Below are positions 1-54,508 of a stretch of 54,508 nt of DNA, one piece after another. The DNA comes from Planctomycetota bacterium (GTDB lineage Bacteria > Planctomycetota > Phycisphaerae > SM23-33). The position numbers and the translations under genes were made by a program. Position 1 is the stretch's first letter. Every line of letters begins with the position of its first letter. The DNA is taken from NCBI GenBank assembly GCA_024275995.1, contig JAJRYB010000009.1, positions 1 through 54,508 of the forward strand. Reading direction: 5' to 3'. The notes under the pieces are model-generated. The model ran no database searches, had not been told where the DNA came from, and saw nothing but the letters and a program-made list of their open reading frames with translations.

Positions 1-825
1 CTGAATGGCAGGAAGGTGGCAGACCTCCGCCAGCGCGTCGACGCACCTGGAATCGTAACCCGCCGGGCAGCAGCGCCTCAGCTCCCTGTACGCCTCCAGC
101 GGCGTCATCGCTTCTCGATACGGCCGATCGTGCGTCATGGCGTCGTATGCGTCGGCGACGGCGAGAATCCTCGCCGTCAGCGGGATTTCACTGCCCGAGA
201 GCCCGGAAGGGTAGCCCGTTCCGTTCATTCGCTCGTGGTGATGGTGAATAGCCTCCAACACGTCCTTCAGCGAGCGGAGCGGCTTTAGTATCTCGTAAGC
301 GACCTGTGGGTGCCTCTTGACGGTCCGGAAGTCGTCCACCCCAATTCGTGATCGCTGGTTAAGCACGTCGCTCGGAACGGCCAGCAGGCCGACGTCGTGC
401 AACTCGCCCGCAAGGTGCATCTGGTCGCAGATTTTTCGCGGCAGGCGCATCTGGTGGGCGATCTTCTCGCCCAATTCGCCTACGTGCCTGCTGTGCCCGC
501 GGTTGTGCTTCTCGCGACCTTCGACGAAATGAACGACCCTCCGGAGCACGTCGACGTAATGCTTTTCAGCCCGAATGGCGCCGCTGCGCACGCGGCCCGA
601 TGCGCCGCGACAGCTGTGCAGGAGGCGGGACACCTGGAGCAGGGCAAGCCCGCTGAGCAGGGCGATAACCACGCCCAGACCGGCAGAGACCGCACCCCAA
701 CCTTCGATGGCGATCGCGACGGTTGTCAGCACGATCGCCGGCAAAACCAGGCCCATCGGCCTGGGGACCGGCGAATCTCCCGCGAGGGATTTCCCTTCGT
801 TCCAGGTCACCTGCACGGCTCCCAT
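1..825 (-). CDS. HD-GYP domain protein, 3' end cut by window edge
   Basis: The reading frame is open from an ATG at 825 to the left edge of the window (275 codons seen), so the C-terminus is missing. After a short N-terminus, residues of about 24-62 form two hydrophobic membrane segments. From about residue 85 onward lies an HD-GYP phosphodiesterase domain: the HD pair appears as LHDVGLLAVP and the GYP signature as HHHERMNGTGYPSGLSG. The usual HDIGK is changed to HDVGL, so the lysine is absent. Family knowledge: HD-GYP proteins hydrolyse cyclic di-GMP to GMP using a bi- or trinuclear metal centre. Inference: a membrane-anchored c-di-GMP phosphodiesterase. The start was chosen because hydrophobic segments follow it and nothing similar lies upstream. 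Confidence 0.85.
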   Translation of the reverse strand, partial: MGAVQVTWNEGKSLAGDSPVPRPMGLVLPAIVLTTVAIAIEGWGAVSAGLGVVIALLSGLALLQVSRLLHSCRGASGRVRSGAIRAEKHYVDVLRRVVHFVEGREKHNRGHSRHVGELGEKIAHQMRLPRKICDQMHLAGELHDVGLLAVPSDVLNQRSRIGVDDFRTVKRHPQVAYEILKPLRSLKDVLEAIHHHHERMNGTGYPSGLSGSEIPLTARILAVADAYDAMTHDRPYREAMTPLEAYRELRRCCPAGYDSRCVDALAEVCHLPAIQ

Positions 826-909
826 GTTCCCCAACCCGCAACGGAAATGTAGGATTCTCCAGCGACCCCCGCATATTATTCGGTAAAAAATTACCAGCCG
901 TGGCGCCGC

Positions 910-2118
910 CTACCCGGCCTTCGGCAGGACGATCCTGGCTGAGTAAATGGGTTCCTTTCCGTCCTCGGCCTTTTTGGCGTAAATCACACTGCCACTAGAT
1001 GCGCTGATAAGACGCACGTCGTCGTCTCTTAAGAGGTGCTGTGTGTTGCTCTTTGCGTCGTGCAGGACAATCCCCGTCATTTTTCGTCTGCTCGTAGCGC
1101 CGGTGAGGATGACGGTGGTTTTTCCGGGACCGGTCCCGATTGGTACCAGGCCGTCGAGAAGGGCGACTTCCTGGTTCTTCTTCGCGTCCCAAACGCGCGT
1201 GATGAGCTTCCTCTCGGATCCTTTGCTTGACGAATCTCCATTTGGCTGGGACCTCTGCATTTCGGCGTAATAGAGGTAACGACCATCCGCCGTCCACGCC
1301 GGTTTGAACCTTATCAGCATCGGGCTGTCTTGTTCCGACAGATCCACGATCTTCCGGTCCGCCTTCAGGTCGAACAGAATTAAATTGACATTCCTGTCCA
1401 GCCGGCCGTCGGCCCCGGGTTTCGGCATGACTATCATGGCCATTATGTCCGCTGTCGGACAGAGTCCTCGCGGAAGTCCGGCAACCGAAAGCATCCTGAA
1501 GTTCGTTTCGCCAACGGGTGTCATCTGGAGTGAACCGGTCTTGCCGCGATCGCTCCAGTTCAATACCAGAATGCTTTTTCCTGTCCGATCGAAGCCGGCG
1601 ATGACGATTTCGTCCTTAACGTCGAGTTTTGTCGTCTTTCCCGTTGCGATGTCGTAGATGACCGGGTACATGCTCGATTTTCGTCCGAACTTGACGTATC
1701 CGTCGCCGTCGCCGTCGTCCCCGGCGGAGGTTACGATTTTTGTCCCGGCAAGGTTGAACATGTTCATCTGCATCAGAATCATGATGGGATCGTCGTTGAG
1801 CATGGCGGGGATGGGCAGGGGCTTGTCGCTTCCGGTTTTCAGGTCGCGCAGCACGATCCGGTAGACGCTGCGCTGTCTGGGCTGGCCGCTGGGATCATTT
1901 TTAACCATCTCTTTGCTTTTGCGGGAGTACAGCAGGTAGCGGCCGTTCGGACCAAGGCGCACCGTGCCCGGGCCGTTCCATTCCGAAGTCCGGCCGAAAT
2001 CGTCCGATGCGCCATCGCGAGTGAGGATGAGTTTTTCCCCGACGAGTTTGGGCGCCTCGCCGCTTGCCGTCGCGACGATCACAAAGAGACATAAAGTTGA
2101 TACCAGAAGCCTGTTCAT
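910..2118 (-). CDS. Secreted hypothetical protein, propeller-like
   Basis: 402 residues starting with a clear signal peptide (basic start, hydrophobic core, cleavage near ATASGEA). The body has repeated short blocks of the kind GPNGRYLLYSRKSKE, DRTGKSILVLNWSD and TADGRYLYYAEMQ, in which a Gly/Asp turn precedes a beta-strand. This is typical of TolB/WD40-like beta-propeller blades, but I do not recognise a named family. A strong SD (GGAGG) lies six bases before the ATG. It is the last gene of a minus-strand run and begins about 40 bp after the CvpA-family gene, so co-transcription is likely. No catalytic residues are evident; a periplasmic binding or scaffold role is only a guess. Confidence 0.75.
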   Translation of the reverse strand: MNRLLVSTLCLFVIVATASGEAPKLVGEKLILTRDGASDDFGRTSEWNGPGTVRLGPNGRYLLYSRKSKEMVKNDPSGQPRQRSVYRIVLRDLKTGSDKPLPIPAMLNDDPIMILMQMNMFNLAGTKIVTSAGDDGDGDGYVKFGRKSSMYPVIYDIATGKTTKLDVKDEIVIAGFDRTGKSILVLNWSDRGKTGSLQMTPVGETNFRMLSVAGLPRGLCPTADIMAMIVMPKPGADGRLDRNVNLILFDLKADRKIVDLSEQDSPMLIRFKPAWTADGRYLYYAEMQRSQPNGDSSSKGSERKLITRVWDAKKNQEVALLDGLVPIGTGPGKTTVILTGATSRRKMTGIVLHDAKSNTQHLLRDDDVRLISASSGSVIYAKKAEDGKEPIYSARIVLPKAG

Positions 2119-2158
2119 GTGAATCCTCCTTTGAGTTTTCAGATGGGATCATCCGGGA

Positions 2159-3361
2159 TTATCTTCCCCTGACTCGCAGCTGAAGCGGCCCGGTGGGCGG
2201 GTCCGGCATTTTTGCCTCGACCGCCTTCATTACCTGTGCCCGCGCCACGCGGCGGAAGATCAATTCCCTGGGTTTTTCCTTGTCCGGAAGGCGGAACACC
2301 CAGTCCACGCGCAGATTCTCCGGGCCGCCTTGTTCCTTCCACTGGTTCAGGATGATAAGTTCAGCCCTCCTGGGCGCCTTGTCTTTCTCGTCCGGATTCG
2401 CCTGGGGAACGGGTCTTGGCCAGATGTACTTCTGCTCCTGCCCGCGGCGGACGTCGGGGGTTACGTATGCCAGGTCTTTCGTCCGCCCCTGGAAATCGTA
2501 GTCGGTATTTGGCGGGAGGTTTATTTCCTGGCGAAGGTACGCCACGGGGTAATAGCTCCTGCCGGCGTCGCTGACCAGGCGGAAATGCGTCGCGGGCAGG
2601 CGCCACCAGTTGTCCATTCCACGAACCCGGTCCGAAACGAGCACGCGAATGACGTAAATCCGGTCCAGTTGCTTTTTGGGAAGGCGATTGTTTGCCGGAA
2701 CATCGTACGAAAAATGTCCCTGCGGCACGCTGTCCGGCAGGAGGAAGGCTTTTTCCACGGCGATGGCGCCGGGGAAGGCGTCGACGCGCCCGAACTTCCC
2801 TGCCGTGTTGCGCGCGCAATACAATTCCAGCAGCAGGTCATCGTGAACGGACTTGTACGATCTCTCCCCGCCCAGTCCGCCCAGCGACAGTGTGTTCATC
2901 CACCCCAGCGTGAATTCGTCAGGCCGGAACGGCCAAACGCGCTGATCGCGATTGAGATCGGCGTCGTATGGTTTATAGAAGAGGAACTCCGCGCCCATCG
3001 GGAGCATTTGCAGTGCGATCAGCAACATGCCCGCGATGATCTGCCCGACGTAAAATCCCAGTGCGCCGCCGAAGATGCGATCCGTCCACACGCCGAGCAC
3101 CAGGTTCGCGCGGAAGAAGCGGTCGATAATCATCCTGAGGATAAGTAGCGGCACGATGAACAGCGCCATCAGAGCGGCGGCGTCGGCGTATGCGCTTTGC
3201 CGCTCGTAGAGGAAGGAGGCGAGCGGTTCGTAGAAACTCAGCGCCGCCGCGGCGCAAAGAGTCGTCAGGACCGCCATGATCAAGGCGCTGAACGTACCCT
3301 GCACAACCTGGTGGAAGGTGATGCCGAGCACCAGCAGCGTTGCTATGATAATCAGAACCAT
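2159..3361 (-). CDS. CvpA-family membrane protein with long soluble tail
   Basis: 400 residues. The first 125 contain four hydrophobic segments (for example IIIATLLVLGITFHQVV and ALMALFIVPLLILRMIID) in the arrangement of the CvpA (colicin V production) family. Here, however, they are followed by a soluble region of about 270 residues of unknown fold, so the protein is much longer than an ordinary CvpA (about 160 residues). The start codon lies inside a 34-bp direct repeat (3351-3384) whose second copy is at the end of the upstream gene. CvpA proteins are inner-membrane proteins of uncertain function. The gene sits between the GspE-like ATPase and a secreted protein, so a link to envelope assembly is possible but not shown. 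Confidence 0.75.
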   Translation of the reverse strand: MVLIIIATLLVLGITFHQVVQGTFSALIMAVLTTLCAAAALSFYEPLASFLYERQSAYADAAALMALFIVPLLILRMIIDRFFRANLVLGVWTDRIFGGALGFYVGQIIAGMLLIALQMLPMGAEFLFYKPYDADLNRDQRVWPFRPDEFTLGWMNTLSLGGLGGERSYKSVHDDLLLELYCARNTAGKFGRVDAFPGAIAVEKAFLLPDSVPQGHFSYDVPANNRLPKKQLDRIYVIRVLVSDRVRGMDNWWRLPATHFRLVSDAGRSYYPVAYLRQEINLPPNTDYDFQGRTKDLAYVTPDVRRGQEQKYIWPRPVPQANPDEKDKAPRRAELIILNQWKEQGGPENLRVDWVFRLPDKEKPRELIFRRVARAQVMKAVEAKMPDPPTGPLQLRVRGR

Positions 3362-3466
3362 TTTTTATGTCTTTCTATCATGTCGTCATACACACGCGCA
3401 ATGCCATTAAATCGTCGTACACCCGCACAACAATCGGAACCGTTTTTTATGTCTTTCTATCATGTC
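3351..3466. repeat. 34-bp direct repeat, 82-bp period, at a gene boundary
   Basis: Copies at 3351-3384 and 3433-3466 differ at only two or three positions. On the minus strand the copy at 3351-3384 carries the CvpA start codon. In the other copy the same place reads ACG instead of ATG, and that copy overlaps the end of the ATPase gene. A weaker internal repeat (TCGTC.TACAC.CGC) lies between them. This looks like a tandem duplication of the gene junction that separated two genes formerly closer together. Confidence 0.8.
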
Positions 3467-5115
3467 TTTCCGCGTTTTTTCGTTTTTGCGGGTTGGGTCA
3501 CGCGGACCACTTCCTGGATGCTCGTCTCGCCGCTGATGACTTTCCGCAGAGCCTGTTCCTGGAGGTAGAGCATACCGTTCTTGCGGCACATCGCCTTGAT
3601 TTGCGTAAGCGATTTTCCCCCGGCCACCAGGTCGCGGATCTCGTCGGTGACTTCCAGCAGCTCGAACGCCGCGGTACGTCCCAGGTATCCGCTGCCCTGG
3701 CAGGAGGGGCAGGTGTAGGGCTGACCTTTTTCGTCCAGCAGCGGGCTGGTCGGGGGACGATAGAACTTGTCGATTCGCTCTGCGGGAAGGTTGATCTTCG
3801 CCAGGAGGTTCGGGTCCGGACGGTACGCCTCCCGGCAGGTGGTGCAGAGCTTGCGGATGAGTATCTGGCAGAGGACCGCCCGGAGCGGTTTCATCGCGTC
3901 GCCCGCCCCGGATGCGATTTTCACCCACTTGGCCATCGCGGTGAACGTGTCGGACGCGGGTATTCCAAGCAGCACCATTTTGCCTGCCGATGCCTGGAGG
4001 ATCATCTCCGCCGTCCCGGCGTCCCGGCAGGCGTCCACAAGGATAACGTCCGGGTCCCGACGCATGACCGACGCCAGCATTTGCGGAAGTTTCTCCGCCT
4101 GGCCGTATGCGTGTTGAGTGATATTCTCGAGGTCGATCGTCGGCTTGGACTCGAGCGATACGATCTGCTTGACGAAAGCGTCGTGCTCGCGGAGCAGCGA
4201 GTACATCGTGCTGGTCAGTCCGTTACCGCCCCGGCTGGACACGATAACCAGCCCGGCGCCCTCCTTGTTGATCTTGCGGACCTTGGCCAGCACGTCTTTG
4301 GAAATACCGAGTGTGTTCAGATCGGTGCGTGCGACCTCCTGCACAACGCGAAGTCGCAGGCGCTGCCCGCCGGTCGTCCCCGCCGTCGTCACCTCCATGG
4401 CGATGGGGCTGCCGGCAAGGTCGACGGAAATCTTTCCATGCTGGGGCCTGCGGCGTTCCTGCCCGTCCATGCCGGCGATTGGCTTGATGTACTCGACGAG
4501 CATTTCGCTGTCGGCTGCGTCCAATGAGGGACGCTCGGAGATGACCCCGTCGATGACGAATCGCACGCGCGCCTCCCGACCGGCCGGGGTGATATCCGCC
4601 TCGCTTGCACGTCGCCAGAGAATGTCGTACAGCAGCTCCTGCGACAGGTTATACCCGTTAACTTCCTCCATCGAAGATGTTTCCGACGAGGGCGGCAGAA
4701 CGTTCTTGCCTTCCTCGCGGTAGAGCTTCAGCCGGGTGACGACCTCGACCGGCCGCTCCGTGTCCCGCCGCAGCAGGCCCAGAAGGTGCTCCCGCGTGAA
4801 AATCCTGGCGTTTTCGCCGACCCGTCCGTTGCGATAGGCGACGTAGGCTCCGAACGTCGAGAATATAAGCACCAGGTAGAGCAGCAGTCCGATGAGGAAG
4901 TAGGGGATCAGCAGCAACAGCAGCATGCTCACCATCGCGACCGCCAGAACGGCAAGGCTCCAGGTCGCCTCCGGTGCGAGAATGCGTTTGGCGTCTTTCT
5001 GAACCAGCGGCGCGAGGTAGATAAACGGAAGAAAAAAAACGAGCGTTACGATGATCTTCGGCAGGGAGAAGTATCCGCCGCCGGCTAGGACTGTTGTCAA
5101 CGGGATTTCCGCCAT
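3460..5115 (-). CDS. GspE/PilB-like ATPase with degenerate nucleotide-binding motifs
   Basis: 551 residues. Residues of about 18-38 and 52-92 are strongly hydrophobic, giving membrane anchors not found in ordinary GspE/PilB. The rest aligns with type II secretion/type IV pilus assembly ATPases: there is a tetra-cysteine zinc module (CTTCREAY near 424, CPSCQGSGYLGRT near 469) and the end of the C-terminal domain. The Walker A position reads SRGGNGLT (294-301), so the lysine is a leucine. The Walker B/Asp box reads ILVDACRD instead of the family IIGEIRD, and the His box reads AGKMVLLGIPA. Inference: a membrane-tethered pseudo-ATPase that may pair with the intact PilT upstream. Sequence error is unlikely because three motifs are altered while the frame is intact. 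Confidence 0.8.
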   Translation of the reverse strand: MAEIPLTTVLAGGGYFSLPKIIVTLVFFLPFIYLAPLVQKDAKRILAPEATWSLAVLAVAMVSMLLLLLIPYFLIGLLLYLVLIFSTFGAYVAYRNGRVGENARIFTREHLLGLLRRDTERPVEVVTRLKLYREEGKNVLPPSSETSSMEEVNGYNLSQELLYDILWRRASEADITPAGREARVRFVIDGVISERPSLDAADSEMLVEYIKPIAGMDGQERRRPQHGKISVDLAGSPIAMEVTTAGTTGGQRLRLRVVQEVARTDLNTLGISKDVLAKVRKINKEGAGLVIVSSRGGNGLTSTMYSLLREHDAFVKQIVSLESKPTIDLENITQHAYGQAEKLPQMLASVMRRDPDVILVDACRDAGTAEMILQASAGKMVLLGIPASDTFTAMAKWVKIASGAGDAMKPLRAVLCQILIRKLCTTCREAYRPDPNLLAKINLPAERIDKFYRPPTSPLLDEKGQPYTCPSCQGSGYLGRTAAFELLEVTDEIRDLVAGGKSLTQIKAMCRKNGMLYLQEQALRKVISGETSIQEVVRVTQPAKTKKRGKT

Positions 5116-5171
5116 CAGGCCTGCTCCGATTCTGCTTGTCGTGTTATTGTCCGGGCCGGTTCTTCCAGAAG

Positions 5172-6326
5172 TCAGTGACCGATCAGTCCGGACTGCCCGG
5201 ATGAAATGCCCTTCATGAGCATCTTGAGTTCGTCAACGTTTGGCGCAACCTCGTAGGCTACGTGGGGGTCCACCATGTCCTTTTCGATAAGTTCCAGCAG
5301 GCTCTCCGTGAAGCTCTGCATACCATCGCCCCGAGAGGCGCGGATCAGGTCTATCAGTTCCGCTTCGCGTTTTTCTTCGATGAGTTGCCTGGTGCTGGGA
5401 CCCGCCAGCAGGACTTCGACAGCCGGTACGCGATCGATGCCTTCGAGAAGGCAGGGCAGGAGTTTCTGGCAGACGATGGCCTTGAGATTGAACGCCAGTG
5501 ATTGGCGAATCAGTTCTTCCCGTTCTGCGCCGAACAGGGTGAGAATCCGCTCGATGGTCTGCGGCGCAGAGGAGGCATGCACCGTACCGAGTACAAGGTG
5601 CCCGGTTTCGGAGGCCTGCAACGCCGCTTCGAACGTCTCGCGATCGCGCATCTCGCCGATCAGCACCACGTCCGGGTCCTGTCGCATCAGGAATCGCAGC
5701 GCGGTCGGGAAATCTTCCACGTCGATTCCGATTTCCCGCTGGGAAACCAGCGCCTTCTTGTCCTCGTAGAGGTACTCGATGGGGTCTTCGATCGTTACGA
5801 TGTGGCAGGCGCGCGTGCGGTTGATCTGCTCGATCATCGAGGCGATCGTCGTACTCTTTCCGCAACCGGTCGGACCGGACAGCAGCACAAGTCCCTGGTT
5901 TTCCTCGGCGATACGATTAAGCACCTTCGGCAGGTGCAGGGCGTCGAAATCGGGTATGTCCCGCGTAACCCGTCTCACCGCCAGCGATAACTGCCCGCGC
6001 TGGCGATAGATATTCACGCGGAAGCGGTCCGAACCTTCCAGTTCGTACGCCAGGTCGATCGCGCCGTGTTCGGCGAAAAACGCCCGTTGCGTCGGATTCA
6101 TCAGCTCGTTGACCATCGAGTCCAGCTCCGCGTTGGTAAGCGGTGGGCTTGTCGCGCGGCGCATCGCCTGCCGCGTGCGGAAGTGCGGAACGGCGCCTGC
6201 CTTGAGGTGCAGGTCGGAAGCCGAGAGCTTGAGCATCGCCTCGAAGTACCGCGCGAGCTTCGACGGGGCCTTTCCGGCGTGATCGTCCAGAGGTTGCTTG
6301 TCGGCAGGTCCTGGCAATCTAGGCAT
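5172..6326 (-). CDS. pilT: Type IV pilus retraction ATPase PilT
   Basis: 384 residues. The PilT/GspE ATPase core is intact: Walker A is [10 protein letters not shown] near residue 150, the Asp box reads [13 protein letters not shown], Walker B reads [12 protein letters not shown], and the His box reads [14 protein letters not shown]. The N-terminal PAS-like region starts at [11 protein letters not shown]. There is no tetra-cysteine module, which fits PilT/PilU rather than PilB. Family role: hexameric motor at the inner membrane base that depolymerises the pilin filament. The start overlaps the end of hisF by 8 bp. No clear SD sits at a good distance, so an internal start near residue 31 (MLKLSASDL) is possible. 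The degenerate ATPase gene follows 56 bp downstream. Confidence 0.93.
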
Positions 6327-7122
6327 CCTTTGCTTGGACGAGGTCCCGCGGCGGCGTCAATCGGACCGGAACGCCGCGATCGGCGAGGTGCCGCTTGGTT
6401 TCTGCGATCGTGCACGTCTGGAAGTGGAAGATGCTCGCCGCAAGGGCGGCGTCCGCGCGACCGGCCGTGAGCACGTCGTACATGTGGTCCGCGCCTCCTG
6501 CGCCTCCGGAGGCGATCACGGGTATATTCACCGCCTCGGCGACGGATCGGGTAATTTCGATGTCGTATCCTTCCTGGGTTCCGTCGGCGTCCATTATCGT
6601 CAGCAGAATTTCGCCCGCGCCGTTCCGTTCGACCTGCCGCGCCCAGGGAACCGCGTGCAACCCGGTGGGAACGCGCCCTCCGTTGATGTAGACCTCCCAT
6701 ACCTCGCGCGAGTTTTTGCGAATCCGCTTCGGGTCGATTGCGACCACGATGCACTGCGATCCGAAACGCCTGGCCGCCTTCGTTATGAACTGCGGATCGT
6801 TTACCGCTGCGGAGTTGATCGAAACCTTGTCGGCGCCGGCATTGAGAAGGTTCCGGCAATCCTCAAGCGTTCGGACGCCGCCTCCCACGGTAAGGGGCAT
6901 GAACACCTGCTCTGCCGTGGCGCGGACGATATCCAGGATTATGTCCCTGTCCTCGTGACTGGCGGTGATGTCCAGAAAGACAAGTTCGTCTGCACCCTGG
7001 GCTTCGTAACGGCGCGCAATCTCCACCGGGTCGCCGGCGTCTCGAAGCCCAACGAAATTGACGCCCTTGACGACGCGCCCCTTATCAACGTCCAGGCAGG
7101 GAATTATGCGCTTTGCCAGCAT
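6319..7122 (-). CDS. hisF: Imidazole glycerol phosphate synthase subunit HisF
   Basis: 267 residues, slightly longer than the usual 250-258. It begins [20 protein letters not shown], with the general-acid aspartate in CLDVDKG, and the second catalytic aspartate is in VVAIDPKRI. The phosphate-binding TIM-barrel segments VGGGVRT and IASGGAGG are present. HisF with glutaminase HisH converts PRFAR and ammonia to imidazole glycerol phosphate and AICAR in histidine synthesis. No hisH lies in the window. The gene opens a minus-strand run and its stop overlaps the PilT start, an odd pairing with no known functional reason. Confidence 0.96.
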
Positions 7123-7292
7123 GAAACAGGACTCCAGTCAGGCCGGGTATTTTAACCGGCTGCGGCGGTGATACGCAATCGGCAATTCCATTGCGACGTT
7201 ATCGGTCGTTCCATGCGGGAGAAGCGTGCTTTTCCGACGCGCGAAATTGTGGTTAAATGGAACCGGTGGTGGAAGGGGCGTAAGAACCGCAA

Positions 7293-7937
7293 ATGGCCAG
7301 GCAAATCGTACTTTTCGGCGGGACGTTCGACCCGGTGCACCACGGGCATCTGATCGTTGCGCGATGCGTTGCGGAACTGTGCCTGTTCGATCGCATCACA
7401 TTTCTTCCCGCGGCAAGCCCCCCGCACAAGGCTCGCGCCGCCGCGTCGGCGGACCATCGCCTGAGGATGTTGCAACTGGCCGTCGAAGGCGACGAAATGT
7501 TCGATGTCTGCGACGTGGAGCTTCGCCGCGAAGGTCCAAGCTACACGTTCGACACGATCGAGGCGATCCGCGCCGTCGAAGGGCCCGATGTCGACATCCG
7601 CCTGGTTATCGGCGCGGACATGCTGGAGGACCTTCCCAACTGGCGGGAAGCGTCGAAGCTGGTGGACGCCGCAGGATGGGTTATCGCCGCCCGTCCGCCA
7701 TGGGATTCCCGGATGGACGAGATCATCGCGCACTGTCGCGATCGGCTTTCGCCGGCGCAGGCAAAGCGTCTGGGTGAGTCCGTTCTCGTCACGCCGCTGC
7801 TGGAGATTTCATCGACGGACATTCGACGCCGAACGGGACGGGGGCTTTCCACCCGGTACCTGGTTCCAGAGGCAGTGCGACGTTATATCGAAGAGCATGG
7901 GCTTTATGCGTCCTCCGCCGGCGAAACGGATGATTGA
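7293..7937 (+). CDS. nadD: Nicotinate-nucleotide adenylyltransferase NadD
   Basis: 214 residues. It shows the nucleotidyltransferase GGTFDPVHHGHL motif at the N-terminus and the ISSTDIRRR motif near residue 170, which together form the ATP site. NadD transfers AMP from ATP to nicotinate mononucleotide, giving NaAD in NAD synthesis. The usual partner genes rsfS or obg are not adjacent; the gene instead faces coaD, an enzyme of the same superfamily. A purine-rich stretch (GGAAGGGGCG) lies a little far upstream of the ATG. hisF is divergent, 170 bp away. Confidence 0.95.
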   Translation: MARQIVLFGGTFDPVHHGHLIVARCVAELCLFDRITFLPAASPPHKARAAASADHRLRMLQLAVEGDEMFDVCDVELRREGPSYTFDTIEAIRAVEGPDVDIRLVIGADMLEDLPNWREASKLVDAAGWVIAARPPWDSRMDEIIAHCRDRLSPAQAKRLGESVLVTPLLEISSTDIRRRTGRGLSTRYLVPEAVRRYIEEHGLYASSAGETDD

Positions 7938-7972
7938 TGTATCATTCAGGAGGTGACGCTGCAGGTGGGATG

Positions 7973-7998
7973 CGAGAAGTCAACCGCTTAACTTCTCG
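7973..7998. other. Hairpin after nadD
   Basis: An 8-bp inverted repeat, CGAGAAGT / ACTTCTCG, with a 10-nt loop lies 35 bp after the nadD stop. No U-tract follows, so I would not call it an intrinsic terminator. It could be a 3'-end stabiliser or part of a leader for what follows. Confidence 0.45.
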
Positions 7999-8051
7999 AC
8001 AGAATGGAAATCTCTCCGAAGAAAAAAACCGAAAAAACCATAAGGGTCTAC

Positions 8052-8080
8052 TTGACAAATAGGGGATTTGTGGTACAAAT
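8052..8080 (+). promoter_or_regulatory. Promoter with three operator-like half-sites
   Basis: A perfect -35 TTGACA (8052-8057), a 16-bp spacer and a -10 of TACAAA (8074-8079) predict a start near 8087. The same stretch carries ACAAAT at 8055-8060, ATTTGT at 8066-8071 and ACAAAT at 8075-8080. These are three alternating inverted half-sites with centres 11 and 9 bp apart, covering -35 to -10. A repressor or activator dimer binding there would control the RNA downstream. The half-sites are seen; the regulator is not identified. Confidence 0.6.
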
Positions 8081-8086
8081 GCTTTT

Positions 8087-8176
8087 GGCGTAAGTATGAG
8101 GCTCCTCGGTCAAACCCCCTCCTTTGGCCGAGTTTTATGACGGCGTCAGGCTCCCCTCCCCTGACGCCGATTTTTT
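8087..8176 (+). ncRNA. Candidate small RNA with twin CU-rich loops
   Basis: About 90 nt between the convergent genes nadD and coaD, directly after a good promoter. Hairpin 1 has a 10-bp stem (8105-8114 with 8123-8132, one G-U pair) and the 8-nt loop CCCCCUCC, followed by UUUU. Hairpin 2 has a 10-bp stem (8141-8150 with 8160-8169) and the 9-nt loop CUCCCCUCC, followed by A and six U residues, a good intrinsic terminator. Both loops expose CCUCC, complementary to the SD core GGAGG. C-rich loops that pair with ribosome-binding sites are known in small RNAs of other phyla. Alternatively the pair is only a tandem terminator for nadD. No Rfam family is recognised. Confidence 0.55.
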
Positions 8177-8193
8177 GCGCCTCGTCAGCTTCG

Positions 8194-8721
8194 TCATTGC
8201 GTCTCGTGCAGCGTTTCGTCCGGGCCGGTGTGCTTGCGGCAGGCGTCCAGGATATGCGTCAGGGCCTGGGGGGGCACCATCGACGAAACGTCGCCTCCCA
8301 TCTGTGCGATCTGCTTGATGAGCCTGCTGGAAGTGAACGCGAATTCCGTGCTCGTCAGGACGAAGACGGTTTCCACGCCGGCCGCGGCACGGTTCGTCAA
8401 CGCCACCTGGAATTCGAACTGAAGGTCCGAGCTGTTTCGAATACCGCGCAGTATCACCGACGCGCCGATCTCCCGCGCGAAATCCGTCGTCAGTCCGGAG
8501 TAGGTCTCCACGCGTACGTTGGGCAAATCGCCGAGGACCTGGCGAATTATTCCGGCACGCTCCTGCTGGTCGATAAGGGCGACCTTTTCCGGGTTGTCGC
8601 CCACCGCGACCACGAGTTCGTCAAAAAGTCCGCTCCCGCGTCGGATAACGTCCAGATGCCCGTTCGTTATCGGGTCGAACGTGCCCGGGAACATCGCGAT
8701 TTTTTTTGCCTTTTCGGTCAT
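8194..8721 (-). CDS. coaD: Phosphopantetheine adenylyltransferase CoaD
   Basis: 175 residues, a little longer than the usual 160. The N-terminus has the family motif MFPGTFDPITNGHLDVI, and the second nucleotide-binding motif appears as FTSSRLIKQIA (usual ISSSxxR/STxxR type). CoaD adenylylates 4'-phosphopantetheine to dephospho-CoA, the penultimate step of CoA synthesis. SD AGGGGA lies before the ATG at 8721. A consensus -10 TATAAT on the minus strand (8751-8756) is about 30 bp upstream. The stop is only 18 bp beyond the U-tract of the facing small-RNA candidate. Confidence 0.96.
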   Translation of the reverse strand: MTEKAKKIAMFPGTFDPITNGHLDVIRRGSGLFDELVVAVGDNPEKVALIDQQERAGIIRQVLGDLPNVRVETYSGLTTDFAREIGASVILRGIRNSSDLQFEFQVALTNRAAAGVETVFVLTSTEFAFTSSRLIKQIAQMGGDVSSMVPPQALTHILDACRKHTGPDETLHETQ

Positions 8722-8750
8722 GTCGAATCCCCTGGAATCGATTCGCCGAT

Positions 8751-8756
8751 ATTATA
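8751..8756 (-). promoter_or_regulatory. -10 element of coaD
   Basis: Read on the minus strand this is the consensus TATAAT, placing the start near 8744 and giving a leader of about 23 nt that contains the AGGGGA SD. The -35 region is weak (TTTCGA-like). Confidence 0.5.
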
Positions 8757-8810
8757 CGCTCGTTCCGGGACGATCGAAAGCGCCTGTGCCGGACGGAGGG
8801 GGAAAAACGA

Positions 8811-8838
8811 CAGCCCACGGATTGCAATCCGCGGGCTG
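8811..8838 (-). terminator. Conserved palindromic terminator, copy 1
   Basis: A 28-nt near-perfect palindrome (arms CAGCCC.CGGATT and AATCCG.GGGCTG, one mismatch) is followed on the minus strand by TCG and five T residues. It lies just after the small lipoprotein gene. The same sequence recurs at 27417-27444 and, with a longer loop, at 41234-41272, each time at the 3' end of a gene. Confidence 0.7.
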
Positions 8839-8875
8839 CGGGGATACAGCCTGTTCGAGACCCTTATCGAATAAT

Positions 8876-9085
8876 CTACAGTCCGACGCGCGGATGGTAT
8901 TCCGTCAGATGGGAGTTCCGCTCGTACAGCCAGAAGTAGTCCCAGTCATCGACGAGCTGTCGGGCTTGAAAATCGTTGATCTGCTGATCGCGGCGCAGAC
9001 GCTCGTTATAGGTCCCGCCGGTCAGTCCACACCCGCCGAGTAAAACTCCAGATAACACAACCAGAACGATAAGCAACTTCTTCAT
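8876..9085 (-). CDS. Small lipoprotein, unknown function
   Basis: 69 residues. It begins MKKLLIVLVVLSGVLLGGCG, a lipoprotein signal with lipobox LGGC; the mature part of about 50 residues is charged and aromatic (WDYFWLYERN) with no recognised domain. An SD (AAGGTGA) precedes the ATG. Upstream on the minus strand TTGATT (9155-9160), 16 bp, GATAAT (9133-9138) form a plausible promoter. The gene ends at the conserved palindromic terminator, so it is probably a single-gene transcript. The product should be lipidated by the Lgt encoded at 46.8 kb. Confidence 0.8.
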   Translation of the reverse strand: MKKLLIVLVVLSGVLLGGCGLTGGTYNERLRRDQQINDFQARQLVDDWDYFWLYERNSHLTEYHPRVGL

Positions 9086-9132
9086 TGTATTTCACCTTAT
9101 TTCGCCAAGGCCTGACGTTTTCGACACAGGGT

Positions 9133-9160
9133 ATTATCGGTAGAACGTATGACGAATCAA
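9133..9160 (-). promoter_or_regulatory. Promoter of the small lipoprotein gene
   Basis: On the minus strand TTGATT (9155-9160) and GATAAT (9133-9138) are separated by 16 bp. The predicted start is near 9126, giving a leader of about 40 nt with an SD. Confidence 0.45.
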
Positions 9161-9207
9161 CATGCTATTTATCGCCGCGGGCACTGTCAACGTAAAAACT
9201 CGGCGAA

Positions 9208-9699
9208 TCAGCGTGCATCTGCGGCACGGCTATGCGCGAAGATTTCCGACAGGGCGTCCGTCAGTTCGGTATACACGTAGGGCATGCCGAGCGATTCGTG
9301 CAGCGAGCGGATCTCCCGATGGAAGGTTTCGTAGAGTTTTGCGCACCAGTCATCGAGGTCCTTCTCGCAGAAGAAAACGCGGCAGCCGAGCGGGCGAGCG
9401 GACCTTGCGGAGCATCTCGGTCCGATCTGATACGGGCATCGCCTCCGCTCGCAACGGGTCGGATCGGCCGGGTCGAGACCGCTCAGCATCGCCAGTTCCG
9501 CGGTCGAGGCGTAAAGACGGTGAGCGGTAAGGTCGAACCTGCAACAGGCGCCGCCGCCGAGGCACGACGCTTCCCGCCCGCAAGTACGCTTGTCGATTCG
9601 CGCGTAGATGTCGCCCAGGGCGTCCATGAGTCGGGCATTTGCCCGGCAGAGCGAAACCGCCGACGGAAGGTCGCCTTCATTCCTGCGTGGCGCGGACAT
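9208..9699 (-). CDS. Cysteine-cluster (YkgJ-like) protein
   Basis: 163 residues. Cysteines are grouped as CGREASCLGGGACC near residue 40, then RCPYQIGPRCSAR and GCRVFFCEKD, the spacing seen in the YkgJ/zinc- or iron-chelating CxxCxxCC family. The C-terminal part is helical. Family members are thought to bind a metal or Fe-S centre, but their reaction is unknown. The start overlaps the end of a second Cys-cluster gene by 23 bp, so the two are translationally linked and probably act together. Confidence 0.75.
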   Translation of the reverse strand: MSAPRRNEGDLPSAVSLCRANARLMDALGDIYARIDKRTCGREASCLGGGACCRFDLTAHRLYASTAELAMLSGLDPADPTRCERRRCPYQIGPRCSARSARPLGCRVFFCEKDLDDWCAKLYETFHREIRSLHESLGMPYVYTELTDALSEIFAHSRAADAR

Positions 9700-10132
9700 T
9701 GGTCTCGATTTCCTCTTGCCGGTGGAGCCGGGAGCCGCGATTGATTCCGGGGCATCTGCGGGCGGCTTCCGACCAGTGGTACGGAGATGAAACGTTCTGC
9801 GCCCAGAACGGCCAGGTGCGACACTGCGCAGGGCGCACTGGGTATACCCGGCATTGCCGCTTGCCTTGCTCGTCGGACTCCAGGAAGACGCAATCCCCGC
9901 TGGGGCTGCATTCGATAAGGCTCTGACGCCTGCCGACCCTGCGGACGTACCTGCGGCGCATCTCGTCTACCGGCATGTTCAGATGTGCGGCGATGGCGTC
10001 GATCTCCTTATCTTTCACCCATACGTATCCTTCCTCCGGGCCGGCGCAGCACCCGCCGCACCCCATGCACTCGAACGCCAGACCGCCCGCGTACCACGGC
10101 GGTTTCTGGGATTGTTTCGCGAAAAGTCTCAT
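9677..10132 (-). CDS. YkgJ-family cysteine-cluster protein
   Basis: 151 residues from the ATG at 10132 (MRLFAKQSQKPPWYAGG). A longer frame upstream to 10279 has no family character, so it was not used. Motifs: FECMGCGGCCAGPEEGYVWV at the N-terminus (CxxCxxCC) and QCRVYPVRPAQCRTWPFW further on, the hallmark of the YkgJ/UPF0153 family. The four to six conserved cysteines probably hold a metal or Fe-S cluster. The gene overlaps the following, more divergent Cys-cluster gene, making a two-gene unit. Confidence 0.85.
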   Translation of the reverse strand: MRLFAKQSQKPPWYAGGLAFECMGCGGCCAGPEEGYVWVKDKEIDAIAAHLNMPVDEMRRRYVRRVGRRQSLIECSPSGDCVFLESDEQGKRQCRVYPVRPAQCRTWPFWAQNVSSPYHWSEAARRCPGINRGSRLHRQEEIETNVRATQE

Positions 10133-10434
10133 GGCGACAGTGTAGCAGATGTCCGTATCCCACCCAAGATTGTAGCCCTGTGGAGCAAGGCTCTTTTTCC
10201 CGCAAATCCGCTGTTTTTTTTGGGAGGAAATACGGATATCACTTGCTTCAGCGGCTAATATGTGCGAGAATACAGACAATTAGCGGGAATGTGATTATTG
10301 ATGGTTCGTCCTCTTTCCCAGGCAGTTCGGGAAGCGATTGGTGTCATGGGAGACCGTCGCGCAACTTGAGGATGTGAAGCGGCAGCGGAGCTACTCGTCA
10401 CTCGTATGGTGTGCGGTCTATCCGGGAGCATGCA
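10133..10434. other. Divergent intergenic region
   Basis: About 300 bp between the minus-strand Cys-cluster genes and the plus-strand kinase. I see an imperfect hairpin AGCCCTG / CAAGGCT followed by CTTTTT near 10170-10195, and a T8 run near 10215. No coding frame with family character is evident. Both flanking genes must be promoted from here, but no promoter stands out. Confidence 0.4.
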
Positions 10435-12072
10435 ATGAGCGTTGAGAGGAGCCCACGCCCCGAATCGCCGACCGGCCAGGCGCTCCGCGTCGAACTTGAT
10501 CGCGTCGGCCGACTGCTCGAGTACCAGGAGAGCTTTGTCAACGCCCTCATGGCGCACGTACCGGCGATCGTGCTGGTGACGGACCGGGGGGGCAGGGTTC
10601 TGCGTTATAACGCCTTTACCGCCTCTCGCACGGGTTTCGGTCGCGAGGACATGGAGGACCGTCACTGGCTGGAGGTGTTCGTACCTGCCCCCGAAAGGGA
10701 CGAGTTGGCCCAAGCCATGGAGGAACTCGTCGCGGGACGAAAGACCGACCGCTGCGCGGAAGGGCACCTGCTGACCAGGCACGGCCGCGAGTTGTCCGTC
10801 AGGTGGACTTTGTCTCTGCTGCAAACGCCCTGCGGGGAAGTTTCCGGTGTCCTGGTCGTCGGCGAGGACGTTACGGAAATCCAGCAGCAAAACGAGCGGA
10901 TCGTCCATTCGGACAGAATGGCGGCGATAGGTCGTCTGGCGACGAGTATCGCCCACGAATTCAATAATCAGCTTACCGTGATTGACGGGCACTGCCGGCT
11001 CCTTGAACGCCAGTCGTCCCTGACAGAGTCGGCTCACGCCTCTCTTATCGCCATTCGCAGCAGTGTCGAGCGCACGGCCAGGCTTACCGGTCAACTTCTC
11101 GCGTTCGATCGGCATCGTCCCCATCATCCGGTGCTGTTGAATATGAATCACGCCCTTGCCGGGATGGTCGAGCTGCTGGTTCGACTGGTAGGGGAGGACG
11201 TTCGCGTCGTTGTGAATCCGGGCAGCAACCTGGCGGAGATTTGGGCGGACCCGGCGCGGTTCGAGCAGGTAGTCATGAATCTCGTTGCGAACGCCCGCGA
11301 TGCGATGCCGTCCGGAGGATGCATTACGATAGAGACCGCGAACGTGCAGATGCCGGACCAGTTCACCCGCGCGGAATCCGGCGAGCGGATCCAGTCGCAT
11401 GTCATGCTAAGCGTTACGAACGCCACCGCCGAGACGCGGGAGGCGGTTTTGGGGCGCCTGCCGAAACCGTCCTCCGTCCTCCGGGCGGACGACGAAGCAG
11501 TTGGTGCGGGCCTGGCGACCGTCCATAAGTTCGTCCAGGAATGTGGAGGTAATCTGTGTGTCTGTTCCGAACCGGATTTAGGATGCACTTTCGCGCTGTA
11601 TCTTCCGCGCGGCGAATTGGCCGCGCCCGACGATCAGGCCGACGCCGCTGCCGGGGCGACACCCGGCGGTGGCGGGACCGTGCTCGTGGTTGAAGACGAC
11701 GACTTGTTGCGCCAGTTCGTCGTTGGGGTTCTGGTCAATGCGGGATACCGCGTGTTGGACGCGCCGAACGGACGAAAGGCCCTGTCCCTGGCAGGCGAGC
11801 ACACCGGCTCGATAGGCCTGGTTATCATGGATGTCGTGCTTAATGCCGAGATGGGCCTCTCTGAGTTGGCCGAGCGTCTGGATGAATATCGGCTGGGTGC
11901 GCGAACGCTGTACATGTCAGGCTACCCCAAAGAGATCGCCTTCGCCCATGGCCTGAAGAGCGGTGATGATTTTCTCGCCAAGCCCTTCAGCCCGGATGAA
12001 CTGCTGTGTCGTGTCCGAAAATACTTCGATAACACGTCCGAAAAGGAAAGCACGAAACGGGGAAGATCGTAA
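10435..12072 (+). CDS. Hybrid sensor histidine kinase (PAS-HisKA-HATPase-REC)
   Basis: 545 residues from the ATG at 10435, chosen because GGGAG lies about 8 bases before it (an ATG 24 bp upstream has none). There is no membrane segment. Domain order: PAS at about 30-150; HisKA with the phospho-acceptor in SIAHEFNNQLT near 172; HATPase with the N box NLVANARDAMPSGG and a late G box GAGLATVHKFVQECGG; then a receiver at about 420-535 with acidic pocket VVEDDD, phospho-site VIMDVV and lysine FLAKPFS. The receiver Thr/Ser position is YMSGY. It heads a block of c-di-GMP signalling genes and, being soluble, probably senses a cytoplasmic signal. Confidence 0.92.
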   Translation: MSVERSPRPESPTGQALRVELDRVGRLLEYQESFVNALMAHVPAIVLVTDRGGRVLRYNAFTASRTGFGREDMEDRHWLEVFVPAPERDELAQAMEELVAGRKTDRCAEGHLLTRHGRELSVRWTLSLLQTPCGEVSGVLVVGEDVTEIQQQNERIVHSDRMAAIGRLATSIAHEFNNQLTVIDGHCRLLERQSSLTESAHASLIAIRSSVERTARLTGQLLAFDRHRPHHPVLLNMNHALAGMVELLVRLVGEDVRVVVNPGSNLAEIWADPARFEQVVMNLVANARDAMPSGGCITIETANVQMPDQFTRAESGERIQSHVMLSVTNATAETREAVLGRLPKPSSVLRADDEAVGAGLATVHKFVQECGGNLCVCSEPDLGCTFALYLPRGELAAPDDQADAAAGATPGGGGTVLVVEDDDLLRQFVVGVLVNAGYRVLDAPNGRKALSLAGEHTGSIGLVIMDVVLNAEMGLSELAERLDEYRLGARTLYMSGYPKEIAFAHGLKSGDDFLAKPFSPDELLCRVRKYFDNTSEKESTKRGRS

Positions 12073-12723
12073 TACGGACGCTCGCGCCGCCCAGGAGTGA
12101 GGCGAGGTTTCCCGGCGGAATTTGCTTAAGATCGATGGCGGGAGAAGCCGATTAATTACATAGAAAACGGCAATAAACCGAATTATGCGAAATACCCAGA
12201 AGTGGGCGTTTTTGACGGATGCCTCCGTTCAGGGCACTGAACGATTGAGATGCAGGCAGCAGGGATGTGACAGATCAAGCGTGAATTGCTCTGTTGTTCC
12301 GGTTGCGGGAAGGCGATGCAGCCATTGTGTCGTCCCGGAGTATGAATGACAGGCATGTCGGCAATCGCAGACTAGCGAAGTTCCCCGACTACGCCCCGAT
12401 GCGATAGCAGAGTCCTGTGTAGGGTCTCATGGCATGCCCGCCGCCGCAGGGGTCGGCTGTGCTGAGCAGCCGACCCTTCTTATTTTCATTATCGCAGAAT
12501 TCCCGAAAAACTTGAGATTCAGATTTTTGAATCTCCATCCGGGAACGCAATTCAAGAGGGGCCCTCGGCGCGTCGATATCCACAGATGAGCGACATGGCG
12601 CGGTGGTCGGGGAAGCCGGATATAACAAATGGAAACAATAGCCCCCGGTTCGACCTGTCCATTTTTCTTCGACGGGGTAGCGTGTGTTTTCGATTCCCAG
12701 CACCGTAACCGAGAGGTAAGGCG
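12073..12723. other. Long gap between kinase genes with hairpins
   Basis: 650 bp with no credible coding frame. A strong terminator (12450-12486) lies 375 bp after the upstream stop. A second hairpin at 12501-12544 has an inner stem GAGATTCA / TGAATCTC (12514-12521 with 12528-12535) and an outer stem TCCCG / CGGGA. The 375 bp before the terminator may hold an untranslated RNA or a long 3' UTR; I recognise no RNA family there. Confidence 0.5.
12450..12486 (+). terminator. Intrinsic terminator
   Basis: A perfect 10-bp stem GGGTCGGCTG / CAGCCGACCC with a 7-nt loop is followed by TTCTTATTTT. It is the strongest terminator in the region and lies 375 bp beyond the kinase stop codon. Confidence 0.8.
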
Positions 12724-15700
12724 GTGAAACCACGAAAAGATAACGGCCGATCCAGCGCGCAAAAGCGGACGAAGTTCAGGGGCGTTCGGCGCCGCCTGCT
12801 TGTGCCGATGTCGATCGTTCTCGTTCTGCTCGTCGGCGTGCCGGGGCTTCTGATCGTTCTTGGCGCCAGAGAAAGAATGAGAAAGGAAACCAGGAATGTC
12901 GTCCAGCGCGTTCCCGGTAAGTTGAAGCAAGGCATCAGCAGGCAGGCCGACGAACTGACGGCGACGCTCGAGGCGATCGCAAACGACGGCGAACTTCGCC
13001 GGCTCTTCGTAAATCGCGATCGGGAGGCGCTGCTCGAGTATGCAAAACCCCTGTTCAAAAAGCTTCGCGACCAACACGGTATCACGCATTTTTACTTTAT
13101 CGACCCCCGGCGCAGGTGTTTTATGCGCGTGCATCGGCCATCGCGTTATGGCGATACGATAGACCGTTTCACTGCCATCCAGGCTGAGGATACGGGAAAA
13201 CCTTCGCGTGGAATCGAACTCGGCCCGCTGGGAACATTCACGCTGCGCGTGGTTCGACCGTGGTATGACGGTAAGAAACTCATCGGGTACATGGAGTTGG
13301 GTCAAGAGATCGACGACGTCGTCAGCGACCTGCAACAGACGATGGACCTGGAATTCTACATCGCCATCGACAAGCGTTTCGTCAATCGCAGGAAGTGGCA
13401 GGAGGGGATGGAGATGCTCGGTCGCGAGGCGGACTGGGACCGATTTCCATCCCTGGTTGTAGTCAACAAGACGCTCCGTGGAATTCCGCAATGCGTAGCC
13501 GCGATAGCGAATGATTCGAACCACGAACATACGGCGACGGAGTTGACGGCAACGCTGGACGGTAGGGAATATCAGGCGGCGCATTTCCCGCTTAAAGATG
13601 CAAGCGGCAGGGAAGTCGGAGAGCTGGTCGTGATGCGGGACGTTACGGCTGAAATCGCAGCACTGAGAAAAACGGTGCTGCTGGTAAGCGGCGTCGTGCT
13701 GGTTTTCGGAGGGGGGCTGTTTGCCCTTTTCTACGTGCTCCTTGGTCGCATCGACAGGCGCATGACCAGTCAGGGACGGCACCTCGCAGCCGCCAACAAG
13801 GCGCTGCGGACGGAAATCGAGCAGCGCACAGAGACGGAAAAAGCGCTCCGCGAGAGCGAAACGCGGCATAGGACTCTCTACGAGTCCTCCACGGATGCGA
13901 TCATGATGCTCGGCAGGGAGGGATTCACCGATTGCAACGACGCTACGCTGAAGATGTTCGGCGTCGCCAATCGGGAGGAATTCTGCGCCCTGCATCCTTC
14001 CGATCTGTCGCCCCGGACCCAGCCCGACGGCGAATCGTCGCTGGATCTTTCCAACCAGCGCATTGCGGCGGCTATGGAGGCTGGGAGCCTGCGTTTCGAA
14101 TGGACGCACCGCCGGATTGACGGGAAGGAATTCCCCACTGAAGTCCTGCTGAATCGAATGACGCTGGAAGGTCGGGAAATTCTCCAGGCGGTCGTGCGCG
14201 ATATTTCCAATCGCAAGGAAGCGGAAAAAACTCTCCGGGACAATCAGCGTTACCTCCAGGCGATCTTCAACACCGTCGCCACCGGGATCCTGGTGATCGA
14301 ACCCGAAACGCACACGATCGTGGACGCCAACCGTTCCGCTATGGATCTCATCGGTGTGCCGCGAGAGAAAATCGTCGGAAGAGTCTGCCACAACTTCGTG
14401 TGCCCCACCCAGGTCGGCGAATGCCCGATTACCGACCTTGGTCTGAAAGTGGACAACTCCGAGGGGGTTCTCGTTAAGGCCTCCGGCGGGCAGATCCCCG
14501 TATTGAAAAGCGTGACCCCCGTCGTGATCAACGGGAAACAGTTCCTGCTCGACTGTTTCACCGACATCACGGCACAGAAAAAAGCGGAAGAGGCCGCCAA
14601 TCGCGAGACTGCCAAGCTCGCAGCCATGATCTCTGGAATGGAAGAAGGCGTCGTCTTTGCCGATGCAGACAACCGGGTTGTCGAGGCGAACGGATTTTTC
14701 TGCCGCTTCGTGGGCAAGTCACGGGACGAGCTCGTCGGAAAGGCAATCCAGCAGATACACCACGGGGAAATCCTCAAGCGGCTTCTTGCGCAAATCGAGA
14801 GCTTCAGGAGCAACCTCGACGCCAAGGCGTTTGTCCTTCAGCGTTCGCTGGGAGGGGCGGACGTGATACTCCGGATGCAGCCCATCTACCGCGACGGCAA
14901 GTACGACGGCGTGCTTCTGAACGTTATCGACGTAAGCGAGCTGGTCAAGGTGCGTCGCCAGGCCGAGGCCGCCAACCAGGCAAAGAGCGATTTTCTTGCG
15001 AACATGAGCCATGAAATCCGCACGCCGATGACGGCGATCCTGGGTTTTACCGAGCAATTGAAAGACCCGACCATCACCGCGAGCGATCGGGACAACTATC
15101 TGGCGGTTATCGATCGCAACGGCGAACACCTGCTCGATTTGATCAACGACATCCTGGACCTTTCGAAGATCGAGGCCGGCAAGCTTTCCATCGAGCGGAC
15201 CCGGTGCAGCGTCGTATCCGTTATAGCCGACGTCGCCAGCATGATGCGCGTCCGCGCAGAAGCCGTCGATACATCCCTGTCGATCGAGTATTCCGGACCG
15301 CTTCCCGAGACCATCGAGACCGATCCCGCCAGGCTGCGACAGTCGCTGGTGAACCTTATCGGAAATGCCGTCAAGTTCACCGAAGGAGGCTCGGTGCGAA
15401 TCGAGACACAACTGATCGAACGGTGGCGCGACGACGAACCGGCAGTGCGTTTCAGCGTTATCGACACGGGTATCGGCATCCCGTCCGGAAAACTCGATAC
15501 GCTCTTTGAGCCTTTTGTCCAGGCCGATGCGTCTACCTCACGCGAATATGGCGGTACGGGGCTTGGCCTGGCGATCACACGCCATATCGCCACGCTGCTT
15601 GGAGGCGAACTGACCGTCAGCAGCGTCGAGGGAGAGGGAAGCACGTTTACGCTGAGAGTACCCACCGGTTCCCTGGAGGGCGTTGCAATGCTCGATAACC

Positions 15701-16533
15701 CGGCCGAGGCGGTTGAAGGCATGGGCCTTGACGCCGGAGGCGCCGTCACTACGAATAACAGAATTCTGTGTGGGGCGCGAATCCTTCTCGCCGAAGACGG
15801 TCGGGATAACCAACTGCTCATCAAGACCGTCCTTCACAAGGCGGGCGCGGAGGTCGAGATCGCTCCCAACGGGCGGGTTGCCGTGGAGAAGGCTACGTCC
15901 GACGAATCGGGCGGATTCGACGTCATCCTGATGGATATGCAAATGCCGGAGATGGACGGCTACGAGGCTACCAGGGTACTTCGCGAGAAGGGTCTGACCT
16001 GTCCGATAATCGCCCTGACCGCCCACGCGATGAGCAGCGACCGGGAGAAATGCCTCTCGGCGGGGTGCACGGACTACTACTCCAAACCAATCAACCGGGC
16101 ATTGCTGATATCCGCGATCGCGGGACACATCGGGCGTGAAATGCCCGCTGAAACTCCCGCCGCAGACACCGTCGGCGAGGTCCCCGCGATCGAACTTCAA
16201 GACGACGTGATAACCTCCGAGTTCGCCGACGATCAGGACCTCGCCCTGATCACCGATGAGTTTGTCGACAGTCTTTCCGCCAGGACCGGACGGATGCGCG
16301 AGGCGATCGCCAACGGGTATTTCGAAGAGCTGAGACGGCTTGCCCATCAACTTAAAGGCGCCGGAGGGGGATATGGATATTCCATAATTACCGACGTTGC
16401 AAGGACCATCGAGAACGCCGCGAAGGCCTGCGACAGCGAAGCCGCCGGTCTGGCGCTCAATGACCTGGTGAAGATATGCGACGCCGTTGTCCGGGGGCGC
16501 CGCGGATGTGCCGAACACAAGGAGACGGCTTGA
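12724..16533 (+). CDS. Large membrane hybrid kinase with Cache, three PAS, REC and Hpt
   Basis: 1269 residues from a GTG at 12724 with GAGAGG upstream. Order: membrane segment at about 27-47; extracytoplasmic Cache-like sensor to about 315 (FYFIDPRRRCFMRVHRP, GPLGTFTLRVVRPWYDG); second membrane segment at about 316-340; a short coiled coil; PAS1 at about 375-495; PAS2 at about 505-620, with two cysteines in FVCPTQVGECPITDLG; PAS3 at about 630-745; HisKA with MSHEIRTPM; HATPase with NLIGNAVKFTEGG and GTGLGLAITRHI; receiver with LMDMQMPEMDGYE and KPINRA; and an Hpt domain with HQLKGAGGGYGY. It contains every element of a phosphorelay. Its stop overlaps the start of the REC-GGDEF gene by one base, so that is the likely output. 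Confidence 0.93.
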   Translation: MKPRKDNGRSSAQKRTKFRGVRRRLLVPMSIVLVLLVGVPGLLIVLGARERMRKETRNVVQRVPGKLKQGISRQADELTATLEAIANDGELRRLFVNRDREALLEYAKPLFKKLRDQHGITHFYFIDPRRRCFMRVHRPSRYGDTIDRFTAIQAEDTGKPSRGIELGPLGTFTLRVVRPWYDGKKLIGYMELGQEIDDVVSDLQQTMDLEFYIAIDKRFVNRRKWQEGMEMLGREADWDRFPSLVVVNKTLRGIPQCVAAIANDSNHEHTATELTATLDGREYQAAHFPLKDASGREVGELVVMRDVTAEIAALRKTVLLVSGVVLVFGGGLFALFYVLLGRIDRRMTSQGRHLAAANKALRTEIEQRTETEKALRESETRHRTLYESSTDAIMMLGREGFTDCNDATLKMFGVANREEFCALHPSDLSPRTQPDGESSLDLSNQRIAAAMEAGSLRFEWTHRRIDGKEFPTEVLLNRMTLEGREILQAVVRDISNRKEAEKTLRDNQRYLQAIFNTVATGILVIEPETHTIVDANRSAMDLIGVPREKIVGRVCHNFVCPTQVGECPITDLGLKVDNSEGVLVKASGGQIPVLKSVTPVVINGKQFLLDCFTDITAQKKAEEAANRETAKLAAMISGMEEGVVFADADNRVVEANGFFCRFVGKSRDELVGKAIQQIHHGEILKRLLAQIESFRSNLDAKAFVLQRSLGGADVILRMQPIYRDGKYDGVLLNVIDVSELVKVRRQAEAANQAKSDFLANMSHEIRTPMTAILGFTEQLKDPTITASDRDNYLAVIDRNGEHLLDLINDILDLSKIEAGKLSIERTRCSVVSVIADVASMMRVRAEAVDTSLSIEYSGPLPETIETDPARLRQSLVNLIGNAVKFTEGGSVRIETQLIERWRDDEPAVRFSVIDTGIGIPSGKLDTLFEPFVQADASTSREYGGTGLGLAITRHIATLLGGELTVSSVEGEGSTFTLRVPTGSLEGVAMLDNPAEAVEGMGLDAGGAVTTNNRILCGARILLAEDGRDNQLLIKTVLHKAGAEVEIAPNGRVAVEKATSDESGGFDVILMDMQMPEMDGYEATRVLREKGLTCPIIALTAHAMSSDREKCLSAGCTDYYSKPINRALLISAIAGHIGREMPAETPAADTVGEVPAIELQDDVITSEFADDQDLALITDEFVDSLSARTGRMREAIANGYFEELRRLAHQLKGAGGGYGYSIITDVARTIENAAKACDSEAAGLALNDLVKICDAVVRGRRGCAEHKETA

Positions 16534-17444
16534 TGAAAGTTCTTATCGTTGACGATAGCCCGGAGGCCCTTGCCGTTGCCAAGGTGCGTCTGGCGAAAGA
16601 GCGCGTGGACATTGTTTGTGCCGGTTCCGGCCGGGATGGCTTGCATGCCGCTAAGGAAGAGAATCCCGATCTGGTGTTGCTCGATCTGGACATGCCGGAC
16701 ATGACGGGTTTTGAAGTCTGTCGCCAACTCAAGAGCGCCCCGGAGACGTGCATGATTCCGATCATCTTTCTGACTGCCTCGGAAAGCTGCGAGGACAAGA
16801 TCAAGGGCCTGGACTTCGGAGCGGTGGACTACGTGACCAAACCGTTCGACGCCTACGAACTCAGGGCGCGGGTACGCGCCGCACTGAGGACCAAGCACCT
16901 CCAGGACCTCCTGGTCGAATACGCCCAGGTCGATCCGCTGACGGGATTGGCCAACCGGAGGGCTCTTATGGAACGCATGCAGCAGGAGTGGGCGCGGATA
17001 CGTCGCCACGACGGATCATTGGCGTTCGTCATGATCGACATCGACCACTTCAAGCGGGTCAACGACAATTACGGGCACCAGGTCGGAGACCGGGTCCTCT
17101 GCGAGGTCGCCCGCGCGATCGCACGTGAATGCCGCGAGTCGGACGTGCCCGCGCGCTACGGTGGAGAGGAGTTTGGAATACTCGTGCCGGATGGAAATCT
17201 TGAAAGCGGGGCCATGCTTGCGGAACGATGCCGACAATCCATCGTAAATATTCGCGTCCAGTCGGATGACGACGACGTGCGGGTTACCGCTAGCTTCGGA
17301 GTGGGGGATTCGTCCGAGGCGAACCTGTCCGAGGAGGTTATCGAACAGGCTGACGAAGCGTTGTATCGGGCAAAGCATGCCGGTCGCAATTGCGTAGAAA
17401 CCTCAGCCCGCGGCGCAATCGACCACTCGGTTGACGCTGCATAG
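16533..17444 (+). CDS. Response regulator diguanylate cyclase (REC-GGDEF)
   Basis: 303 residues from the ATG at 16533, which overlaps the TGA of the kinase gene as TGATG (a longer frame to 16476 lies inside the kinase gene). The receiver has LIVDDSPEAL, LLDLDMPDMTGFE and YVTKPFD. The C-terminal GGDEF domain has DPLTGLANRRALMERM and the active site RYGGEEFGILV, with the inhibitory RxxD site (RESD) five residues before it. This arrangement resembles PleD/WspR-type cyclases: phosphorylation promotes dimerisation and synthesis of c-di-GMP from two GTP, with product feedback at the I-site. Translational coupling implies control by the preceding kinase. Confidence 0.95.
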   Translation: MKVLIVDDSPEALAVAKVRLAKERVDIVCAGSGRDGLHAAKEENPDLVLLDLDMPDMTGFEVCRQLKSAPETCMIPIIFLTASESCEDKIKGLDFGAVDYVTKPFDAYELRARVRAALRTKHLQDLLVEYAQVDPLTGLANRRALMERMQQEWARIRRHDGSLAFVMIDIDHFKRVNDNYGHQVGDRVLCEVARAIARECRESDVPARYGGEEFGILVPDGNLESGAMLAERCRQSIVNIRVQSDDDDVRVTASFGVGDSSEANLSEEVIEQADEALYRAKHAGRNCVETSARGAIDHSVDAA

Positions 17445-17602
17445 GACTGCCGCTGGGACTTTTGTGGAAATTCCATGTTTTTCGGGATTAGCATCCATGG
17501 TTAATGCAGACGCTTCATGATTCAACCGATAAGATAAGTGTTACTGGGGCTGCTTCACTAGGAGGCAGAATATCGGGGAACAGGACAGGGAGGTGATGCG
17601 AT

Positions 17603-18640
17603 ATGTCACCCAATCGGCCCCGCGTATTGATCGTAGACGACGAACCGCATATCTGTCACCTGATCAGCGAGGAGCTCTCCGACCGTGGTTTCGACTGCTG
17701 CACCACCACCAAGGGTCGCCAGGCTGAGCTTTGGCTTGGCGAGAAGCCGTTTGACCTGCTGATCGCGGATATCACCATGCCCGAGGTCGGCGGATTGGAC
17801 CTGCTGGCCCATGTGTCGCGCTGTGCCCCGTCGTGCAAGGTGATCCTCGTTACCGGTATCAGCGATCGCAACAGGATAACGCATGCGATCATGCTCGGTG
17901 CGTATGATTACGTCGAGAAGCCATTCCAGTTGGACGAACTGTCCGAGATCGCCTTGCGCGCCGTGTCGAATGGAGCCGGGCTGTCACCGCTTTCGGTTCG
18001 CGCCGCCGAGGCTATGGAGACCACCACGCAGGCGCGTCAGGCGTGTCTGGACAGCGTCCAGGCGCTGGTTCGAGCCGTCGAGGCGAAGGACCCCTACACC
18101 CGCAGGCATAGCGAGCAGGTGCGCCATTACGCGATGCATTTCGCCAGGGCGATGGGTCTGCCCAAGGCGACGCTGGAATCGGTTCATGTAGCAGCCATTC
18201 TGCATGACATCGGGAAGATCGGCGTTCCCGATTACGTGCTGACCAAAACCGGCCCGCTGGTGGATGAAGAATTCGAATACATCCGTCGGCATCCATCTCT
18301 CGGGGCGGACATCCTGTCCAACATCACCCTGTTCAGGGACGAGGCCAACTTCGTTCGCCATCATCACGAGCGGTGGGACGGGGGCGGATATCCCGACGGA
18401 CTCGCCGGCGAGGAAACGCCGCTGATCGCTCGGATCATAAACGTCGCCGATTGCGTCGACGCCATGCTCATGGAGCGAACCTACAAGAAGGGCTACCCGG
18501 TGGAAAAAATGCTCGGCGAGCTGACCCGCTGCTCCGGCACGCAATTTGACCATCGCGTCGCGAACGTCGCCATCCAGTGGTGCCGCCGCAACCCAGACAA
18601 GATAATCCTTCCAAACCAGGCTATGCGCGTGGCGTCGTAA
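17603..18640 (+). CDS. Response regulator c-di-GMP phosphodiesterase (REC-HD-GYP)
   Basis: 345 residues with a strong SD (GGGAGGTGAT) before the ATG. The receiver at about 6-120 has LIVDDEPHI, LLIADITMPEVGG and VEKPFQLDE. The HD-GYP domain at about 150-335 has ILHDIGKIGVPD and HHHERWDGGGYPDGLAGEE with all metal ligands visible, so it should be active. RpfG-type proteins of this layout degrade c-di-GMP on phosphorylation. It lies 158 bp after the REC-GGDEF gene, so making and breaking enzymes are side by side, presumably driven by the same or neighbouring kinases. Confidence 0.95.
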   Translation: MSPNRPRVLIVDDEPHICHLISEELSDRGFDCCTTTKGRQAELWLGEKPFDLLIADITMPEVGGLDLLAHVSRCAPSCKVILVTGISDRNRITHAIMLGAYDYVEKPFQLDELSEIALRAVSNGAGLSPLSVRAAEAMETTTQARQACLDSVQALVRAVEAKDPYTRRHSEQVRHYAMHFARAMGLPKATLESVHVAAILHDIGKIGVPDYVLTKTGPLVDEEFEYIRRHPSLGADILSNITLFRDEANFVRHHHERWDGGGYPDGLAGEETPLIARIINVADCVDAMLMERTYKKGYPVEKMLGELTRCSGTQFDHRVANVAIQWCRRNPDKIILPNQAMRVAS

Positions 18641-18669
18641 CCCGCCTGCGATCGATCGGCGCTGCCGTG

Positions 18670-19083
18670 CTACGCGGCAATCGGCGGGAAGGGGCGAGTG
18701 AGAATCCGGCAGGCTATAAGACGTAACTCCTTTATTAAAAATGGCTTAAAGAGGTATTCCACGCCGTAGGGTTTGAGGGCTTCCATCTCCGGGCGATCGT
18801 AGCGTGCAGCGGTCAGGACTACCGTTCGATGCAGCAATTCAGGCCGATTGCGCTGAAGGTGCTCCAGAATCTGCCAACCGTCCGGTTCGGGCATGATCAG
18901 GTCGAGCACGATCAGATCGTATGTGCCCGTGTTGATATAAAACAGTGCGTCCCGGCCTGAATTTACAGTGCTCACCACCGCGCCGCTTTCTGACAGGATC
19001 GACGCCAGCATGGAGGTGATTTCCTCCCAGTCGTCCACGACCAGGATTCGTTGCCCCCTCAGGAACGTCCATTTGACATTCAT
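18670..19083 (-). CDS. Single-domain response regulator coupled to a sigma factor
   Basis: 137 residues from the ATG at 19083 (MNVKWTFLRGQRILVVDDWE). A complete receiver: acidic pair VVDDWEE, phospho-site IVLDLIMPEPDGW, Thr in VVLTAARYD, Lys in YLFKPFLIKE. No output domain follows. Its ATG overlaps the stop of the upstream sigma-factor gene as ATGA, so the two are made together. Inference: the receiver either relays phosphate or binds the sigma factor as a phosphorylation-controlled partner. It faces the REC-HD-GYP gene only 29 bp away, without an obvious terminator between. Confidence 0.9.
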   Translation of the reverse strand: MNVKWTFLRGQRILVVDDWEEITSMLASILSESGAVVSTVNSGRDALFYINTGTYDLIVLDLIMPEPDGWQILEHLQRNRPELLHRTVVLTAARYDRPEMEALKPYGVEYLFKPFLIKELRLIACRILTRPFPPIAA

Positions 19084-19685
19084 GGCTGCCTCCTGAGGCC
19101 GTCGGATGTCCCGGACGATCCGGGAGCGGCCTTGTTCCATTTCCGCAACCTGGAAATCAGGGTCTTGTGGCGCATGCAGATTGCCGCCTCGCATCTGTTC
19201 AGCACATGCCCGATCTCTTTGAACGTCATACCGTCGGCGTAATAGAGTTGCAGCAGCCTCCGGTCTTCTTCGCCGAGACGCCGCAGCATTACTTGGATCT
19301 GGTCTCGCAAATCGACGTCGCGAATTGTGGCGCCGGAATTTTTTTCGGAGATATTTTCCAGGCAGCTTCCGTTGACGGACAGCGGCCAGTATGGCAGTGC
19401 CGGTCCGCCCGAGCTGCTGCTGCGGCGAATCACCTTGTCCTCCCGCATGGCGTCGATCGCGAGATACCTCGCCTTGCGAATCGCGAAATTCGAGAAGGGG
19501 ACACCCCTCTTGGGCATGTAGGCTTTCGCCGCCAGCGTCAGACCCCAGAGGGCGTAACTGTACAACTCGTCGCTGTCCACCCAGACGTAAGATCGCTTCA
19601 ATTGGAAGGCGATGGAACGTGCCAACGGAAGATGCCGCTGCAAAAGAAGGGTTCGGAAGCTCGTTGACGCCTTTGAGATATCCAT
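19080..19685 (-). CDS. Sigma-70 family RNA polymerase sigma factor (short)
   Basis: 201 residues from the ATG at 19685 (MDISKAST). Region 2 is recognisable in LPLARSIAFQLKRSYVWVDS, DELYSYALWGLTLAAKAYMP and PFSNFAIRKARYLAIDAMRE. Region 4 is recognisable in LRRLGEEDRRLLQLYYADGM and TFKEIGHVLNRCEAAICMRH. Region 3 is reduced, as in FliA/SigB-like or ECF-related alternative sigmas. A GGAGG SD precedes the ATG but lies in the loop of a 5-7 bp hairpin (19685-19704). The response regulator follows with an ATGA overlap. Which promoters it reads cannot be told from the window. Confidence 0.88.
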   Translation of the reverse strand: MDISKASTSFRTLLLQRHLPLARSIAFQLKRSYVWVDSDELYSYALWGLTLAAKAYMPKRGVPFSNFAIRKARYLAIDAMREDKVIRRSSSSGGPALPYWPLSVNGSCLENISEKNSGATIRDVDLRDQIQVMLRRLGEEDRRLLQLYYADGMTFKEIGHVLNRCEAAICMRHKTLISRLRKWNKAAPGSSGTSDGLRRQP

Positions 19686-19704
19686 TGGGAAACCTCCTTC
19701 CCAA
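19685..19704 (-). promoter_or_regulatory. Hairpin presenting the SD of the sigma-factor gene in its loop
   Basis: On the minus strand UUGGGAA / UUCCCAA encloses the 6-nt loop GGAGGU, which is the ribosome-binding site. The A of the start codon forms the last stem pair. Loop GGA motifs on a short stem resemble CsrA/RsmA sites, and the loop is also complementary to the CCUCC loops of the candidate small RNA at 8.1 kb. Confidence 0.5.
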
Positions 19705-19859
19705 AGAAAGCACGATCCGCAGCCCATACGTCAGGCTTTGTCCCCAGCCAAAGGGCCGCTGCCACGTCAGCCTCCTTGCTGAACACGAAAATGCAAATGA
19801 GACAGCCGACTTGAACTCGCTCCAGGTCTCTCGGCTTCCACGAGACCTATTCTATACAG

Positions 19860-19936
19860 GGATATCGGTAGACGTAAACAGAATAATCATAATAATCGTA
19901 ATAATTATCATAAATATTAAGGTCACTACCGTATCC
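19860..19936. repeat. AT-rich tract bounded by an inverted repeat
   Basis: GGATATCGGTAG (19860-19871) and its near-complement CTACCGTATCC (19926-19936, one base bulged) enclose 54 bp of AT-rich sequence with repeated ATAAT(C/T) units. Low duplex stability between inverted arms could extrude or bind a protein; its role is unknown. Confidence 0.55.
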
Positions 19937-20013
19937 GATAAATCCGCTAGCTGGCCGGCCGACCAGGGCTAACGCCGTGACAAGACGCCGTGGCAAACCA
20001 TTGCGCAGGAGAA

Positions 20014-20093
20014 CGTACCAAAGCGTACCGTTTCGTACCACTTCGGACAGATCCGCAAATCCTGGGACAACCTGGAACCACCAGGGACGAAAA
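20014..20093. repeat. 10-bp-phased repeat array, copy 1
   Basis: Eight successive decamers begin at 20014, 20024 and so on to 20084: CGTACC, CGTACC, CGTACC, CGGACA, CGCAAA, GGGACA, GGAACC, GGGACG, each followed by four variable bases. The period is exactly 10 bp throughout. The same array with the same order of units is at 54329-54418. Confidence 0.8.
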
Positions 20094-20518
20094 AAAACGG
20101 AAAAAAACGGGGTTTGGGGACCTGGGATCAGGGTTCGAAAAGGCATAACATCTTTACTACTCGAAAGTTGCGCATCGCCCACAATCGGCTTGCCGCTCCG
20201 CAGCAGTTGTTTTTGACCTGATTCTGTTTTCAAATAACATCGGGCGCGCGTAATGCGAGCCCCCCATACTTGGGCGAATACCCACGATTGTGCTACCCGA
20301 ACAGGTAACTTTTCGAAAAGCGATATGCGCAAGTCTTTATTCAGGCGGGAGATATAAAAAAATATTTTTGGAGGTAATTTCGGGCGTCCGCTGGACATTT
20401 TGAGCGCGCAAAAGGGGCGCTTTTCATGCTTATCCTATGGGTTCACAAGGAGTTGGAAACGTGTTCAACATTTACGAGCCGCGAACAAATAACAGGCATC
20501 AGGCATCAGGAAACGGCA

Positions 20519-20587
20519 CACCGCCGAACGGCAAGCCGCATCGCAACTCTCACCCACGGTCCGATCCTGGCTTGCCGTTCGGCGGTG
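20519..20587. repeat. Perfect 19-bp inverted repeat
   Basis: CACCGCCGAACGGCAAGCC (20519-20537) and its exact complement (20569-20587) are separated by 31 bp. It lies 50 bp beyond the 3' end of the minus-strand lipoprotein gene. No U-tract follows on either strand, so it may be a 3'-end hairpin or the relic of a palindromic element. Confidence 0.65.
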
Positions 20588-20639
20588 TTCGATGTTCGCC
20601 ACGCTACGCGCAGCCCGCGCTACTTACTGAGGATGTGAA

Positions 20640-21200
20640 CTAGTCTTCTCTGCCTGCTTTCGGATATCGTTTATCGATCCACGCGCCGATACCCTTTGCA
20701 AGCCCGGCCGCCTTCTTGGCGACTCCCTGGTTTACGGTTTCCTTGGTTCTGCCTATGCAGTTGGCGACGCCGAGGACCTTCCCGGAACTCTTGTCCACCA
20801 GTTCCACCCGCGTGACGACTTCTTCCAGCGGTCCAAGCGCCATTCCGACCAGGCTGGCGTCTTCGTAGTGCAGCGTGCGGACGCGGACAAGAAGCGTCTT
20901 TCCGGACGGTTCGTTGGGTATCTTTTTCTTGGCGAGCACGTCCGCCAGCGCCTGGGGCAGCCTGTCCCAAAGCTCCGGAGGGGTCTTCCCGCCGAAATCG
21001 TCCTTCGTTTCCAGCTCGAAACGCTTGTATATGCCCAGCGGACGGCCATCGCCCACCGCTACCGGCTGAATCGGAACAAACGTTCCCCTGGCGCCGATAA
21101 TGACGCCTGCACCTTCCTTCAACGCTCGTCCCACACACCCGGGCGCGACGGCGGATACGAGCACGATAAGCAATCCCAGCGTCCAGAACGATCGTTTCAT
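20640..21200 (-). CDS. Predicted lipoprotein, unknown function
   Basis: 186 residues from the ATG at 21200 (MKRSFWTLGLLIVLVSAVAP), a signal peptide ending in APGC, an acceptable lipobox. A longer frame to 21290 translates the heptamer repeat and is not believed. The mature part has an alternating beta pattern (TLLVRVRTLHYEDASLVG, EEVVTRVELVDKSSGKVLG) and a C-terminal helix. It resembles envelope lipoproteins of the DUF4410 kind in layout, but I cannot confirm this. AAAGGA lies before the start. Likely a single-gene transcript. Confidence 0.72.
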   Translation of the reverse strand: MKRSFWTLGLLIVLVSAVAPGCVGRALKEGAGVIIGARGTFVPIQPVAVGDGRPLGIYKRFELETKDDFGGKTPPELWDRLPQALADVLAKKKIPNEPSGKTLLVRVRTLHYEDASLVGMALGPLEEVVTRVELVDKSSGKVLGVANCIGRTKETVNQGVAKKAAGLAKGIGAWIDKRYPKAGRED

Positions 21201-21220
21201 GATGTTTCCTTTCAGAAGCA

Positions 21221-21252
21221 GTAGTCGGTAGTCGGTAGCCGGTAGTCGGTAA
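21221..21252. repeat. Heptamer tract GTAGTCG x4, copy 1
   Basis: Four heptamers GTAGTCG, GTAGTCG, GTAGCCG, GTAGTCG, then GTAA, preceded by AAGCA. A matching tract with the same lead-in and length is at 29036-29067. These resemble the short tandemly repeated repetitive (STRR) sequences known from cyanobacteria. Here it sits in the 5' leader of the lipoprotein gene. Confidence 0.75.
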
Positions 21253-21315
21253 TGAAGCCCGTGAATCACCGTCAGCAATATCCTTGGCATATTGTAGTCG
21301 CAAGTTCAATGTTCA

Positions 21316-22989
21316 TCAACGCAGGGCATATACGCGATAGATACGTCCCCATCCGTCGCGGTCGATCCGTTCGAGCAGGGCCGGGTCGTCCGAGGAGACC
21401 TTGGTGTGCAAAATGGCGTACCACGGTCCCGAATTGCGAAATTGCCTGTGCGTGATCATCTTGTCCCGGAATGTCCGCAGGTCTTCCGGGTTCACCTGTC
21501 CGGACCGCGGCGAGAGCACCCCGTCCAATTCGCGCACGGTTTTGGTCCACTGCTGAAGTCGCCCCGGCGTGAGATAGTAAACGTACCTGATATCGTCCGC
21601 ACTGGCGACGATGGACCTTCGCGAACGCATGCGGAACTCGATGTTTCCGGTCATGAAGACGGCGTTGATCGGGGTATTTTCCAGCGCCCATTGGGCGATA
21701 GCCCTCATCTCGCGTGCCTCGCTGCGTCGCTCGGCGAGGCGTTGTACTTTTCTAGGCCGGCTTGTGGGGTCCATTCCGCTTGTGGCGAAGTCGTAGAACT
21801 GGTGCCTGAGATATCGCAGGTTGTCCGACGGCGCCAGCCAGATTACGAGGAATACTGCGCACGCCCATCGCAGCAGGGCCCTCCTGCGACGCACCAGGCG
21901 GAACAGGTTCGTCATCGCCTGGGCGAACAGCGCGTACATCGGAAGCATGAGGAACGCGGCGCACTGCGCGAAGTCGACGATTATCGGCGCCTTGTCCGTC
22001 AGCAGTCCGACGAGCTGGCTGATTCCCTGGAGTCCGAACGCGACGAACGTAGCCGTGATGATGAACCACACCCATACGCCCAGGTCGCGCACGCGGAAAC
22101 GTTCCACGCGGGAGAGCACGACCCCGGCGGGTATCGCCAGCACCGCGACCCACGGAAGCCACTTCAGCAGGCTTCGGAGAATGGCCGGGTACAGGGTTTC
22201 CAGACCTGCCGCCTCGAACGCATCGTAAAGCCCCTGCGCCGAGACGCCCGCGGCGCCTTGCGACAGCTGGCTGCGAATCACGAAATAGTAGACCACGTAC
22301 AGCAGCGCGCCCAGAAGCGACGCCAGAAGACATCCAAGCCCCATCGCCAGCGACGAGAAACGGAAGCGGCGGTAGCCGACGTACACGCCCAGCAGAACGA
22401 GCGTGAGGTTCATCGCGGTGATCAGGTGAAGGTTGCCCAGAAGCCCGATTACCAGGAACACCAGTAGCACGCGCCACGTATCGTGGTAATGCAGATACAT
22501 AAGCACCACCGCCGGAACGAACGCCTGGACAAGCGTCGACGGCGAGATGGATGCCAGCGACCCGACGCCCCAGTGCGACCATCCGATCGTCCAGGCGATC
22601 TTGCAGCTCAGCACCGCAACGAACGCCGAGAGCGACCAGCTTCTGCATTGGCGGTACAGCAACGCGTACATACCGCACAGGTACAGCAGCACCGTGAAAC
22701 CGGTCATCAGCCTGAACGGGAGAGTAAGGTCCGCATATCCGGTAGGTATCAGGAAAAAGTCCATCAGCGCCTGGAAAACCGGCGTGTGGAACAGCCACAG
22801 GTTGCTCTCTCCGAAAACCGGGTCGTTGGGGAACAGGTCCTTATCGTGCCTGCGCGCCGCGGCGGAGGCGATATTGATCTGCGACTCGCTGAGATTATCG
22901 TCGATCATCGCGACGTAAGCGAACCCAGCGGCGACGGCTGTGAATATCAATACCGCGAGAAGATGTCTGGATCGCGGAACAGGTCTCAT
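21316..22989 (-). CDS. Polytopic membrane protein, GT-C-like layout
   Basis: 557 residues from the ATG at 22989 (MRPVPRSRHLLAVLIFTAVA); an upstream frame would overlap the divergent tilS and is rejected. About ten to eleven hydrophobic segments run through residues 10-380, followed by a soluble C-terminal region of about 170 residues. An acidic stretch MIDDNLSESQ follows the first segment, as in GT-C glycosyltransferases where an Asp pair in the first loop is catalytic, but the rest shows no family signature I can name. It is divergent from tilS across 68 bp. Possible role: transfer of lipid-linked sugars at the inner membrane; low certainty. Confidence 0.7.
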   Translation of the reverse strand: MRPVPRSRHLLAVLIFTAVAAGFAYVAMIDDNLSESQINIASAAARRHDKDLFPNDPVFGESNLWLFHTPVFQALMDFFLIPTGYADLTLPFRLMTGFTVLLYLCGMYALLYRQCRSWSLSAFVAVLSCKIAWTIGWSHWGVGSLASISPSTLVQAFVPAVVLMYLHYHDTWRVLLVFLVIGLLGNLHLITAMNLTLVLLGVYVGYRRFRFSSLAMGLGCLLASLLGALLYVVYYFVIRSQLSQGAAGVSAQGLYDAFEAAGLETLYPAILRSLLKWLPWVAVLAIPAGVVLSRVERFRVRDLGVWVWFIITATFVAFGLQGISQLVGLLTDKAPIIVDFAQCAAFLMLPMYALFAQAMTNLFRLVRRRRALLRWACAVFLVIWLAPSDNLRYLRHQFYDFATSGMDPTSRPRKVQRLAERRSEAREMRAIAQWALENTPINAVFMTGNIEFRMRSRRSIVASADDIRYVYYLTPGRLQQWTKTVRELDGVLSPRSGQVNPEDLRTFRDKMITHRQFRNSGPWYAILHTKVSSDDPALLERIDRDGWGRIYRVYALR

Positions 22990-23057
22990 CAGAGGCGTTT
23001 TCCCGGAAAGGTAAAGCTGATAGTATACATTCGCGCGCAACAGAGGCAATAGGCCCC

Positions 23058-24524
23058 ATGAAGCAACACGAAACAAGTCCCGATCCGTTCGTCCGGTCCG
23101 TCGCGCGATTCATCGACGGGCGACGCCTCATTTCGCGCGATCAAGGCGTGCTGGTGGGCGTCTCCGGAGGGGCCGACAGCGTAGCGATGCTGGCTGCGCT
23201 TGTCGAACTGGCGCGCGAAGATGGGCGGGCGTATCGCCTTACCGTCGCGCACTTGAACCATCTTCTGCGCGAACAGGCTTCCGATGACGCGGCGTTCGTG
23301 GAGGAACTTGCCGAACGTTGGGGTCTTCCGTGCATCTCGCAAACGTGCGAGGTCGCCGCCAGGGCGCGGCGAGGCGGTGAAAGCATCGAGCTGGCGGCGC
23401 GGAACGCACGGCTGGACTTCTTCAACCGGGCCGCCGCCCAGGTCGGCGCGACCGCCGTCGCCGTGGCGCATCACGCGGACGATAACGTGGAGACCGTCCT
23501 GTTCCGCCTGTTCCGCGGAACACACCTGCGCGGACTTGCCGGAATCCCCGCCGATCGCGAGCTGCCCTGCGGCGGTATTCGCCTGGTGCGACCGCTGCTG
23601 GGCGTCCGTCGGGTGGAGATCGAGGAGTTCTGCTCTCGCCGCGGCCTTTCCTGGCGGACGGACGCCACGAACGCCGAGACGCGATTCGCGCGGAACTTCC
23701 TGCGAAATGAACTGCTGCCGATGCTGCGCGAGCGGTTTGGCGGAGGCGTGGACGAGGCGGTGGGGCGACTGGCGTCCGCGGCAGGGGACGCCGAAGAGGC
23801 GCTGAGCCTGCTTGCCGGCGATCTGCTGGGACGCAGCGTGATGGATATTGCGCCCGGCAGAATTGTCCTGGACGCGAACCTGCTCGCCGAGGCGTCGGAT
23901 GCCGTTCGCCTTCACGCCGTTCGCTCGGCCCTTGAACGGATCGACGCGCCGATGCGAGAGATGTCCGCGGAACGACTTGCCGAGCTGGCCGCCCTTGTCG
24001 ATGCGGACGGTCCAACGGGGATTTCGCTGCCCGGGGCATACGCCGCCAGGCGGGAAAGGGACGAACTGGTAATCGAGGCGGCAAGTTGCGATTCGTGCGG
24101 GCCGATCCATCTGTCCGTTCCGCGGCCCGGCGAGCTAACGCTTCCGGGCGGCATGCGCGTTCGCTGCGATTTCGCCCCGATGGATCGAGAAGCGTTCGAT
24201 GCCCACTGCCGCGACAACTCTCCCGGCGTGGAAATGATCGATGCCGACTGCGTCCACGGCCCGCTCGTCTGCAGAACTCGCGAGGACGGCGAGAAGTTTC
24301 ACCCGCTCGGCGCGCCCGGCAGCAAGTCCGTGAGCGACTTCCTGACGGACCTCAAGCTGCCCTCGCGCCTTCGCCGGCAGGTGCGATGTATCTGCGACAC
24401 GGAGGGCATCGTCTACCTCGCGCCGCTGCGCATCGCCGATCGCGTGAAGGTCACCGGCGAAACCGAACGCATCCTGCGAATCGTCGTTTCCGTTCCGCAA
24501 AGTCCGGGCGATCGGACCGTGTGA
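23058..24524 (+). CDS. tilS: tRNA(Ile)-lysidine synthase TilS
   Basis: 488 residues. The N-type ATP pyrophosphatase loop is VSGGADSVAMLAAL near residue 35, followed by LTVAHLNHLLR and VAHHADDNVETVLFRLFRGT, all typical of TilS. The C-terminal substrate-binding region includes HPLGAPGSKSVSDFLTDLK and RILRIV. TilS adds lysine to C34 of the CAU-anticodon tRNA-Ile so that it reads AUA, an essential function. The 50-bp gap after its stop contains the promoter of the MlaE-like gene. Confidence 0.95.
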   Translation: MKQHETSPDPFVRSVARFIDGRRLISRDQGVLVGVSGGADSVAMLAALVELAREDGRAYRLTVAHLNHLLREQASDDAAFVEELAERWGLPCISQTCEVAARARRGGESIELAARNARLDFFNRAAAQVGATAVAVAHHADDNVETVLFRLFRGTHLRGLAGIPADRELPCGGIRLVRPLLGVRRVEIEEFCSRRGLSWRTDATNAETRFARNFLRNELLPMLRERFGGGVDEAVGRLASAAGDAEEALSLLAGDLLGRSVMDIAPGRIVLDANLLAEASDAVRLHAVRSALERIDAPMREMSAERLAELAALVDADGPTGISLPGAYAARRERDELVIEAASCDSCGPIHLSVPRPGELTLPGGMRVRCDFAPMDREAFDAHCRDNSPGVEMIDADCVHGPLVCRTREDGEKFHPLGAPGSKSVSDFLTDLKLPSRLRRQVRCICDTEGIVYLAPLRIADRVKVTGETERILRIVVSVPQSPGDRTV

Positions 24525-24536
24525 AAGCGTTTCGCC

Positions 24537-24565
24537 TTGACGCGTCGCCGCTGGACGGGTAGAAG
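24537..24565 (+). promoter_or_regulatory. Promoter giving a near-leaderless mRNA for the MlaE-like gene
   Basis: TTGACG (24537-24542), 17 bp, TAGAAG (24560-24565). The predicted start near 24572 is only about three bases before the ATG at 24575, and no SD is present. Confidence 0.4.
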
Positions 24566-24574
24566 TCAAAATAC

Positions 24575-25390
24575 ATGGGCGCTATTGCAAATCTCGGTCG
24601 GCGGACTGTCGGAAGCCTCGCCTCGATGGGCGACTTCTGCCGGTTCTCCGGGCGTGCGTGGAGAGGCGTCTTCACCACCGGGATGCAGCGGACCTCCCTG
24701 CGGATGCTGCTTCGGCAGTTCTACGAGATCGGCACGCAGAGCATCCCCGTCGTCATGATAACCGGCGCGTTCGTCGGCGCGGTCCTTGCCGTCCAGACGA
24801 TAGTCCAGTTCCGCAGTATCGGGATGATCGACCGGATGGGAACCATCGTGAACCTCTCCACGCTGAGAGAACTCGGGCCGGTGCTCACCGGAATGATCCT
24901 CGCCGGACGGGTCGGAGGAGGGCTTACCGCGGAGCTTGGTACCATGCGCGTCACCGAGCAGATAGACGCGCTGAGCGCCATGGGAACCGACCCGATCAAC
25001 GTGCTGGTGGTTCCGCGAGTCATGGCCTGCGTGCTGCTTATCCCGATGCTCGTGATATACGCAGACTTCATGGGTATCCTCGGCGGATACGTTGTAAGCG
25101 TGCATATCTACGGGGTCAGTGCAGCCGACTACTGGACAAAGGGAACCGAGACCGTTACGAACTTCGATATCTTCTACGGGCCGATGAAGAGCATCTTCTT
25201 CGGCATAGCGATCAGCCTGATAAGCTGCTACAAGGGCTTCAAGTGTTCCGCCGGAGCGGCGGGGGTCGGCAGGGCGTGCACCGAAAGCTTCGTCGCCAGC
25301 TTCATGGCTATCATCACGCTGGACCTCTTCCTCGGGATGTTCCTGAACACGATTTATGAAAGCCTTTACGGGATAACACCCGTTCTGTGA
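24575..25390 (+). CDS. MlaE/YrbE-family ABC transporter permease
   Basis: 271 residues with five to six hydrophobic segments and the MlaE hallmarks: IPVVMITGAFVGAVLAVQTI, LRELGPVLTGMILAGRVGGG, AELGTMRVTEQIDALSAMGT and the C-terminal MAIITLDLFLGMFLN. MlaE is the inner-membrane permease of the retrograde phospholipid system that keeps outer-membrane lipid asymmetry. The partner ATPase (MlaF) and MCE-domain protein (MlaD), usually next door, are not in this window; downstream is instead a DUF962 protein. The start has no SD and may be leaderless. Confidence 0.9.
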   Translation: MGAIANLGRRTVGSLASMGDFCRFSGRAWRGVFTTGMQRTSLRMLLRQFYEIGTQSIPVVMITGAFVGAVLAVQTIVQFRSIGMIDRMGTIVNLSTLRELGPVLTGMILAGRVGGGLTAELGTMRVTEQIDALSAMGTDPINVLVVPRVMACVLLIPMLVIYADFMGILGGYVVSVHIYGVSAADYWTKGTETVTNFDIFYGPMKSIFFGIAISLISCYKGFKCSAGAAGVGRACTESFVASFMAIITLDLFLGMFLNTIYESLYGITPVL

Positions 25391-25420
25391 CCGCCACGTT
25401 TTACGAATAGTGAGCCACCC

Positions 25421-25660
25421 ATGAATAATCCAATATCGAGCTGGCGGAAACGCCATCGCAATCCGACGAGCTTCTGGCTGCACATGATCGGCATTCCCGC
25501 GTGCTTTATTGCGGCGCCGCTGATGCTGGTTTTCCGGTTATGGCTGCTTGCGGCGGGACTGTTCATATCGGGATATGCGCTGCAGTTCATCGGGCATCTC
25601 ATCGAGGGCAACCGATCCGGCGAGGAAATGCTCATCCGAAGATTGATGGGAAAAAAATAG
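25421..25660 (+). CDS. DUF962/Mpo1-like small membrane protein
   Basis: 79 residues. It shows the family pattern WRKRHRNPTSFWLHMIGIP, two hydrophobic segments, then LQFIGHLIEGNRSGEE, where the histidines of WLH and GH and the following Glu are the conserved metal-ligand candidates. Yeast Mpo1 of this family is an Fe(II) dioxygenase acting on 2-hydroxy fatty acids, but short bacterial members are uncharacterised. It follows the MlaE-like gene by 30 bp and is probably co-transcribed, fitting a lipid or membrane role. Confidence 0.75.
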   Translation: MNNPISSWRKRHRNPTSFWLHMIGIPACFIAAPLMLVFRLWLLAAGLFISGYALQFIGHLIEGNRSGEEMLIRRLMGKK

Positions 25661-25721
25661 GGTGGCCTGGCTTCGCCAAGATTACACCGCTTGTCTTTTG
25701 TCCGCAAATCGATATAAAGGC

Positions 25722-25749
25722 TTGCAATTTCTGGCGAAATGTGCATAAT
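25722..25749 (+). promoter_or_regulatory. Promoter
   Basis: TTGCAA (25722-25727), 16 bp, CATAAT (25744-25749), predicting transcription from about 25756, some 680 bp before the next start codon. Confidence 0.5.
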
Positions 25750-25755
25750 AGCGGG

Positions 25756-25866
25756 TCGTTCGCCGGATATAAGTCCTGCGGGCATGCTCACAGTAGCAAC
25801 GGCGGGAAGCACCAAGGAGAAGAGGCTCACTTCGCGTTTGTTCTGTGGGTGGGAACTCCTTTATCC
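25756..25866 (+). ncRNA. Candidate structured RNA
   Basis: Starting at the predicted transcription start, the segment folds into a rod. The outer stem GGATA.AAG (25765-25773, one bulged base) pairs with CTTTATCC (25859-25866), TCC (25774-25776) pairs with GGA, CTCACAG (25787-25793) pairs with CTGTGGG (25843-25849), and AACG.CG pairs with CGCGTT inside. A 10-nt asymmetric bulge interrupts it. The rod-with-bulge shape is reminiscent of 6S RNA, but I cannot see the conserved 6S sequences. It could instead be the leader of the sigma-factor mRNA. Confidence 0.35.
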
Positions 25867-26434
25867 AAGAGAGGTTATGCTTTCTCGCCAAGGGTGCGGG
25901 CAAAGTTTTTCACAAAAAAAACACAGAAAAATCGGCGTTTCCCGATTACGCGCGCTACAATGTTATGCGAGTTCAGGGAAGAGCCGCTGGGAAGGCTCGT
26001 CACCCGGTTGAAATTACGGAGGATGGGTCTGGAGTAGTTGGCCGCTTTTCAGGCTGTTTGATCCACCTTGCTCATGTTTGCGTTCGATGTTCCGGCTTGC
26101 AGGTTGCTTTCGGGAACGGTGTTGAGGTTTTTGTTTTTCGCTCGCTCAATCACGGATGCTTGGGCCCCGCCGGTACGTCAGCATGCAGGGAAAATTGCTT
26201 AAGGCTTGTGGAATGGCACTTTACGCTCAGCTCACGCTTCTATTGGTGGTTCGTCCCCTTGGGGCTGTGTGCGCTTCCACGTCCGAAACGGTTTTCTCCG
26301 GTTAGTTCTGTTAAATAATGCAAAAACCCGGCTGTGTTGAGACAGCCGACGAAGTAGCAGAAAACCCAAGACAGATATTCCATTAACCCGTTTCCCCGCT
26401 CAGGGAAACACTGCTCACAGAAAGGAGCTTAGAA

Positions 26435-27373
26435 ATGGTTACCGCGACGACCACTTATAAGCGAGCAGCAGCAAACGGAATGGCTTTCCTCAGAAAGCTG
26501 TCCGACGACGAAAGGGCGACTTACGCTCGGATTCCAGAGGAGATAGATTTCGTTCCTCATCCGTCCTTTCAACTTGCCTCGACCGAGGGCAGGCTCTTCG
26601 GCGAGGATGCGGAAACGGTAAACGTTCCGCAGTGGACGCAGTATCCGGAAGTTCCGGAAGAAATCGCCCCCAGGCAGAGAGGCAAGGCTACTCTCAGCGA
26701 CGAGGACGAAGCAAAGCTGTTTCTGTCTTACAACTACGCCCGGTATCGCCTGGCGAAGTTGATTGACGCCCAGACGCGGCGAAAGAGCGCCACGCGGGCG
26801 CGGGAAATGGCCCGCTGGTACGCACGCGCGCTGAAATGCCGCGCGAACATTGTCCGCGCGAATATGGCGCTGGTGCTGGCGATGGCGAAACGCACGCGCA
26901 TCCCCAACGTCGATTTTACGGAGATAGTCTCCGAGGGGAACATGGCCCTTCTGCGCAGCGTCGAGAAGTTCGACGTTTCGCGCGGGTTCAAGTTCTCCAC
27001 GTACGCCTGCCGGGCGATCCTCAAGAGTTTCAACCGCCAGGCGACCAAGACGGGCAGGTATCGCCAGCACTTTCCGACCGAGTACGATCCCGAGTTCGAT
27101 CGGAGCGATTACGACCTCAAGAAGCACGATATGCAACTGGCAGAGTCCATCGACTCGCTTCGGGAAATCCTGTCCCGCAACGGTGCAAAGCTGAGCGACG
27201 TTGAGCGGACGATCGTCCTTGAGCGGTTCGCGATGGGATCGCACAAGAAAAAGCGGACGCTGGCGGAGGTAGGGCAGATGGTCGGCCTGACTAACGAGCG
27301 CGTTCGCCAGATCCAGAACGTCGCGCTCAGCAAACTTCGCATGGCGCTGGATGAGAGTTATTTGAAGGTGTAA
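26435..27373 (+). CDS. RNA polymerase sigma factor, planctomycete type
   Basis: 312 residues. The atypical N-terminus (KRAAANGMAFLRKLSDDERA, then an acidic low-homology stretch) is of a kind seen in planctomycete sigma factors. Region 2 includes DFTEIVSEGNMALLRSVEKF and FKFSTYACRAILKSFNRQ; region 4 includes RTLAEVGQMVGLTNERVRQI. There is no region 1.1. SD AGGAG is eight bases upstream, below a GTTTCCC/GGGAAAC hairpin. The long leader suggests control at the RNA level. A palindromic terminator follows at 27417. It could be a primary-like or a specialised sigma; the window does not decide. Confidence 0.9.
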   Translation: MVTATTTYKRAAANGMAFLRKLSDDERATYARIPEEIDFVPHPSFQLASTEGRLFGEDAETVNVPQWTQYPEVPEEIAPRQRGKATLSDEDEAKLFLSYNYARYRLAKLIDAQTRRKSATRAREMARWYARALKCRANIVRANMALVLAMAKRTRIPNVDFTEIVSEGNMALLRSVEKFDVSRGFKFSTYACRAILKSFNRQATKTGRYRQHFPTEYDPEFDRSDYDLKKHDMQLAESIDSLREILSRNGAKLSDVERTIVLERFAMGSHKKKRTLAEVGQMVGLTNERVRQIQNVALSKLRMALDESYLKV

Positions 27374-27416
27374 GGCGACGTGTGAATCGCTTATGCGCCG
27401 GTAACGTAATTTGCGA

Positions 27417-27444
27417 CAGCCCACGGATTGCAATCCGTAGGCTG
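27417..27444 (+). terminator. Conserved palindromic terminator, copy 2
   Basis: Same 28-nt palindrome as at 8811-8838, differing only at the inner part of the 3' arm, followed by TTGCTCT. It lies 44 bp after the sigma-factor stop and 52 bp before the tRNA gene. Confidence 0.6.
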
Positions 27445-27496
27445 TTGCTCTAATTGCAATCCATCTTCGGGTCGATATACTGTGAAACTCTCAGGC

Positions 27497-27570
27497 GGGC
27501 GTGTAGCTCAGTTGGCTAGAGCGCATCGCTTACACCGATGATGTCACAGGTTCGAGTCCTGTCACGCCCA
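27497..27570 (+). tRNA. tRNA-Val (anticodon TAC)
   Basis: A full cloverleaf can be drawn. Acceptor GGGCGTG (27497-27503) pairs with CACGCCC (27563-27569), with discriminator A at 27570. The D stem is GCTC/GAGC. The anticodon stem CATCG/CGATG has loop CTTACAC, with TAC at 27531-27533. The T stem is ACAGG/CCTGT with loop TTCGAGT. The anticodon UAC decodes valine GUA and, by wobble, GUG. The 3' CCA is not encoded, so a CCA-adding enzyme is needed. Confidence 0.97.
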
Positions 27571-27738
27571 TCCGTCATTGTCCCGCCGCCTGTGGGCAGG
27601 GGGGGCATTGCCCTTGAGGGCAGGCCGTCTTGCGCGAAAACCGCGCGGGGCGAGTGACTTGCTTTCCGGGGCGCCATGCCTTACAAGTGCGGCGAGATTC
27701 CCTATCGACCTTCGGACGGCATCAATGAGGAGAAAACG

Positions 27739-28215
27739 ATGGCACTTTACAGCGTCGATGAAGTTTTCCAGATCGCGATCCAGATAGAGCAGGCCGGGCA
27801 GATATTCTACGAAACCGTCGCACGCGCGAGCATCAGTCCGGTCGTTGCCCAAATGTGCCGGCACCTGGCGGGTCAGGAAAATGTCCATATCCAGCAGTTC
27901 AGCGCGATGCGGGACGCAGCCGTCGAAAAGTCCGAAAAGCGGAGGATGCCGATGGAGAAGATGGAATTCGTCCAGGCGATGACGCAGGACGAGGTGCTCC
28001 CGATGGCGCAGGAGGCAAAACGGGTCGCTTCCGAGTGCGGCCTGGACGAGGTGCTGGAGATGGCCATTCGAATGGAAAATGACGCCGTGGCGTTTTACAC
28101 GGAGTTGCTCGAGGCCGTCGACGAACAGGACGCCGCAGGCGTGCGGGCGATCATCGATCAGGAGAAGGCCCACGCGATTCAACTGACCGAAGCGAGGGCG
28201 GAACTGGAAGCGTGA
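27739..28215 (+). CDS. Ferritin-like (rubrerythrin-type) di-iron protein
   Basis: 158 residues from the ATG at 27739, preceded by GGAG. Four helices carry the expected acidic/histidine ligands: IEQAGQIFYETVAR in helix 1, GQENVHIQQF in helix 2, RMENDAVAFYTEL in helix 3 and IDQEKAHAIQL in helix 4. This is the ExxH-type di-iron site of rubrerythrin/ferritin-like proteins. The rubredoxin domain of classical rubrerythrin is absent. Family role: peroxide detoxification or iron handling. The frame continues upstream to 27676, but that part lies before the SD and is not used. Confidence 0.88.
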   Translation: MALYSVDEVFQIAIQIEQAGQIFYETVARASISPVVAQMCRHLAGQENVHIQQFSAMRDAAVEKSEKRRMPMEKMEFVQAMTQDEVLPMAQEAKRVASECGLDEVLEMAIRMENDAVAFYTELLEAVDEQDAAGVRAIIDQEKAHAIQLTEARAELEA

Positions 28216-28272
28216 ATCGATCTGATCCGAATATTTCGTAACCACAAAGGGTGTTCATTTTGAAAGTATCCG

Positions 28273-28335
28273 GCGACGGCAGTGATCGTTTTTGACATGA
28301 AACCTTTTGTATTCTTTGTGTTCTTTGTGGTGAAA
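28273..28335. repeat. Imperfect CTTTGTGTT repeat tract
   Basis: The tract reads as imperfect nonamers TTTTGTATT, CTTTGTGTT, CTTTGTGGT ahead of GAAAAAT. It is an intergenic short repeat of the kind often found scattered in environmental genomes; related tracts (CACAAA/CACAGA units) occur near 25910-25935 and 54452-54480. Confidence 0.5.
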
Positions 28336-28367
28336 AATCCGGGTTGATACGGACGGAGAAATCGAAC

Positions 28368-29039
28368 GTGTCCGACGAGCAGGAAAACAAAAACTATTTC
28401 GTTCATGAGAGCGCGTACGTCGACGAGCCGGTGGATATCGGCGAGGGTACGAAGATATGGCATTTCGCGCACGTCATGAGCGGCGCGAAGATCGGAAAGC
28501 GCTGCATCCTGGGACAGAACGTTCTCGTCGCCGGCGGCGTTGTCATCGGCGGCAACGTCAAGATACAGAACAACGTCGCAATCTACACCGGGACTATCGT
28601 CGAGGACGACGTTTTCCTGGGCCCCAGTTGCGTGCTGACCAACGTGACCAACCCGCGCAGCCAGATCGTCCGTCACCGCCTTTACGAAAAGACACTCATC
28701 CGTCGCGGCGCTACGATAGGGGCCAACGCCACAATCCTCTGCGGTATCGAGATCGGCAGGTACGCCTTCATCGCCGCCGGCGCTCTTGTCGCCGCGTCCG
28801 TGCCGGACTATGCCCTGATGATGGGCGTTCCCACGAAACAGCGTGGCTGGATGAGCCGCCATGGTCACCGTCTGGAAAACCCCGATACCGATGGTATCAT
28901 GGTCTGTCCGGAAAGCGGGTACCGATACAGGGAGGCCTCGCCCGGCGTCCTGAAGTGCCTGGATCTGGACGAGGAGGCGCCCCTTCCGGCGGAATTTGCC
29001 GAGGGAAAGAAAACGTACGACGAATTCAAAAAGCAGTAG
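28368..29039 (+). CDS. wbpD: WbpD-like sugar-nucleotide N-acetyltransferase
   Basis: 223 residues from a GTG at 28368, nine bases after GGAG; a TTG further upstream is less likely. A left-handed beta-helix of hexapeptide repeats begins at HESAYVDEPVDIGEGTKIWH and includes NVKIQNNVAIYTGTIVEDDV and RGATIGANATILCGIEIGRY, a good match to WbpD/WlbB. That enzyme acetylates the 3-amino group of UDP-GlcNAc(3NH2)A with acetyl-CoA. The C-terminal 50 residues hold a small Cys pair (CPESGYRYR...KCLDL). It is followed by the matching aminotransferase and epimerase genes. Its stop codon is supplied by the heptamer repeat at 29036. Confidence 0.85.
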   Translation: MSDEQENKNYFVHESAYVDEPVDIGEGTKIWHFAHVMSGAKIGKRCILGQNVLVAGGVVIGGNVKIQNNVAIYTGTIVEDDVFLGPSCVLTNVTNPRSQIVRHRLYEKTLIRRGATIGANATILCGIEIGRYAFIAAGALVAASVPDYALMMGVPTKQRGWMSRHGHRLENPDTDGIMVCPESGYRYREASPGVLKCLDLDEEAPLPAEFAEGKKTYDEFKKQ

Positions 29040-29067
29040 TCAGTAGTCCGTATCCCGTAGTCAGTAA
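29036..29067. repeat. Heptamer tract GTAGTC(A/C) x4, copy 2
   Basis: Four heptamers GTAGTCA, GTAGTCC, GTATCCC, GTAGTCA, then GTAA, preceded by AAGCA exactly as at 21221-21252. The first TAG of the tract is the stop codon of the acetyltransferase gene. Confidence 0.75.
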
Positions 29068-29148
29068 AGACGTTGCGATTACCGATTAAAAGTGTTTAGC
29101 AGTGGGTGGAACACCCACTGAAAACGACAAAAACGAAGGAAGGAATAC

Positions 29149-30252
29149 ATGCAAGTTCCCCTGCTGGACCTGAAAGCCCAATATGCGACGATCAAGGACG
29201 AATTATCGCCCGTTATCGAAGATGTAATGGACAGCCAGTACTTCATCGGAGGACCGGCCGTACAGGAACTCGAAGGTCTCATCGCCGGGTACAGCGGCTG
29301 CAAGGGCGCCGTCGGCGTTTCCAGCGGAACCGACGCGCTGGTGCTCAGCCTCATGGCGCTTGGGATCGGGGCCGGCGACGAAGTTATCACGACGCCGTAT
29401 ACGTTTTTCGCAACGGCTGGGAGCATCCGCCGGACTGGTGCGAAGCCGGTGTTCGTGGACATCGAGCCGGACACGTTCAACATCGATACCGCCCGGATCG
29501 CCGCAGCCGTTACGGACAAGACCCGCGCGATCGTACCGGTCCACCTGTTCGGGCAGATGGCCGATATGGACCCGATCATGGAAATCGCGGAAAAGCGCGA
29601 TCTGTACGTGATCGAGGACGCCGCACAGGCGATCGGCGCGACGTACAAGTCCGCCAAGGCAGGCTCGATCGGCACGATGGGGTGTCTGAGCTTCTTTCCC
29701 AGCAAGAACCTCGGCGGGCTTGGCGACGGTGGAATGGTCGTCACGCAGGACGAGGAGTTACTCGAACGTCTTCGGCAAGGTCGAAATCACGGCCAGAACC
29801 CCAAGTACTACTACAAGTGGGTGGGCGGCAACTTCCGGCTGGATACGCTCCAGGCGGCTGGGCTTATCGTCAAGCTCCGCCACCTGGACGACTGGTCCGC
29901 AAAACGCCGCGCCAACGCCGCGAAGTACGACGCGATCTTCGCTGAGATCGAACCGGTTACGACGCCGCCTGTTCGCGATTACAACGTGTCGATCTACAAC
30001 CAGTACGTGATCCGCGTTCCGCGTCGCGATGAGTTGCAGGCGTTCCTCAAGGACAGCGGGATAGGCACGGCTGTCTACTATCCGCTGAGCCTGCACGAGC
30101 AGGAATGTTTCGCCGAGCTTGGGTATAAGCGGGGCGATTTCCCCGTCTCGGAAGCCGCCGCCGATCAGACGCTCGCCCTTCCGGTATATCCCGAGCTGAC
30201 CGACGAGCAGATCGAATACACCGCCGGGAAGGTTCGCGAATTTTTATCTTGA
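29149..30252 (+). CDS. wbpE: DegT/DnrJ/EryC1 aminotransferase (WbpE-like)
   Basis: 367 residues. The PLP-lysine motif is LSFFPSKNLGGLGDGGMV near residue 186; the N-terminus MQVPLLDLKAQYATIKDEL, ending GTDALVLSLMALG and VIEDAAQAIGATYK are standard for the family. WbpE/WlbC members transfer an amino group from glutamate to the 3-keto group of UDP-2-acetamido-ribo-hexuluronate. The assignment to this substrate rests on the adjacent WbpD- and WbpI-like genes; other sugar aminotransferases share the fold. SD GGAAGGAA precedes the ATG. The next gene starts 17 bp on. Confidence 0.88.
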   Translation: MQVPLLDLKAQYATIKDELSPVIEDVMDSQYFIGGPAVQELEGLIAGYSGCKGAVGVSSGTDALVLSLMALGIGAGDEVITTPYTFFATAGSIRRTGAKPVFVDIEPDTFNIDTARIAAAVTDKTRAIVPVHLFGQMADMDPIMEIAEKRDLYVIEDAAQAIGATYKSAKAGSIGTMGCLSFFPSKNLGGLGDGGMVVTQDEELLERLRQGRNHGQNPKYYYKWVGGNFRLDTLQAAGLIVKLRHLDDWSAKRRANAAKYDAIFAEIEPVTTPPVRDYNVSIYNQYVIRVPRRDELQAFLKDSGIGTAVYYPLSLHEQECFAELGYKRGDFPVSEAAADQTLALPVYPELTDEQIEYTAGKVREFLS

Positions 30253-30268
30253 GCGTTCGGAGCGTGCG

Positions 30269-31393
30269 ATGAAAACTCTGAAACTTGTAACGATCGTCGG
30301 AGCGCGCCCGCAGTTCGTCAAGGCGGCCGCTCTCAGCAGGGCGATCGCCGCGTTCAATGGTTCCGACGGCGACGTAACGATCGACGAGCGGATTGTCCAC
30401 ACCGGCCAGCATTACGACGAGAACATGTCGAAGGTCTTCTTCGATGAGTTGGGCATCCCCGCCCCACAAGTGAACATCGAGGTCGGAAGCGCCCCGCACG
30501 GCCGGCAGACCGGCGAAATGCTTTCGGGGGTCGAGCAAATTCTGCTGGACGAAAGGCCGGACCTTGTGCTGGTCTACGGCGACGCGAACTCGACACTCGC
30601 CGGCGCCCTGGCGGCTGCGAAACTGTCGATTCCCGTCGCGCACGTCGAGGCGGGCGTCCAGGACCGCATGCAACGAACGCCCGAAGCTATCAACGGCGTC
30701 CTGGCCGATTGCGTCGCGACGCTGCTGCTGTGTCCGACGGAGAGGGCGGCGCGGAATCTCGCCGAGTGCGGAATTACCGAAGGCGTCCACAACGTCGGCG
30801 ACGTCATGCACGATTCGTTTCTCAGGCATCTGCCAGCGGCGAGGGAAAAAAACTATGCGCTCGAGTTGCTGGGGTTGAAAGACAAGTCGTACTACCTTCT
30901 TACCGTCCATCGCGCGGAGAACGCGGACGACCCGTCGCGACTGTCCGGTATCGTGGAGGCGCTCGGGAACCTCGGAAAGCCCGTGGTCTGGCCGCTGCAT
31001 CCGCGAACGCGGGAGGCGCTGCGGGAAATGCGGGCTGAGCTTGGCGGGTACGTCCACACGATAGCCCCCGTCGGGTACCTGGACATGATCTCGCTGGAAG
31101 CGGGCGCGCGGATAATCCTTACCGACTCCGGCGGGGTGCAGAAGGAGGCGTATTGGTCCTCCGTGCCGTGCGTTACGCTGCGCGACGAAACGGAGTGGGG
31201 CGAACTGCTCGACGCCGGGTGCAACCGTCTGGCGGGCACTGACGCGGAGAAAATTCTCGCAGCCGTCGCTGCTGTCGAGGCACAGGACTGTTCGCTGCCG
31301 ACGGAGATGCCCACGGAGATATTTGGCGACGGCAGAAGCGCGGAAAAAATCGTGTCACTTCTTGCCGGGAGCGTCCTGTCCGTCACGCCCTGA
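30269..31393 (+). CDS. wbpI: Non-hydrolysing UDP-sugar 2-epimerase (WbpI/WecB family)
   Basis: 374 residues. Motifs: TIVGARPQFVKAAALSRAI, VHTGQHYDENMS, VYGDANSTLAGALAAAKLSI, HVEAGVQDRMQRTPEAINGV, LTVHRAENADD and LTDSGGVQKEA. The catalytic Asp (YGD), the two Glu (HVEAG, PEA) and the His of VHRAEN are kept; the family GLR(S/T) is altered to GVQD. The DENMS and FVKAA context fits the WbpI subgroup, which turns UDP-GlcNAc(3NAc)A into the manno form. The last 39 bp overlap the 3' end of the facing WbpM-like gene. Confidence 0.88.
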   Translation: MKTLKLVTIVGARPQFVKAAALSRAIAAFNGSDGDVTIDERIVHTGQHYDENMSKVFFDELGIPAPQVNIEVGSAPHGRQTGEMLSGVEQILLDERPDLVLVYGDANSTLAGALAAAKLSIPVAHVEAGVQDRMQRTPEAINGVLADCVATLLLCPTERAARNLAECGITEGVHNVGDVMHDSFLRHLPAAREKNYALELLGLKDKSYYLLTVHRAENADDPSRLSGIVEALGNLGKPVVWPLHPRTREALREMRAELGGYVHTIAPVGYLDMISLEAGARIILTDSGGVQKEAYWSSVPCVTLRDETEWGELLDAGCNRLAGTDAEKILAAVAAVEAQDCSLPTEMPTEIFGDGRSAEKIVSLLAGSVLSVTP

Positions 31394-33385
31394 CGATTTT
31401 TCCCCTTCCGCACCGGGCGGATTCAGCGGCGCGTACTCCGGAACGATCTTCCGGAAAGCCTCTATCGTCTTGGCGCGGTCTTGCAGGTTCTGGAACTTCT
31501 CCAGCCCTTCGATGGCCTCGGATACCTTTTCCGGGTCCTGCGACGTGTGTTTCCAGACCATTACCTTCGGATGGACGGTCGGCTCGATGTCCTCGCCACT
31601 GGTGCGAAGTTCCTCGAAGAGTTTTTCTCCAGGGCGAACGCCGCTGAATACGATGTCTATGTCCTCGTCGGGACGGAACCCGCTGAGCGTGATCATCTGC
31701 CTGGCGAGGTCAACGATCTTCACCGGTTCGCCCATGTCCAGAAGGAAGATTTGACCGCCCTGGCCCATTGTGGCGGCCTGGAGAACCAGTTGCGCCGCTT
31801 CCGGGATCGTCATGAAGTACCGCGTCATCTCCGGGTGTGTCACCGTTACCGGTCCGCCGGCGGCGATCTGCTTGCGGAAGGTCGGAACCACCGAACCGCT
31901 CGATCCGAGGACGTTTCCGAACCGGACCGCCTTGAACTGTGTTTTGCAATCATCGCGGCCGTTGAGGGACTGGGTGTAAATCTCCGCGATTCGCTTGGAG
32001 CAGCCCATTATCGACGACGGGTTCACCGCCTTGTCGGTCGAAATCATGACGAATTCCGCCGCTCCGTAGCGGATGGACGCATCCGCGACATTCTTGGACC
32101 CGAAGATGTTGTTCTTGACCGCCTCGCAGGGGTTCTGCTCCATAAGCGGAACGTGTTTGTGAGCGGCTGCGTGTATTACCACCTCCGGACGGTGCTTCTC
32201 CCACAGGCTCATCACGCGCTGCCTGTCGAAGATGTCGCAGATGCACGGAATCGTCGGTATTTCCCGGTGCGTTTTCTTCAGTTCGTTCTCGATGTCGAAC
32301 AAGGGCGTCTCGGCCTGCTCGACGAGGATCAGCCTTGCCGGTTCGTACAGCGAAACCTGTCGGCACATTTCCGAACCGATACTGCCCCCCGCGCCGGTGA
32401 TAAGCACCCGCCTGTTGCGGATGAACTTCGCGACGGCGCAGGCGTCCAGCTCGACCGCCTCCCGTCCGAGAAGGTCGTTGATGTCAACCGGCCGGATCTG
32501 CGAGACCGTCACGCGCCCGTCGATAAGATCGCCAACGCCTGGAAGCGATTGGAACTTCAATTTCGTGCCGCTGCACAGCTCGATTACGCGACGAAGCTCC
32601 TTCTGGGTCGCTCTCGGCATGGCGATGATGATTTCTTCGATCTCTTCATCTTCGCAGACCTGGCGAATCTCGGAGGTCGGACCCAGCACGGGAATCCCGT
32701 GAATCGTGATCCCCTGCTTGCCCGGATCGTCGTCGACCAGGCCGACGACACGGAACCGCTCGACGCGCATTCGATGGATTTCCCGGATGATCGCCTCGGC
32801 GGCGTTACCCGCACCGACGATAAGAACGCGACGGACGCCTTCGGCGGAAATTGGACGCAGCTCCTCGCGGTACAGGCGATAGCCCAGCCTCGCGGTGCAT
32901 ACCAGGAACACCGTCGCAAGGAAGTCCAGTACGAGTACGCCCTTGGGCAGCATCCTGAAATACGTCCCCACGTAGGGCATCGGCAGGCGTTTCATCCACG
33001 TGACGGGAACGTAGAAACTCAGCAGCCATATCAGGAAAGTCGCCAGCACGTACCACCAGCAGGCGAAGAGAATGTTGGCGATATCACGAATGCTCGCGTA
33101 CTGCCATCCGCCGCGAAAGAGCTTCATTCGCCAGAAAATGAACAGCTTGAACAGCAGGAAAAGCGGCAGGAAACGCAGGAAAGACTCGTGGAACCAGTTC
33201 TGCCTGGTTGCGCCTGGGCCCGCGTCGTACCAGACAAGGTATGCCAGCAGAAGCGCAACGAAAAATAACGCCGAGTGAGTCACGACGTTTACGAGGAATC
33301 GATGCCCAAGAGCGAACGATTCCAGGCGCCTCCATACACTGAAGCCGCCACCGTTTGTTATAGATTCCTGATCGGGTTCGGGCAT
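31355..33385 (-). CDS. WbpM/CapD-like membrane nucleotide-sugar 4,6-dehydratase
   Basis: 676 residues from the ATG at 33385; a GTG at 33415 in the same frame is an alternative and neither has a clear SD. About five hydrophobic segments lie in the first 160 residues. A CoA-binding-like Rossmann region (VLIVGAGNAAEAIIREIHRM) follows, then the SDR domain starting VLITGAGGSIGSEMCRQVSL. The catalytic region reads MISTDKAVNPSSIMGCSKRI, with Met in place of the SDR Tyr as in WbpM/FlaA1-type enzymes. These make UDP-4-keto-6-deoxy sugars from UDP-GlcNAc at the inner membrane. It is convergent with, and overlaps, the epimerase gene. Confidence 0.9.
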   Translation of the reverse strand: MPEPDQESITNGGGFSVWRRLESFALGHRFLVNVVTHSALFFVALLLAYLVWYDAGPGATRQNWFHESFLRFLPLFLLFKLFIFWRMKLFRGGWQYASIRDIANILFACWWYVLATFLIWLLSFYVPVTWMKRLPMPYVGTYFRMLPKGVLVLDFLATVFLVCTARLGYRLYREELRPISAEGVRRVLIVGAGNAAEAIIREIHRMRVERFRVVGLVDDDPGKQGITIHGIPVLGPTSEIRQVCEDEEIEEIIIAMPRATQKELRRVIELCSGTKLKFQSLPGVGDLIDGRVTVSQIRPVDINDLLGREAVELDACAVAKFIRNRRVLITGAGGSIGSEMCRQVSLYEPARLILVEQAETPLFDIENELKKTHREIPTIPCICDIFDRQRVMSLWEKHRPEVVIHAAAHKHVPLMEQNPCEAVKNNIFGSKNVADASIRYGAAEFVMISTDKAVNPSSIMGCSKRIAEIYTQSLNGRDDCKTQFKAVRFGNVLGSSGSVVPTFRKQIAAGGPVTVTHPEMTRYFMTIPEAAQLVLQAATMGQGGQIFLLDMGEPVKIVDLARQMITLSGFRPDEDIDIVFSGVRPGEKLFEELRTSGEDIEPTVHPKVMVWKHTSQDPEKVSEAIEGLEKFQNLQDRAKTIEAFRKIVPEYAPLNPPGAEGEKSSGRDGQDAPGKK

Positions 33386-33543
33386 AGTTTCATTTCGAGT
33401 CGAGAGAGGCCACACTGTAATGCATCGGCATCACGGGTGGAACGATTTAGTTATAACTGGTTGCGCCATGCGGAGGCGACCGGTGCCGCTCCAGGCATTT
33501 GCAGCGGAAGGGTTTCGTGGTCGGCGAACCGGGATCTCGCCTT

Positions 33544-34680
33544 TTATCTACCGGTCGAGGCGGTGGACGCCGCGGCGACGGGAGTTGCGTTTTTATCGGA
33601 GTTCAAAGCATCGGCGGGTTTTGGTTTTGTGGTAGTCGCCGGCTGGGTCTTCGGATGCAGGGGCCCCGATATTTTACCGCTTGCGAGCATGCCCGCCCAG
33701 AACGTATCGATCGCTTCGGCCAGTTCAGGTGTCGCCGCGTATCTCGCTGCCGTCGCAAGGTACTCGCGGGCGACTTCGCCCCGGCCACCGAACCATTCGA
33801 AGTAGGCGAGGACCAAATGCGCCTCGGCGTCCGTCGGTGCAGACCGCACTTGCTTCCTGAGACGCTGAAGATGTTGGGCATACGTGATTCGATCGCCGTA
33901 GAAATCCCTCGGTCGTAACGGTACCAGTGGCAGTTCGGGGAAATATCTCAGGGCTCTGGAGATATAATTCGCGGGCTTGGCGTAGCTCACGGTTGACAGC
34001 GCAAAGGCTGTATGCGCCAGACTCAGCAGGCTTTCAGGGTCTCGACCTCCGATGTCGTTTGCGAGTTGGAATTGCAGCCGGGCGTTTGTGAACCGCCCAT
34101 CGCGAAAGGCCTCCTCTCCCCGTTCCAGGAGGTCTTTGTATCGACTGGGCTCGGCTGGGACCAGGGAGCTCACCGCCTTCGAGTTTGCATCCCCGCCCAT
34201 GGAACCGGCGCCGAGAGCTTCCAGATATGCGTGCGCCGCCCCCAGGATGGGGCGGTTCCCTGAAAGCAGTGCCTTTCCGACGCCTCCCGATCCACCGGGA
34301 GACTGCACCGCTGAACCTGACGGCGTATACAGTCTTGAACCGGCAGGAGCGGGCTTGATCAGGCCAGTCGTACTGCCGGAGGAGGATCTCGAACTTGCCA
34401 GGGAACTCCTTAACGAGAAACTCAAGGCGCTGCCTATCGTGCTGCGAAGGGCGGCTCCACCGGTACCCGGAGAAGGTTTTGCAAGGGTTCCCAAACCGTA
34501 GGAATAGGTATTGAAATTGTAGGACGCGCCCGATTGCCCGATGGTTTGTAAGTTGCCTGGAGTCGAAAGGGTTATTCGCGAGCGCGATTGCGCCGGCAGG
34601 CTGCCCGGGCCGATTGTGCAGACAACGAACACCGCTGCGAGGGCAACCCGTAAAACGCTCTTGTGAAGCTCACTTGACAT
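33544..34680 (-). CDS. Secreted Ser-rich protein with TPR-like C-terminal half
   Basis: 378 residues, signal peptide ending near GSLPAQS. Residues of about 40-170 are a low-complexity Ser/Gly/Thr stretch likely to be disordered. Residues of about 185-330 are helical repeats (KDLLERGEEAFRDGRFTNAR, then TDAEAHLVLAYFEWFGGRGE) of the TPR type. The tail is Thr/Lys/Pro/Ala-rich. SD GAGGAG lies eight bases before the ATG. It is divergent from the large secreted protein gene, with only 33 bp between start codons. A protein-interaction or cell-wall role is likely; the family is not named. Confidence 0.72.
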   Translation of the reverse strand: MSSELHKSVLRVALAAVFVVCTIGPGSLPAQSRSRITLSTPGNLQTIGQSGASYNFNTYSYGLGTLAKPSPGTGGAALRSTIGSALSFSLRSSLASSRSSSGSTTGLIKPAPAGSRLYTPSGSAVQSPGGSGGVGKALLSGNRPILGAAHAYLEALGAGSMGGDANSKAVSSLVPAEPSRYKDLLERGEEAFRDGRFTNARLQFQLANDIGGRDPESLLSLAHTAFALSTVSYAKPANYISRALRYFPELPLVPLRPRDFYGDRITYAQHLQRLRKQVRSAPTDAEAHLVLAYFEWFGGRGEVAREYLATAARYAATPELAEAIDTFWAGMLASGKISGPLHPKTQPATTTKPKPADALNSDKNATPVAAASTASTGR

Positions 34681-34704
34681 TACGTCTACTCCTCTATCTA
34701 TAAT
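34674..34704 (+). promoter_or_regulatory. Promoter with short leader for the large secreted protein
   Basis: TTGACA (34674-34679) and a consensus TATAAT (34699-34704) with a rather long 19-bp spacer. The predicted start near 34711 is three bases before the ATG at 34714, and no SD is present. Confidence 0.45.
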
Positions 34705-34713
34705 ACTATCGGT

Positions 34714-37512
34714 ATGTTGATTAGGGTTCCATCATTTTCAAGTTTTACACAGTTGCGCCGCCCCGCGGGGTCCGGTGCGACGCGATCTCGACCGGTTGTG
34801 TCGGGCAAACCGGCCCGCCCGGTGCGACTTATCGCCGTATCCATAGCAGTGATAAGTATTTGCTGTGGTGGTGCGTCGGCGCAGCAGCTTCTGGAAGGCT
34901 TCGAGGATCTATCGACGGTTCGTGCCAAGCGCGGGCGATTGCTGCCGGTAAAGGCCGGTGACGGGCTTACGCAGGGAAAGCAGGCGGCGATGCTTCCCGC
35001 CGGCGCCGCTGTAATGGTCAAGCTCAACGGCGCTGATTGCGTAAAGTTGCCCTGGCTGAGAATCGACACGTTCACCTCCGAGGCGTCCGGTCAGCGAATC
35101 GATATATCGTTTACGGGAGGCGGCGTTTTTGCGGCCACGACGGCGCGCGTCAAGCTCGGCAGGGATACGCTTTCCGTGCCGCTTTCGGTGATCGTTCCGC
35201 CCAGGCCGACGGGTTGGCCTGATGCGACGATAACCCTCTCGCTGCGCAACGCCGGCGATTCCCCGCTGATCATGGATAACGTTCGTCTTTCCCCCGCCGA
35301 CAAAGGCCCACCTGAAACTCTGCTGCTGGATTTCGGTCCGGGCGGACAGGCGGTCTGGCCGGGATTTGACGGCGTAACCGGCGACGACGAGCACCTGCTC
35401 TGGGCCGAGGGCCCACGCCTGCGTCGGGCAAGCAAACCCTATCCCGATCCGCTGGGCGGCGATTTCTTCGGTCCGCTCGTACCACGCAGGTCCACTGAAC
35501 GATTCGATATTATTGCGCCCGGGAGAAAGAGCGCAGTCGCCTGGTTGTGGGTAACCTTCAACGGCCTTTACGGCAGCCGATCGCCGGATCGACTCCTAAA
35601 GTTTCAGGGACGGACACTGCTCCAGCATCGTTCGACGCTTCAAGGGCTTCTCGGTCCCGATGGACTGATGGCCGGCGCAGATGGAAAGTGGACGCCCGAA
35701 TGGTTCGATTCGAAGTTCATGGAGCAATTCGGAAGGTCCTTCGAATTGCTCCTCAAGCCTGGCAGAAACAGCGTATCTTCGTTCGGCTGCCAGGTGGCGG
35801 CGCTTGTGATGGCGCCGGTTTCTCAAAAAAAGGCGCTGGCGAAGTTCGTCGATACGCTCCAGAAAGACATATCGACCTACCGTCGCCAGTTCATGTTCGG
35901 CTATCGTCGCCGGCTGCGGTGCGACCTGAACCCCACCGACCAGGAGAAGAAGTCGGGCTTGATGGTGTTCCAGCCACCACCCGACGGGGCGCTGCGGGCG
36001 GATTGGACTCCGGCGGCCGGCGATCGAAAACAGACGATCAGAGTTATTGTGCCAAACGGAGGCGCGGCGATAGTGCCCCTGGTTGTCGTTCCAACGCATC
36101 GATCATCCAGCCTGCGGGCGTTCGTGTCGAGCTTGCGGAAAGAGGGCGGACGGACTATTACCGCGCAGGCTGCACATATGAAAGTCCGGTTCGCGCAGCG
36201 TGTTGCTCGACGGAGGCGCGCGGAGGTCGAGTTTCAGCCGTGGATATTGCTGGACCGTCACGGGCCCGTAACTGAAAAGAGTGTCGTTCACCTGGCCGTG
36301 TCGATGCGACTGGGTCGCGACGTTGATCCGGGCATTTATTCGGGCACTATCCGATTGAGCGGTTCGAGCGGTTCTGTGCGGGTGCCGCTGGAGGTCGAAG
36401 TCGTAGATGTCGGCGAGGAAGCGAAAAGCTCCCCCATAGTCGGCACCACGGGCAATTCCACAATTAACGTCGTCTACCGTGCATTGTATCAGAAGATGTC
36501 TCCCGCCCAGCGGAATGCGGTTACGGTTAAAATCCGCCGGCTGCTCCTCGATAATGGTTTGACAAATCTTCTGATCCAGGCGCCGAGATTTCGTAGAGGC
36601 ATGGGGGTGAACGATAGCGTCCTTCAGGAAGACTTGCGACGATATCCACGGGACCGGACGCCGGGTACGCTCATCCTGGATATGTATTGGCCGTTCTGGA
36701 ACCTGGCTGAGAACAATATCCCTCCGGAAAGTCCGGCGTACCGTGCCGCCATGAGACGCCTGGTCGCGAGGGCGAAGTTGCTTACCGAGCAGGACGAGGC
36801 GTCCGGAAACATGTTCTACGTTGGATGGTGCACGACGGGGGCGGGCCTGTCGAACGTCTCTCGCAAAGCCGCCACCGTGGCGACCGCCGGTGGCGAAACG
36901 CTGACGGCTGTTTATCTGTCCGTTCTGGAAAACATCTCGCCCCGGAAATTCGACCGGTTGCTGGCGCCGTTCCACAATTTCATCGTTACCCCGGCGGGCA
37001 AGGGATACCGCGAAATGTTCCTGCGATTGAAAAAAACAGGCCGGGGACGGAAGGTCTTTGTTTACGTCGGGCAACCCGATCGCTACCTGTCCGGTTTCTT
37101 CGCCCGCGCCGTCGGCGCGGATGGATGTTTCGTCGGCGGAATTGCCAGACGGTCCGGGCCGTACGACGGCGAGAACTTCAACGGTAGCGGACTGTTCGCC
37201 ATCATCCCATCCGGGGACTTTGCAGCGACGGTGGCCTCGTTGCGATTGCAGCAGGGCGTAGAAGATTACATCCTGCTTGCACGCGCCCAGGCGATGCTGA
37301 AAAAGGCCGTCGACGCGAAGAAACCCGACGCCGCCGAAAAACTCGCAGCCGTCATAAAAGACATCTCCTCGCAAGCCGTGTCCGGAGCGAGCCTGCATTT
37401 CGACAACGGTACATTGCGAACATACTCCGTCACGCACGGGCGGATGGAAGCATGGCGGCAATCGCTCATCCGCGAGATGGGCGCACTTGCCGCGTCGTTG
37501 AAGGCGCCGTAG
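34714..37512 (+). CDS. Large secreted beta-sandwich/TIM-barrel-like protein
   Basis: 932 residues. The first 38 are basic and poorly conserved-looking, followed by a signal sequence (LIAVSIAVISICCGGASAQQ). Residues of about 60-200 and 490-575 look like beta-sandwich modules (DATITLSLRNAGDSPLIMDN; DPGIYSGTIRLSGSSGSVRV). Residues of about 590-860 look like a barrel, with MYWPFWNLAENNIP and GYREMFLRLKKTGRG. The end, LRLQQGVEDYILLARAQAML, resembles the C-terminal signature (REGIEDYELL) of DUF4091-type glycoside-hydrolase-like proteins. Catalytic acids cannot be assigned. If ATG 34714 is right the mRNA is near-leaderless; a GTG near 34796 is an alternative start. Confidence 0.7.
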   Translation: MLIRVPSFSSFTQLRRPAGSGATRSRPVVSGKPARPVRLIAVSIAVISICCGGASAQQLLEGFEDLSTVRAKRGRLLPVKAGDGLTQGKQAAMLPAGAAVMVKLNGADCVKLPWLRIDTFTSEASGQRIDISFTGGGVFAATTARVKLGRDTLSVPLSVIVPPRPTGWPDATITLSLRNAGDSPLIMDNVRLSPADKGPPETLLLDFGPGGQAVWPGFDGVTGDDEHLLWAEGPRLRRASKPYPDPLGGDFFGPLVPRRSTERFDIIAPGRKSAVAWLWVTFNGLYGSRSPDRLLKFQGRTLLQHRSTLQGLLGPDGLMAGADGKWTPEWFDSKFMEQFGRSFELLLKPGRNSVSSFGCQVAALVMAPVSQKKALAKFVDTLQKDISTYRRQFMFGYRRRLRCDLNPTDQEKKSGLMVFQPPPDGALRADWTPAAGDRKQTIRVIVPNGGAAIVPLVVVPTHRSSSLRAFVSSLRKEGGRTITAQAAHMKVRFAQRVARRRRAEVEFQPWILLDRHGPVTEKSVVHLAVSMRLGRDVDPGIYSGTIRLSGSSGSVRVPLEVEVVDVGEEAKSSPIVGTTGNSTINVVYRALYQKMSPAQRNAVTVKIRRLLLDNGLTNLLIQAPRFRRGMGVNDSVLQEDLRRYPRDRTPGTLILDMYWPFWNLAENNIPPESPAYRAAMRRLVARAKLLTEQDEASGNMFYVGWCTTGAGLSNVSRKAATVATAGGETLTAVYLSVLENISPRKFDRLLAPFHNFIVTPAGKGYREMFLRLKKTGRGRKVFVYVGQPDRYLSGFFARAVGADGCFVGGIARRSGPYDGENFNGSGLFAIIPSGDFAATVASLRLQQGVEDYILLARAQAMLKKAVDAKKPDAAEKLAAVIKDISSQAVSGASLHFDNGTLRTYSVTHGRMEAWRQSLIREMGALAASLKAP

Positions 37513-37644
37513 CACGCATCGCCGGTGTGGAATGCGGACGCTTGCGGCGGCGTGGACACCTGCTACAATGCCCCTCCGTCCGGAGGCGCTTTTAATTGTA
37601 AGCTTGCCGCCGGGCTACGCCGACACCGAAAAGGATCAAGTAAA

Positions 37645-38826
37645 ATGGAACTAAAAATATCGGATCGTCTGGGCGCGCTGCCGCCGTACCTGTTCGCCGA
37701 CCTGCGACGGAAAATAGCCGACGCGCGCGCGAAGGGCGTGAACGTCATCACGCTGGGAATTGGCGATCCGGACACGCCAACGCCGGATCCGGTAGTGCGG
37801 GAGCTTATCCGCGCGATCGACGACAGGAAGGACCAAAATCGCCACCGGTACGGCTGCGACGTGCCGGCTGAGGCCTTTCCCGTCGCGGCCCGGAATTTCT
37901 ACAAGCGGCGATGGGACGTCGATCTGCAAGACGACCAGCTCGTCTGCACGATGGGATCGAAGGACGCAATCGTCAAGTTGTGCCTGGGCGTGCTGAATCC
38001 GGGCGACGTGGGAATTGCACCACAGCCGGGCTATCCGACGTACAATATCGCCCACGTTTTTGCGGGCGCGTCCACGTACTACGTCCCGCTGCGAGCGTCC
38101 AACGACTTCCTGATGGACTTCGACGAGATACCGACCGACGTGCGACGGCACGCCAAAATACTCTGGCTGAATTACCCGAACAATCCGACGACGGCGATTG
38201 CGACGGTGGATTTCTTTGCCCGGGCGGTCGAGTTCGGCCGGGCCAACGACATCCTGATCATGCACGATTCCGCATACAGCGAAAATACCTATGACGGATA
38301 TTCGGCGCCGAGCATTTTGCAGGTCCCCGGCGCGGCGGATACGGCCGTCGAGTTCTTCTCGCTGTCCAAGGCGTTTAGCATGACCGGCTGGCGAGTCGGG
38401 TTTCTCGCGGGCAACGCCTCTGCCGTCAACGCGCTGAAACTGGTCAAAAACAATGTCGATAACGGAACACTTCGCGCGGTGCAGCTGGCCGCAGCGAAGG
38501 CGCTCGACCTTGCCGGGGAGATCATCCCTCCGGTCAACGAGATCTATCGGCGCAGGCGGGACATGGTCTGCGACGCGCTGGAAAAAGCCGGCTGGCCCGT
38601 CCGCAAGCCCAAGGCGACGATCTACGTCTGGGCGCCCGTGCCGGAAAAGTACGAAGGCTCGTCCGGCGCGTTCGCCGAGGACCTGCTGAACACAGCCGGC
38701 GTCGTCGTAACGCCCGGGCTGGGGTACGGGGCGGCAGGCGAAGGTTTCTATCGCATCAGCCTGACCTACCCGGACGACGTCCTCGCCGAGGCGCTCGGGC
38801 GGATCGTGGAGACGGCGAAGAAATAA
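37645..38826 (+). CDS. dapL: LL-diaminopimelate aminotransferase DapL
   Basis: 393 residues from the ATG at 37645 (MELKISDRLGALPPYLFADL), preceded by AAGGA; a longer frame upstream lacks homology. Class I PLP aminotransferase motifs: ITLGIGDPDTPTPDPVV, NYPNNPTTA, and the PLP lysine in SLSKAFSMTGWRVGF. The N-terminal spacing fits DapL, which converts tetrahydrodipicolinate and glutamate directly to LL-DAP, bypassing the succinylase route; it is the usual path in Planctomycetes and Chlamydiae. It serves lysine and peptidoglycan synthesis. It stands alone in the plus direction. Confidence 0.93.
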   Translation: MELKISDRLGALPPYLFADLRRKIADARAKGVNVITLGIGDPDTPTPDPVVRELIRAIDDRKDQNRHRYGCDVPAEAFPVAARNFYKRRWDVDLQDDQLVCTMGSKDAIVKLCLGVLNPGDVGIAPQPGYPTYNIAHVFAGASTYYVPLRASNDFLMDFDEIPTDVRRHAKILWLNYPNNPTTAIATVDFFARAVEFGRANDILIMHDSAYSENTYDGYSAPSILQVPGAADTAVEFFSLSKAFSMTGWRVGFLAGNASAVNALKLVKNNVDNGTLRAVQLAAAKALDLAGEIIPPVNEIYRRRRDMVCDALEKAGWPVRKPKATIYVWAPVPEKYEGSSGAFAEDLLNTAGVVVTPGLGYGAAGEGFYRISLTYPDDVLAEALGRIVETAKK

Positions 38827-38859
38827 AGCCGCAGGGAAGATGGCCGTCTTTGCCTGAGG

Positions 38860-39102
38860 TTAATTCTTCCCGTAATAGGCATGGAGGAAATCGTCCCGAG
38901 AAATGCCTGCCTGCGTGCAGATCATCCGCAACGTTGAACCTTTGATCGTTCGATGAGCGGGCATGGTCAAAGGCGTGGTGCCACCGTCGGAATTCGGCCG
39001 ACGCATCTGGATGTGCTCACGGTACCGTATCAACTCGAAACCAAGCTTTTCCAATGCGCGAATTACCTGTCGTTTCGGTGCGTCTCGCGGGAATTTGCCC
39101 AT
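38860..39102 (-). CDS. hicA: HicA-type toxin (antitoxin-first module)
   Basis: 80 residues. The double-stranded RNA-binding fold of HicA is suggested by RALEKLGFELIRYREHIQMR, in which the catalytic His is kept (REH for the usual GSH). The end PLTMPAHRTIKGSTLRMICT, then QAGISRDDF, is highly typical. HicA is a ribosome-independent mRNA interferase. The ATG overlaps the stop of hicB as TGATG, so translation is coupled and the antitoxin is made first. No other gene is in the transcript. Confidence 0.88.
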   Translation of the reverse strand: MGKFPRDAPKRQVIRALEKLGFELIRYREHIQMRRPNSDGGTTPLTMPAHRTIKGSTLRMICTQAGISRDDFLHAYYGKN

Positions 39103-39350
39103 CAGAGGGCAACCTCCGCCTCGGCGATAAATGCCTCAATTGCCGGGCTGTCGGACTGGAGGCTTTCGGGGCCAAACTCGCGCATATGCGCCTGAATGGC
39201 AGAGGTCACGTCCGCCAAAGCCTCCTCGTAGGTCTCACCCTGTCCGACGACTGTTCCTTTCATCCCAAGCGGATAGGCGATATAGCCATCCTCGGCGTGC
39301 TCGATAACCACCTTGACGCGGCTGGTATTGTTCTTCCCTGTTACCTTCAT
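39102..39350 (-). CDS. hicB: HicB-type antitoxin
   Basis: 82 residues from the ATG at 39350, with AGAGG upstream; a longer frame to 39530 overlaps other features and lacks homology. It has the partial RNase H-like HicB fold: VVIEHAEDGYIAYPLGMKGT, VVGQGETYEEALADVTSAI. There is no clear C-terminal DNA-binding domain, so autoregulation may be weak or need a partner. Upstream, AGATT-TTCC-AATCT near 39389-39402 is a possible small operator. The gene precedes hicA in one operon. Confidence 0.86.
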   Translation of the reverse strand: MKVTGKNNTSRVKVVIEHAEDGYIAYPLGMKGTVVGQGETYEEALADVTSAIQAHMREFGPESLQSDSPAIEAFIAEAEVAL

Positions 39351-39460
39351 GACAAGCCTCTGATTTGACGGTGCGTATAGATTTTCCAATCTGGAACCAT
39401 CATATCGACAGGCCATGGCGCGGGCAAGTTTTATTGCGTTCCAGGGTTTTTCCGCATGCG

Positions 39461-41113
39461 TTATTTGCCCTTTCGCACTTCCTCCTTGATTCGCTGGACG
39501 TGTCCTCGGCCCAGTGCTTTGACCTCGCACCCCAGCTCGAAGTACCGTCGGATCTTCTCGTCGGACAGGATGGCGAAGCAGTCGATCACGGCAAGCGGTC
39601 CGCCCGCCCAGCGGACCAGCTGCTCGGGGTCCAGCTCCAGGTACGGCGAGTGGGGCACAGCCAGTATGACCGCCTCGCTACCCTTGAGCGCCTTGGGCAG
39701 GTCGCTCTGGACGCGGATGTTCACGAGATCGTCCTGGTTGCGGAAGAACCGGCTCCACGAATGGCCGGGCGCGGGGTAGGTTTCCTGTTTTTCCAATTCG
39801 TACCAGTGCTCGACGTACGGATCGTGGACGCGCATCTCCGCGCCCATTTCCGTGAGCTTGCGGACGACCATTTCGCTGCCGCTGTAGCGCGTGTCGCCGA
39901 CGTCCTGGCGGTAGCTCGCCCCGCAGATCAGCACGTCCGCCCCGGCGATGTAGCGCCCCATGTTCCGCAGGGCGTCGCGCGTAAGTTCCGCTACGTGCAG
40001 CCCGCGCGTATCGTTCGTGTCGATCGCCTGCGGCGTGATCTTGAATACGCTGTCACCGTCCTCGAAACCCAGTATGTGCCGGTACGCCCAGTAGCCCAGC
40101 CCGCCGTCCTTGGGAAGGCAGTACCCGCCGATACCCGGGCCCGGGAAGATGATATTGCTGTGTGTCGGACGCATCTTGATGGCGTTGACGACCTTGATCA
40201 GGTCCACGCCGTTGCGCTCGGCGAAGAGGGACCACTCGTTCAGGAACGCCAGCGTCGTCGCCCGGTAGGAGTTCTCGACGATCTTCGTCGTCTCCGATTC
40301 TATGGGCCGGTCCATCACCGTCAGGGGATAATCTTCGGTGTTGAGCACTTCCTTGAGGAACTTCACGACCCGCTTGCGGGCTGCGACGTTGCACCCGCTG
40401 CAGACGCGCCAGAAGTCCCGGATGCTCGATATGTATTCCTTTCCGGGCATGACCCGCTCGAAACTGTGCGCCAGTAGCGGAACCGACTTCATTCCACGCG
40501 CGGCGAAAGTCTTCTTCATGATAGGCCAGGCTACGAACTCCGTGGTTCCCGGCGCCACGGTGGTTTCGATGAGCACGAGGCACTTGGGAGGTATCCTCTG
40601 GCCTATGGTGCGCATCGTCGCTTCCAGTGCGCTCATTTCCGCCTCGCCGCTGCGCATGTTACCCAGGTCGTGCTTGGAGTAATCGCACTGCACATCGACG
40701 ACAACGCAATCGGCGAGCTTGAGGCAGTCGCTGTTGTAAGTAGCCGTGAGCGTCTTCTTTTCCAGCACGCACCGGGCGATCATCGGGTCCACTTCCGGAT
40801 CTTCCGCCTTGACGGGCGATTGTCCGCGGTTGAGAAGCGGGATCTTCCAGTAGCTTCGCGTGGAGGGTCTCTGGCAGCCGATAACGAGCTTCGAGGGTTT
40901 GCCCTTGTTCTTGCCGGACTTGTGGACGGTATCGGCGACGATCGCAGCCATCACCGCGCCGACGAAACCGACGCCCATGACGACGACGACCTCCCGGCCT
41001 TCCTTTTTCGCACTGGCGGCAAGACGCTGAATCCTTTGGAATTCCTTGGCGTACTGGTTTTTCGATGGAATCACGAATTTTTCGCCGGACGGACTTGCTG
41101 AATAATCGGGCAT
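39461..41113 (-). CDS. UDP-glucose/GDP-mannose dehydrogenase family protein (WbpA-like)
   Basis: 550 residues, longer than the usual 430. The Rossmann motif VVVVMGVGFVGAVMAAIVAD starts only near residue 42. ECTTVAPGTT-like segment LIETTVAPGTTEFV, lysine/asparagine motif ETTKIVENSYRATTLAFLNE and catalytic Cys in GPGIGGYCLPKDGG are all present. It should oxidise a UDP-sugar to a UDP-uronic acid in two NAD-dependent steps. Given the WbpD/E/I-like genes 8 kb away, UDP-GlcNAc is a sensible substrate, but UDP-glucose or UDP-ManNAc is possible. It is transcribed alone on the minus strand. Confidence 0.9.
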   Translation of the reverse strand: MPDYSASPSGEKFVIPSKNQYAKEFQRIQRLAASAKKEGREVVVVMGVGFVGAVMAAIVADTVHKSGKNKGKPSKLVIGCQRPSTRSYWKIPLLNRGQSPVKAEDPEVDPMIARCVLEKKTLTATYNSDCLKLADCVVVDVQCDYSKHDLGNMRSGEAEMSALEATMRTIGQRIPPKCLVLIETTVAPGTTEFVAWPIMKKTFAARGMKSVPLLAHSFERVMPGKEYISSIRDFWRVCSGCNVAARKRVVKFLKEVLNTEDYPLTVMDRPIESETTKIVENSYRATTLAFLNEWSLFAERNGVDLIKVVNAIKMRPTHSNIIFPGPGIGGYCLPKDGGLGYWAYRHILGFEDGDSVFKITPQAIDTNDTRGLHVAELTRDALRNMGRYIAGADVLICGASYRQDVGDTRYSGSEMVVRKLTEMGAEMRVHDPYVEHWYELEKQETYPAPGHSWSRFFRNQDDLVNIRVQSDLPKALKGSEAVILAVPHSPYLELDPEQLVRWAGGPLAVIDCFAILSDEKIRRYFELGCEVKALGRGHVQRIKEEVRKGK

Positions 41114-41233
41114 GGTTTTTTGTTCCTTTTTTTGAGGCGACGTGATTGCGCGACGTGGCGTCGCGGCTCATGGCTGGAAATGGTACATCCATCACAGCAC
41201 GCGAGCAAGCATGTATGCGTGCAGATAAAACCA

Positions 41234-41272
41234 CAGCCCACAGATTTTTTACGAAAAACAATCTGCGGGCTG
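41234..41272 (-). terminator. Conserved palindromic terminator, copy 3
   Basis: Arms CAGCCC.CAGATT (41234 onward) and AATCTG.GGGCTG (to 41272) with a longer A/T loop. On the minus strand GGTTTTAT follows. It lies just after the PEP-CTERM gene and belongs to the same family as 8811-8838 and 27417-27444. Confidence 0.65.
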
Positions 41273-41303
41273 TCGCCTTGATAAAAATTTCACAGGTGGG
41301 ATT

Positions 41304-41945
41304 TTATCGCCGGGCGCGTCTTCGTCGACGAAGCATCGCAACGCCGCCCAGTCCCAACAGCGCCAGGCTCGCCGGTTCCGGAATTACGCCTCCCGCTACC
41401 TGGTCGTCCTGCCATCCGCCGACGTCGTCCAACTGGAGGCGAAGGTAGTTTCCCAGGTCGTTGGGAAGCACGCTGTTGGAAATCGATATTTCCATCGCGT
41501 CCCCGACGGCTATGGAGTAATCGCTCGGGAGAAGAACGGTCGGCACCCCGGCGATGGTCAGGCCTACGGAAACAATTTCCATGCCGCCCGCGCCGTCATC
41601 GGTCATCACGATCGCCAGGTCCCACAGCGAATCGGCTGCGTTGGAATCGGTATAGAAGCTGGCGTACACCGCCGTCATATCGAGAAAGCTCTGCGGCGAG
41701 CCGTTAAAGTCGAACGGAGGCGCCACCACGGACAGGCCAAGATACGCGTTCGCCAAGTCCTGGTCCACGTAGACGGCCTCGATATCCAGGCCGGTGTTGT
41801 ACCAGTCGTGCGTGGTTTCGCCGGGGATGTCGAGGACGGGCGGATAGGCGTACTCGCCGCCGCCGATGGTCCCGTCGATGATAGCCGCCCCAGCCAAAGA
41901 AGTGCACACCGATAACGCAAGGAAAAGGGAAAGTACGAGCTTCAT
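41304..41945 (-). CDS. PEP-CTERM sorting domain protein
   Basis: 213 residues from the ATG at 41945 (MKLVLSLFLALSVCTSLAGA), preceded by GGAGG; upstream frame to 42104 is Arg-rich translation of non-coding DNA. A signal peptide is followed by a beta-rich body of about 160 residues and the C-terminal tag PEPASLALLGLGGVAMLRRR, which is the PEP-CTERM signal processed by an exosortase. Such proteins are exported and tied to extracellular matrix. The body has no recognised domain. The exosortase is not in this window. Single-gene unit ended by a palindromic terminator. Confidence 0.9.
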   Translation of the reverse strand: MKLVLSLFLALSVCTSLAGAAIIDGTIGGGEYAYPPVLDIPGETTHDWYNTGLDIEAVYVDQDLANAYLGLSVVAPPFDFNGSPQSFLDMTAVYASFYTDSNAADSLWDLAIVMTDDGAGGMEIVSVGLTIAGVPTVLLPSDYSIAVGDAMEISISNSVLPNDLGNYLRLQLDDVGGWQDDQVAGGVIPEPASLALLGLGGVAMLRRRRRARR

Positions 41946-42142
41946 AGTGAGCCTCCTTTTACTGCACCGCAATCGCTTCCACTTACGGGTTCTGCGAGCG
42001 CGATTGTCCCAACGAGCCGAGCGAACACGCATTGCGAAACGCCTCACAATACGTTCGGAGGATTTACTTCCTCCTGATTGCAAACATTGTAACGCCGTCT
42101 CCAATGTCTGTCAAGGACAAACTTTAGAGATTTAAGGATGAA

Positions 42143-42171
42143 TTGCGATAATAGCGATGATGGTGTAGAAT
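42143..42171 (+). promoter_or_regulatory. Promoter placing the toxin start codon at +1/+2
   Basis: TTGCGA (42143-42148), 17 bp, TAGAAT (42166-42171). Predicted transcription start is at about 42178, and the ATG is at 42179. No SD lies before the ATG. Confidence 0.5.
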
Positions 42172-42178
42172 GCGCGTT

Positions 42179-42502
42179 ATGAGTGAGACGCTGCGACTGG
42201 TTCGACAGCTTGTCGCCGGAGAGGAAGTACGCACCTCTGCACATGGCTATAGCGAATTGGCGGAAGATGGCATTCTGGCTACAGAGGTCATTGGCGGCGT
42301 TTCGGAAGGTGTCGTGGTGGATGATTATCCGGATTTTGCAAAGGGCCCGTGTGTCCCGGCTCTTCAGCGATGCGACGACGGCGGAGTGATCCATGCGGTT
42401 TGGGGTATTCCCAGGGACACTGCCGGACCTGCCGTTCTGGTTACGGCCTACCGTCCAGACCGGGAAAAGTGGACCGATGATTTTCTGCGGAGAAAAACAT
42501 GA
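42179..42502 (+). CDS. DUF4258 toxin-like protein
   Basis: 107 residues. The start MSETLRLVRQLVAGEEVRTS, the His and Glu of AHGYSELAEDGI and the end VLVTAYRPDREKWTDDFLRR match DUF4258, a RelE/BrnT-related fold found as the toxin of small two-gene modules. The stop overlaps the next start as ATGA. The ATG is at the predicted transcription start, so the mRNA is probably leaderless. A frame start nine bases earlier is possible but lies in the -10 region. Confidence 0.82.
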   Translation: MSETLRLVRQLVAGEEVRTSAHGYSELAEDGILATEVIGGVSEGVVVDDYPDFAKGPCVPALQRCDDGGVIHAVWGIPRDTAGPAVLVTAYRPDREKWTDDFLRRKT

Positions 42503-42717
42503 GCAAGCGAAAACAAGTCAAACTGGTTCATGAAGGCGAGTATGCCGCCCAGGTTGAAGTGGAATTGATTGATTCGCCGGAAGGTTGGGGGCCTTACCTC
42601 TCACTCGAGGATGCCCGCAAGCTGGACGACGTGCGGGTAGCGTTGCGAAACGGCGACGTCGCGGCGGCTGCGAAACTTGCCCACGTCTTTCGCCTGACTC
42701 CGATCAACGCCGCATGA
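42499..42717 (+). CDS. Antitoxin-like partner of DUF4258
   Basis: 72 residues. The pattern VEVELIDSPEGWGPYLSLED, ARKLDDVRVALRNGDVAAAA is that of the short protein regularly found beside DUF4258 genes. Translation starts inside the toxin stop codon (ATGA) and has its own SD (GGAG about nine bases upstream). By position and coupling it should neutralise the DUF4258 protein. A DNA-binding domain is not evident. Confidence 0.75.
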   Translation: MSKRKQVKLVHEGEYAAQVEVELIDSPEGWGPYLSLEDARKLDDVRVALRNGDVAAAAKLAHVFRLTPINAA

Positions 42718-42835
42718 ACCGCCGCGTCATTGTGAGCCGGGCCGGTTTTGGACGCAATTTTTTGCGCCGCCAGACACGAATATTCCCCGACCCCCAGCCG
42801 TTATCGCTCGATCATAGACGTGGAAGCTGACAGAC

Positions 42836-43255
42836 ATGGAAGTTCGCATGGAAATCACGCAGGGTCTCGGCCGCCGGGCCGAGGTCTGGCTGGACGACGA
42901 GCATCTGCTGACGGTTTGTGACGGCGTGAGCGAATCGGGCAGGCGCTGCGCGCCGGGGCTGCTGTCGGGCGTGCATCTGGGCTACATGACGGTAGAGGGT
43001 TTCTCTTGGGACGTTGCCGTTAAGGGCAACCTCAGCCGGAAGAAAAAACTCGAACCGGATCGCGGGTGGTCTTACGTGGGATACGGGCAGGTCAAGCAGG
43101 TTATGCCCGTGGTAATCGACTTCGGCCTGCTTACGATGTCCGACGCCAACTGGACGACGGATGAATCACTGGTCGGCCGGTTCGTGCGGATAGAGATCGA
43201 CCGCCTGGAACTTCTCCCCGCCAACGAACCGGACTGGCCCGAAGGACTGGACTGA
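42836..43255 (+). CDS. Hypothetical protein
   Basis: 139 residues; start may be the ATG at 42836 or that at 42845 (MEITQGLGRRAEVWLDDEHL). The sequence is mostly short beta-strands with a central KGNLSRKKKLEPDRGWSYVG and an acidic/aromatic end. It has no signal peptide, membrane segment or cysteine pattern (one CDG and one RRC only) and no family I recognise. Codon use agrees with neighbouring genes, so it is probably real. A 7-bp hairpin (43326-43346) follows the stop. Confidence 0.65.
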   Translation: MEVRMEITQGLGRRAEVWLDDEHLLTVCDGVSESGRRCAPGLLSGVHLGYMTVEGFSWDVAVKGNLSRKKKLEPDRGWSYVGYGQVKQVMPVVIDFGLLTMSDANWTTDESLVGRFVRIEIDRLELLPANEPDWPEGLD

Positions 43256-43359
43256 TTCGTGATGCGCTGTGTCGGATAGACGGGGCGATGCTCCACGTTC
43301 AGTGTTCCGGGTTGCTATGGGAGTGGTGTGAGTAATTGTCTCACACTGACCGATTATCG

Positions 43360-43621
43360 AGGCCTGAAAGGCCGCACAGAAATTAGCCGGGGGCGTAAGC
43401 CCCCGGAATAGATGGCGTTATATTATGCATTAGCCCCAACGGGGTGACAGAAATCTTGGGGTTATCGCAGGAAAACAATACGTCCCAGTATTTCTGTCGC
43501 CCCTTCGGGGCTTGCGTATGATAAGAACATCCATCCGGGGGTTTCGCTTCCGACTTCGCCAAGGCTTCGTCGGACAAGTCGCTCCACCCCCGGCTAAATT
43601 CTGGTCAGCCCTTTCGGGCTT
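43360..43621. mobile_element. MITE-like palindromic element
   Basis: About 262 bp bounded by imperfect 34-bp terminal inverted repeats: left 43360-43393 (includes CAGAAATTAGCCGGGGG), right 43587-43621 (includes the complement of CAGAATTTAGCCGGGGG). Inside are further palindromes: CCGGGGGC / GCCCCCGG near 43388-43406, GCCCC-AAC-GGGGT near 43433-43445 and GCCCC-TTC-GGGGC near 43499-43511. No transposase frame is present, so it would depend on an enzyme elsewhere (REP-associated or DDE type). Confidence 0.65.
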
Positions 43622-43685
43622 AAAAACACTTCTGAAAAAACACGCGTAATAGAAGGCCAAAATACCTGCCGGAAAATCGGGTCGC

Positions 43686-43731
43686 TCGCATCGCATACAT
43701 CGCGTTTGGTTCGAACGTGGGCGACAGGTCG
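43686..43731 (+). pseudogene. Relic of the folK 5' end
   Basis: 46 bp identical at 44 positions to 44437-44482 inside folK. It encodes RIAYIAFGSNVGDRS, where intact folK has RIAYIALGSNVGDRS, and then loses the frame. It has no start codon context of its own. Together with the real gene it brackets the hicAB module as a direct repeat. Confidence 0.8.
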
Positions 43732-43802
43732 GCAAGGCGGTGAAGATGGTCGTGCGGATGGGCTGAGCTACGTTTTATTTTAAGAAAATCTCCGGAATGC
43801 TC

Positions 43803-43830
43803 TTGCCTCGTTGCTACCGTACGCTATACT
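43803..43830 (+). promoter_or_regulatory. Promoter placing the hicA start codon at +1
   Basis: TTGCCT (43803-43808), 16 bp, TATACT (43825-43830). Six bases later, at 43837, is the GTG start codon. No SD is present before it. Confidence 0.55.
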
Positions 43831-43836
43831 TCTATA

Positions 43837-44022
43837 GTGGCAAGTGAAGTAAGATTCCGGGAAGTCGAGAAAATGCTGGAAGCCAAGGGCTATCGGTTAG
43901 ACCGAATCAACGGCTCGCATCACATTTTCAAGAAACCCGGCGCACGAAGCCTGCCGATACCGGTGCATCGCGGCAAGGTGCATCCGGCCTATGTCCGAAT
44001 GATCGAGAAACTGGAGGCGTGA
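43837..44022 (+). CDS. hicA: HicA-type toxin (toxin-first module), probably leaderless
   Basis: 61 residues from GTG 43837. The HicA core is complete and short: FREVEKMLEAKGYRLDRING, then the catalytic SHH of GSHHIFKKPG and IPVHRGKVHPAYVRMIEKLE. It resembles the shorter HicA subgroup in which the toxin gene precedes a longer HicB, unlike the antitoxin-first module at 39 kb. The start codon coincides with the predicted transcription start. The stop is followed within 2 bp by the hicB ATG. Confidence 0.87.
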   Translation: MASEVRFREVEKMLEAKGYRLDRINGSHHIFKKPGARSLPIPVHRGKVHPAYVRMIEKLEA

Positions 44023-44024
44023 CA

Positions 44025-44414
44025 ATGGCAACTAAGACCAAGGTAAAATCAGGCCCGTTCGATAAGGCGATTCTGGCCGAGGCCCAGCGGATCGTCGATG
44101 CATACGACATCGTTATGCGCCGCGAGGGGAGCGAATGGGTCGGCCACGCGCTGGAGTATCCAGAAGCCATCGGTGTCGGCAAGACCGTCCAGCAGTGCAT
44201 GGAAGAAACCAGGAAATCCCTGCTGGTCGGCGTCGCCTCGATACTGGAGGATGGCGATACGCCGCCGATTCCCGCCCGCCAGAACGTCCGGTCGGAACAG
44301 GTGAACCTTCGGCTGACGCCAGAGGAAAAGGCTGTGCTTGAATCTCGCAGCCGCACCAAGGGATTCAGAGGCATAGCCGATTATGTTCGGGCTTCCGTGC
44401 TGATGGAGAAATGA
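44025..44414 (+). CDS. hicB: HicB-type antitoxin with C-terminal DNA-binding-like helix pair
   Basis: 129 residues from ATG 44025, seven bases after a perfect GGAGG; a GTG at 44019 is less well placed. HicB fold: AYDIVMRREGSEWVGHALEY, PEAIGVGKTVQQCMEETRKS. The C-terminus VNLRLTPEEKAVLESRSRTK, GFRGIADYVRASVLMEK looks like a ribbon-helix-helix DNA-binding unit, so the complex probably represses its own promoter at 43803. The stop overlaps the folK ATG (ATGA). Confidence 0.87.
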   Translation: MATKTKVKSGPFDKAILAEAQRIVDAYDIVMRREGSEWVGHALEYPEAIGVGKTVQQCMEETRKSLLVGVASILEDGDTPPIPARQNVRSEQVNLRLTPEEKAVLESRSRTKGFRGIADYVRASVLMEK

Positions 44415-44908
44415 CTGATATTGGTATAGGGGTGAATCGCATTGCATACATCGCGCTTGGTTCGAACGTGGGCGACAGGTCGCAGGTGCTGCTGACGGCG
44501 ACGCTCCGGATGGACAATATCGACGGCGTCGAAGTCCGGCTGGTTTCGCAGATGATCGAGACGGACCCGGTCGGACCTTCCGGGCAGGGGAAATACCTCA
44601 ACGCCGCAGCCCAGATCGCCACGACGCTCGGTCCGGAGGAACTGCTGACGGCGCTTCAGGGCGTCGAGGAAGGCCTGGGCCGCAACCGCGGGAAAGAGCA
44701 GCGATGGGGGCCAAGGACGTGCGACCTGGACATACTGCTGATGGGTGATCTGATCGTGGAAAGCGAATCGCTGACGATTCCGCACCCCAGGATGCACGAG
44801 CGTCTGTTCGTGCTCAGGCCGCTGGCTGAGATAGCCCCGCTGGCGCGTCATCCAGTGTTTGGCAGGACCGTCGCCGAGTTGCTGGGCGAGTTGGAGGGCG
44901 AGCGGTGA
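44411..44908 (+). CDS. folK: 6-hydroxymethyl-dihydropterin pyrophosphokinase FolK
   Basis: 165 residues. Motifs: IALGSNVGDRSQ, the ATP/pterin motif RWGPRTCDLDILLMG and LTIPHPRMHERLFVLRPL are all HPPK hallmarks. FolK pyrophosphorylates 6-hydroxymethyl-dihydropterin with ATP in folate synthesis. The ATG overlaps the hicB stop by 4 bp; a GTG at 44432 (VNRIAY) is an alternative and perhaps the ancestral start, since the duplicated 46 bp begin just after it. The downstream kinase gene starts within its stop codon. Confidence 0.94.
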   Translation: MTDIGIGVNRIAYIALGSNVGDRSQVLLTATLRMDNIDGVEVRLVSQMIETDPVGPSGQGKYLNAAAQIATTLGPEELLTALQGVEEGLGRNRGKEQRWGPRTCDLDILLMGDLIVESESLTIPHPRMHERLFVLRPLAEIAPLARHPVFGRTVAELLGELEGER

Positions 44909-45501
44909 AGGCAGGACTTATCAGCATAATCGGTCCTCCCGCCGTCGGAAAGACTACGCTCGCCGAGCGCCTCGCCGAGCTGCTGCCCGCAGCCGTCATC
45001 TACGAGGATTACGCGGGCAACCCATTCCTGGCGGATTCCTACACGTCGGGGTGCGACGCCTGCCTGCCGGCACAGCTTTATTATCTTATCTCCCGCACAG
45101 GGCAGCTTTCGCGATCGGCCATTGCGCCCGGAAAGTTGTTCGTGAGCGATTACGGCTTCTGTCAGGATCGCATCTTCGCCGAGGTAAAGTTATCGCCGGG
45201 CGACCTGGCGATATACGAGAAGGTCCTGGAGCGCATGGCCGATATGGTTCGCCCGCCCGATCTCCTGATCCGCCTGGATGCGTCAGAGGAAACCCTGCTG
45301 GAGCGGATCGCCGATCGCGGCAGGGCGTTCGAGCGGTCGATGACGGCGGAGTTTATCTCGTCGCTTCGGGTTCTGTATAATGGAATCGACTCTCGCGTCG
45401 CCTGTCCGGTGCTCGATATGGACTGCGACGCGACCGACCTTCGCGAGCGGCGAGAAGTGGAAGTTCTTGCCGCGACGATACGGGAACGATCATGGACGTA
45501 G
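44905..45501 (+). CDS. Deoxynucleoside kinase family protein
   Basis: 198 residues from a GTG at 44905 overlapping the folK stop, with GGAGG-like SD 8-10 bases upstream. Walker A is SIIGPPAVGKTTLAERL. The substrate-binding region includes IYEDYAGNPFL and LPAQLYYLISRTGQL. The DR-type motif is SDYGFCQDRIFAE and the lid is DRGRAFERSM. This is the pattern of deoxyadenosine/deoxyguanosine kinases, which salvage deoxynucleosides with ATP. The site between folK and panC and the overlaps with both suggest one operon. Confidence 0.87.
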   Translation: MKAGLISIIGPPAVGKTTLAERLAELLPAAVIYEDYAGNPFLADSYTSGCDACLPAQLYYLISRTGQLSRSAIAPGKLFVSDYGFCQDRIFAEVKLSPGDLAIYEKVLERMADMVRPPDLLIRLDASEETLLERIADRGRAFERSMTAEFISSLRVLYNGIDSRVACPVLDMDCDATDLRERREVEVLAATIRERSWT

Positions 45502-46358
45502 TGAAACGGATACGGGAAGTTCGAAAGCTTGCGGGCCAGGCGCGTGGAACGGGCGGAAAAATCGCCCTGGTTCCGACGATGGGCGCGCTGCACGCAGGGC
45601 ACTTCAGCCTTATCGACGCCGCACGCAGCGAGTGCGATTTCCTCGTGGTCAGCATCTTCGTGAATCCGACGCAGTTCGCGCCGCACGAGGATCTTTCGTC
45701 CTATCCGCGCACGGAGGGGGACGACCTCGCCGCCTGCCGGGCGCGAGGCGCGGACGTCGTGTTCATTCCCCCGTGCGAGGAGATGTACCCTTTCGGTAAG
45801 CCGAAGACCGAAATTACCGTACCGCAGCTGGCCGGGACTCTCTGCGGGGCAAGCCGTCCCGGTCATTTCGCCGGGGTCTGCATCGTAGTTGCCAAGCTGC
45901 TGAACATCGTCGCTCCCGATCGCGCATACTTCGGCGAGAAGGATTACCAGCAAGCGGCGATCATCCGCCGAATGGTGAAGGACATGAACCTGCCGGTGGA
46001 GATCGTCACCTGTCCGATAGTGCGCGAGCCGGACGGGTTGGCGATGTCCAGCCGGAACGGATACCTCTCGGACGAGCAGCGCAGGGAGGCCCCGGCGCTG
46101 TACGGTTCACTGCAACTGGCGGCGGAGATGATTCGCAGCGCCCATCCGCCCGTGGAGGATGTAATCGGCGCCGTGCGACGGTATTTATCCGAAAACGCGC
46201 CGCTTGGCGAGATCGACTACGTGCAGGTGGTGGACCCGGACACGCTGTCGGACGTTCGCGCGATCGACGGGAAGGTACTCGTTGCGGTGGCGGTGAAGTT
46301 CGAACGTGCAAGGCTCATCGACAACATGCTGGTGGACGCCGGCTGCGATGATGCCTAG
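45492..46358 (+). CDS. panC: Pantothenate synthetase PanC
   Basis: 288 residues. Typical motifs: ALVPTMGALHAGHFSLIDAA (HxGH signature), VSIFVNPTQFAPHEDLSSYP, YFGEKDYQQAAIIRRMVKDM and REPDGLAMSSRNGYLSDEQR. PanC joins pantoate and beta-alanine with ATP to form pantothenate. The start overlaps the upstream kinase by 10 bp. panD, which supplies beta-alanine, follows 57 bp later. Confidence 0.97.
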   Translation: MDVVKRIREVRKLAGQARGTGGKIALVPTMGALHAGHFSLIDAARSECDFLVVSIFVNPTQFAPHEDLSSYPRTEGDDLAACRARGADVVFIPPCEEMYPFGKPKTEITVPQLAGTLCGASRPGHFAGVCIVVAKLLNIVAPDRAYFGEKDYQQAAIIRRMVKDMNLPVEIVTCPIVREPDGLAMSSRNGYLSDEQRREAPALYGSLQLAAEMIRSAHPPVEDVIGAVRRYLSENAPLGEIDYVQVVDPDTLSDVRAIDGKVLVAVAVKFERARLIDNMLVDAGCDDA

Positions 46359-46415
46359 AATGATGCCCCCTGATTACGAGTATGAGAGTTTTCACTGCAA
46401 AGTGACGGAACTGCC

Positions 46416-46772
46416 ATGATGCTAAAAATACTTCGAGCGAAGATTCACCGTGCGACGATCACCCATGCGGAGATTGACTACGTCGGATCGATCACTATCG
46501 ACAGGGACCTGCTGGAGGCCACGGGAATCAAGCCCAACGAGTGCGTCCTGGTTGCGGACCTCACGGACGGCGCGCGGTTCGAGACGTACGTCATAGAAGC
46601 CCCTCCGGGCAGCGGCGTAATCTGCATCAACGGCGCCGCGGCGAGGCTGGTCAACGTCGGCGACAAGATAATCGTCCTGGCGTTCGGATACGTCTCTGCG
46701 GAGAAGGCGGATTCGCTGAAGCCCAGGATCGCCCTGGTCGACGATGGGAACAGATTGACAAAATTGCTGTAA
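46416..46772 (+). CDS. panD: Aspartate 1-decarboxylase PanD
   Basis: 118 residues (two adjacent ATGs, 46416 and 46419). The self-cleavage site is seen in IDYVGSITID (Gly-Ser); cleavage makes the pyruvoyl group at the Ser. N-terminus LKILRAKIHRATITHA and NGAAARLVNVGDKIIVLAFG complete the match. PanD makes beta-alanine from aspartate for PanC next door; the pyruvoyl type may need a PanM/PanZ-like factor only in enterobacteria. Confidence 0.96.
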   Translation: MMLKILRAKIHRATITHAEIDYVGSITIDRDLLEATGIKPNECVLVADLTDGARFETYVIEAPPGSGVICINGAAARLVNVGDKIIVLAFGYVSAEKADSLKPRIALVDDGNRLTKLL

Positions 46773-46800
46773 ACGCCCCTTGCAGGGAGAGATTTTTCGA

Positions 46801-47892
46801 ATGCGGCAGATCATTATCGACTTCGGCACGCTTGAGTTGTTCGGCCTGTCGGTCCCGCTTCGCTTCTACGGTTACGGGCTGATGCTCGTGCTGGGTTTCC
46901 TTCTGGGTATCGTTATCGCCCAGAGACGGGCGCGCCGAATGGGGGAGAATCCCGATCTCCTCGTGCATTGCGGGATACTGGCATTGATCGGTGGCGTCAT
47001 AGGCGCTCGCATTGCATTCGTGATCGAGAACTGGCGGTCGTTCCGCGGGGCGCCGTTGTCTCAGGTGATGAATATCACATCCGGGGGGCTGATCTACTAT
47101 GGTGGAGTGATATTGGCGACGATCCTGGTGCTGGCGTACCTGCGCGTCAAACGCCTTCCGATACGCCGGTTCCTGGATATCCTTGCCCCGTCACTGATGA
47201 TCGGCCTGGCGTTCGGACGGGCCGGTTGCACGCTGAACGGGTGCTGCTATGGCGGACCCGCTTCGGCAAATTGGCCTCTCGCCATGCAGTTCCCCATGTA
47301 CTCCAGGCCGCTGCTGAAACTCGACGGGCGGACGAACCCCTGGTCCGTGGGGCAGGATACCCCATCCCCCCCGTACTCTCACCAGATGGACACGGGGCGG
47401 ATACGTCCCGATGATCGCCTGTACGAACAGTCCGGATCGTTCCGCAGGTTGGTTGCGCCGCGGGATTTCACGCCGGAGCAGATTACCGTCGCCCTCGGCG
47501 AATGGTCGCACCCGCTCAAGCCCGCCCAGGTGCTCGGAATGATCAACGCGTTTCTACTGGCGATTCTGCTGGTGGCGTTCACGCGACTGAGGCGCCGGGA
47601 GGGGCAGGTTTTTGCGTTGATGGTGATCATGTATCCGATCACCCGATTCATTCTGGAATCCATACGCGACGACAATCCGCACAATCTTCTGCGGGGAATC
47701 CTTACGCACAACCAGTACACGTCGTTGGCAATCGTAGCAGTGGGGCTGATAATGATGGCGGTTTTGCACCACATGACGCCCTCGGCTGGACCTGCGTGGT
47801 CCCAGCGACTTTGTGCGGCGCAAAGCGGCGATTCTTCCGGCGATTCTTCCGGCGGGTCCGTGCGGCCCCGCAGACGATCGAAAAAACGATAA
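46801..47892 (+). CDS. lgt: Prolipoprotein diacylglyceryl transferase Lgt
   Basis: 363 residues from ATG 46801 (MRQIIIDFG), with GGGAGAG nine to ten bases before it. Seven hydrophobic segments, first-segment motif LRFYGYGLMLVLGFLLG, arginine-containing VIGARIAFVIENW and the Lgt signature GRAGCTLNGCCYGG are present. A polar insertion of about 100 residues (MYSRPLLKLDGRTNPWSVGQ onward) makes it longer than the usual 270-300. The position of E. coli His103 is Tyr (GGLIYYGG), common outside proteobacteria. Lgt attaches diacylglycerol to the lipobox Cys, so it serves the lipoproteins at 8.9 and 20.6 kb. Confidence 0.93.
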   Translation: MRQIIIDFGTLELFGLSVPLRFYGYGLMLVLGFLLGIVIAQRRARRMGENPDLLVHCGILALIGGVIGARIAFVIENWRSFRGAPLSQVMNITSGGLIYYGGVILATILVLAYLRVKRLPIRRFLDILAPSLMIGLAFGRAGCTLNGCCYGGPASANWPLAMQFPMYSRPLLKLDGRTNPWSVGQDTPSPPYSHQMDTGRIRPDDRLYEQSGSFRRLVAPRDFTPEQITVALGEWSHPLKPAQVLGMINAFLLAILLVAFTRLRRREGQVFALMVIMYPITRFILESIRDDNPHNLLRGILTHNQYTSLAIVAVGLIMMAVLHHMTPSAGPAWSQRLCAAQSGDSSGDSSGGSVRPRRRSKKR

Positions 47893-47926
47893 AAAAAACG
47901 CCCGCATGGGCGAAGGAGCAGGCGAG

Positions 47927-49306
47927 ATGATCCGCAGAGTGTTAATTGCAGCGATATTGTTGGGGTTCCCGGCGATGAGAGCCGGGGCGGATACCGGCAA
48001 AATGATTGCGGAGATTCACGCTCGGAACGCCGCGGCCCTGAAAACGGTCCGCTTCACCGTCGAAGACGAAACCGGTACGCAGACAGTGACGGGCGTCGGA
48101 ATATGCATCGATCCGCGCGGCGTTTTCATGACGACGGCCCTGAACACCCGCGCACCGGTTGGTTCTCTCAAGGACTTCCAGATCGTCGCCTCCGGCGTGG
48201 ACGGGAAGGTCACCAAGGCGGAGTTGCTCGGAATCGAACCGGGCACCGGCCTGGGATTCGTTCGTGCGATAGGTGGTGGAACCTGGACGGCTGTGAAGTT
48301 CGCGTCCCCTCCGCTGAAGGTAGGACAGCGCGTCGTGTCCCTCGGCCTGATGAGCAAGGATATGGGCTTCCCGGCGTACGTCGGTGTCGGGTACGTCTCG
48401 GCGGTTCTGCGCGCTCCGGGCGATCTGGTTTACGTTACGGGTGGAAGGCTCACTTCTCCCGGTTCGCCGGTTTTCGACGCCTCGGGGCGGGCGATCGGGA
48501 TCGTGGCGGAACAGCTGCCTGTCGGATACAAGGCCTTCACCAATCGCGGCGCGATGAACCTGGCGCTCAAGGGGTTGCAGGAGACGGCGTACTTCACGCC
48601 GACCAGGGAGTTCGCGCACGTGCTGCGGAACATCCCGTCCGGAGGAAAGGCCCGCCGGTTACCGTGGCTTGGTATCGGGAAGTTCGAATGGGTCAACGAC
48701 GCCACCGCAAAACTGCGGAAGCTCGATCGGCCGGGCATTATGATCGACCAGGTTATCCCGTCTCATCCAGCCGACGAGGTCGGCTTGAAAAATGGCGATA
48801 TTATTATCGCCGTGGACGGGCGGAACGTCGAGAAGTTCCCCACGCCCGACCTGACCGTGCGGAACTTCCGCCGGCAGATGACACGACGCGCCGTCGGCGA
48901 GGAAGTGAAGCTCACCGTCCTTGCCGGAACCGTCCGTCGCGATGTGACGGTCAAACTTGCGTCCATGCCCAAGTTGCCTTTGGAGGCGAAGCGATACTTC
49001 AGCCGACCGCTCGGTTTCGTCGTTCGTGAAAAGGTGATGCTCGACAAGTACCTCGACGACTCACCTACGGCAGAAGCGGCAGGGCTTCTCGTCATTGCCG
49101 TCGCTCCCCGAGGTCTGGCTGCACGCGACGGGCTTCGCGCGGGCGACCTTGTCTCGAAAGTCAACGGTCTGGACGTGACCACCGTTTCCGGCTTCAAGGG
49201 TGTCGTGGAACGCGCCCTGGCCGAAACCCCGAACCGGAGCGTCGATCTTCTGGTGCGCAGGGGGAACCAGGCCCAGGAAATCAAGATTCGCCCGTCCCAG
49301 CGATGA
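47927..49306 (+). CDS. PDZ protein with inactive trypsin-like domain
   Basis: 459 residues from ATG 47927 with GGAG upstream. Signal peptide (MIRRVLIAAILLGFPAMRAG). Residues of about 30-190 follow the HtrA/DegP protease fold strand by strand (GVGICIDPRGVFMTTALNTR; FKFASPPL-like VKFASPPLKVGQRVVSLGL; RLTSPGSPVFDASGRAIGIV). However, the His of TNNHVV is replaced (TTALNT), the Asp of SDIAL is replaced (GTGLGF) and GNSGG reads TSPGS. Two PDZ domains follow (at about 265-350, GLKNGDIIIAVDGRNVEKFP, and about 385-455, GLRAGDLVSKVNGLDVTTVS). Inference: a non-proteolytic periplasmic PDZ scaffold. It probably forms an operon with the TPR protein 19 bp on. Confidence 0.8.
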   Translation: MIRRVLIAAILLGFPAMRAGADTGKMIAEIHARNAAALKTVRFTVEDETGTQTVTGVGICIDPRGVFMTTALNTRAPVGSLKDFQIVASGVDGKVTKAELLGIEPGTGLGFVRAIGGGTWTAVKFASPPLKVGQRVVSLGLMSKDMGFPAYVGVGYVSAVLRAPGDLVYVTGGRLTSPGSPVFDASGRAIGIVAEQLPVGYKAFTNRGAMNLALKGLQETAYFTPTREFAHVLRNIPSGGKARRLPWLGIGKFEWVNDATAKLRKLDRPGIMIDQVIPSHPADEVGLKNGDIIIAVDGRNVEKFPTPDLTVRNFRRQMTRRAVGEEVKLTVLAGTVRRDVTVKLASMPKLPLEAKRYFSRPLGFVVREKVMLDKYLDDSPTAEAAGLLVIAVAPRGLAARDGLRAGDLVSKVNGLDVTTVSGFKGVVERALAETPNRSVDLLVRRGNQAQEIKIRPSQR

Positions 49307-49325
49307 AGCACACTGGAGAACAAGG

Positions 49326-51659
49326 ATGATACGGATAATTTCCGCTGCTCTTTTGATGCAGGTTGCGATGGCTTTCGCTCGTCCTGCGACCGGTCCGGCA
49401 ACTCGACCCACGGAGGCGGACAGGCTCGGGGCGGCGAGTCTTCGCAACGGCGCAAGACACATGAGCATCTCGCCGGATGCGCCCGCACGCGCAGGGAGGC
49501 TGGTGGCGCTTACCCTGTTCGCCGATCGCCTGGTCCCCGGTGAGAGCGAAACCAACTGGTTGCTCGTGAACATCCACGAAAGCCAGGGCAATCTCTCACT
49601 CGCGGCGAAATCGGCGGCGGACCTGCTCAAGGCATATCCTTCCGATTATTCCCTGGGGCGCCTCTGGATGCAGCTGGAACTCGCGTCGCACCAGACGGCG
49701 GAGGATCGGCTGGCATTTCTCGGGTCCGTCATGGAGGACACGGCTCGCGCGGCGCCGCTTCGCGCGGATGCGGCGGTGCTGTCCGCGTCGATCCTGCTCG
49801 GACAGGGCAGGGAAAACGAGGCGATTAAACGCTTCGACGAAGCCTTGAAGCTCGATCCGTATAATACCGGCGCCCTGACGGGACGGATGGAGCTTGCGAA
49901 GGCCCGGGCCCGAAAACCTTCAGACCGCGCCGCGACGATGCTGAAACTGCTTCACTCAAGTCCAAGGGACTTCCGGATGCTGTGGCGCCTGGCGACGCTG
50001 ATGAACGAACGCGGGTTGTACCCCCAGTCGCTGAGTCTCTTCGATTACGCCGAGAAGATTCTTCGCGGCCCGGACGGCAAGGGCGTCGTCCCGGCCGGTT
50101 TCGCCGTGCATTACTTCAGCGCCATGCTGGACGCAGGCCGGTCCTCCGACGCTGCGGTGAAATTCGAACCGCTGCTGGAAGAATATCCCGATAGCGCGGA
50201 CCTTAAAAGCCTGCTCGTCGAAGCGTATCGGGACATCGGAAAAATCGAGAAGGCGGATAAGCTGGTCAAGAAGATGGAGACCGGCTACGAAATCAAGCGA
50301 CCCGCCGCACAGACGTCCGTAGCCTTCTCGACGGAGTTGGCGTGGTTCTACCTGGTGACCTCGCGCAAGGTGAACCTCGCGCTGAAATATGCCCAGAACG
50401 CCGCCAAGCTGGACGCTTCCGATCCGCTGGTTCGTCGGATTCTTGGGGCTACCCAACTGGCGGTTCGCCGCGATGAACTCGTAAAGGACGCCGTTGCCTC
50501 CCTGAAAGCCCTTCTCGGCAAGGATATATATGCAGCCGTCTTCCTGGCTGAGCATTTCTTTCGTATTGGCGATGCGAAGGAAGGCAGCAAAGCGCTACTT
50601 GCCGGCCTGAAACCAGGTCGCAGCGGTCCTGCCTTTCGTCGTTTGCGAACGCTCGCCGCCAGGCAGGGCATTGAGATACCGCCCGCCGACGGCGCCGAAG
50701 AAATCCTCTCGGCGTTCAATGCGTTCGATAAGCGGTACCTGGAGATGGGCGTAAGTCCGGAGAAGTTCATCTCCGCTTCCATCGAACCTGTCGGTGCGTC
50801 GGTGGTCCCGGGTGAACCCATCGCCGTGAAAGTAACCCTGCGTAATATCGGCGAGGTGGACGTACCCCTTGGAGGGGAGGGTCTGCTGAACCCGACGATG
50901 AGCCTGCAGGTAGCGGTGCAGGGCACGTCGTTCGCGGACCTTCCTCTGGCATCCTGGCCTGCGCCGCGCGATCTCAAACCGGGCGAGTCCGTCTCGACCA
51001 CGGTTCGTCTGGACGGCGGAGGCTTGGCGAAGTTCCTCGCCTCGCGGCCGCTCGATGAAATCGTCCTGACGATCACTGGCCTGCTCGATCCCGTCCAGGA
51101 ACGTGAGCGGTTTAGATCTTCGCTGCCGAACGTCAAGGTGAAGCCGGCAAAGATCAGGCGAATGGGCCTGCTGGAATCTTTCTCCGTGGCGGTCAAGGAC
51201 GATTGGCCGGCGGCGTACCGCACTGCGCTGGCATATATTGTGCGGGATTTCCAGAAAGGTCGGACGCCTGTTCGAATGCGTGCAGCCAGGCAGGTAGGGT
51301 CGCTGCTGGCGCTGGTGCGCGAGATGGAAACGTCCAGACGCAAGCTGCCCGCCCCACGCGACAGTGCGGTGAGAAAGCCCGTCCTGCTGTCGATGCTGCA
51401 AGCCGTATTGCAGGACCGTTCCCCGCTGGTCCGCGCCGAGATGGTCGCGTCACTGGGTTTTGCCGACATCGACGCGCAGATAATGTCGCTGCTGGCGCCC
51501 GTTATCGAAGATCGCAGCGCTCTTGTTCGCATGCGAGTGGTGGAGCTGATCGGCGCGTCGAACCTTCAAGGGCGAAAGACCGTCGTGGACTATCTCGCAC
51601 AGGACGCCGACGAGTTGGTCCGCAGGATGGCGGCTGCTTTCTCGACCGGTTCAAAATAA
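49326..51659 (+). CDS. Secreted TPR protein with C-terminal HEAT-like repeats
   Basis: 777 residues from ATG 49326 with GGAGAACAAGG before it. Signal peptide MIRIISAALLMQVAMAFARP. Residues of about 50-470 are tetratricopeptide repeats (GRENEAIKRFDEALKLDPYN, EEYPDSADLKSLLVEAYRDI). Residues of about 505-640 form a beta-sandwich-like stretch (VVPGEPIAVKVTLRNIGEVD). Residues of about 650-777 are HEAT-like repeats (SPLVRAEMVASLGFADIDAQ, SALVRMRVVELIGASNLQGR). This is a protein-interaction scaffold of the periplasm or envelope. It follows the PDZ pseudo-protease closely, so the pair may form one complex. Confidence 0.78.
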   Translation: MIRIISAALLMQVAMAFARPATGPATRPTEADRLGAASLRNGARHMSISPDAPARAGRLVALTLFADRLVPGESETNWLLVNIHESQGNLSLAAKSAADLLKAYPSDYSLGRLWMQLELASHQTAEDRLAFLGSVMEDTARAAPLRADAAVLSASILLGQGRENEAIKRFDEALKLDPYNTGALTGRMELAKARARKPSDRAATMLKLLHSSPRDFRMLWRLATLMNERGLYPQSLSLFDYAEKILRGPDGKGVVPAGFAVHYFSAMLDAGRSSDAAVKFEPLLEEYPDSADLKSLLVEAYRDIGKIEKADKLVKKMETGYEIKRPAAQTSVAFSTELAWFYLVTSRKVNLALKYAQNAAKLDASDPLVRRILGATQLAVRRDELVKDAVASLKALLGKDIYAAVFLAEHFFRIGDAKEGSKALLAGLKPGRSGPAFRRLRTLAARQGIEIPPADGAEEILSAFNAFDKRYLEMGVSPEKFISASIEPVGASVVPGEPIAVKVTLRNIGEVDVPLGGEGLLNPTMSLQVAVQGTSFADLPLASWPAPRDLKPGESVSTTVRLDGGGLAKFLASRPLDEIVLTITGLLDPVQERERFRSSLPNVKVKPAKIRRMGLLESFSVAVKDDWPAAYRTALAYIVRDFQKGRTPVRMRAARQVGSLLALVREMETSRRKLPAPRDSAVRKPVLLSMLQAVLQDRSPLVRAEMVASLGFADIDAQIMSLLAPVIEDRSALVRMRVVELIGASNLQGRKTVVDYLAQDADELVRRMAAAFSTGSK

Positions 51660-51855
51660 GTTCGATCGCCGTGCCATAAATTGCAGCGTCCGGTTGCGAT
51701 CGGATTTTTGGATTTACTCCTTTGACCGTTGGGAAGTGAAAGGTCGGAACCATGCGCCGGGCGAATCGGATGCCGGGCGGATGAACAATCTTCCTTGCCG
51801 TGTGCAGCCCGCTCCGATAGGCTCCCCTCTACGTTAACCTGCATGGAGTCCGCTG

Positions 51856-51909
51856 ATGTCCGACAGAGAAGTATTGGCGAACCGGTTGTGCTAGAAAGGC
51901 GTTATCGCC
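51856..51909 (+). other. N-terminal part of the KDPG aldolase gene, cut by an in-frame amber codon
   Basis: ATG 51856 is preceded seven bases earlier by GGAG, and the frame reads MSDREVLANRLC, then TAG (51892-51894), then KGVIAVV directly into the aldolase. REVL...GVIAVVRA is the normal start of the family, so the codon interrupts coding sequence. Confidence 0.75.
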
Positions 51910-52515
51910 GTGGTGCGTGCGCCCGATAGCGCCCGGCTCATCGACGTCGCCAGGGCGCTGCTGGCAGGGGGCGTGGACTGCGTGGAAATCACGATGACGA
52001 CGCCGAACGCCCTGCGCGTGATTTCCGATTGTCGAAAAGCCGTCCGAGGCGCGTTGGTCGGGGTAGGCAGCGTATTGAGCAGCGACGTTGCGAAAGAGGC
52101 GATCGAAGCGGGGGCGCAGTTCGTGGTCTCTCCGATATTCAGGCCGGAGATTATCGCCACCGCCCACGAAGCGTCACTACCCTGTATTCCCGGCGCGTTC
52201 ACACCGACGGAGATAGCCCATGCCGACCAGGCCGGCGCCGATGCCGTGAAGGTTTTTCCCGCCGGTCGGTTCGGTCCGAAGTTTTTCAAGGACATACTGG
52301 CCCCGATGCCGCATCTGAAACTTACACCCACCGGGGGGGTTGACCTGAACACCGCCGCCGACTGGATCGCAGCCGGGGCGGTTACGCTCGGCGTGGGATC
52401 GGCGCTGGTTTCCAGGGCGGCACTCGCGGAAAACAATTTCAGCGAGATCGAGCGATTGGCCGGCGAGTACGTCCGCATTGTCGCCGACGCCCGCGCGGCG
52501 AAGTCCGACGATTGA
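51910..52515 (+). CDS. eda: KDPG/KHG aldolase, truncated start
   Basis: 201 residues if translation begins at GTG 51910, which has AAAGG about ten bases upstream. TIM-barrel motifs: ALLAGGVDCVEITMTTPNAL with the catalytic Glu, GAQFVVSPIFRPEII, CIPGAFTPTEIAHA, the Schiff-base lysine in ADAVKVFPAG and TPTGGVDLNTAADWIAAG. The enzyme cleaves 2-keto-3-deoxy-6-phosphogluconate (or 4-hydroxy-2-oxoglutarate) to pyruvate and glyceraldehyde-3-phosphate (or glyoxylate). The natural frame starts at 51856 but holds a TAG at codon 13. Internal initiation would lose half of the first barrel strand (GVIAV). Confidence 0.85.
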   Translation: MVRAPDSARLIDVARALLAGGVDCVEITMTTPNALRVISDCRKAVRGALVGVGSVLSSDVAKEAIEAGAQFVVSPIFRPEIIATAHEASLPCIPGAFTPTEIAHADQAGADAVKVFPAGRFGPKFFKDILAPMPHLKLTPTGGVDLNTAADWIAAGAVTLGVGSALVSRAALAENNFSEIERLAGEYVRIVADARAAKSDD

Positions 52516-53312
52516 AAAACGTGAACAAACTCGTGAAATCCACGTTCGACTGGCTTGTCAACAGGCCGGGATACATGCTCCTGACGGCGCGGGACGAACG
52601 TCTGTCCAACGAGCCGGCAGAGAGGTTCCACCTCGCCTGGATGAGCGTGATGGTCCTGTCGCTTCTCTGCGGCGTAGGGATGATGAACGTCTGGGGGTGG
52701 GCATGGTGGGTGTTCCGCGATTACGGCGTGATCATCGTCCCGGCGATGATGACGACGGGGGTGATGGTGCTCTGGCCGTTCCGCCGCGCCATGACGGAAC
52801 TGGCGAATATCCTCGGTGGAAACGATCCGACGACGCGTGCGGCGGCGGCGGCGATGCTGGTGGTAATGCTCGTAATGTCGCTGATCCGCATGAACAGCGG
52901 CGCCGTCTACGGCGAGGGGGAACTTCCGCTGCTGCTGCGGTGGATTCGTCCGCAGCGCGACCTGTACCGCGTACTGCTTCTGATGCCGATATGGGGCGGA
53001 TGGTCCATGCTCATCGTCGGGCAGTTCTACCGTCCCGACGAGCGGACGGAACCTGCCGTTCGCGCGCTTGTCCGAGGCTGCGGCCCCGTGACGGCGGCGG
53101 CGTGCATGGGCGCTGTGCTCGCCGCATCCATCCTGTACTTCAGTTTCCTTCCATGGACGCAATTGGTGGTCTCCGGCGTTGCGATTGCCTCCTCCGTGCT
53201 CGGCGGACCGTTGCTTTGCAGGTTCACCGGTGGACTGAAGCGGAGAACCCTCCTTGCGGGCAACCTGCTGACGCAATTGAGCTTCCTCCTGGCGTATCTG
53301 GCAATTCGCTGA
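52512..53312 (+). CDS. Integral membrane protein, unknown function
   Basis: 266 residues if it starts at TTG 52512 (overlapping the aldolase stop); GTG 52521 is the alternative. About six hydrophobic segments follow a soluble N-terminus of about 40 residues (RPGYMLLTARDERLSNEPAE). The layout resembles YIP1-type membrane proteins, but no signature is conclusive. Glycine-rich loops and charged turns (FYRPDERTEPAVR) alternate with the segments. Translational coupling to the aldolase is likely because no SD is visible. Confidence 0.7.
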   Translation: MKNVNKLVKSTFDWLVNRPGYMLLTARDERLSNEPAERFHLAWMSVMVLSLLCGVGMMNVWGWAWWVFRDYGVIIVPAMMTTGVMVLWPFRRAMTELANILGGNDPTTRAAAAAMLVVMLVMSLIRMNSGAVYGEGELPLLLRWIRPQRDLYRVLLLMPIWGGWSMLIVGQFYRPDERTEPAVRALVRGCGPVTAAACMGAVLAASILYFSFLPWTQLVVSGVAIASSVLGGPLLCRFTGGLKRRTLLAGNLLTQLSFLLAYLAIR

Positions 53313-53329
53313 AGATGACTTTCTTGTTC

Positions 53330-53359
53330 TTGACGTTTACCGTGCTTGTGGTGTAAAAT
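53330..53359 (+). promoter_or_regulatory. Promoter of purC with start codon near +1
   Basis: TTGACG (53330-53335), 18 bp, TAAAAT (53354-53359). The predicted start at about 53366 is next to the ATG at 53367. No SD is present. Confidence 0.5.
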
Positions 53360-53366
53360 CACATCC

Positions 53367-54266
53367 ATGAAAAGCACAGCCCTGTTAACTACGTCGATCG
53401 GAAGCTATCCCAAACGGTCCGGAAAGGTGCGCGACTTATACGACCTGGGCGAAAAGCTGCTGATCGTGGCTACCGATCGTATCAGCGCCTACGATGTGGT
53501 TATGCCAAACGGCATTCCCGACAAGGGGCGCGTACTGACGCAGATAAGCGCGTTCTGGTTCAATCGGCTCGAAGATATCACGCCGAACCACCTGCTTTCC
53601 ACGGCGATGAGAGACCTCCCCGACGACCTGCGCGAAAGCGAGGAACTCGACGGGCGATTCATGCTCTGCCGCAAGGCCGACGTCGTGCCGATCGAGTGCG
53701 TGGTCCGCGGGTACCTCGCCGGTTCGGGCTGGGGTGAATACAAACAGAGCGGCACGGTCTGCGGAATTCCTCTTGCGGGCAAACTCAAGCAATGCTCACA
53801 GCTTCCCGAGCCGATTTTCACCCCTGCCACAAAGGCCGAGCAGGGCGAGCACGACGAGAATATCTCGTTCGAGCGGGCGTGCGAACTGACGGGCGAGGAC
53901 CTTATGACCGAGCTTCGCGATAAGTCGATCGCCCTGTACGCCAAGGCGCGAGACCTCGCTGCGGAAAAGGGCATTATCCTTGCCGACACCAAGTTCGAGT
54001 GGGGTAAAACCTCCAGCGGCGAGTTGGTCCTGATCGACGAGGCGCTCACGCCGGACTCGTCGCGGTTCTGGCCGGCCGATACCTACAAGCCGGGAAAGGA
54101 CCAGTCCAGCTTCGACAAGCAGTTCGTCCGGAACTACCTGGACAAGGTCGAGTTCAATCGCACGCCGCCGGGTCCCGTGCTTCCCGCCGAGGTGGTGCAA
54201 AAGACGCGGGCAAAGTACATCGAGGCCTACACGCGACTCACCGGCCAGGAGTTCCCCTGGAAGTAG
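53367..54266 (+). CDS. purC: SAICAR synthetase PurC
   Basis: 299 residues from ATG 53367 (MKSTALLTTSIGSYPKRSGK); seven codons of open frame upstream lie in the promoter. Motifs: SGKVRDLYDLGEKLLIVATD, RISAYDVVMPNGIPDKG, VPIECVVRGYLAGSGWGEY, ILADTKFEWGKTSSGEL and LIDEALTPDSSRFWPADTY. This is the long eukaryote-like/bacterial class of about 300 residues. PurC joins CAIR with aspartate and ATP in purine synthesis. The gene appears to have its own leaderless promoter. Confidence 0.97.
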   Translation: MKSTALLTTSIGSYPKRSGKVRDLYDLGEKLLIVATDRISAYDVVMPNGIPDKGRVLTQISAFWFNRLEDITPNHLLSTAMRDLPDDLRESEELDGRFMLCRKADVVPIECVVRGYLAGSGWGEYKQSGTVCGIPLAGKLKQCSQLPEPIFTPATKAEQGEHDENISFERACELTGEDLMTELRDKSIALYAKARDLAAEKGIILADTKFEWGKTSSGELVLIDEALTPDSSRFWPADTYKPGKDQSSFDKQFVRNYLDKVEFNRTPPGPVLPAEVVQKTRAKYIEAYTRLTGQEFPWK

Positions 54267-54508
54267 TCTGACGCTCCGGTTCACTGGACCAATTCACGCT
54301 TGAGATGCCGCCGACTGCTGCGCCGCAGCGAACCAAAGCGTACCGTTTCGTACAAGTTCGCACAAGTACGCACAAGTACGCAAATCCAGGGACAACCAGG
54401 AACAGGCTGGAAAGGGGTTTTCGAGGGGCAAAAATACGTAACATCTTATTATACACAGAGATACAGAGATTCAGAGAAATTAAAAAACGCTTTGCTTTGT
54501 TTTTAAAC
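54267..54508. other. 3' intergenic region with repeats
   Basis: 240 bp to the window end. It holds the second 10-bp-phased array (54329-54418) and an ACACAGAG/ATACAGAG/ATTCAGAG octamer tract (54453-54478). Plus- and minus-strand frames across it mirror the repeats and are not called. Confidence 0.6.
54329..54418. repeat. 10-bp-phased repeat array, copy 2
   Basis: Nine decamers begin at 54329, 54339 and so on to 54409: CGAACC, CGTACC, CGTACA, CGCACA, CGCACA, CGCAAA, GGGACA, GGAACA, GGAAAG, each followed by four variable bases. Order and spacing match 20014-20093, and both copies are followed within 40-60 bp by TAACATCTT. Confidence 0.8.

Follow-up and report, generated by a model that had tools for sequence, protein, structure and literature searches.

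The window, the whole stretch of 54,508 nucleotides analysed here, contains between nadD and coaD two hairpins with C-rich loops behind a promoter-like sequence, which raises the question of whether this region encodes a small regulatory RNA or only ends the nadD transcript. The first-pass annotation favoured a regulatory RNA that would block Shine-Dalgarno (SD) sequences, and the sequence features that it gave (TTGACA, three half-sites, two 10-bp hairpins with their loops, and six U) were correct in coordinates and letters. The segment, referred to here as RNA-1, occupies window positions 8086-8176 (+). It has a promoter of the sigma-70 type, a 5' AGGCUCCUCGG element and a pair of hairpins, of which the second is the terminator.

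Architecture of the nadD-coaD intergenic region

The features of the locus were assigned as follows.

7293..7937 (+): nadD, upstream of RNA-1 and co-oriented with it, nucleotidyltransferase Pfam PF01467
8052..8057 (+): -35 hexamer TTGACA of the RNA-1 promoter, from the sequence; TTGAC(A/G) is similarly placed upstream in most homologues
8055, 8066, 8075: ACAAAT/ATTTGT half-sites, two of the three overlapping the window -35 and -10 hexamers
8074..8079 (+): -10 hexamer TACAAA, spacer 16, extended -10 TG, part of the top-scoring -35/-10 pair of the upstream region
8086..8176 (+): predicted RNA-1 transcript of ~90 nt, its start placed from the -10 hexamer and its end from the U tract
8099..8109 (+): 5' element AGGCUCCUCGG, comprising unpaired AGGCUC and the initial bases of hairpin 1, in (nearly) invariant alignment columns
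8105..8132 (+): hairpin 1, 10 bp, with loop CCCCCTCC as DNA or CCCCCUCC as RNA at 8115-8122
8141..8176 (+): hairpin 2 and intrinsic terminator, 10 bp, a stem-loop at 8141-8169 followed by A and six U (8171-8176)
8194..8721 (-): coaD, convergent downstream neighbour of RNA-1, Pfam PF01467

The loop of hairpin 2 (8151-8159) reads CTCCCCTCC as DNA and CUCCCCUCC as RNA. Both C-rich loops are interrupted by U, giving a longest C run of five in loop 1 and four in loop 2. Hairpin 1 of the window contains CCUCCUUU, a match to the 16S rRNA 3' end, and CUCCUC within the 5' element provides a third anti-SD-like segment. The -35/-10 pair of the window gave p 0.035 against shuffled sequences, and 19 of 29 homologous upstream regions gave p < 0.05. 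Because the -10 hexamer is best read as TACAAA, transcription is expected to start near 8086, a slight shift from the position near 8087 proposed earlier.

The RNA-1 (+) strand folded better than 200 out of 200 shuffles (z = -3.4). The opposite strand was rejected as the transcript, as it folded like its shuffles (z = -0.65) and its hairpins are not followed by a U tract. In the window no gene on the same strand lies directly downstream of RNA-1, which makes it unlikely to act there as a riboswitch or leader. A real, previously uncatalogued RNA gene at window positions 8086-8176 (+) is very probable.

The frequency of such loops was measured over 1.61 Mb (61%) of the host genome by scanning for terminator-like hairpins whose stems were perfectly paired over 7 bp or more. 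A CCTCC loop was present in 3 of the 503 hairpins; two of these are the hairpins of RNA-1 and the third lies in a sibling RNA (C19, described below), so that all three belong to double-hairpin RNAs. The RNA-1 loop pattern is well beyond chance, in agreement with the earlier argument that two CCUCC-loop hairpins are unlikely to be chance terminators.

Conservation and distribution of RNA-1

The alignment of 28 RNA-1 homologues, scored with both helices as folded in the window, had 97.6% of its cells paired. Changes on both sides of the pair were found in 14 of 19 base pairs (6/9 counted pairs in hairpin 1 and 8/10 in hairpin 2), a result equalled by 0 of 500 shuffles, and slid versions of the helices lowered the paired cells to 28-45%. 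The covariation among homologues that had been put forward as a check was thus observed.

The elements of RNA-1 were conserved to different degrees. The loop-2 core CCCCUC in the terminator was present in 38/38 copies, the 5' element GGCUCCUCGG (exact GGCTCCTCGG) in 33/38 and CCUCC in loop 1 in 25/38, being absent from the other 13. The search for homologues used similarity to RNA-1 over its full length, so that these counts are biased towards conservation, a bias that should not extend to the contrast between the elements. Conservation is higher in the loops and the 5' element than in the covarying stems, and CCUCCUUU was not retained throughout the family. The description of both loops as the defining feature is therefore not supported, the loop-2 core being invariant and loop 1 less well kept, and the 5' element had not been highlighted.

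In most members a TTGAC(A/G) promoter precedes the 5' element, while the remaining intergenic sequence diverges. The ACAAAT/ATTTGT half-sites, from which a dedicated regulator had been postulated, were absent from 25 of the 29 homologous upstream regions and occurred once in three; all three were found only in the window, and the dedicated regulator is not upheld.

The covariance model R1, which scored 97.6 bits on the window at 8093-8180, was used to determine the distribution of the family, with at least 45 bits taken as a strong copy. Strong copies were found in 27 of the 35 genomes of the host family and in all three genomes of a sister family within the same order of Phycisphaerae. The other 210 genomes of the class gave nothing above 37 bits, and the other 293 genomes of the phylum nothing above 34 bits. 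Matches of 20-37 bits outside the order were discounted, those inspected including a tRNA, inverted repeats and common terminators in which no more than one loop was C-rich. One terminator in another family of the class (L112 2057-2139, G103:C12) has the loop CCCTCCTCC behind a TTGACA promoter and scored 36.6 bits with R1; it is a possible distant relative of RNA-1. When a pattern scan of ~85,000 species genomes was checked with R1, only records from Planctomycetota/Phycisphaerae remained, including one contig from Phycisphaerae bacterium SM23_33, and the non-planctomycete pattern matches had no covariance model support and were taken as chance.

In most relatives the DNA similarity is limited to RNA-1 itself (window 8097-8180) and the flanks diverge. 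In most genomes nadD is directly upstream on the same strand and coaD is often convergent, a constant context suggestive of plain vertical inheritance. Two or three copies are present in several genomes, and there are copies at other places with neither nadD nor coaD detected. One locus (L099 1967-2226, G017:C56) contains two RNA-1 copies in tandem, separated by ~80 bases and each having its own TTGAC promoter-like site. Another copy (L107 1991-2080, G014:C98) has an identical AGGCTCCCCTCCCCT loop segment in both hairpins, as if one had been duplicated.

The arrangement next to nadD could also be explained if RNA-1 were only the nadD terminator region, with two stacked hairpins ending the nadD mRNA and C-rich loops that have no function. 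RNA-1 does lie mostly on the nadD strand, directly downstream and in a constant position, and hairpin 2 is a good intrinsic terminator. However, the loops and the 5' element outdo the covarying stems in conservation, a promoter separates nadD from RNA-1 in most homologues, copies occur where nadD was not detected nearby (for example the tandem pair of L099, L100 and L103-L106), and CCTCC loops are otherwise almost absent from the 503 terminator-like hairpins, making this explanation unlikely. The conserved promoter, the covarying two-hairpin structure and the retention of CCUCC-type loops instead agree with the earlier proposal of a dedicated small RNA gene that is more than a terminator.

Sibling RNAs and comparison with known families

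A second RNA family, RNA-2, came to light through a pattern based on the sibling loops; it combines an outer helix (CCGCUGCACCC/GGGUUGCGGC), an inner hairpin and a terminator hairpin. Both hairpins carry the loop UCUCCCUCCR; in all 14 aligned members UCUCCCUCC is present in both loops and CUCCCUCC is identical across the two. The pairs of RNA-2 covary beyond nearly all shuffles, with the outer helix showing no double change. At a threshold of 45 bits or more RNA-2 was found in 33/35 genomes of the family and 3/3 of the sister family, or 36/38 of the order, often as two or more copies per genome (relatives' loci L243-L271), and elsewhere in the class sample it scored no more than 27 bits. The genome of the window contains the following sibling RNAs.

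G000:C114:37092-37206: RNA-2 copy, 106.6 bits
G000:C24:3495-3605 (L141 3495-3605): RNA-2 copy, 91.7 bits, no clean U tract
L135 14407-14496 (G000:C19): C19 sibling, a double-hairpin RNA (loops TTCTCCTCCTTT and TTTCCCTCC) that has a TATATT -10-like site

The C19 sibling showed essentially no DNA conservation and no clear DNA homologues in relatives of the family. RNA-1, RNA-2 and the C19 RNA have loops and layout in common and their stems differ, with weak cross-scores between the models. The existence of the RNA-2 family makes RNA-1 more interesting than a single locus.

No Rfam family was found at the gathering threshold at the position of RNA-1, either in the window or in nine homologous loci. 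The models of CcsR1, Scr3202, 6C and ar14 aligned loop to loop with RNA-1, all below their curated cut-offs. CcsR1 (RF02791) gave 32.1 bits against a gathering cut-off of 65.3 (E ~1e-6 over 106-171 nt), and the CCUCCUCCC loop of the CcsR1 or cuckoo RNAs is absent from RNA-1 of the window, whose loops are CCCCCUCC and CUCCCCUCC. The 6C model (RF01066) gave 25.0 bits against 47, and the U-interrupted C runs of RNA-1 differ from the two stem-loops with about six C per loop of 6C RNA. Scr3202 (RF02833) from Streptomyces, which also has two C-rich-loop hairpins, gave 25.7 bits against 52, and ar14/NfeR1 (RF02344), with three hairpins compared to two in RNA-1, gave 24.4 bits against 58.8. As all of these scores are below the cut-offs, RNA-1 is considered to work like these RNAs and to be a member of none. 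The class of Hfq-dependent small RNAs was also rejected, as Hfq (PF17209) was detected in 0 of 60 Phycisphaerae genomes in a search where the positive controls worked.

RNA-1 does have the structure of the double-hairpin, SD-blocking small RNAs with C-rich loops, in that the loops are conserved and not the stems, and it has its own promoter and an intrinsic terminator. Given the C-rich loops and that no Hfq was found, the best analogue is the B11/6C RNA of mycobacteria. Like RNA-1, the 6C/B11 RNAs of Actinobacteria consist of two hairpins with C-rich loops, the last being an intrinsic terminator, in a host without Hfq. RNA-1 differs in having loops of CCCCUCC or CUCCC with a fixed U in place of plain C runs, in its additional conserved 5' AGGCUCCUCGG element, and in its phylum and locus. 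B11/6C acts as a repressor by way of its C-rich loops, with no involvement of Hfq (PMC12395582, PMC10470900); in M. marinum the pairing is done by the C-rich loop of the terminator (PMC12395582), and repression directed at the ribosome-binding site (RBS) has been reported (PMC10470900).

The alphaproteobacterial CcsR1/cuckoo and ar14/NfeR1 RNAs share with RNA-1 the anti-SD hairpin loops (CCUCCUCCC in their case), paralogous copies, and variable stems with constant loops, the anti-SD loops of ar14/NfeR1 being ultraconserved while its stems vary (PMC10746234). RNA-1 is distinguished from both by the loop word CUCCCCUCC instead of CCUCCUCCC and by its occurrence in Planctomycetota without Hfq. 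LhrC1-5 of Listeria, where LhrC has three UCCC sites (PMC4132741), is comparable only in how it works, as the order of the elements and the phylum are different and LhrC gave no sequence match to RNA-1 in the Rfam search. A partial search of the literature, which leaves room for an earlier description, found none of RNA-1. RNA-1 is a conserved, uncatalogued small RNA family of a known functional kind.

Proposed mode of action

The 16S rRNA of the host ends in GGATCACCTCCTTTCT, a normal anti-SD, and AGGAG motifs peak 6-9 bases ahead of the starts, indicating that SD initiation is normal in this organism and that the loops of RNA-1 and RNA-2 are anti-SD sequences. With a probability of roughly 0.75, RNA-1 is an independently transcribed, trans-acting and Hfq-independent SD-blocking small RNA of ~90 nt. 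RNA-1 would be transcribed from its own promoter as a ~90-nt RNA, and its main C-rich anti-SD segment would be the terminator loop CUCCCCUCC, followed by the 5' GGCUCCUC element and, for the majority of members, CCCUCC of loop 1. These segments are predicted to contact the G-rich ribosome-binding sites of mRNAs loop first, and the pairing would block translation initiation without Hfq, repressing target mRNAs. The conserved structure, the conserved loops and the promoter-like and terminator elements are the observed support for this mechanism, and pairing of RNA-1 with SD sequences is supported by analogy and by sibling RNAs that share the loop motif.

The same loops might instead bind a protein, such as a C-binding regulator or Rho, with RNA-1 serving as a decoy or sponge. 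The repetition of identical loops, both inside a single RNA and among RNA-1, RNA-2 and the C19 sibling, is sponge-like, and a protein could stand in for Hfq; however, the conserved word complements the SD sequence, beyond mere pyrimidine richness, and loop variants such as CCCCUCC and CUCCCUCC are all still anti-SD, so that a protein ligand appears quite improbable. It is very unlikely that the loops mimic the 16S rRNA 3' end as a general anti-SD decoy acting on ribosomes or initiation with no chosen mRNAs, since, although CCUCCUUU in loop 1 of the window and CCUCCUUUC in the C19 sibling match the 16S 3' end letter for letter, the best-conserved loop CUCCCCUCC differs from the 16S sequence, CCUCCUUU is not family-wide in RNA-1, and a small RNA would titrate poorly against the number of ribosomes in a cell.

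For the SD-blocking RNA, a motif so near to the anti-SD has low target specificity by sequence alone. A duplex-energy ranking of 467 open frames with SD-like starts, for which the start calling was crude, returned a mere list of G-rich leaders and was rejected as target evidence; no target with conserved complementarity is claimed. The GGAGG ribosome-binding sites previously noted as plentiful nearby are present at 19697 (-), 44013 (+) and 41956 (-), but GGAGG is the ordinary SD of this organism. A kissing contact had been suggested with the gene at 19685, which encodes a sigma-70-like factor. The RBS hairpin region folded no better than shuffles (z = 0.08) and by inspection no such hairpin was seen upstream of 17 homologous sigma-factor genes, which speaks against that contact. 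In the window itself (19685-19715, -) an 8-bp hairpin (TTGGGAAGGAGGTTTCCCAA) holds the RBS of the sigma-70-like gene in its short loop, and this sequence could possibly form a local translation switch.

Taken more widely, it is conceivable, though we would put it at less than even, that an order of Planctomycetota without Hfq has a translation-control network of several RNAs (RNA-1, RNA-2 and siblings) with unrelated stems and near-identical loops acting on shared sets of G-rich ribosome-binding sites, and that loop-borne anti-SD regulation was invented here independently of the Alphaproteobacteria and Actinobacteria.

Very few regulatory RNAs are catalogued for the Planctomycetota, and a review from 2022 tabulates 8 for the PVC group as a whole (PMC9029176). 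The window also contains, at 43360-43406 (-), an Rfam match to Acido-Lenti-1 RNA (RF01687) in a planctomycete, at 47.2 bits against a cut-off of 37. At least two covariation-supported families are added here. RNA-1 and RNA-2 are clade-wide, with no strong matches in the rest of the phylum sample and hosts without detectable Hfq, and they open both chaperone-free small RNA regulation and the repeated origin of anti-SD loops to direct test.
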